From positions 1 to 34,511 of the forward strand of contig RFVQ01000003.1 of assembly GCA_009922495.1 (NCBI GenBank): a DNA stretch of 34,511 nt, in the 5' to 3' direction. The stretch comes from Chitinophagia bacterium (GTDB taxonomy: Bacteria > Bacteroidota > Bacteroidia > Chitinophagales > Chitinophagaceae). The notes beneath the pieces were generated by a model. That model saw only the letters and a list, made by a program, of their open reading frames with translations. It ran no database searches and was not told the DNA's origin. Shown piece by piece: positions 1 to 34,511 of the stretch (positions are counted from its first letter, which is position 1; each line of letters opens with the position of its first letter). The translations under genes and the position numbers were made by a program.

Positions 1-1
1 A

Positions 2-871
2 GCCTGGAAAATTCTGGAAAGAAACGGTCGCGCGCTGGATGCGGTTGAACAAGGCGCAAAAGTTCCCGAAGCAGATGAAAGCAACAAAACGGTTGGATAT
101 GGTGGATACCCCGACCGTGATGGTCGTGTCACCTTGGATGCCTGCATCATGGATGAAAACGGCAACTGTGGTTCGGTTATGGCCTTGGAACACATTAAAC
201 ACCCAATTTCTGTTGCCCGGATGGTGATGGAAAAAACCCCACATGTGATCCTGGTTGGTGATGGCGCACTTCAGTTTGCCCTTCAAAATGGCTTCAAAAA
301 AGAGAATTTGCTGACCCCTGACAGCGAAAAGGCCTGGAAGGAATGGCTAAAACAGGCCAAATATGAGCCGGTCATGAATATAGAAAACAAAACCTATCAG
401 GAACCCGTACCAGGTGCTTTTCCAGGAAGCATTGATAACCATGATACCATCGGGATATTGGCTTTAGACGCAATGGGAAATCTTAGTGGTGGCTGTACCA
501 CCAGCGGAATGGCATTCAAAATGCATGGACGGGTGGGTGACTCCCCTGTCATTGGCGCAGGACTTTTTGTAGACGGAGAAATTGGTGCCGCTACCTCAAC
601 TGGTGTTGGAGAAGAAGTTATCAGATGCGTTGGTTCTCATTTAGTTGTAGAATACATGCGACAAGGAAATTCACCCAGAGAAGCCTGCAAAAAAGTGGTG
701 GAAAGGATTGCCAAAAGAGACATGGAGAAGGCTAAAAAGATTCAGATTGGATTCCTGGCAATGGATAAATATGGCAATTACGGCGCCTATGCCCTTCAAA
801 AAGGGTTTAGTTATGCTGTAAAAACAAATGATAAAGAGGTAGTTATACCAGGTGAATATTTTTTTGAATAA
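2..871 (+). CDS. N4-(beta-N-acetylglucosaminyl)-L-asparaginase (glycosylasparaginase, Ntn hydrolase), 5' end cut by window edge
   Basis: Frame 2 is open from the window edge (AWKILERNGRALDAVEQG...VGYGGYPDRDGRVTLDACIMDENG...). Autoprocessing motif NHD|TIG and HGRVGDSPVIGAG, as in bacterial glycosylasparaginases. Confidence 0.93.
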   Translation, partial: AWKILERNGRALDAVEQGAKVPEADESNKTVGYGGYPDRDGRVTLDACIMDENGNCGSVMALEHIKHPISVARMVMEKTPHVILVGDGALQFALQNGFKKENLLTPDSEKAWKEWLKQAKYEPVMNIENKTYQEPVPGAFPGSIDNHDTIGILALDAMGNLSGGCTTSGMAFKMHGRVGDSPVIGAGLFVDGEIGAATSTGVGEEVIRCVGSHLVVEYMRQGNSPREACKKVVERIAKRDMEKAKKIQIGFLAMDKYGNYGAYALQKGFSYAVKTNDKEVVIPGEYFFE

Positions 872-873
872 GG

Positions 874-1605
874 ATGAAATACGAATTAGAAGTCATAGCC
901 TTTGATATTGATTCTTGTCGCTTAGCCCAGGAAGCCGGTGCAGACAGGATTGAACTCTGTGCCAACCCAATGGAAGGTGGCACAACTCCCTCATTGGGAA
1001 TGATCAAAGAAGCCAGAAGTCAAGCATCCATTCAGCTATTCCCCATCATCCGCCCCAGAGGTGGAGATTTTTTATATAATGATCAGGAATTCAATATTAT
1101 GTGCAATGATATTGAAGCATGTGTTGAGCTTGGTTGTGACGGTGTGGTCATAGGTTTGCTGAATGAAAATGGATATATAGATAGCAATAGGGTTCAAAAA
1201 CTGGTTGAGATTGCCGGCCCCATAGAAGTGACTTTTCATCGTGCATTTGACAGGGTAAAAGATCCCATCGTTTCCCTAGAAGAAATTATAGCAACTGGTT
1301 GTAAAAGAATTCTTACGAGTGGTTTAAGTCAACAATCTATTGATGGCATGGCTCAACTGAAATCAATGGTTCAACAAGCAGGAAACAGGATCACCATCAT
1401 GGTTGGCTCAGGGGTTACCTCCCATAACATCCATCAGATTGCTGCTGAAACCGGCGCCCACGCCTTTCATAGTTCAGCCAGAACCCGTCATGCTTCAAAA
1501 ATGACTTACCATAGTGAGACCATGAAAGAAGATCTTTCTACCTATACCATCAATCCGGAAGAAGTCCGAAATCTCAAAAAAGCACTAGACCAACATTTCC
1601 AATAA
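874..1605 (+). CDS. cutC: CutC family protein (annotated copper homeostasis protein)
   Basis: 243 aa, (beta/alpha)8-type sequence with EAGADRIELCANPMEGGTTPS, FPIIRPRGGDFLY and VTFHRAFD motifs typical of CutC. Confidence 0.93.
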   Translation: MKYELEVIAFDIDSCRLAQEAGADRIELCANPMEGGTTPSLGMIKEARSQASIQLFPIIRPRGGDFLYNDQEFNIMCNDIEACVELGCDGVVIGLLNENGYIDSNRVQKLVEIAGPIEVTFHRAFDRVKDPIVSLEEIIATGCKRILTSGLSQQSIDGMAQLKSMVQQAGNRITIMVGSGVTSHNIHQIAAETGAHAFHSSARTRHASKMTYHSETMKEDLSTYTINPEEVRNLKKALDQHFQ

Positions 1606-1612
1606 AAGCCAT

Positions 1613-4369
1613 ATGCCAGCCCATTTTCACAAAAAATACCTTTTCACCTTCAGCGGTATCCTTGTTTTGGGTGCCGCCTATCTCCTGTTTTTCTCCAATA
1701 CCCCTGTGGACTACAATACACAGGTAAAACCCATCCTCAACCAAAAATGCATTTCCTGCCATGGTGGGGTCAAAAAAAAGGGGGGATTCAGCCTTTTGTT
1801 TAGAGAGGAGGCCCTCTCTCCCACCGAATCAGGCAAACCTGCTATCATTCCCGGCGATGCTGCCAACAGTGACATGATCCGCCGACTTCACCTTTCCGAT
1901 CCTGAGGAAAGAATGCCTTATAAGGAGGAGCCCTTGACAGATGAGGAGATTTCCATTTTGACCAGATGGGTCGATGAAGGGGCCAAATTCGGTACCCATT
2001 GGGCTTATCAAACCATAACATCTCCATCCATTCCTTCTTCCGGTTTTTTCTCCTTTTTTCAAAAACAGTCTCCGCATCCCATCGATCGGTTCATAGATGA
2101 GAAATTGGGTGAAGTCGATCTCTCTCGTTCACCCGAAGCCGATAAAAAAACCTTGCTCCGAAGGGTATCACTTGACTTGATTGGCATACCTGCACCGGAT
2201 AGCATTGCCCAAAAATACCTGAACAGCAAGGATCCCAAAGCCTATGAAATATTGGTAGAGGATCTGATGTCAACCCCAGCATATGGAGAACGTTGGACTG
2301 CCCTCTGGTTGGATCTGGCCAGATTTGCTGATACAAAGGGTTATGAAAGGGATTATATACGGTCCATTTGGCGTTACCGCGACTGGCTGATCAAGGCTTT
2401 TAATGAGGATAAACCCTATGATCAATTTTTGGTCGAACAATTGGCTGGAGATCTTTTACCGGACCCTTCCGATGAACAATTTATTGCAACTGCCTACCAT
2501 CGGAATACCATGAACAATGATGAGGGGGGTACAGACAATGAAGAATTCAGAACTGCCGCCATCATCGACAGGGTCAATACCACCTGGGAAACCCTTATGG
2601 GTACCAGCTTTGCCTGTGTTCAGTGTCATAGTCATCCCTATGATCCTATCCGACATGAAGAGTATTATCGCTTCATGGCTTATTTCAACAATTCAAGGGA
2701 TGAAGACACTTATGACGAATATCCCTTGCTGAGAGAGTTTAGGCCGTCCGGTCAATTGCGCTATGATTCTGTGATGAACTGGATAAAAGGAAAGGGAACC
2801 AAGGAACAACTTATTTTTTATCGAAGCCTCTTGAAAACGGGACAACAATGCGTTAACAGTATTACCGCAGATTCAATGGTCAATGCAGCATTGGAAGACA
2901 CAAAATTTCTTCGGTTGAGGAAGATGGGATCGGCACGTTTTAAAAATGTTGATTTCACCGGCAAACCGAATATGCTGATCAGATTCCGCAATCCAATCGA
3001 CAAAGGGCTGCTCAATATCTACATGGATAGTATGAAAAATCCAGCTATCCAATCTGTTAAGATGGATAAGACCAAAGATGGATGGAACATTGTCAAGCTA
3101 ACCCTACCAAAGGAGATCAAAGGAAAACATGATATCTATTTACACTATGATAGCAAACTGCTGAAAAAGCCAGAAGAGAATGGTATGGTGATGGACTGGT
3201 TTGTCATGACACCGGACTTCCCCACCGATGGCAGTCCAGATTCCAAAATCCATGAAGCATTGTCGCTTCAAGTACTCAACCACCCGGATGCAGAACTAAC
3301 CCCCATCATGCTGGATAATCCTGCATACATGAAAAGGAAGACTCATGTATTTGAAAGAGGAAACTGGCTGCTAAAAACCAAAGAGGTTGAACCAGGAATA
3401 CCTGCCATTTTTGTGAATAACAAAGAGATCAAACAAAAAAACAGATATGGATTGGCTATGTGGATGACCGATAAAAAAAATCCATTGACTTCCCGAACCA
3501 TGATCAACCGACTTTGGGAACAATTATTTGGACAAGGTTTGGTGGAAACCCTTGAAGATCTTGGCTCTCAAGGAGCATTGCCAACACACCCTGAATTGCT
3601 GGATTATCTGTCCTATGAATTCATGCATACTGATAAATGGAGTATCAAAAAAACGCTCAAGAGGATGGTCATGTCAGAGACATACCGACAATCATCTGTT
3701 GTAACGCCCGACATGCGCAAAAAAGATCCTCTCAATAAATATTATGCCCGTGCGCCGAGGGTTCGTTTAACAGCGGAACAGGTAAGGGATCAGGCCTTGG
3801 CCATTTGCGGCGTATTGAGCCCGAAAATGTTCGGCCCTAGCGTAATGCCCTATCAACCTGATGGCATTTGGTCCTCACCTTACGACAATAGAAAATGGAC
3901 AATGAGTCAGGGAGAAGATCAATACAGAAGAGCCATCTATACCTATGTTAAAAGAACCGGCCCCTACCCTTCCATGATCAATTTTGACGGATCTGCAAGG
4001 GAAGTTTGTTTAACAAGAAGGATCAGAACCAATACTCCTTTACAGGCATTGACATTGCTGAACGATTCAACCTATTGGGATGTTTCAGTTCGTTTGGCAA
4101 AAAGCTGCTTGGCGTCTGAGCATCAGAATTTCACAAAGGCAATTTCCAAAAGCTATGAAAAAGCTACCGGAAAGCCAATCGATCCCCAAAAACAAAACAC
4201 ATTTGTTGCACTCTATAGAAACAGTTTGCTGAAATTAGGAGATGACACATCCAGGATAAAAACCATGCTTTCAGATTCTGTCTTTAGAAAGGGACAGAAA
4301 GAGTTGGCAGCACTATCTGTAGTAACCAATGCCATTCTCAACCTGGATGAAGTAATCACCAAAAATTAA
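1613..4369 (+). CDS. PSD1-type planctomycete cytochrome c / DUF1549 / DUF1553 domain protein
   Basis: N-terminal TM/signal anchor, CISCHGG heme site, second CVQCHSHPYDP site, and DUF1553-like LTSRTMINRLWEQLFGQGLVETLEDLG...HPELLDYLS...YRQSS motifs. Confidence 0.93.
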   Translation: MPAHFHKKYLFTFSGILVLGAAYLLFFSNTPVDYNTQVKPILNQKCISCHGGVKKKGGFSLLFREEALSPTESGKPAIIPGDAANSDMIRRLHLSDPEERMPYKEEPLTDEEISILTRWVDEGAKFGTHWAYQTITSPSIPSSGFFSFFQKQSPHPIDRFIDEKLGEVDLSRSPEADKKTLLRRVSLDLIGIPAPDSIAQKYLNSKDPKAYEILVEDLMSTPAYGERWTALWLDLARFADTKGYERDYIRSIWRYRDWLIKAFNEDKPYDQFLVEQLAGDLLPDPSDEQFIATAYHRNTMNNDEGGTDNEEFRTAAIIDRVNTTWETLMGTSFACVQCHSHPYDPIRHEEYYRFMAYFNNSRDEDTYDEYPLLREFRPSGQLRYDSVMNWIKGKGTKEQLIFYRSLLKTGQQCVNSITADSMVNAALEDTKFLRLRKMGSARFKNVDFTGKPNMLIRFRNPIDKGLLNIYMDSMKNPAIQSVKMDKTKDGWNIVKLTLPKEIKGKHDIYLHYDSKLLKKPEENGMVMDWFVMTPDFPTDGSPDSKIHEALSLQVLNHPDAELTPIMLDNPAYMKRKTHVFERGNWLLKTKEVEPGIPAIFVNNKEIKQKNRYGLAMWMTDKKNPLTSRTMINRLWEQLFGQGLVETLEDLGSQGALPTHPELLDYLSYEFMHTDKWSIKKTLKRMVMSETYRQSSVVTPDMRKKDPLNKYYARAPRVRLTAEQVRDQALAICGVLSPKMFGPSVMPYQPDGIWSSPYDNRKWTMSQGEDQYRRAIYTYVKRTGPYPSMINFDGSAREVCLTRRIRTNTPLQALTLLNDSTYWDVSVRLAKSCLASEHQNFTKAISKSYEKATGKPIDPQKQNTFVALYRNSLLKLGDDTSRIKTMLSDSVFRKGQKELAALSVVTNAILNLDEVITKN

Positions 4370-5856
4370 TGACAATGGAAAAAATCGTCAAAGAAGCCAG
4401 GCAGAAAACATTGTCCTTTCAAACCAGAAGACATTTTCTTCAGGATTGTAAGACTGGCATGGGGATGATGGCCCTTGGATCGATACTGGATGGATGCAAT
4501 TTTTTTGCTCCCCAAACGGATGCAGAAACGAGCAGCAATCCCTTGGATGTAAAAGCACCACAATTTCAAGGCAAGGCAAAATCTGTTATTTTCCTTCACA
4601 TGGCAGGTGCCCCATCGCAACTGGAGCTATTCGACTATAAGCCGGAACTCACCAAATTAGACGGACAGGATTGTCCGGACTCTTTTATCCAAGGAAAAAA
4701 ATTTGCTTTTATCCGAGGTGTTCCCAAATTGCTAGGGCCACAAGCGAACTTTAAGCAGCATGGTCAAAGCGGACTTTGGCTTTCTGATAATCTCCCTCAT
4801 TTTAGCCAGGTTATCGATGATGTCACCATTTTAAAAGCCGTCAATACAGACCAATTCAATCATGCTCCAGCACAATTGCTCATGCATTGCGGAACACCGA
4901 GATTGGGAAGGCCCAGCATGGGATCCTGGGTCACCTACGGATTGGGATCAGAAAATAGTAACCTGCCGGGATTTGTGGTGCTTACTTCCGGCGGCAGAAA
5001 CCCGGATGCAGGCAAAAGCATTTGGGGAAGCGGTTTTCTTCCATCCGTATACCAAGGCGTGCAATGCAGATCTGAAGGAGATCCTGTTCTTTTTTTAAAA
5101 GACCCCAATGGTTTTGACAGGGATATGCGCAAAGCATCGATTGAAACCATCAACAAGGTCAACGAATTGACCTATCAACAATACCAAGACCCGGAGATCA
5201 TGTCCAGGATCTCGCAATATGAGATGGCTTTCAAGATGCAAGTGGCTGTTCCAGATGTAATGACCATTGCAGATGAACCGGCATACATCCATGAAATGTA
5301 TGGAACTGAACCGGGACAAGAATCTTTTGCCAACAATCTTTTATTGGCAAGAAAACTGGTTGAAAAAGGAGTAAGATTTGTACAGCTTTTTGATTGGGGA
5401 TGGGACAGTCACGGAACCGATCCGGGTACAGCCTTAGACCTTGGATTTATCAACAAGTGCTATAAAATGGACAAAGCCATTTCAGCATTTTTGCTGGATC
5501 TCAAACAACGTGGCTTGCTGGAGGAAACCCTAGTGGTTTGGGGAGGAGAATTTGGCAGGACACCCATGCAGGAAAACAGAGATGGAAAACAAAATACTTT
5601 CAAAGGTCGAGACCACCATGCTGATGCTTTTTCCATGTGGATGGCAGGAGGTGGAATCAAAGGTGGCTTCAGTCATGGAGAAACAGACCCCATTGGATAC
5701 AATGCCATTGATGGAAAAGTTTCTGTTTATGATATTCAGGCAACCATCCTTCATCAATTAGGCTTTGATCACGAAAAACTGACGTACTCATTTCAGGGAA
5801 GATCATTCCGACTCACAGATGTTTTTGGTAAAAAAATTGACCCCATCATCGCTTAG
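4369..5856 (+). CDS. DUF1501 domain-containing (alkaline-phosphatase/sulfatase-fold) protein with Tat-like signal
   Basis: TRRHFLQD twin-arginine motif, FLHMAGAPSQLELFDYKP, GRNPDAGKSIWGSGFLPSVYQG, VVWGGEFGRTPM...GRDHHADAFSMWMAGGGIKGG. Start codon overlaps the upstream stop (TAATG). Confidence 0.94.
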   Translation: MTMEKIVKEARQKTLSFQTRRHFLQDCKTGMGMMALGSILDGCNFFAPQTDAETSSNPLDVKAPQFQGKAKSVIFLHMAGAPSQLELFDYKPELTKLDGQDCPDSFIQGKKFAFIRGVPKLLGPQANFKQHGQSGLWLSDNLPHFSQVIDDVTILKAVNTDQFNHAPAQLLMHCGTPRLGRPSMGSWVTYGLGSENSNLPGFVVLTSGGRNPDAGKSIWGSGFLPSVYQGVQCRSEGDPVLFLKDPNGFDRDMRKASIETINKVNELTYQQYQDPEIMSRISQYEMAFKMQVAVPDVMTIADEPAYIHEMYGTEPGQESFANNLLLARKLVEKGVRFVQLFDWGWDSHGTDPGTALDLGFINKCYKMDKAISAFLLDLKQRGLLEETLVVWGGEFGRTPMQENRDGKQNTFKGRDHHADAFSMWMAGGGIKGGFSHGETDPIGYNAIDGKVSVYDIQATILHQLGFDHEKLTYSFQGRSFRLTDVFGKKIDPIIA

Positions 5857-5880
5857 ACATAAATATTTGAAATAAAACGA

Positions 5881-7269
5881 ATGGATCCTATTTCAATAAT
5901 TGGCAGATTTCATCCAGTCCTTGTTCATTTACCGATTGGGATTTTTGTAGCAGCTATTTTGCTTGCTGCCTTGTCTATGGTTGAGAAATACAGATTCCTC
6001 AGGGATTCCACTCGCATCATATTGGGGATAGGCCTTATCACTGCAGTTCTTTCCATGGTGTCAGGATATGTTCTTTCTTTAGAAGGCAGCAATTCAGAAG
6101 CGGATGTTGAAATTCACCAATGGACTGCCATCGGGATGACATTGATCTATGCAGCGTATTTCTTTTTTAGCCCACTGATAACAAATCATAAATATCCCAA
6201 CTTAATTGCCTTGTTGATTTTACTGGGCAGCTTGGTTCTAACAGGACACCAGGGAGGATCGTTGACGCATGGTGAAAATTTTCTTTGGTCAATGGGTACA
6301 GAAAATGATAAAAAGACTACCCTTCCGGTAATTGCCGACATACAAAAAGCAGATATATACCGAGACATTGTTGGGCATACCCTGCAAACAAAATGTGTAG
6401 AATGCCATGGTGCCAACAAACAAAAAGGAAAATTGAGGCTGGATGATCCAACTTGGATCGACAAGGGCGGAAAGAACGGGGCTGTTCTGGTAAAGGGCGA
6501 TGCTGAGAACAGTGAGTTGATCAAAAGACTTTTATTGGATGAAAGTGATGATCATCACATGCCTCCTAAAGAGAAAGAACAACTGACCACTGCTGAAAAA
6601 TCAATTTTATCCTGGTGGATCCGCACAGGGGCTAAATACACTGCCACTGTTGAGTCTCTGGCACCAGATGAAAATATCTTGAAAGAGCTGGAAAATTTCA
6701 AGTCGAATCTGACAAGACCCGAAGTAAAAAATATTGAACGTCCAGTGGTTACCGCTGCAGATGCTTTGCTCATACAATCCTTAAAAAAAATAGGCTGGGT
6801 TATTTCCCCCATAGCTGTCAATGACAATCACCTGAGGGCTACAGGATTCAATCTGACAGTAGACATAGATTCTGCTCTCACCCTTTTGGGAGGGGTTGCA
6901 GATCAACTGATCGAACTGAAGTTGAACAAGTCAGGCATTAATGATTCAAGCATTTATAGAATTGAAAAGTTTCAATCCCTTGAAAAATTGTGGTTAGAGA
7001 ACAATTCCATTTCTGATATTGGAATCAATTCGATCAACAAGTTAAAGCATCTGCAATACTTGAACTTGTCGAATACACAGATCACAACAACCGGACTAAA
7101 AAAAATAATCAGTCTTGGTCAATTGAGATCCATTTATGTAAGCAGAACGGAAATACGTCCTGAAGACGCTAAACAGATGATGGCTTTGCTAAAAAATGTA
7201 AAAATATTCACCTCCGACAGTCTTCCTAAACTTCCAACCGACAGCCTGTTGGTCAAAAAAGAAAAGTAA
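5881..7269 (+). CDS. DUF2231-type membrane domain + planctomycete-type cytochrome c (CVECHG) + C-terminal leucine-rich repeats
   Basis: N-terminal GRFHPVLVHLPIGIFVAAILL with several TM helices, then CVECHGANKQKGKLRLDD...HHMPPKEKEQLT, then LRR-like LEKLWLENNSISDIGINSINKLKHLQYLNLSNTQITTTGL. Confidence 0.9.
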   Translation: MDPISIIGRFHPVLVHLPIGIFVAAILLAALSMVEKYRFLRDSTRIILGIGLITAVLSMVSGYVLSLEGSNSEADVEIHQWTAIGMTLIYAAYFFFSPLITNHKYPNLIALLILLGSLVLTGHQGGSLTHGENFLWSMGTENDKKTTLPVIADIQKADIYRDIVGHTLQTKCVECHGANKQKGKLRLDDPTWIDKGGKNGAVLVKGDAENSELIKRLLLDESDDHHMPPKEKEQLTTAEKSILSWWIRTGAKYTATVESLAPDENILKELENFKSNLTRPEVKNIERPVVTAADALLIQSLKKIGWVISPIAVNDNHLRATGFNLTVDIDSALTLLGGVADQLIELKLNKSGINDSSIYRIEKFQSLEKLWLENNSISDIGINSINKLKHLQYLNLSNTQITTTGLKKIISLGQLRSIYVSRTEIRPEDAKQMMALLKNVKIFTSDSLPKLPTDSLLVKKEK

Positions 7270-7271
7270 AA

Positions 7272-8294
7272 TCAATGGAACAACCGCTGGTAGGATTTTA
7301 AGAGATGCAATTGATTTTTGGTTCTGTCAAAATTGTTCATTTCGTATTTAATTCCATAATATACATCTCCATTGAGAAAATCTGCCAAGAAACGAATGGC
7401 TTGCATGAAGATCATGAATTCACCTGCATATGGGATGAGTTCCTTTTCTTTTGAAGTCAACTGATCTGCCATTTTGGAAAGATAGCCTTCTATGATAGCA
7501 TCCTTAAAATCATTTCTGGCAAATATTGTTTCAAGATCAGTTTCTTCTTCAGATCCTGGAGAGAGATAGGTTCTGAACATATCGCCCAGGTCACTGATGA
7601 AATAACCGGGCATTACCGTATCCAAGTCAATCGGACAAATACCCTTTTTGTATTCATTGAAAAGTACATTGTTGATTTTGGTGTCATGATGTGTAACCCT
7701 TAGTTGATAGGCCCTATCCTGGAGTACAGCATTGAATCTATCCACAATATGTAAGTTGTCCATTACAAGTTTTATCTCATTCCCAGCAAGTTGAATACGC
7801 TCTGGAATACCGTTGGAAAGAGATTCATTGAACTGTTTCCAGCGAAAAGAAAGATCATGAAATCCAGGTATGGAGGGTTTTAAAAGACGGATATCAAATC
7901 CCTCAAAGGAAGAAGTAAATCGACCAAATTGAAGAGCCGCTTCATATGCTTCATCCGGAGAGTTGCAGCTATCAAAAGAACGAGAATTGGGTACGAAAGG
8001 GGTTAATCGGTAATATTCTCCCTGTTGAAGGGCATAGGGCTCCCCTTTCAGGGTATGCATGGGCATTGGAAAGAAAACCTCCTGTTGCCTGGAAACTAAA
8101 AAAGCCGATAAATGATCAAGGTTATCGGCAATATCCAATGGGTTTTTGAAGACGGAAGTATTCAGCTTTTGTAGGATGTATAACGACTTTCCATTGTTTT
8201 GAACTTTGTAAGTGGAATGGATCAAGCCATTTCCGAAAGGGATTGTGTCCAGTTCATGGTTTGTACCTAAGAAAGCTGATAATATTTCTTGCAT
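7272..8294 (-). CDS. Aminoglycoside-phosphotransferase-fold kinase, resembling N-acetylhexosamine kinase (NahK)-type proteins
   Basis: GNGLIHSTYKV...SLYILQKLNTSVFKNP at the N-terminus, APH catalytic THHDTKINNVLF and DLDT. The ORF track start (8303) is a TTG; the ATG at 8294 is preferred. Confidence 0.8.
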   Translation of the reverse strand: MQEILSAFLGTNHELDTIPFGNGLIHSTYKVQNNGKSLYILQKLNTSVFKNPLDIADNLDHLSAFLVSRQQEVFFPMPMHTLKGEPYALQQGEYYRLTPFVPNSRSFDSCNSPDEAYEAALQFGRFTSSFEGFDIRLLKPSIPGFHDLSFRWKQFNESLSNGIPERIQLAGNEIKLVMDNLHIVDRFNAVLQDRAYQLRVTHHDTKINNVLFNEYKKGICPIDLDTVMPGYFISDLGDMFRTYLSPGSEEETDLETIFARNDFKDAIIEGYLSKMADQLTSKEKELIPYAGEFMIFMQAIRFLADFLNGDVYYGIKYEMNNFDRTKNQLHLLKSYQRLFH

Positions 8295-8299
8295 GAAGA

Positions 8300-9538
8300 T
8301 CAATATAAAAGACGCACTTTGATCGTGCCTTTTACTTTGCGAAGCAGATCAGCTGCGTTTTTGGATAATTTTTTATCGACATCCAACACCACATAACCAA
8401 TCTCATCATTGGTCTTTAGGTATTGTCCCAGAATATTGATTTTATGATCAGACAAACTGATGTTGATCTCAGAAAGTACACCGGGGACATTTTGATGTAT
8501 ATGAAGTATCCTATGGGTTCCTTCCACGGGGGTAAGATTCAACTCCGGCACTGTATGCGAACCATAGGTAGAACCCATTTCCAGGTACTGGAGTAATTTA
8601 CTGCTTACATCTTCCCCGATATTGTGTTGTGCTTCTTCGGTTGAACCGCCAATATGAGGTGTCAGGAGAACATTGGAAAGATTTTGAAGCGGTGAGCTGA
8701 AATGATCTCCGTTTTTTTCGGGTTCCCAAGGGAATACATCAATGGCAGCCCCGCTCAAATGGCCCTCTTGCAGTGATTTGGACAAAGCATCCAGGTCCAC
8801 CACCTCTCCTCTCGCAAAATTGATCAATATTGCACCTTTCTTAAACTGCTTTAAAAGAGATTTGTTGATGATGTTCTTGGTCTGGCTTGTTTCAGGGATG
8901 TGCAAGGTCACAATATCAGACTCTGAAACCAGCTCTTTTAAGGATTTTCTAGCATCTGCATTGCCCAAAGGAAGTTTGGTCAGCACATCATAAAAGATAA
9001 CTTTCATGCCCATGGCCTCAGCAAGTATACTTACTTGTGAACCGATATTGCCGTATCCGATGATGCCTAATTTTTTGCCCCTGAGTTCAAAACTGCCTTT
9101 TGCATCTTTGTTCCAGATGCCTTCATGAGCGGCTTTGTTTTTGTCTAGGATTTTTCTGATCAAAATGATAGAGGCTCCAATGACCAGTTCTGCAACAGAG
9201 CGGGTATTGCTGTATGGAGCATTGAATACAACCACTCCTCTTTTTCGGGCTGCTGCAAGATTTACCTGGTTGGTTCCAATACAAAAACAACCAATGGCCT
9301 GTAATTTTTCGGCATGCTGGAGAACCCTTTCAGTTATCTGGGTTTTGGAACGGATGCCGATCATGTGGACATTTTTAATTTCCTGGATCAATTGATCCTC
9401 GGACAAGGCCCCACTGATTTTTTTGATATCTGAATACCCGGCATCCCTAAAGGCCCTGATGGCAGCCTCACTGATGTTCTCCAGAAAAAGAATCTTTATC
9501 TTATCTTTTGGATAGCTGGTAGTGGATGAACTCGCCAT
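8300..9538 (-). CDS. serA: D-3-phosphoglycerate dehydrogenase with C-terminal ACT domain
   Basis: LGIIGYGNIGSQVSILAEAMGM Rossmann motif, INFARGEVVDLDAL, LTPHIGGSTEEAQHNIG; ACT-like HIHQNVPGVLSEINISLSDHKINILGQYLKT. Start refined to ATG at 9538 (MASSSTTSYPK). Confidence 0.93.
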   Translation of the reverse strand: MASSSTTSYPKDKIKILFLENISEAAIRAFRDAGYSDIKKISGALSEDQLIQEIKNVHMIGIRSKTQITERVLQHAEKLQAIGCFCIGTNQVNLAAARKRGVVVFNAPYSNTRSVAELVIGASIILIRKILDKNKAAHEGIWNKDAKGSFELRGKKLGIIGYGNIGSQVSILAEAMGMKVIFYDVLTKLPLGNADARKSLKELVSESDIVTLHIPETSQTKNIINKSLLKQFKKGAILINFARGEVVDLDALSKSLQEGHLSGAAIDVFPWEPEKNGDHFSSPLQNLSNVLLTPHIGGSTEEAQHNIGEDVSSKLLQYLEMGSTYGSHTVPELNLTPVEGTHRILHIHQNVPGVLSEINISLSDHKINILGQYLKTNDEIGYVVLDVDKKLSKNAADLLRKVKGTIKVRLLY

Positions 9539-9607
9539 CTTATTTAGAATTTTTAACGAAACGAAATTAGCAACTAATTCAACCCATTCCAATTCAAACA
9601 AGTCAGG

Positions 9608-10780
9608 ATGCAGAAGATCAAGGTATTTGTGTTATTATTTATCCTGTTTTCAGCTGTTTTTTATGTTTTAGACAAAAGGTTTGAGCCTCATCTGTTGAAA
9701 CCTGTCGAAAAATCAGTTGTATTGACCATGCCAACTGACATGACGCTCAATGATATAGACAGGTCAGTTCAGCGGTCCAGTAAAAAATACTTCGAAGAAA
9801 CTTTGAAAAGAAGTCGTTTCAATGGTGCCATTCTGGTTGCCAGGAATGGTAAAATCGTTTTTGAGGAATACAGTGGGCTGAAAGATGTGTTGAAAGGAGA
9901 TGCCATTGATTCAAGTACCGCTTTCCACCTTGCCTCTGTGTCTAAAACCTTTACAGCCATGTCCATTTTAAAACTAGCTGAAGAAGGGACTGTGCTCCTG
10001 GATGAGAGTGTTTCTAAATATTTGGCTGGCTTCCCTTTTTCAAATATCTCCATCCGAAACCTCTTGAGCCATCGAAGCGGTTTGCCCAACTATGTTCATT
10101 TTGTTGAGAAACTGGGTTGGGATACCCACCGGTATATTACCAACCAGGATATACTGAATCTCATCATACAACATGCCGAGAAATTAAAACCCGGTCGACC
10201 CAACGCCTACTTCGATTATTGCAATACCAACTATGCCTTGCTTGCATTGGTTGTTGAAAAAGTAGCGAAAACCAGTTTTGCAAAATTTCTGGACAGCTCT
10301 TTCTTTACACCACTGGGGATGACCCATAGCTTTGTATTTGACACCACTCAATCCAACAAAGTTTTACAATCCTATAAGTTCAATAATCGCAGGGAGCCCA
10401 TGATGTTTTTGGATGCCGTTTATGGAGACAAGAATATTTACAGCACTCCAAGGGACATGATGAAATGGGACTGGGCGCTGCTTCCAGGAAATCTTTTTAC
10501 GCAACACACATTGGAGGAGGCTTTCAAAGGATACAGTTATGAGCGCCGGGGGCTTAGGAACTATGGATTGGGATGGCGCCTCTATGAAATGCCCAGTGGA
10601 AAGAAAATAATTTATCACAATGGCTGGTGGCATGGCAACAACACCGTTTTTAGCCGACTTCCAGCAGATTCTACTGTCATCATTGTTTTGGGAAATAAGT
10701 TCAACAGAAGTATTTATCAGGCCAAGAAAATTGCCGGAGCCTTCTCCGGATATGGCATTCAATTGGATGAAGATGATTGA
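9608..10780 (+). CDS. Serine hydrolase, beta-lactamase (class C / penicillin-binding) family
   Basis: SxxK motif ASVSKTFTAMSILKLAEEG, YCNTNYALL (YxN), HNGWWHGNN (HxG region); N-terminal hydrophobic segment. Confidence 0.88.
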   Translation: MQKIKVFVLLFILFSAVFYVLDKRFEPHLLKPVEKSVVLTMPTDMTLNDIDRSVQRSSKKYFEETLKRSRFNGAILVARNGKIVFEEYSGLKDVLKGDAIDSSTAFHLASVSKTFTAMSILKLAEEGTVLLDESVSKYLAGFPFSNISIRNLLSHRSGLPNYVHFVEKLGWDTHRYITNQDILNLIIQHAEKLKPGRPNAYFDYCNTNYALLALVVEKVAKTSFAKFLDSSFFTPLGMTHSFVFDTTQSNKVLQSYKFNNRREPMMFLDAVYGDKNIYSTPRDMMKWDWALLPGNLFTQHTLEEAFKGYSYERRGLRNYGLGWRLYEMPSGKKIIYHNGWWHGNNTVFSRLPADSTVIIVLGNKFNRSIYQAKKIAGAFSGYGIQLDEDD

Positions 10781-11654
10781 TGTTCCAAAAGATCTTCGGC
10801 TATTGGACAGGAATCATTTGTTTGAAAAAAGCATAGCGCATGCTCGAAGCATCCTCAAAGACTATGATCCTTTTGTGCACAAAGGAAATCGGGGACATTT
10901 GGGACTCATAGCAGGTTCAGATGGCATGGCTGGTGCTGCAATCCTGTCAGCCATGGCAGCCAACAAAAGCGGATTGGGAAAGCTTACAGTAGGCATACCC
11001 AGGAAGTACGAACTTTTGATTCACCAAACCATACCCGAAGCATTGGTTAGGGAACAAAACGAACTTCTTTTCTCAAATCCTTTTCATGCCCTTGCCATTG
11101 GTCCGGGTATTGGATTGTCCCCATTGTCCGAAAAACTATTGGATTCAGCCATTTCCTCCCAAAAGGCAATGGTATTGGATGCCGATGCCTTGACCCTTTT
11201 GGCACGCAATCCTGCCTATTTTAAATCATTACCCGGCTCTTCCATTCTGACCCCACACCTTGGAGAATGGGAAAGACTCTTTGGGAATTCCGATGATGAT
11301 GAATCAAGAATAATCACTTCAATTGAATACTGTAATAAATACAATATCAACATATTAATAAAGGGTCATGTATCCGTATTTGTTACTGCAGATGGTAATT
11401 TTTACCTGAATGGAACCGGCAATTCCGGCATGGCCAAGGCCGGGAGCGGAGACGTCTTGACAGGTCTAATAGGAGGCCTTTTGGCACAGGGTTACTCAGC
11501 CGCCGAGGCAGGTATTCTTGGTATGTTCATCCACGGAATGGCGGGTGACCTAGCCCAAGAGGTACTCGGGTCTGATTTCATGACTGCGACAGACCAGATT
11601 TACTATCTTTCCAAGGCTTTTAAATGCCTAAGGATTAGTGACGCAAATCCTTGA
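10767..11654 (+). CDS. nnrD: ADP/ATP-dependent NAD(P)H-hydrate dehydratase (stand-alone C-terminal YjeF/NnrD type)
   Basis: HKGNRGHLGLIAGSDGMAGAAILSA, LAIGPGIGLS, MVLDADALTLLA, LTPHLGEWERLFG, NSGMAKAGSGDVLTGLIGGLLAQG. ATG at 10767 or 10773, overlapping the upstream CDS. Confidence 0.9.
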   Translation: MKMIDVPKDLRLLDRNHLFEKSIAHARSILKDYDPFVHKGNRGHLGLIAGSDGMAGAAILSAMAANKSGLGKLTVGIPRKYELLIHQTIPEALVREQNELLFSNPFHALAIGPGIGLSPLSEKLLDSAISSQKAMVLDADALTLLARNPAYFKSLPGSSILTPHLGEWERLFGNSDDDESRIITSIEYCNKYNINILIKGHVSVFVTADGNFYLNGTGNSGMAKAGSGDVLTGLIGGLLAQGYSAAEAGILGMFIHGMAGDLAQEVLGSDFMTATDQIYYLSKAFKCLRISDANP

Positions 11655-11680
11655 TTATTTGCATGTTTTGCTTATTTTTG
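11651..11680 (+). promoter_or_regulatory. Predicted Bacteroidota housekeeping-type promoter for hppA: TTG (11651-11653)-N19-TATTTTTG (11673-11680)
   Basis: Matches the TTG / TAnnTTTG -33/-7 consensus with 19-nt spacing, 55 nt upstream of the hppA ATG. Confidence 0.5.
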
Positions 11681-11734
11681 CACCCCCAAAGTCGATACTT
11701 TGGTTACCTCGAATCAAAACGAATTGAACTGTTT

Positions 11735-14149
11735 ATGCAAAATCTATTCTACCTCGTTCCAGTTATGGGTCTGATAGGCCTGATCTACACCATTGTCAAA
11801 TTCAATTGGGTATCCAAACAGGATGCAGGTTCTGACAGAATGAAAGAGATCAGCAATTATATTGCTGAGGGCGCAATGGCCTTTTTGAAAGCCGAGTGGA
11901 AGATATTAGGATATTTTGTGGTGGTAGTGGCTTTGTTGCTGGCATTTATGTCCACCAGCAATCCCAACTCCCATTGGAGCATTTCCCTGGCCTTCATTTT
12001 TGGCGCTTTCAGCAGTGCCCTGGCAGGGTATATCGGAATGAAAGTGGCTACCCAGGCCAATGTGAGAACAGCCAATGCCGCCAGAACCAGCCTTTCCAAA
12101 GCGCTGAATGTATCTTTTACCGGAGGTGCAGTGATGGGTCTGGGTGTTGCAGGTTTGGCGGTACTCGGACTTGGCGCCTTGTACATCATTTTGAAAGAGG
12201 TTTTTGCACCAGGAAGTGCTGCCAATTCTGAGGATATGGTGAAGACAATTGAAGTGTTGACCGGATTCTCTTTGGGTGCAGAGTCTATTGCACTTTTTGC
12301 CCGTGTGGGGGGTGGTATTTATACCAAGGCCGCTGACGTGGGTGCCGATCTTGTGGGAAAGGTTGAAGCGGGTATTCCAGAGGACGATCCCAGAAATCCT
12401 GCTACCATCGCTGATAATGTTGGGGATAATGTAGGTGACGTTGCCGGTATGGGTGCTGATCTTTTCGGTTCATATGTAGCCACCGTCTTGGCTACCATGG
12501 TATTGGGTCAGGAAACCACTTCTGTAGACAATTTTGGTGGATTTGCCCCTATCCTTCTTCCCATGCTGATCGCTGGTGTGGGAATTCTATTCTCGATCAT
12601 TGGAACCTGGTTTGTCAGGGTTAGTGATGCTGCGGGTATCAGCACAGACAATGTCCAAAAGGCACTGAACATGGGCAATTGGGGATCAATTGTGCTTACC
12701 GCCATTGCTTGTGCAGGTCTGGTTTACTATATTCTTCCAGCTGAAATGAGTCTTAGAGGCGAAACATTCACCAACAATGGTGTAATGGGCGCCATCATTG
12801 TAGGATTGGTTGTAGGTACTTTGATGAGCATCATCACTGAATATTATACTGCCATGGGCAAACGTCCGGTCCTTTCCATTATCCGACAGTCCTCTACTGG
12901 TCATGCAACCAATGTTATTGGCGGTTTGGCTGTGGGAATGGAATCAACCATGTTGCCCATCCTTGTTCTGGCTGGCGGTATTTGGGGGTCATACGCGTGT
13001 GCAGGTCTCTACGGAGTTGCCATTGCAGCGGCCGGTATGATGGCCACAACTGCGATGCAGTTGGCCATTGATGCATTTGGCCCTATTGCTGATAATGCTG
13101 GAGGTATTGCTGAAATGAGTGAATTGCCCAAGGAGGTTCGTGAAAAAACAGATGTATTGGATGCTGTGGGAAATACCACTGCTGCCACCGGTAAAGGTTT
13201 TGCCATCGCTTCCGCTGCGCTTACCGCTCTTGCGCTGTTCGCTGCATATGTGGGTGTTGTCAACCACAATGGTTACAAAATGGACGGTATCGATATTTAC
13301 AAGGCTGATGTATTGGCTTCCTTGTTTGTTGGAGCCATGGTGCCTTTTATCTTCTCTTCACTAGCCATCAGGGCAGTAGGACAAGCAGCCATGTCAATGG
13401 TAGAAGAGGTTCGCAGGCAGTTCAGAACGATTGCCGGTATCATGGAAGGTACAGGTAAGCCTGAATATGACAAATGTGTTGCCATTTCAACTGAAGCATC
13501 TATCAAAAAAATGATGCTTCCAGGAGCTATCGCCATTGTATCTCCTCTGGTTATTGGATTCATCATGGGCCCAGAAGCGCTTGGCGGATTTTTGGCTGGT
13601 GCTACTGTAAGTGGCGTTTTGATGGGAATGTTCCAGAACAATGCCGGTGGTGCATGGGACAATGCCAAGAAAAGCTTTGAAAAAGGGGTTGAGATCAATG
13701 GAGAAATGTATTACAAAAAATCTGACCCCCACAAAGCATCTGTTACAGGGGACACCGTAGGGGATCCTTTCAAAGATACTTCTGGCCCTTCCATGAACAT
13801 CCTGATCAAATTGATGTCCATTGTTTCACTGGTTGTAGCTCCTACCCTTGCTCAATTGCATGAGTCTAAAGCTGTGGCAACAGAGACCAAAATTGAAAAG
13901 AATATCCAGATATCCGTGATGAGCAATGACACCACGCAATCTGAAACAGTTATCACAGAAGGCCCTAATGATGGTTTGATTCAGGCTCTCCAGGCAGATG
14001 GACTGATGCCAGAGGGTTCTGTTGAAATCCATTTTGAAAATGGCAAACTGACCATCAATGGAAAAGAAGTGGACGCCTCTCCATACAAATCCTATCTAAA
14101 AGGTGATAAGATGGACATCAAGATTGACTTGAAAAAAATGGAGAAATAA
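11735..14149 (+). CDS. hppA: Membrane-bound cation-pumping pyrophosphatase (M-PPase)
   Basis: Multiple TM helices; [56 protein letters not shown] signature; [22 protein letters not shown] suggests the K+-dependent class. ATG at 11735 ([12 protein letters not shown]) chosen over the earlier ORF start. Confidence 0.96.
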
Positions 14150-14174
14150 GCTTGCAACAAATTCATGATACGAT

Positions 14175-14209
14175 AATAAAAAACCCCTTCTGCGAAGGGG
14201 TTTTTTATT
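14175..14209. terminator. Bidirectional intrinsic terminator between convergent hppA and the lipoprotein gene
   Basis: aataaaaaaccccttc-tgc-gaaggggttttttatt: perfect 16-bp inverted repeat, 3-nt loop, U-tract available on both strands. Confidence 0.88.
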
Positions 14210-14225
14210 GCGTTTTCAAGTAAAA

Positions 14226-14672
14226 TTATTTGCGGGCAACCTTGAATGTTTTGGTTGCGGTATTGGTTGCGGTTTTCTGAGAAGAAACCACAACCGATAC
14301 GTTGTACAAGACACCCGATGCGAGTGTGCCGGTAGAAATATCATTGGCTGCTACTGTTGATTTCACATTCTTGCTGTCAAGCAGGGTACCATTGTTATCC
14401 TGCTTCGTTGCGATATCAATACTGATGCCAGAACTGGGCATTTTCGAAGTCAAGCTAACTTTGAAAGAATATGTGCCCGACAAAGATGTTGCAGTCGTAG
14501 TGCCTGGATCAGGGTCTAAACTAAAAGCAATATTTTCTTCCACTTCAACGGGTGGAGGTGGAGGGGGTGGTGTTGGAGGTGTTGGGGTAGAACCGCCTTT
14601 TTTTCCGCAGGAGGCTAAAATTGTTGTCAACAATACAAGTATAAAAACATTCTTTCTAAACATGCCTTTCAT
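14226..14672 (-). CDS. Putative lipoprotein with proline-rich stalk and Ig-like C-terminal region
   Basis: Signal peptide with lipobox (TTILASCGKK), PTPPTPPPPPPP linker, beta-rich C-terminus. Confidence 0.75.
   Translation of the reverse strand: MKGMFRKNVFILVLLTTILASCGKKGGSTPTPPTPPPPPPPVEVEENIAFSLDPDPGTTTATSLSGTYSFKVSLTSKMPSSGISIDIATKQDNNGTLLDSKNVKSTVAANDISTGTLASGVLYNVSVVVSSQKTATNTATKTFKVARK
14549..14590 (+). repeat. G-rich low-complexity tract (GGTGGAGGTGGAGGGGGTGGTG...) encoding the proline-rich linker on the minus strand
   Basis: Direct reading of cgggtggaggtggagggggtggtgttggaggtgttgggg. Confidence 0.7.
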
Positions 14673-14702
14673 TTTTATAAAAATACAGAGTTCTTGTCTT
14701 TT

Positions 14703-15719
14703 TTACCAAATATTCCTTGGACAAAGATCGCCATATACATTGTTCAGGGTAAAACCCAAAACAATTTCATGGGTACCGCGGTTCATGGTACTCAAAAGAT
14801 ATTTCCCCCTATTGAGGTCATACGCATAACTTACGTTCAACGTATGGGCAATATTCAATCCTACCATACCAGAAAAACCATCGCCTTTTCTGAAATTACC
14901 TCCGATCCACATCAAATCCCTGTATTGCGTTTTTAGGTTCACATCAACCCCCAATGGGATTCCCGCTATATACCTCACCATAGTCGAGGGCAGGATTGAA
15001 ATATCATTGCTTAGCTGTATACGATACCCAGCGGTCATAAAAAGATGGGGAATCAAAGTTGATTTATAGATTGAACTGTCCACCAAATTCAATCGAACCG
15101 GTATGATTTGCTGTGCAGAAAGTCCTGCAAAGTAATTTGAGGAATACAGCCATAGACCGGCATTCATTTCAGGCTTGATTTTGGTCAAATTGCTGGTAGA
15201 ATTGCCAATGGCTGGATCAAAAGGGGTAGCCAGTGTAATTTTACTTTGATTGATATTAAAGGAAGATAAGCCTAAACCAAAACCCGCAGCAAGACTGGTT
15301 GTTGCAGACAATCCCATATGGTAGGAATATGTCCCATAGGTGGTGGTTCGGTTTATGTAACCTGTAGCATAGTTAATCACTGTAAGGCCTACTCCATGAT
15401 GAGGAGGAGCTGGAGTATAATTGGCCCAATACTCTCTGCCCCTGGGATTTTGTCCTTTCATGTCAAAAGAAGAAACTGATTCACGGTAATCTTTTTTGCC
15501 TATTGATCCGTGAACAGTAGCATACAAAGTCTTGGGGGCTCCCTCAATTCCCAACCACTGGTTTCTCATGCTCAACTTGACATCAATATAATTCTCTATG
15601 CCACCAATAGCAGGATTTACTATGTAGTTATTCATAATATACTGCGTATAATGTGGGCGTTGTTGAGCCTTAACACATACTATTGATAAAATGAATAAAA
15701 GGGTTATACAATTTTTCAT
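14703..15719 (-). CDS. Type IX secretion system membrane protein, PorP/SprF family
   Basis: Signal peptide then QQRPHYTQYIMNNYIVNPAIGGIENYIDVKLSMRNQWLGIEGAPKTLYATVHG, the classic PorP/SprF N-terminus; directly downstream of a T9SS cargo gene. Confidence 0.93.
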   Translation of the reverse strand: MKNCITLLFILSIVCVKAQQRPHYTQYIMNNYIVNPAIGGIENYIDVKLSMRNQWLGIEGAPKTLYATVHGSIGKKDYRESVSSFDMKGQNPRGREYWANYTPAPPHHGVGLTVINYATGYINRTTTYGTYSYHMGLSATTSLAAGFGLGLSSFNINQSKITLATPFDPAIGNSTSNLTKIKPEMNAGLWLYSSNYFAGLSAQQIIPVRLNLVDSSIYKSTLIPHLFMTAGYRIQLSNDISILPSTMVRYIAGIPLGVDVNLKTQYRDLMWIGGNFRKGDGFSGMVGLNIAHTLNVSYAYDLNRGKYLLSTMNRGTHEIVLGFTLNNVYGDLCPRNIW

Positions 15720-15721
15720 GC

Positions 15722-18700
15722 TTATTTAATAATGGTTACATATCCTGCTATCTTTCGCCTACCCGACTTGGGATCAATTACATAATAGTAAGTACCGAAC
15801 GGAAGTGCTTTTCCATTACTGGTTCCATCCCATTTGTTTGCATATCCAACAGACCGATAGACCAATTGTCCTTGTGTAGTATATACTTCAAGAACACATC
15901 CAGGATATTGATCAAGATACTTTATTTCCCATTGATCATTTACCCCGTCACCATTGGGGGTAAAGGTATTGGGAGGTTTTGGAAGTTTTAAAACAGTAAC
16001 CAAGAGATCGTCAGTGCTTGTACAAGCACCCCTACCGGTCACACTCAAAGTATAAACAATATCCTCTTGTGGCTTTACCACCAGGGGTTGCAGAATATTC
16101 ACATCAGACAAATACGTTGCGGGACTCCAGCGATACACCAAAGCATCCCCAGAGGCTGCAGCGAAAATTTGTTTTTGACCATCGTCCAACACAAATAGAT
16201 CAGGCCCTGCTGAAATCTTGGGATATGGATGAATTATAATTTGTTTACTTGTTGTATCTGAGATACAACCTTCAGAAGACTTGACCCACAAAGAAATCAA
16301 GAAGCTTCCGGAAGCCCTGTGTTGATACAATGGATTTTTTTGGGTATCTGTGGCTCCATTTCCAAAATCCCAGTTCCATTCACTGATCGGTCTTACAAAC
16401 CCCGTACTGGTATCAAGATATTGTATGTCCTTTCCCAGACAAACCGAATCAAGACTGCTAAATCCTGCTTTGGGCTGAGGGAAAACATCCACCAGTACTT
16501 TGGCAATTGAATCAATGCATCCATTGCTCGTTGTTGCGACCAATTTTATGTTGTAAGCTCCCAAAGCAGAAAAATAATGAAGACCATCTTTGGCAACTGT
16601 AACGGAGGGATCCCTTGTATCACCATATGTCCACTTATAGGTCAGCAAAGATCCTGTACCATCTGGAACATCTGTATTGTTCAGAAATACCGCTTTACCC
16701 TCAGGTAAACAGACCTTGGGCAAGGTAAAATTCACGATGGGCAATGGATTTACTTTGACTGGCACCACTTTGGGGATACTGGTACAACCATTGGTGGTGA
16801 CAACATCCAAACTGGCATTATAGGTATTGTAGGAAGTGTATGTATAGTTCTGAGGGCTGCCATTGTTTACTTTCCTTACAGCTGACCCATCTCCAAAAAT
16901 CCAATTCCAACTGACAATCGATCCTGCATTTGCAATAGATTTATCAGTAAATGTAATGGCGTTTTTCTCACAGGTAATGTTAGCAATTGTAAAATCTGCC
17001 GTTGGCCTGGGCCAAACAATGATATTTCCCTTGGTCTCAGAAAAACATCCTTTGGAGGAAGTAAATCGATAGATTATTTCATGGGTGCCAGGTGTAGCCA
17101 GTGCTGGGTCAAAAACACCACTTGTACTGACCCCATTTCCTTTAAAAGTTTCAAATCCAGGGGGTATTCCTGATACATCCGTGAAACTTGCCTCGTTTAA
17201 TCTCCGTGGTTGAGCTTCCAGGCAAATTCCTTGCAATGATTGCATGCTTACCAAAGGACTTCCTTTGACAACAATGGTCTTCAATTCATCATCCACACAG
17301 CTCCCGCCAGAAAATGCCCTGATACGGATGGTGAATGTTTTGGTTGCCTGGTTGAGAAAATCGCTATAAAGATTGGTATAAATCTTGTTAACCGATGGAT
17401 TATCATCGGAGACAAAAGTAGTTGGACTGTTTAGATAATCCCAATAGATTTCCAGCTTGGAAACAGTACCAAAATCAACGGTGGACAAATTTTGGATACC
17501 AACACTGGTATTGCTGCAAAGCGAATCTGATCTTAAAACAGTAAAATCTGCTTTAGGGGTAGCCCCATTCACGGTGAAAGACTGAGAAAGTGAACTGATG
17601 CATCCTACAGAACTGGTTGATTTTAGAACAACTGTATATACCCTGGCTGCTGAATATTTATGTGTTGCCAATGTGCCCGTTCCTGCATCAGGGTTTGAAC
17701 TGCTTGCATTGGGGTCACCAAATTGCCATTCATGGCTCAATTTCTGTAAGGTGTCGGCCAGTGTTGTTGTACTTTTGAATTCTGCAAAAGCATCGTTCAA
17801 ACATACTTCAGGAAGTGTGAAACCCACATTGGGCTTGGGATTGATCCTAACAGTCTTTAGCAGTGTATCACTCTTGCAACCTTTTGAATTTTCTACCATC
17901 AAGCTGATCACCTGATCACCCCATTGGGTAAAGACGGTAGAAATAACAGCAGCTGGATCCGTGATATCCAAGGAGGATGCCGTAGTGCCTAATTTCCAAT
18001 TCCATCGTTTGATGGACCCTACATTGGCAACAGCTTCTTGTAAAAAACCAACCGTTTCTGTAGCACATGCCGGATCCACCATTCTGAATTGTGGAGTAGG
18101 AAGTGGATGAATCGTAAAAGACTTTGAAATCGTATCACTGACACAACCATCAGCAGTAAACCCATGCAAGGTGGCAGTATAGGTGCCGGGGGCATTGACC
18201 TTTATCAATGGATTTTTCAAAGTATCTGATGTGCCGTTGGAAAAAGACCAGTTCCATTTTTTCAATACCCTTCCCTGAGGGTTGATCAAATCATTGAATT
18301 GTGTAGACTCGCGCAGGCAAACTTCTGGCGTCACAGTAAAATCAGCCTTGGGTTGAGCATATACTGAATTTAATATTTGGGTAAGAGAATCAACACAGCC
18401 ATTGCCTGAGGTAACTATGAGTTTTACATTGTAGGGTCCGATAGTAGAATATCGGTGAACAGGAGACGATACAATAGCGGTGTCAGGATTGGAAGCATTG
18501 GCGTTGGGGTCTCCAAAAAACCATTTATAAGAAAAAGCAGCACTGGTTCCGTTGGAGATGGAAGATGCATCCGTAAAATTGGCTTTGCCATCGGGAAGAC
18601 AGACAATGGGTATACCAAAAGAAACTTTTGGATTAGGATAGTTGGTAAAGGTTAATCTTTTTTCGGGACTTAAACAGCCATTTGCTGTCTTGACTTTCAA

Positions 18701-20872
18701 CCCCACACTATATTGCTGTGCATTGGGATACTTGGCCAAAACAGAAACATTCGTTGTATTTACGATAGGAGATCCGGTACCGAGGTCCCAGTTCCATTCA
18801 GAAAGGATGCTATTGCCCAATGGCCTGGAAGAATCAGCAAAACGGATGTCCTTGTCCACACAAGTCAAACTTTTTATTGAAAAATCAGGAACTGGTATAC
18901 TATCCAAAAATATGTCAGCTTTTGATGTATCACTTAAACATCCGACATCCGTAATAGAAAAAAACCTGACCGTATATTTTCCAGTAGAAACAAATTTATG
19001 CTTGAAGGACTTTTTAATATTGGTAAAACTTCCATCCCCTAAATCCCACATATACCTGGTGATCGGCCTGGTCACCACTGAACTCGTATCCTCAACCAGC
19101 AAAGAATCGGTTATACAATTGGTTGTTTGCAAACGAAAAGTAGATTTAGGCCTTTCAAATACCTGAAGATCATAGTCAATCTGTTGCTCTCCGGAACAGC
19201 CTTCTACTGTTGGATTATTGGCAATTACCCTGATGTTATAGGTCTTGATGGTATCATATTTATAAAAATTCGGTAACGAATAATACCATACTTTTTTACC
19301 ATTGATGGTTTTGGTAGAATCAGATTGTGGTGAATTGATTTTGGGAATGGGCGGATAGTTGGGTATTACCCATTGTAACGACAATGGTTCATATGGAATG
19401 GAAATCACAAATTTAAAAGGAGTTCCACTACAGGTAGCAGGTAAATTGACAGTTGCATATTGATTGTAAGAAGATAACGTCTGGTATAAATCTTTTACAT
19501 TGGTTCCAGCATTGTATCCATACGTTTCTGTATTTCCATATCCATAGGCAATGGCATTGAAACCAGAATCAGATTGTATGGTGTGGGAACCCGCTGTGAG
19601 CCCAACTTGGTAATAAATGTAATTGCTCTCCTGTGGATGTACAGTTGAAAGCGAAAGAGGTGTAGCTCCGTCAATTTTCAAAGAATTGGCACCATTCTTA
19701 TGAATAACAATATTGATATAATGCAAAGTGATGCCTGCATTGGGAGTTGAATTGATGGTAACTTTATCAATCGTCTGTTCTATCGGACTTAAATAGATCA
19801 TCTCGGGGTCTCCCCTTCCACCGATAAAGGTATTCCCGCATTGCCCCGTGGTCGTAATATACTGTGCTACCATGATGGGTTGATCGGATTCAATCAGGTC
19901 AGGAGTACTACTTTGGTAATCGTAGTAAAATCCGTTTACCAATCCTGTAAGGACTACACCATTTCTTTTGACAACTGTTCCCGGTTTGCTCACCGCTATT
20001 CTGAAAAAATTATTGGGCATGTCCTTGGTAGGTGCTGTAAGGTATTTCTTGCCCCATGCATTTGCAGGGAAGGATTGTTGCATATAGTTATCAGCACTGC
20101 CAGAGCCATTGTTACAAGTAATACTTACCTTACCCGAACCTGAATACACCGCAATGCGTTTACATGGACTGGTGGGTGTTGCAACTGATCTAATCAAGGT
20201 GCCGGTAAGATCTTCCCCCAAAAAAGGGTTTGCATTGGTCAGTAACTTTCCAAATATATTGTACACCTCCCCTTTATTCAGTTTAACCCTAATCGTATCT
20301 CCTTTGGCGTTTAATATTGTATTGGCGCTGGGAATGATCTCAACATTTGTATCATCCTCTGTTGCAATGACATAGGAAAAACAATAAGAATAGGCCTGGT
20401 TGGATATTTGCTTATAGTTAACTGAATAATATTCCCTGGCGAGTGTATTTACCGGAAAAAGCAAAGTGGCGCCCGAAATCGAAGCATTGTAGATATGAGC
20501 ATATGCAATAATCGGCACATCAGAAGTTATGTGAATCCCTTTACCAGACTTTCCTTCATCTGTTATCCTTGCATCCTGTCCAGTTGCCTTGGGTATGGTG
20601 GCTGAAGTAGTAACCTGATTTGCAGTGACCGTATAGGTTCTGGTCCAACCAATGGAAGGTATATCTACCGTTACATTTGCGTTTCGGTCTGACGTAAAAT
20701 ACAAAACCATGTCTTGTGCACCCCCGGAAGGAATGATGGTACCATTGGAATTGTACATCGAACAATGGCTTCCATATCCCACCCAAAATTCAGTCCCCTT
20801 ATTGGAAAAATCCTGACCCACTGCCCTGAGTGACACTAAAACAATAAGAATCAAGAAGATACAATTACGCAT
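15722..20872 (-). CDS. Giant T9SS-exported adhesin-like protein: signal peptide, IgGFc-binding-like N-terminal domain, ~10-11 PKD/Ig-like modules, gliding-motility-type (type B) C-terminal domain
   Basis: N-terminus FSNKGTEFWVGYG...GKGIHITSDVPIIAYAHIYNASISGATLLFPV; repeated [W-x-(F/L)G-(D/T/N)] and GxY/GC modules; C-terminus PPNTFTPNGDGVNDQWEIKYLDQYPGCVLEVYTTQGQLVYRS...WDGTSNGKALPFGTYYYVI...GYVTIIK. Confidence 0.93.
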   Translation of the reverse strand: MRNCIFLILIVLVSLRAVGQDFSNKGTEFWVGYGSHCSMYNSNGTIIPSGGAQDMVLYFTSDRNANVTVDIPSIGWTRTYTVTANQVTTSATIPKATGQDARITDEGKSGKGIHITSDVPIIAYAHIYNASISGATLLFPVNTLAREYYSVNYKQISNQAYSYCFSYVIATEDDTNVEIIPSANTILNAKGDTIRVKLNKGEVYNIFGKLLTNANPFLGEDLTGTLIRSVATPTSPCKRIAVYSGSGKVSITCNNGSGSADNYMQQSFPANAWGKKYLTAPTKDMPNNFFRIAVSKPGTVVKRNGVVLTGLVNGFYYDYQSSTPDLIESDQPIMVAQYITTTGQCGNTFIGGRGDPEMIYLSPIEQTIDKVTINSTPNAGITLHYINIVIHKNGANSLKIDGATPLSLSTVHPQESNYIYYQVGLTAGSHTIQSDSGFNAIAYGYGNTETYGYNAGTNVKDLYQTLSSYNQYATVNLPATCSGTPFKFVISIPYEPLSLQWVIPNYPPIPKINSPQSDSTKTINGKKVWYYSLPNFYKYDTIKTYNIRVIANNPTVEGCSGEQQIDYDLQVFERPKSTFRLQTTNCITDSLLVEDTSSVVTRPITRYMWDLGDGSFTNIKKSFKHKFVSTGKYTVRFFSITDVGCLSDTSKADIFLDSIPVPDFSIKSLTCVDKDIRFADSSRPLGNSILSEWNWDLGTGSPIVNTTNVSVLAKYPNAQQYSVGLKVKTANGCLSPEKRLTFTNYPNPKVSFGIPIVCLPDGKANFTDASSISNGTSAAFSYKWFFGDPNANASNPDTAIVSSPVHRYSTIGPYNVKLIVTSGNGCVDSLTQILNSVYAQPKADFTVTPEVCLRESTQFNDLINPQGRVLKKWNWSFSNGTSDTLKNPLIKVNAPGTYTATLHGFTADGCVSDTISKSFTIHPLPTPQFRMVDPACATETVGFLQEAVANVGSIKRWNWKLGTTASSLDITDPAAVISTVFTQWGDQVISLMVENSKGCKSDTLLKTVRINPKPNVGFTLPEVCLNDAFAEFKSTTTLADTLQKLSHEWQFGDPNASSSNPDAGTGTLATHKYSAARVYTVVLKSTSSVGCISSLSQSFTVNGATPKADFTVLRSDSLCSNTSVGIQNLSTVDFGTVSKLEIYWDYLNSPTTFVSDDNPSVNKIYTNLYSDFLNQATKTFTIRIRAFSGGSCVDDELKTIVVKGSPLVSMQSLQGICLEAQPRRLNEASFTDVSGIPPGFETFKGNGVSTSGVFDPALATPGTHEIIYRFTSSKGCFSETKGNIIVWPRPTADFTIANITCEKNAITFTDKSIANAGSIVSWNWIFGDGSAVRKVNNGSPQNYTYTSYNTYNASLDVVTTNGCTSIPKVVPVKVNPLPIVNFTLPKVCLPEGKAVFLNNTDVPDGTGSLLTYKWTYGDTRDPSVTVAKDGLHYFSALGAYNIKLVATTSNGCIDSIAKVLVDVFPQPKAGFSSLDSVCLGKDIQYLDTSTGFVRPISEWNWDFGNGATDTQKNPLYQHRASGSFLISLWVKSSEGCISDTTSKQIIIHPYPKISAGPDLFVLDDGQKQIFAAASGDALVYRWSPATYLSDVNILQPLVVKPQEDIVYTLSVTGRGACTSTDDLLVTVLKLPKPPNTFTPNGDGVNDQWEIKYLDQYPGCVLEVYTTQGQLVYRSVGYANKWDGTSNGKALPFGTYYYVIDPKSGRRKIAGYVTIIK

Positions 20873-20941
20873 AGAAGTTGGATAGAAACTAAATTAACAA
20901 AAAAAACCATATGAATAGGTATCTACGACAGAAGCCAAGTA

Positions 20942-21565
20942 TTAAAGTTTAACCAATTGCGTCATTATTTTTTGGTGGGCATCTGGACCAATATTGAACA
21001 AAAGATCTATGACGGAAAGGTCCTCCATAAAACCTATTTTATCTTCAAAAACCTGTTGATACCTGAAAGAGCTTTTTACCATTTGTTGGATTGGATTTAT
21101 GCCATCGTTCAGCTGAAATTCATTCGGATGTAAATCAGCTGGACATTCATGATGAAACTGGATTTTTAGTTGATGATCCATTTTCAATTTGAGCAGGACC
21201 CATTCCAGACAGCTCCTATTCCATTCCATTAAAAACCCATGTTCAGCATCCATGAGTTGCTTCAATTCCGGTTCATAAAATTTGAAATAGGGTGAGCTTC
21301 CATACACCGAGACCAAGGTTCTAAAATGATCTCTTTGCCAATGATACCGGTTGTCAATTTTGACATTATCAAAATTGGATTTACTATTTCTACCCCCTAC
21401 AATGGGGATAGACAAGGTTATCAAGCCATTTGAACCGGGTATGACAGTTCTGTTAACATGCCACTTCTTGTCATACTGTAAAAAAGTATAAATGGGGATT
21501 TCTCCTTTTTCAAGGGAATTGAAAACAAATGAAAGTCTTGGGAAATAAGGCAAAAGGCCAAACAT
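20942..21565 (-). CDS. WbqC-like family protein
   Basis: Short WbqC-like protein with KKWHVNRTVIPGSNGLITLSIPIVGGR, NRYHWQRDHFRTLVSVYGSSPYFKFYEPELKQL and SVIDLLFNIGPDA motifs. Confidence 0.8.
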   Translation of the reverse strand: MFGLLPYFPRLSFVFNSLEKGEIPIYTFLQYDKKWHVNRTVIPGSNGLITLSIPIVGGRNSKSNFDNVKIDNRYHWQRDHFRTLVSVYGSSPYFKFYEPELKQLMDAEHGFLMEWNRSCLEWVLLKLKMDHQLKIQFHHECPADLHPNEFQLNDGINPIQQMVKSSFRYQQVFEDKIGFMEDLSVIDLLFNIGPDAHQKIMTQLVKL

Positions 21566-21577
21566 CGTAACAGCCCT

Positions 21578-21916
21578 TTACTTGGCTGGTTTTTTACAAC
21601 ATTTGGGAAGCTTGTTGTAGGCATCTGGTGCAGCCTTGACATCTTCTGCATCATAGCCAGTATTGGCAATGGCAGCCTTGATGTTCTCGAGGTTGGTCCT
21701 ATCAGCTAAATAGGTAACCGTGACATATTTCTGTTTAAAATTCACAACAGACTTGAGAATTCCTTCCTCTGTTGACAAATAATCTTCTATTCTTTCTTTG
21801 CACATTTCACATTGAACGGTGGGAGTCATGATCTTTACAGTAACAGGCTTCTTTTGTTGGGCAAAATTGGACTGAGAAGCCAGACAAAAGATGATCAGGA
21901 AAAGAAAATTCTTCAT
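21578..21916 (-). CDS. Secreted/periplasmic heavy-metal-associated (HMA) domain protein
   Basis: Signal peptide; PTVQCEMCKERIEDYLSTEEGILKSVVNFKQKYVTVTYLADRTNLENIKAAIANTGYDAE (CxxC ferredoxin-like HMA fold); C-terminal CCKKPAK. Confidence 0.86.
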   Translation of the reverse strand: MKNFLFLIIFCLASQSNFAQQKKPVTVKIMTPTVQCEMCKERIEDYLSTEEGILKSVVNFKQKYVTVTYLADRTNLENIKAAIANTGYDAEDVKAAPDAYNKLPKCCKKPAK

Positions 21917-21937
21917 GTCTTTTTTTTTAAAATTAAT

Positions 21938-22567
21938 TTATTTGCCCCACTCAGCAGGATTGTTGCTCCAATTTAACAGTGTGTTTTGATCTTCTTGTTT
22001 AACCAATCCCTTTTCAATAGCCAATTCAATAAGAACAGGATAATTGGTAAGAGAAACTGATGGCAAACCTGCTTCCTGACAAGCCTTTTCGGCAGTAGCA
22101 AACCCATAGGTAAAGATCGAAACCATTCCCATGACTTCTAAACCAGCATTTCTTACAACATCCACCACTTGTAAGCTGCTTTTTCCGGTAGAAATCAAGT
22201 CTTCAACTATGACTGTTTTCATGCCTTTTTCATAATGCCCCTCAATCTGATTTCCCAACCCGTGTTCTTTAGGCTTTGGACGCACATAGATATAAGGTAA
22301 CTTTAGCTGATCCGATGCCATTGCTCCCCAGGCAATACCAGCAGTGGCCACACCTGCCAACAATTCTGCATCCGGAAAACGATCAAAAATCACATTACAC
22401 ATCTCACTCTTGATAAAATCCCTGACATAAGGGAAACCCAGCATTTTACGGTTATCGCAGTATATGGGACTCTTCCATCCTGATGCCCAGGTGAAAGGGT
22501 TTTGCGGATTCAATTTTACTGCGCTAACTTGTAACAGTTTTTCAGCAATGGCTTTTTCGTTTGTCAT
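21938..22567 (-). CDS. pyrE: Orotate phosphoribosyltransferase
   Basis: FTWASGWKSPIYCDNRKMLGFPYVRDFI, LLAGVATAGIAWGAM, YVRPKPKEHGLGNQIEG, TVIVEDLISTGKSSLQVV. Start refined to ATG at 22567 (MTNEKAIAEKLL). Confidence 0.95.
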   Translation of the reverse strand: MTNEKAIAEKLLQVSAVKLNPQNPFTWASGWKSPIYCDNRKMLGFPYVRDFIKSEMCNVIFDRFPDAELLAGVATAGIAWGAMASDQLKLPYIYVRPKPKEHGLGNQIEGHYEKGMKTVIVEDLISTGKSSLQVVDVVRNAGLEVMGMVSIFTYGFATAEKACQEAGLPSVSLTNYPVLIELAIEKGLVKQEDQNTLLNWSNNPAEWGK

Positions 22568-22610
22568 GGTGCAAATTTGAATGAAGTGCCGCAAAAATCG
22601 AAATTAAGTT

Positions 22611-23096
22611 ATGTACATCCTCATTCATGAACAAGAGAAGCTTACCAAGCTTACCAATCTGCAGGAACTGGAACTTTTTTCAAAAGACAAGATCATCATA
22701 GAAGCAGCCGGTGGTATGGTATTGAACAAGCAAGAGGAATTGCTGATGATGAAACGAAAAGGCAAGTGGGACATGCCCAAGGGCAAACTGGATGAGGGTG
22801 AAACCATAGAAGAATGTGCCATCAGAGAAGTGATGGAAGAAACAGGGCTGTCTCCACTTTATTCGGTCAGGAAACTCCAAACTACTTATCATACCTACCC
22901 CTATAAAGGGAAGACTGCGTTAAAACCGTCCCACTGGTTCCTGATGCGCTACGAAGGAATACAAGAGCCTATCCCACAAACTGAGGAAGATATCACGGAG
23001 ATCAGATGGGTGAACAAAGAAACAGCAAGAGAATTGCTTCAAAATGCTTTTCCCTCCATAAAAGAGATGGTGGAAGGGTATTTTTTAGACGCTTGA
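22611..23096 (+). CDS. Nudix hydrolase
   Basis: Complete Nudix box GKLDEGETIEECAIREVMEETGL. Confidence 0.93.
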   Translation: MYILIHEQEKLTKLTNLQELELFSKDKIIIEAAGGMVLNKQEELLMMKRKGKWDMPKGKLDEGETIEECAIREVMEETGLSPLYSVRKLQTTYHTYPYKGKTALKPSHWFLMRYEGIQEPIPQTEEDITEIRWVNKETARELLQNAFPSIKEMVEGYFLDA

Positions 23097-23564
23097 ACCA
23101 GTGATCGATTGGGCCACTACAGCCGGTAAAAACAGGGATGCATCTCCCCCATTTCTCAAGATGTCTCTTACAATCGTGGAAGCGATGGAAGTATACTTTG
23201 GCTCACAGGTCAAAAAGAAGGTCTCAATATTGGGATCCAGCGTTCGATTGGCATCCGCAATGGTCTTTTCATACTCAAAATCGCTTACATACCGAATGCC
23301 CCTGAGAATGTAATTGGCATTCATTTCTTTGCAAAAATCCACTGTCAATCCTTCATATACTGCCGCAACTACTTTATCATCCTCTTTAAAAATTTCATCT
23401 ATCCACATCTGCCGTTGCTCTGCACTGAACATGGGAGACTTACCGGAATTCATGCCCACGGCAACAATGATCTTATCAAAAAGTGGCAATGCTCTCCTGA
23501 TCACATCTACATGCCCCAATGTAATTGGATCAAATGTGCCAGGGAAAAGACAGATCTTTTGCAT
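23085..23564 (-). CDS. coaD: Phosphopantetheine adenylyltransferase
   Basis: KICLFPGTFDPITLGHVDVIRRALPLFDKIIVAVGMNSGKSPMFS, LRGIRYVSDFEYE, PKYTSIASTIVRDILRNGGD. Confidence 0.96.
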   Translation of the reverse strand: MQKICLFPGTFDPITLGHVDVIRRALPLFDKIIVAVGMNSGKSPMFSAEQRQMWIDEIFKEDDKVVAAVYEGLTVDFCKEMNANYILRGIRYVSDFEYEKTIADANRTLDPNIETFFLTCEPKYTSIASTIVRDILRNGGDASLFLPAVVAQSITGSSV

Positions 23565-23573
23565 GAAATAAAA

Positions 23574-24509
23574 TTAAGAAGTGGATTCTTTGCGTCCTGA
23601 TAATAAGTACAAAACCGCCATTCTAACTGCTACCCCATTCTCAACCTGATCGAGAATAATCGATTGACCGGAATCAGCTACATCTGAATCCAATTCAACA
23701 CCTCGGTTGATGGGACCGGGATGCATGATCAGAATTTCTTTGTCCAAGCTATCCAGCAATTTCTTAGAAATACCATAGGCATGGTTGTATTCCCTCAAGG
23801 ATGAAAACAAAACCTGGTTTTGGCGCTCAAGCTGTATTCTCAAGACGTTGGCCACATCACACCATTCAAGTGCTTCCCTTATATTGTAAGTCACATTTAC
23901 GCCAAAACTTTCCCGAATATATTTAGGGATGAGGGTGGGTGGTCCCGCCAAGGTAACTTCAGCACCCATTTTCTTCAACAGATAGATGTTGCTAAGGGCC
24001 ACGCGGGAATGCATGATATCCCCAATAATGGCTACTTTCTTTCCTTCAAGGCCTCCCAAACGCTCTGAAATGGACAAAGCATCCAGCAATGCCTGTGTTG
24101 GATGCTCATTGATGCCATCGCCTGCATTCACTATGGCAGCAGGAATATGCTGCGCCAGAAAATGGGGAGCCCCTGTTGCACTGTGTCTCATGACCACCAT
24201 ATCAACTTTCATGGAAAGTATATTGTTGACCGTATCCAGCAGTGTTTCCCCCTTGGAAACAGAGGATCCGCTGGCTGAAAAGTTGATGGTATCTGCACTT
24301 AACCTCTTTTCTGCCAATTCAAATGAAATTCTTGTTCTTGTAGAATTTTCATAGAAAAGGTTGACGATTGTAACATCCCTTAAGGAAGGTACTTTCTTGA
24401 TAGGTCGCTGAAGAACGTCTTTGAATTGTCTGGCAGTGTCGAGAATGAGGGTGATATCCTCTCTGTGTAGGTCTCTAATGCCGAGCAGATGTTTTGAACT
24501 GAGGTGCAT
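23574..24509 (-). CDS. pyrB: Aspartate carbamoyltransferase catalytic subunit
   Basis: FYENSTRTRISFELAEKRL, MRHSATGAPHFLAQ, NAGDGINEHPTQALLDALSI, IMHPGPINRGVELDSDVADS. Confidence 0.97.
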   Translation of the reverse strand: MHLSSKHLLGIRDLHREDITLILDTARQFKDVLQRPIKKVPSLRDVTIVNLFYENSTRTRISFELAEKRLSADTINFSASGSSVSKGETLLDTVNNILSMKVDMVVMRHSATGAPHFLAQHIPAAIVNAGDGINEHPTQALLDALSISERLGGLEGKKVAIIGDIMHSRVALSNIYLLKKMGAEVTLAGPPTLIPKYIRESFGVNVTYNIREALEWCDVANVLRIQLERQNQVLFSSLREYNHAYGISKKLLDSLDKEILIMHPGPINRGVELDSDVADSGQSIILDQVENGVAVRMAVLYLLSGRKESTS

Positions 24510-24521
24510 TAGGATGCTAAA

Positions 24522-25064
24522 TTATGAAATGCCTTCGTATAAAACTACCTTTTTTTCATTTCCCCATATCACTTTGACCTTTTGGGTCACAATCGAGTCA
24601 ATAGATTTGCCTACATAATCAGGCTGAATAGGCAATTCACGGCTGAATTTTCGATCAACCAAGATGCACAACTCCACTTTCCCCGCTCTTCCATGGTCCA
24701 ACAATGCATCCATCGCTGCCCTAATGGTCCTACCAGTGTATAAAACATCGTCTATGAGCACTACTTTCTTTCCTTCAATCGAGAAGGGAAGATCAGTGAT
24801 ATTGGGAATGTGTATCTGCCCCCTGAAATCATCCCTATAAAAAGTGATATCCAACTTTCCATATGGAAATTTGCATTCAGGATGCAACGATTGCATGTAT
24901 TGAACGATAAAATCACTGACAGGAATCCCCCTGGGCTGTATTCCAATGAAACAGGTATTATCAAAAGGATAATGGTTTTCAATCAATTCATGCGACAACC
25001 TTTTCAGGGTCAGCTTGAGCTGATCTTCTTCCATGATCGTATTGACACCTTTTAACTTTTCCAT
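24522..25064 (-). CDS. pyrR: Bifunctional pyr operon regulator / uracil phosphoribosyltransferase
   Basis: CFIGIQPRGIPVSDFI, LDITFYRDDF, VVLIDDVLYTGRTIRAAMDALLDHGR (PRPP loop), VELCILVDRKFSRELPIQPDYVGKSI. ATG at 25064; the listed ORF start at 25076 is a TTG. Confidence 0.94.
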   Translation of the reverse strand: MEKLKGVNTIMEEDQLKLTLKRLSHELIENHYPFDNTCFIGIQPRGIPVSDFIVQYMQSLHPECKFPYGKLDITFYRDDFRGQIHIPNITDLPFSIEGKKVVLIDDVLYTGRTIRAAMDALLDHGRAGKVELCILVDRKFSRELPIQPDYVGKSIDSIVTQKVKVIWGNEKKVVLYEGIS

Positions 25065-25096
25065 TGATGAATACAAATGTATGAATTAGCTGGATC

Positions 25097-26728
25097 TTAT
25101 TCTGGCTGAAGAAAGGGATAACGATAATCCTTGGGTGGATCGAAGGTTTCCTTGACAGTCCTGACACTGAGCCAACGGTAAAGGTTGATCTGGAAACCTG
25201 CCTTGTCATTCGTACCAGAGGCCCTTCCACCACCAAATGGTTGCTGGCCCACTACCGCTCCGGTAGGCTTGTCATTGATATAAAAATTACCGGCTGAATG
25301 CTTCAGTTTTTTAGTTGCCTCATCGATTGCTGTTCTGTCCTGTGAAAGGATAGAACCCGTTAGCGCATAGGGTGAGGTTTGGTCCACCATCTCCAGTGTC
25401 TCTGAAAATTTCTTATCAGCATAAACATAAATGGTGAGAACAGGTCCAAAGATCTCTTCGCACATGGTCACATATTTAGGATCCATGGCCTCTATCACAG
25501 TGGGTTCGATGAAATATCCTTTTGATTTATCAGTATTTCCCCCTGCAATAATCTTTACTTTGGAAGATCTCTTGGCCGCATCGATATAAGACTTGATCTT
25601 GGTGAAGGACTTTTCATCGATAACTGCAGTGATGAAATTGGAGAAATCCTCCACAGAACCCATTTTAAAACTCTTAATGCCTGCAATCATCTTCTTTTTG
25701 ACAGCAGACGCCAGATTGGAGGGAATATAAGCCCTTGAGGCGGCAGAACATTTTTGTCCCTGGAATTCAAAGGCACCCCTTAGCAAGGCTGTAGCCACTA
25801 CATCTGGGTCAGCAGAAGGATGAACCATCACAAAATCCTTTCCTCCAGTCTCTCCCACTATCCTTGGATAGGACCTGTATTTATTGATATTCTCACCGAT
25901 GGTCTTCCACATTTGGTTAAAGACTCCGGTGGAACCGGTGAAATGTACACCCGCAAACTGAGGATGGGAGAAACAGATATTTCCCAAAACAGGTCCATCC
26001 ACATATACCAGGTTGATCACGCCATCTGGTAATCCTGCTTCTTTCATGATGCGCATGAACATTTGAGCAGAATAAACCTGGGTATTGGCACACTTCCATA
26101 CCACTGTATTGCCGCAAAGTGCTGCCGAGGCGGGAAGATTTCCACCAATGGCAGTAAAATTAAACGGTGTTACCGCAAGAACAAACCCTTCGAGCGGCCT
26201 GTACTCAAGCCTATTGTGCATGCCCGGAGCACTGATGGGCTGTTGTTTGTAGATCTCACTCAGAAAGTGGACATTGAACCTGAGAAAATCGATTAGTTCA
26301 CAGGCGGCATCGATTTCAGCCTGGAATACATTTTTGCTTTGACCGAGCATGGTCGTGGCATTCATATAAGGTCTGTATCGTCCGGCAATGAGATCTGCAG
26401 CTTTTAAAAAAATGGCAGCCCTGCTTTCCCAGGGCATCGATTCCCAACCCGACTTGGCAGCCAAGGCTGCTTCTATCGCCATTTTAACATGTTTGGCATC
26501 CCCACAATGGAATTGGCCCAGCAGGTGTCCATGTTCGTGGGGAGGACGAATATCCATTTTTTTGCTGGTCCTTACTTCTTTTCCACCAATATACATGGGA
26601 ACATCCAGGACAGTTGATTTCAGCTCCTGAATGACTTCTTTCAATCGGTTCCTTTCTGGTGAGCCTGGAACATATGACAATACCGGTTCATTGACAGGCA
26701 TGGGCAAACTATAGTGTCCGTTATTCAT
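25097..26728 (-). CDS. pruA: L-glutamate gamma-semialdehyde dehydrogenase (1-pyrroline-5-carboxylate dehydrogenase)
   Basis: 543 aa aldehyde dehydrogenase: VGETGGKDFVMVHPSAD (catalytic-site motif), GAFEFQGQKCSAASRAYIP (catalytic Cys), YINDKPTGAVVGQQPFGGGRASGTNDKAG. Confidence 0.95.
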   Translation of the reverse strand: MNNGHYSLPMPVNEPVLSYVPGSPERNRLKEVIQELKSTVLDVPMYIGGKEVRTSKKMDIRPPHEHGHLLGQFHCGDAKHVKMAIEAALAAKSGWESMPWESRAAIFLKAADLIAGRYRPYMNATTMLGQSKNVFQAEIDAACELIDFLRFNVHFLSEIYKQQPISAPGMHNRLEYRPLEGFVLAVTPFNFTAIGGNLPASAALCGNTVVWKCANTQVYSAQMFMRIMKEAGLPDGVINLVYVDGPVLGNICFSHPQFAGVHFTGSTGVFNQMWKTIGENINKYRSYPRIVGETGGKDFVMVHPSADPDVVATALLRGAFEFQGQKCSAASRAYIPSNLASAVKKKMIAGIKSFKMGSVEDFSNFITAVIDEKSFTKIKSYIDAAKRSSKVKIIAGGNTDKSKGYFIEPTVIEAMDPKYVTMCEEIFGPVLTIYVYADKKFSETLEMVDQTSPYALTGSILSQDRTAIDEATKKLKHSAGNFYINDKPTGAVVGQQPFGGGRASGTNDKAGFQINLYRWLSVRTVKETFDPPKDYRYPFLQPE

Positions 26729-26738
26729 GATATAATTT

Positions 26739-27831
26739 TTAAGAAACGTTTTCTTTTTCCATCATCAAATAAGCTTTGATGAATCCATCCAACTCACCAT
26801 CCATCACCGGTTGCACATTGCCTACCTCATAATCGGTTCGATGGTCTTTGATCATTTTATAGGGATGGAATACATAGCTTCGGATCTGGCTGCCCCATTC
26901 AATCTTCTTCTTGTTGGCATTGTTGGCATTTTTCAACTCCTCTCTTTTCCTCATCTCCTCTTCATAAAGCTTACTCTTCAACATCTTGAGCGCCTTCTCC
27001 CTGTTTTCACCCTGCGTTCTTGCCTGTTGACACTCAACAATGATACCGCTGGGAATATGTTTCAATCTAACAGCAGTCTCAACCTTGTTTACGTTCTGCC
27101 CCCCTTTACCACCTGACCGATAGAATTCCCATTCCAGATCAGCCGGGCTCACTTCAATCTCAATCGAATCATCCACCAAAGGATATACATATATCGATGC
27201 AAAAGAGGTATGCCTACGGGCATTGCTGTCAAACGGAGAAATCCTGACCAAACGGTGTACACCGTTTTCAGCCTTTAAAAATCCATACGCAAAAGGACCA
27301 TCAAATTGCAATACGGCAGATTTGATACCTGCTCCATCCCCATCCTGCCAGTCCAGCTCTGTTACGGTCCAACCTTGCTTATCGCCGTACATGCGGTACA
27401 TCCTTGCCAACATTTCTGCCCAATCCTGGCTTTCTGTGCCACCGGCACCGGAATTGATCTGCAAAACTGCTGGTAATTCATCTTCGGGTTGATTGAGGGT
27501 GCTTTTGAATTCTGCTTCTTCCAAAGAGGAAATGGCTTTGTCATTGGCGGCCTTTACTTCTTCTTCCGTGCATTCCCCTTCCTTCCAGAACTCGAATAAA
27601 ACAACCAGGTCCTCGACACTGTCGACGGTTGACTGAAACAAGTTCAGCCAGTACTCATTCAACTTGATGTTTTTGAGAATTTCAGTTGCACGCTTGTTAT
27701 CATCCCAAAATCCGGGAGAAAGCGACTTTTGTTTGTCCTCGTTTACCTTATATTGTCGGTTCTCGACGTCAAAGAAACCTCCTCAAGACAGAAAGGCGGT
27801 CTCTCATAGATTTTATTTGTTCAATTGTCAT
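26739..27831 (-). CDS. prfB: Peptide chain release factor 2, expressed via programmed +1 frameshift (~363 aa)
   Basis: SPF and GGQ motifs ([20 protein letters not shown]). Zero-frame start ATG at 27831 reads [23 protein letters not shown]; +1 frame continues [41 protein letters not shown] into the listed ORF. Confidence 0.95.
27768..27783 (-). promoter_or_regulatory. prfB: RF2 programmed +1 ribosomal frameshift site: AGGAGG TTT CTT TGA C
   Basis: Minus strand 27783->27768 reads AGGAGGTTTCTTTGAC: SD-like AGGAGG, 3-nt spacer, CTT slip codon, in-frame TGA followed by C. Confidence 0.95.
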
Positions 27832-27918
27832 AACGGGGCAAAATTACTTCAATTCAAGCAATTGCTACCTATTTTATCAGTGGCAAGAACCAATACTGCC
27901 TAATTTTGTTGTTGTAAC

Positions 27919-28710
27919 ATGATCCAAGCATATAATTTTCTTTTTTCCTGGCAGCTTTTTCCTGAAAAAGGGACCTATGAAAAAGGAGAAAGACCCAAAT
28001 CCGGCATTTACAAACTTAGCTCGGCGGGCGAACGCAACCATCTCCGTGTTGAAATGAACTGGGTCACTTTGGAAAACCTTGCCTTCGAAGCAGCCTATAC
28101 TGTTTTGGCAGACGGACAAAAAAATGCCATGCTGGATGGTGCGATCGCATCTGAAGCAATTGTCAATTTCATTGACAGCATCAATCTCGAAATTCAATTG
28201 TTTTTAGAAAAAGAGGGAGTCTTGGCCATACACCATGAGATCATGCCCAATGGATTCCTCAAAGTGACTGAAAAAGGATATCTGGAGAATGGGGATCCCT
28301 ATACCAATGTATCGGTATACCACAAGCAAATGAGTGTTCTTCCGTATTCAAGCTCTGTTTCAGGTGCGGTAATCAAGCCAACTGAAGAAGGGATGATTCG
28401 GCACAAGGCCCTTACCGCCATGGAAGAACAGACCAACATGCAATTGGCCCAGATCCGCCAACAAATTGAATTGCTTGCTCTACAAGCCCAGGAAATTCAA
28501 AAGAGAAAAGAGCTTTCTGAGTTGATTTACAATGCAAAACTGAGCTTTACTCCAGTAATAGGTCAGGTATATTATTTGTACGAACGCAAAGAAAATACTT
28601 ATTTTTTATCAATGGTCAGCCCCAAAGAATGGGGCTCCTCAGGACCCTTTAAAAAATGTACCGCCGCTGTCAAGTTGTTGGCTGATCATACCTGGATGGA
28701 AATCATATAA
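27919..28710 (+). CDS. DUF2452 (C1orf50-like) domain protein with an extra uncharacterised N-terminal domain
   Basis: C-terminal half LPYSSSVSGAVIKPTEEGMIRHKALTAMEEQTNMQLAQIRQQIELLALQAQEIQKRKELSELIYNAKLSFTPVIGQVYYLYERKENTYFLSMVSPKEWG...VKLLADHTW resembles DUF2452. The first ~130 aa match no family I recognise. Confidence 0.75.
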   Translation: MIQAYNFLFSWQLFPEKGTYEKGERPKSGIYKLSSAGERNHLRVEMNWVTLENLAFEAAYTVLADGQKNAMLDGAIASEAIVNFIDSINLEIQLFLEKEGVLAIHHEIMPNGFLKVTEKGYLENGDPYTNVSVYHKQMSVLPYSSSVSGAVIKPTEEGMIRHKALTAMEEQTNMQLAQIRQQIELLALQAQEIQKRKELSELIYNAKLSFTPVIGQVYYLYERKENTYFLSMVSPKEWGSSGPFKKCTAAVKLLADHTWMEII

Positions 28711-28740
28711 AAAAGGCTCCCGAGTGGGAGCCTTTTTTAT
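28707..28740. terminator. Bidirectional intrinsic terminator between the DUF2452 gene and dnaK
   Basis: ataaaaaaggctccc-gagt-gggagccttttttat: perfect 15-bp inverted repeat, 4-nt loop. The TAA stop at 28708-28710 lies in the left arm. Confidence 0.88.
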
Positions 28741-28759
28741 TTTTCTGTGAACCATCAGC

Positions 28760-30658
28760 TTATTTCACCTCTTCAAACTCTGCATCCGTGACATCTTCAG
28801 CGCCTTTGTTGGCTCCTTGTGCCTGTCCATCGCCACCTTCCGGTTGTGCTTGTCCCTGGGTTGCGTTGTACATATCTTGACTGGCTGCCATCCAGGCATC
28901 ATTGAGTTCATTGGTCGCTGCATCAATGGCGGCTATATCCTGCAATTTGTGGGCCTCTTTTACCTTTGCCAGTGCAGTCTCTATCACCGCTTTTTTCTCG
29001 GCAGGGATCTTTTCACCAAACTCTTTCAATTGCTTTTCAGTCTGGAACACCAAACCATCAGCAGCATTCAGCTTGTCGATTTTCTCCCTGGCTTCCTTAT
29101 CCGTTGACTCATTGGCTTTTGCCTCCGCCTTCATCTTTTCAATTTCCTCTTTGGTCAGGCCACTACCCGCTTCAATCCTGATCTTTTGTTCCTTGCCAGT
29201 GCCTTTGTCCTTAGCGCTGACATTCATGATACCATTGGCATCAACATCGAAAGTCACTTCGATCTGGGGCACGCCTCTTGGAGCCGGTGGGATATTGTCT
29301 AAATTGAAGATACCCAGGGTCTTGTTCTGATTGGCCATCGGACGCTCACCCTGCAATACATGAATCTGAACACCTGGCTGGTTGTCTGCAGCTGTGGAGA
29401 ATGTTTCAGATTTTTTCGTAGGAATGGTCGTATTGGATGGGATCAAAACTGTCATCACCCCTCCCAATGTTTCTATACCCAATCCCAATGGCGTAACGTC
29501 CAGCAAAAGAACATCCTTTACCTCACCGGTCAAGACGGCACCCTGAACACCTGCACCAATGGCTACGGCTTCATCCGGATTTACGCTCTTGTTGGGTTTC
29601 TTTCCAAAAAACTTTTCAACGATCTCCTGAACCTTGGGTATGCGGGTGGAACCCCCTACCAGGATCACTTCATCAATCTCAGAGGCGCTCATTCCAGCAT
29701 CTTTTAATGCCTGCTCACAAGGCCTCAGACAACGTTCAAAGAGGCTATCTGCCACTTGCTCGAATTTGGCTCTTGTCAGTTTCTTGACCAGGTGTTTGGG
29801 TACACCGTCAATTGCGGTGATATAGGGAAGATTGATTTCAGTTTCAGATGAGGACGAAAGCTCTATCTTGGCTTTTTCCGCAGCTTCTTTCAAGCGCTGC
29901 AAGGCCATTGGGTCTTTTCTCAGGTCTACATTCTCATCCTGCTTGAATTCATCTGCCAACCAGTCCATGATCACTTTGTCAAAATCATCGCCCCCAAGGT
30001 GCGTGTCTCCATTGGTTGATTTCACTTCAAACACGCCATCTCCCAACTCTAAAACAGAAACATCGAAGGTACCGCCACCCAGATCGAATACGGCGATCTT
30101 GCTGTCAACATTCTTCTTATCCAAGCCATAAGCCAAGGCAGCCGCCGTTGGTTCATTGATGATACGACGAACATTCAGACCTGCAATTTCTCCGGCTTCT
30201 TTGGTTGCCTGACGCTGGGCATCATTGAAATATGCTGGCACTGTAACAACCGCCTCATTCACTTCGTGGCCCAGGTAGTCTTCGGCAACTTTTTTCATTT
30301 TCTGAAGCACCATCGCGCTGATCTCCTGAGGGGTATACAACCTGCCGTCAATGTCTATCCTTACGGTATTATTGTCACCTTTGGCAACATTATAGCTCCA
30401 ATGCTTGATCTCTTCTGTTACTTCATCAAATCTTCTTCCCATGAATCTTTTTACAGAGGTAATCGTATTGATGGGATTGGTGATGGCCTGACGCTTGGCT
30501 GGATCTCCCACTTTGCGCTCACCATTCTTGAGGAATGCTACAACACTCGGAGTGGTTCTTCTGCCCTCGTCATTGGCGATCACAACGGGTTCATTGCCTT
30601 CCATTACAGAGACACAGCTGTTGGTCGTACCAAGGTCAATTCCAATGATTTTTGCCAT
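28760..30658 (-). CDS. dnaK: Molecular chaperone DnaK (Hsp70)
   Basis: [79 protein letters not shown]-terminal [12 protein letters not shown]. Confidence 0.99.
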
Positions 30659-30797
30659 ATTCTAGATTTTAGATACCTAATTCAAGCAATTGACATGCCT
30701 GTCTGAAAATCAGGAAATCTTGTCAGTTATCGACATAAATGGGTGACAAAGAGTGGGTTAAATGATAAAAAAACGACAATAATGACATGTAAACAGC

Positions 30798-31781
30798 CTA
30801 AAATAACCCTTTTGCCAAGATATCGGCAACGATCAGGTCTGCATGCTCCCTCGAATTTTCAATGAACCATTTGTTGGTTTTCAACCCCCCGCAGACCACT
30901 CCAGCCAAGTAAAGACCCTCAACATGGGTCATCATGGTGGCAGGGTCATGAACAGGCGTTGAAAATTCATCATTGCCAATGAGAATTCCCATCGACTGCA
31001 AAAACGGGAAGTCAGGCAGGTATCCTGTCATGGCCAGCACAAAATCATTGGGAAGGGTGATCACCTTGCCATCTTCCTGCAAAACATCTACCTCACCCTC
31101 CCGGATGGCCGTGAGGGTGGAATTAAAATATGCCCGAATGGACCCTTCTTTGATCCTGTTTTCAATATCCGGACGGATCCAGTATTTTACCGAGTCTCTA
31201 ATTTGTTCATCCCTGATGATCATGGTCACTTCTGCCCCTTTTCGCCAAGTTTCCATGGCAACATCCACAGCAGAATTGGCTGCCCCTACGACTACAATTT
31301 TTTGTCCGAAATATACGTGTGGATCCTTGTAGTAATGATGCACTTTGGAAAGAGATTCTCCTGGTATGTTGAGAAGGTTGGGAATGTCAAAGAAACCAGT
31401 AGATAAAATGACCTTGGAAGCGTGGTAGGTGGATTTATCAGTTTTTATTTCGAAACCGTCTGAAAGCTTGTTGACATTTTTGACCTGCTCAAATAGCGCA
31501 ATATTCAATTTCCAATGCAACGCTACCCTTCTGTAATATTCCAATGCCTCAGAACGGGTGGGCTTGGGTCCATGAGAAATAAAAGGCACTTCTCCAATTT
31601 CCAGGCGATCGGAAGTTGAAAAAAAAGTCATGTTGACAGGATAGTGGTAAATGGAATTGACAAGGGTACCCTTCTCGATGATCCTATGGCTCAGTCCATT
31701 CCTCTTACAGGCAATTCCACAAGCCAAACCAATTGGGCCACCTCCAATGATCAAAACATCAATGTTCTCCGTACCATTCAT
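30798..31781 (-). CDS. YpdA/Bdr-family putative bacillithiol disulfide reductase (FAD/NAD(P) oxidoreductase)
   Basis: DVLIIGGGPIGLACGIACKRNGL, YPVNMTFFSTSDRLEIGEVPF, IVVVGAANSAVDVAMETWRKGAEVTMIIR, FVLAMTGYLPD, GLYLAGVVCGG. Confidence 0.88.
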   Translation of the reverse strand: MNGTENIDVLIIGGGPIGLACGIACKRNGLSHRIIEKGTLVNSIYHYPVNMTFFSTSDRLEIGEVPFISHGPKPTRSEALEYYRRVALHWKLNIALFEQVKNVNKLSDGFEIKTDKSTYHASKVILSTGFFDIPNLLNIPGESLSKVHHYYKDPHVYFGQKIVVVGAANSAVDVAMETWRKGAEVTMIIRDEQIRDSVKYWIRPDIENRIKEGSIRAYFNSTLTAIREGEVDVLQEDGKVITLPNDFVLAMTGYLPDFPFLQSMGILIGNDEFSTPVHDPATMMTHVEGLYLAGVVCGGLKTNKWFIENSREHADLIVADILAKGLF

Positions 31782-32267
31782 CTAATCAATGCTTGTCTTG
31801 GGAGTTTTGAAACTAAAATGCTTTTGGGCCATATAGCTGAAACCCACAACAAAAAAAGTTGTGATGATCTTGGAAACAGTTGGAAAAAAATGCATCCTTT
31901 CCACCAGTATCTTCAGAAACACATAATTCAAGAACAAACTGACGCATACTGAAAGAAAATAGCGAAACAATTGTATTCGCCCTTTTAGATAGGAATCCTG
32001 AAAGACGATGAATCTCATCAACAGGAAACCGACAGGAAAACTTATGAGAAATGCCATGAGAAAGGCCGCTATATGAGGACTCACCACTAAAAATGAAAGT
32101 TCTACCATTTGCTTTCTCAGAATGAAATGATAACTGACAAAAAATAGCAGAATATCAAATACGGTATTGGCCCCACCACAAGCAGCATACCTGAAGGTAG
32201 TTTTGTCCATGAATCGCCTGAAAAAAGGGTAGAAAAAATCCAGCACCCCCTCGATTGTCTTTCTCAA
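31782..32267 (-). CDS. GtrA family small membrane protein
   Basis: TTFRYAACGGANTVFDILLFFVSYHFI plus four predicted TM segments. Confidence 0.85.
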   Translation of the reverse strand: MRKTIEGVLDFFYPFFRRFMDKTTFRYAACGGANTVFDILLFFVSYHFILRKQMVELSFLVVSPHIAAFLMAFLISFPVGFLLMRFIVFQDSYLKGRIQLFRYFLSVCVSLFLNYVFLKILVERMHFFPTVSKIITTFFVVGFSYMAQKHFSFKTPKTSID

Positions 32268-32277
32268 CCTCTATAAT

Positions 32278-33402
32278 TTAAAAGATACGATGATAGGTAA
32301 TATGTTTTTTGGCAAAGGTAGCACCGATATTTTCGTGCAAAGCCATCATTTTGTTGTTAAAATCACCTACCCATGACAATTCCAGTTCTTCATATTGGTT
32401 GAGGGGGTGTACGTATTCCTGCAATTTCATGAAAAGACAGGATTCAAGTCCCATGTTCTGGTACTTTTGCTTTGTTCCCATGATCACACATCTCATTCTT
32501 TTGTGTTTGACTGTCATTTTGTTCCACAAGAACTTGAGCTTTCCCCAAAGGTCCAATTTACCATTCAGGTTATGTATCAACTCGTTGGTATCAGGAAGAA
32601 TCATGACAAAAGAAACCGGTTCGTCATTTGCAGTATAAGCAAATAGTATAAGATTGGGATCCATCACAGGCTTTATCTTTCTGATGGTTTCTGCAATGGT
32701 TTCATCGACCACGGGAGTGAAATTTTCAAAATTGATCCAGGCATCATTGTAGATTTCTTTGAAATCTGTTGCATACTTGGCAATGTTGTTCAGGTCCAAT
32801 GGGCGAACTTTGAAGCCATTCCTTTTTTCAACCCAGGATGAAATCTTTTTCACTCGTTCAGGCAATCCCTTTTTTACATCGATCTTGTTGGATATCTGTT
32901 CGAACCGAACTTTGAAACCATGGTTTTCAAAAAGTGTTTTGTAATAGGGAGGATTGTAGTTCATCCCATAAAAAGGACCCGTAAATCCTTCCACCAAAAG
33001 TCCCCACCAAGTGTCGGTTTCACCAAAATTAATGGGGCCATTCATGGCTTTCATTCCTTGTTCAGATAACCATTTACTGGCTTGGTTGAAAAGCAAATTG
33101 GCAGCATCCTGATCATTGATGCATTCAAAAAATCCACAACCACCGGTAGGTATATTTTCCTTATACGCTTTCTTTTCATTGATGAAGGCAGCAATTCGCC
33201 CAATTGTCTGACCCTGGTCATTTATGAGTACCCAACGGGTACATTTTCCAAAATTGAAAAAATTATTCTTGGAAGGATCGAAAACCGATTCAATATCATT
33301 TAACAATGGACAAACCCATTGAGGATCATTTTTGTAAATCTCAAAAGGGAGTTCCAGGAATTTTTTAATGCTTTCTTTATTGGCTACTTCAACTATTCTC
33401 AT
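32278..33402 (-). CDS. GNAT/YghO-like acyltransferase-family protein
   Basis: FLELPFEIYKNDPQWVCPLLNDIESVFDPSKNNFF, AMNGPINFGETDTWWGLLVEGF, MNYNPPYYKTLFENHGFK; conserved in Bacteroidota as a GNAT-like protein of ~370-380 aa. Confidence 0.78.
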   Translation of the reverse strand: MRIVEVANKESIKKFLELPFEIYKNDPQWVCPLLNDIESVFDPSKNNFFNFGKCTRWVLINDQGQTIGRIAAFINEKKAYKENIPTGGCGFFECINDQDAANLLFNQASKWLSEQGMKAMNGPINFGETDTWWGLLVEGFTGPFYGMNYNPPYYKTLFENHGFKVRFEQISNKIDVKKGLPERVKKISSWVEKRNGFKVRPLDLNNIAKYATDFKEIYNDAWINFENFTPVVDETIAETIRKIKPVMDPNLILFAYTANDEPVSFVMILPDTNELIHNLNGKLDLWGKLKFLWNKMTVKHKRMRCVIMGTKQKYQNMGLESCLFMKLQEYVHPLNQYEELELSWVGDFNNKMMALHENIGATFAKKHITYHRIF

Positions 33403-33456
33403 GTAGAATGTTCAAAAATCAAAATTATCAATAAACTATCAAAGCAAAAGACCGGT

Positions 33457-34371
33457 TCAGTTTTTTTCATTTTTCAACACAGAAAACCGATCAGGATAGT
33501 CTGAAATGATGCCATCAACACCCATTTCAGCCATTTTTTGGATGGTTGGAATATCGTTCACTGTCCAGACTACAACCTTCAACCTTTTTTTTCGGCACTG
33601 ACTTAGAAAATCCGGGGTCACCAATCGAACTTCAGGACTGATAATATCAGGTTGGAAACCAAGGTCGTTGACAATGGACTCAACATTGTTTTTGACACTG
33701 GCACCAATCAGAAAGGATGTTGAAATTTTAGGGAATTTCTCATGCAGTACCTGCAGGGTTCTTTTGTCAAATGACTGAATGGTAACGCGTTTTTCAATCC
33801 CCGCATCTTTGATTACCCCCATGAGTAAATCAATAAATTCATCGGGAGCTGGATGAAGGGTGCCATCAGTATTGGGTGATGATTTGGTTTCAATATTGTA
33901 CCGGATGGAAGGAAGATTTCTTGATTTTATAAAAGACTCTACACTATCAATCAAATCAGACAGGAGTGGTTTTATTGCCGGTATTTTTTGTTGATTGGGA
34001 AAGCTGGCATTGCCTTTTGATCCTACATCCCACTTTCTTATATCATCATAATCCATTTCATAAATGCGAAATGATTTGTCGTTGGGGGTGGCAAAAGAAA
34101 TGCCCTGAGGGGGAATGGCATACTCAGGATTCATATAAGGATCATGGGAAAGAACGACTTTCTTGTCTTTGGTAACGACAACATCCATTTCCAAGGTGGA
34201 TACTCCCAATGCTATGGCCCTGATCATGGAAGAAACCGTATTTTCCGGCATCAAGCCCCTGCAACCCCTATGCCCTTGCAGGTCGATTTTTTTGCCCTGG
34301 GCTATTCCATTGATTGAATAGCATACGATGAAAATCAGGATGGGGAACAGGCTTTTGAATGGTTTATGCAT
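33457..34371 (-). CDS. Secreted glycerophosphodiester phosphodiesterase family protein
   Basis: Signal peptide; LQGHRGCRGLMPENTVSSMIRAIALGVSTLEMDVVVTKDKKVVLSHDPYMN; VVWTVNDIPTIQKMAEMGVDGIISDYPDR. Confidence 0.93.
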   Translation of the reverse strand: MHKPFKSLFPILIFIVCYSINGIAQGKKIDLQGHRGCRGLMPENTVSSMIRAIALGVSTLEMDVVVTKDKKVVLSHDPYMNPEYAIPPQGISFATPNDKSFRIYEMDYDDIRKWDVGSKGNASFPNQQKIPAIKPLLSDLIDSVESFIKSRNLPSIRYNIETKSSPNTDGTLHPAPDEFIDLLMGVIKDAGIEKRVTIQSFDKRTLQVLHEKFPKISTSFLIGASVKNNVESIVNDLGFQPDIISPEVRLVTPDFLSQCRKKRLKVVVWTVNDIPTIQKMAEMGVDGIISDYPDRFSVLKNEKN

Positions 34372-34391
34372 AGGATAAAATTAGGGAATCG

Positions 34392-34399
34392 TACCTTTG
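34392..34399 (+). promoter_or_regulatory. Candidate -7 element (TACCTTTG) upstream of the last partial CDS
   Basis: Exact TAnnTTTG match 18 nt upstream of ATG 34417; no well-spaced -33 TTG found. Confidence 0.3.
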
Positions 34400-34416
34400 C
34401 ATTATTCAATTTGATT

Positions 34417-34511
34417 ATGCTGAGTAAAATTATCAAGGAAAAAGCGCTAGAGTCACTTTCATCACTCTATCCTGTCAGTTTCTCGGAAAAGGACTTTCAG
34501 GTAAATCCTAC
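34417..34511 (+). CDS. Start of a CDS cut by the window edge, probably arginyl-tRNA synthetase
   Basis: ATG at 34417: MLSKIIKEKALESLSSLYPVSFSEKDFQVNPT..., resembling the N-terminus of Bacteroidota ArgS. Only 31 residues are visible. Confidence 0.45.
   Translation, partial: MLSKIIKEKALESLSSLYPVSFSEKDFQVNP

Follow-up and report, generated by a model that had tools for sequence, protein, structure and literature searches.

Three consecutive genes on the forward strand of a Bacteroidota genome make up an envelope redox module of conserved order and common orientation, much as the initial annotation had suggested. They are located in the window, by which the whole stretch of 34,511 nucleotides analysed is meant. 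Their products may, at a probability that we place somewhat below even, make up a single envelope oxidoreductase module that acts on glycans or their fragments and passes electrons to the membrane, a chemistry that we infer.

Layout and conservation of the module

Gene 1 (1613–4369, + strand, 918 aa) encodes an N-terminal hydrophobic segment followed by PSCyt1, PSCyt2 (DUF1549), CBM6 and PSD1 (DUF1553) domains, with two CxxCH motifs. Gene 2 (4369–5856, + strand, 495 aa) encodes a DUF1501 protein with the alkaline phosphatase superfamily fold and predicted Tat export, and gene 3 (5881–7269, + strand, 462 aa) encodes DUF2231 (the predicted membrane part), PSCyt1 (CVECH) and LRR. The first two genes overlap by 1 nt within TAATG (TAA stop and ATG start both at 4369), and 24 nt (5857–5880, + strand) separate the second from the third. 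These coordinates, the tight same-strand order, the overlap and the gap proved exact on rechecking. The domains previously called (PSD1/DUF1549/DUF1553, DUF1501 and DUF2231–cytochrome–LRR) were recovered with Pfam: PSCyt1 (PF07635), PSCyt2 (PF07583) and PSD1 (PF07587), in that order, in gene 1, and DUF2231, PSCyt1 and LRR in gene 3, DUF2231 being the weakest (35 bits, cut-off 26.4). No NCBIfam model matched genes 1–3.

The PSD1 gene is followed directly by a DUF1501 gene in 18/19 same-genus cases, 42/45 of the phylum sample, 35/40 named Bacteroidota genes and, outside Bacteroidota, 28/44 genes of other phyla. Lack of synteny in related genomes had been named beforehand as one of the observations that would refute the module; the gene order is conserved. 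These DUF genes are present in multiple copies in many genomes. In six fusions, next to DUF1501, DUF2231(–PSCyt1) is joined to PSCyt2–PSD1, which places the membrane part on the PSD1 protein; one lies on another contig of the same genome (C52) and the others at loci L122, L136, L137, L138 and L205.

Many relatives contain a fourth gene, overlooked in the initial annotation, between genes 2 and 3. Its product is an exported protein of the xylose-isomerase-like TIM-barrel family (PF01261) with conserved Glu, Asp and His; comparison with solved structures gave no close match, only Art22 (E 0.014). The gene, in its module type, is found in 9/23 same-genus genomes and has no copy in this assembly, where the slot is the empty 24 nt gap, so that the set cannot be called complete, as it had been. 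Its distribution is patchy (at least 14 changes), and from this and its absence here it follows that it cannot be essential; the locus in the window is the minimal version, without this optional gene.

Haem sites and a cryptic CBM6 domain

All three CxxCH sites reported earlier (CISCHGG, CVQCHSH and CVECHGA) are present, and composition shuffles of the three proteins gave 0.003 such motifs by chance in all. The PSCyt1 domain of gene 1 (1748–1918, + strand, residues 46–102) contains CISCH and an invariant M101–P102, the likely axial Met, and matches the FoxE cytochrome in a profile search (E 2.3e-6). The PSCyt2 domain (2078–2698, + strand, residues 156–362) carries CVQCHSH at 2615–2635, with CxxCH in 67/67 relatives. 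The haem Cys and His residues are kept among relatives in 63/63 (site 1), 67/67 (site 2) and 66/68 (site 3) cases. Met–Pro is present at both PSCyt1 domains (genes 1 and 3), so that two of the three haem sites have a conserved Met. With CxxCH motifs and, at the two PSCyt1 sites, a likely axial ligand in an exported protein, the module contains predicted c-type cytochromes. In the DUF2231 part of gene 3, His 11, 16 and 79 are invariant and His 123 and 130 near-invariant.

Between PSCyt2 and PSD1, gene 1 encodes a beta-sandwich (2864–3211, + strand, residues ~418–533) that the initial annotation had also missed. By its fold and by family profile this domain is a CBM6, for which sugar binding is predicted: a Foldseek search with the AlphaFold2 model matched CBM6 (E ~2e-5, TM-score on target 0.73–0.77), a PDB profile search agreed, and Pfam CBM_6 was called in 8/16 gene 1 orthologues (best 8.3e-9), with no call in the protein of the window itself. 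The Foldseek matches cover the CBM6 part only, and the PSCyt2–PSD1 core gave no significant solved-structure match.

The DUF1501 protein and its helical partners

Gene 2 matches DUF1501 (PF07394) above the cut-off along the entire model (E 7.7e-147, model positions 1–390 of 390). Its predicted Tat export, claimed earlier, agrees with conservation of the twin-arginine motif RRHFL (4426–4440, + strand, R20–L24): R20 is kept in 135/135 and R21 in 133/135 PSD1-type relatives. The matches listed by Foldseek are LtaS, sulfatases, alkaline phosphatase and PMH (E 7e-8 to 8e-6), and the PDB profile matches all fall within the alkaline phosphatase superfamily. By fold gene 2 belongs to this superfamily, although the TM-scores are low (0.3–0.4). 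The phosphatase/sulfatase fold attributed to it at first thus stands in part: DUF1501 has the fold in common with sulfatases, alkaline phosphatase and LtaS, whereas the CxPSR (C/S-x-P-S-R) formylglycine motif is absent from the protein and from its alignment, and the sulfatase Asp–His metal pair aligns with Glu–Phe. A sulfatase role was rejected because the formylglycine motif is missing, and, given this and the altered metal pair, the label of hydrolase attached to the module was not borne out.

DUF1501 might nevertheless be the enzyme of the module, a metal-dependent hydrolase or transferase acting on phospho- or sulfo-esters of glycans that the PSD1 protein presents, with haems that tune or sense redox state and do not themselves turn over the substrate. 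We consider this unlikely. It would be in keeping with the fold and profile matches, with H165, D346, H348, D377, E394, R397 and H416, seven polar residues kept in both PSD1-type and DUF1800-type DUF1501 proteins, with the pairing to haem-free DUF1800 and with sulfatase-family domains in a few flanks. The conservation of D346, H348, E394 and H416 suggests a metal site, the metal and catalysis being predictions from alignment. Against this reading stand the missing CxPSR, the Glu–Phe replacement, the low TM-scores and the finding of no single conserved nucleophile across DUF1501 proteins: Ser occupies position 83 in 118/135 proteins of the PSD1 type, and Asp in 29/29 of the DUF1800 type.

Across 294 Bacteroidota genomes, DUF1501 was found only with PSD1 or DUF1800 (135/135). 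The PSD1 domain (3440–4213, + strand, residues 610–867) is remotely similar to DUF1800. In hhalign the two domains aligned collinearly with P 1.4e-5 (score 48.8, compared with ≤22.8 in 60 shuffles and 20.1 reversed), and with P 1.1e-4 when 148 sequences were used; they were also reciprocal top matches in hmmsearch. The PSCyt2 part alone did not match DUF1800 significantly (P 0.035–0.054), its best match being at the collinear N-terminal place. Full-length alignment of PSD1 proteins with DUF1800 was discarded, as it yielded nothing but an artefact (P 0.02); the comparison has to be made domain by domain. A haem motif was found in 0/31 DUF1800 proteins, and the DUF1501 proteins of DUF1800 pairs are strongly diverged (about 100 versus about 500 bits). 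The profile comparisons suggest that DUF1800 is related to PSD1 but lacks haem. PSCyt2–PSD1 and DUF1800 are probably two branches of one family, the first with haem and the second without, and the obligate partner of both would be DUF1501, which is Tat-exported and of alkaline phosphatase fold. The two partners would make up an envelope machine of wide distribution, with the planctomycete-type cytochromes as a redox add-on.

In some bacteria, DUF1800–DUF1501 pairs accompany the operons of chitin synthase (PMC5122149), and a pair is found on another contig of the same genome (C60). Like the present module, they place DUF1501, with the common residues, next to a helical partner; they differ in the lack of a haem motif in DUF1800 and in the diverged DUF1501 branch. 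Since DUF1501 also pairs with haem-free DUF1800, the core partnership would be DUF1501 plus helical partner, and haem and CBM would be additions of the PSD1 branch. Alternatively, the pair could serve envelope assembly as an exported scaffold or chaperone, in which case haem and CBM would be accessories. The almost one-to-one reliance of DUF1501 on either PSD1 or DUF1800, with or without haem, the unconserved flanking genes, LRR and CBM as binding modules and the chitin synthase association would all fit. We regard such a structural role as improbable: the conservation of three haem sites, two of which have a conserved Met, and of polar residues in DUF1501 points to chemistry, and the exported isomerase-fold protein is repeatedly associated.

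Proposed function and genomic context

As an envelope oxidoreductase module, the three proteins would work as follows. In the periplasm, the PSD1 protein, with its two haems and its predicted sugar-binding domain, would assemble with Tat-exported DUF1501. This complex would bind a glycan, or a fragment of one, and oxidise either the sugar or a group linked to it. The haems would then pass the electrons on to the gene 3 product in the membrane; the conserved histidines and the PSCyt1 haem of this protein would suit a conduit linked to quinone or to a cytochrome. Where relatives have the fourth gene, its exported product of xylose-isomerase fold may process the oxidised product, as TIM-barrel 3-keto-glycoside beta-eliminases do; in this lineage that step may have been lost or taken over by another enzyme.

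This proposal draws on the immediate PSD1–DUF1501 order, the fusions between gene 1 and gene 3 parts, the invariant haem Cys/His and axial Met, the CBM6 domain, the isomerase-fold gene inside the module of relatives, and glycosylasparaginase and NahK as neighbours in the genus. Periplasmic sugar 3-dehydrogenases are known in Caulobacter and Pedobacter (PMC9007349), and carbohydrate use was also argued by He et al. 2017 (PMC5615132). On the other side, no catalytic residue for oxidation was identified, the PSCyt2–PSD1 core lacks a significant structural match, the fourth gene is patchy and absent here, the PSCyt1 haem of gene 3 is lost in some relatives, and the haem-free DUF1800 pair shows that a partner with haem is dispensable for DUF1501. 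In other genera, moreover, the genes flanking modules of the 918 aa type are mostly unrelated to sugars.

The likeness to LacABC with its 3-keto-sugar hydrolase (PMC9007349) may lie in the working scheme, oxidation of sugar in the envelope and then a processing enzyme; no homology is claimed. AtOGE, a 3-keto-glycoside beta-eliminase (PMC10628242), shares the xylose-isomerase-like TIM barrel with the fourth-gene product of relatives, which differs in being exported and in having no close solved-structure match, its gene being absent from the genome of the window. A pathway of dehydrogenase plus TIM-barrel eliminase is thus lacking its second component in this assembly, and 3-keto-glycoside oxidation–elimination serves only as an analogy of low weight for how the module may work.

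The three genes were originally described as an operon. Their order stands, but the same-strand run does not begin at gene 1: a glycosylasparaginase gene (Asparaginase_2 in Pfam; 2–871, + strand, truncated at its 5′ end where the contig begins; best match in the PDB a glycosylasparaginase at E 1.9e-116) and a CutC family gene (874–1605, + strand, Pfam E 2e-72) lie upstream, 2 nt apart and with 7 nt between CutC and gene 1, so that transcription may extend beyond the trio. Promoter and terminator scans gave sites no commoner than in shuffles and were uninformative on the transcript start. Downstream, a convergent N-acetylhexosamine 1-kinase (NahK)-like gene (7272–8303, − strand; PDB NahK, E 8.3e-54) ends 2 nt from gene 3. 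A five-gene operon for salvage of N-glycans, in which glycosylasparaginase, CutC and the trio act on GlcNAc–Asn glycopeptides in this genus with NahK downstream, would account for the short gaps, the order kept in most same-genus loci and the enzyme identities. It is the least probable of the readings weighed: the three neighbours are such at genus level only, the trio occurs without them in other genera, the two upstream genes are missing from same-genus loci L091, L092, L094 and L095, and a position kept within one genus may reflect nothing more than vertical inheritance. In those genes of the window to which Pfam was applied, no SusC/SusD or glycoside hydrolase was found; for this reason, and because the flanks in relatives are mostly unrelated, a polysaccharide utilisation locus was rejected.

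According to the relevant part of He et al. 2017 (PMC5615132), PSCyt2-encoding genes of Verrucomicrobia and Planctomycetes usually adjoin a family of unknown genes, and planctomycete-specific cytochrome genes are associated with CBMs and sulfatases. The domains, with PSCyt2–PSD1 beside an unknown family, are the same as here; the present locus differs in belonging to Bacteroidota and in its DUF2231–PSCyt1–LRR gene and, often in relatives, an isomerase-fold gene, neither of which is described in that part of the paper. As the domain set has already been reported in Verrucomicrobia, the locus belongs to a known, uncharacterised kind; a search of the open-access literature found no study that assigns these DUFs a function. 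The obligate DUF1501 partnership, the probable DUF1800 sister, the CBM6 domain and the fusions turn the vague label of planctomycete cytochrome into testable predictions, namely that the products of genes 1, 2 and 3 form a complex, that sugar is bound, and that the chemistry is common to DUF1800–DUF1501. The apparent haem-free sister of the core protein pair thereby offers a route to the function of the module.

Gene content, haem sites and carbohydrate-binding fold

The three genes of the initial annotation were confirmed with their coordinates in the window (contig C113 of a 2.5 Mb assembly in 416 contigs, 94% complete). According to Pfam, gene 1 (1613-4369) encodes PSCyt1, PSCyt2 (DUF1549) and PSD1 (DUF1553) domains, gene 2 (4369-5856) a DUF1501 protein, and gene 3 (5881-7269) DUF2231, PSCyt1 and LRR domains. 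The 1-nt overlap (TAATG) of genes 1 and 2 and the 24-nt gap between genes 2 and 3 were verified in the sequence, and the three CxxCH motifs described as haem sites are far above chance (0.003 expected from shuffling). The haem residues are invariant or near-invariant among relatives; the conserved Met-Pro after both PSCyt1 domains fits putative Met-ligated class I haems. The DUF2231 membrane protein of gene 3 is His-rich, with five conserved His. Pfam also recognised fatty acid cis/trans isomerase (CTI) weakly in 6/16 orthologues; in the window protein this match (residues 91-132 of gene 1, window 1883-2008) is confined to the cytochrome region.

The AlphaFold2 model of the gene 1 protein (mean pLDDT 78) contains a beta-sandwich (residues ~418-533), for which Foldseek returned CBM6 domains (E ~2e-5, TM-score on target about 0.75). 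CBM_6 was detected by Pfam in 8/16 orthologues (best 8.3e-9), and a PDB search with the family profile picked out CBM6 chains (E 0.03). As modelled, gene 1 thus carries a sugar-binding-type CBM6 fold. Among solved structures, none matched the helical PSCyt2-PSD1 core significantly.

Gene order, further copies and fusions

Loci were picked by PSD1, so all counts are conditional on it; those of the same genus were brought in by PSD1 orthologues of 48-70% identity. In this genus, DUF1501 directly follows PSD1 in 18/19 loci with room (gap always ≤30 nt), and a DUF2231 gene lies ≤3 genes downstream in 15/15. DUF1501 is next to PSD1 in 42/45 loci of the Bacteroidota sample (third gene near in 25/41), in 35/40 of named Bacteroidota genomes (19/25) and in 28/44 of named members of other phyla (5/24). 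The proposed Bacteroidota envelope module is real and conserved, its gene order being kept in relatives. Locus L116 (1186-15796) has three PSD1-DUF1501 pairs in tandem with a DUF2231-PSCyt1-LRR gene at the end of the array; at locus L101 (13071-15572) an inserted GH95 (fucosidase family) gene separates the PSD1 gene of the module from its DUF1501 gene.

The same assembly holds a second full trio (contig C2) and, on contig C52, a gene that naturally fuses counterparts of genes 1 and 3 (L018, 644-4669; DUF2231-PSCyt1-PSCyt1-PSCyt2-PSD1, 1341 aa, three CxxCH) and is followed by DUF1501. In six loci (C52, L122, L136, L137, L138 and L205) the PSD1 protein is fused to the DUF2231 membrane part, which indicates, at the level of sequence, that the products of genes 1 and 3 are parts of one complex. 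The module might instead have a structural role, which we consider distinctly unlikely in view of its conserved haem sites. Contig C370 carries a haem-free pair of DUF1501 and DUF2231-LRR (L017, 4135-6521) adjoining a run of N of ~3 kb, in which a partner gene may sit.

DUF1501 and its partners

For the DUF1501 model (mean pLDDT 81.5), structural matches were LtaS, sulfatases and alkaline phosphatase (E from 7e-8 upwards, with TM-scores of only 0.3-0.4), and all 18 matches of a PDB profile search, each individually weak, fall in that superfamily. The proposed phosphatase/sulfatase fold was upheld to this extent, but not a canonical sulfatase: the CxPSR motif is absent from DUF1501, which in the alignment has Glu394-Phe395 in place of the Asp-His metal pair of sulfatases. 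H165, D346, H348, D377, E394, R397 and H416 are common to 135 PSD1-type and 29 DUF1800-type proteins. DUF1501 belongs to the superfamily and has an unusual predicted active site; a hydrolase or transferase centred on it would suit the superfamily and these shared residues, and is a possibility to which we give about one chance in four, the canonical motif being missing.

DUF1501 was found in 135 of about 294 Bacteroidota genomes, and each of these 135 has PSD1 or the haem-free DUF1800. The sole partner-bearing genome of this sample lacking DUF1501 (G187) has a weak DUF1800 match; outside the sample, genome G353 has DUF1501 beside PSD1 (locus L130). Comparison of the PSD1 domain with DUF1800 by hhalign gave P 1.4e-5 and a score of 48.8 (controls ≤22.8 in 60 column shuffles, 20.1 reversed); with a 148-sequence set P was 1.1e-4. 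The two HMMs are each other's best non-self matches (best E 0.001 and 3e-5), to be taken with caution as the matched sequences are mutually related, and Pfam's DUF1800 model reaches one PSD1 domain at E 0.077. Remote homology is thus probable. CxxCH was found in 0/31 DUF1800 proteins. The DUF1800-DUF1501 operon pair has been published (PMC5122149); a DUF1800-PSD1 link was not found in the literature searched. The pair also occurs on contig C60 of the same assembly, where DUF1501 (L019, 1443-3017) bears a Por_Secre_tail, the sorting tail of type IX secretion; Pfam shows none in the PSD1-paired DUF1501 of the window.

An optional fourth gene, the neighbourhood and a proposed role

Many relatives encode, between DUF1501 and gene 3, a xylose-isomerase-like TIM-barrel protein (PF01261, 290-318 aa) with a Tat signal (Sec-type in some flavobacteria), whose conserved Glu, Asp and His look like a metal site. 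No copy was found in a search of the window's own assembly; among 23 same-genus genomes searched, a module-type copy (E below 1e-140) is present in 9 and any copy in 15. Mapped onto a tree of 71 PSD1 proteins, the gene switches between present and absent at least 14 times, and the row nearest to the window (L080) has it; repeated loss from one slot would explain this most simply. A different PSD1 subtype has a Tat-type NHL beta-propeller in this slot.

Within the genus, the trio usually lies downstream of glycosylasparaginase (window 2-871; PDB match, E 1.9e-116) and CutC (874-1605) and faces an N-acetylhexosamine 1-kinase (here a kinase-like gene, 7272-8303; E 8.3e-54) and SerA. The glycosylasparaginase and the kinase suggest a GlcNAc salvage neighbourhood conserved in the genus, in keeping with a genus-specific glycopeptide salvage operon. 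Outside the genus the trio lacks these neighbours and is flanked by a mixture of gene families, so the neighbours are weak evidence on its substrate; we accord the salvage reading a slim chance. Further along the window, a PorP/SprF gene (14703-15719) adjoins the gene (15722-20872) for a PKD/IgGFc-binding protein of 1716 aa, which carries a type IX secretion tail of the CHU_C type.

From the domains, motifs, gene order, fusions and folds shown here, we infer a chemistry in which the CBM6 of gene 1 would hold a sugar-bound substrate, the PSCyt2-PSD1/DUF1501 complex would perform an oxidation or electron exchange, and electrons would exit via the PSCyt1 haems and the His-rich DUF2231 protein; the exported TIM-barrel enzyme may add an optional downstream step. 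Known oxidation-elimination pathways offer precedent for that step (PMC10628242, PMC9007349); the likeness lies there, and no homology is claimed between the module and their dehydrogenases. The domain set was reported earlier (PMC5615132), and the literature found gives no function for the module. Five points appear to be new compared with the literature searched: the fourth gene with its repeated loss, the CBM6 of the gene 1 protein, the fused forms, the rule that DUF1501 occurs with PSD1 or DUF1800, and the probable relationship between these two partner families.
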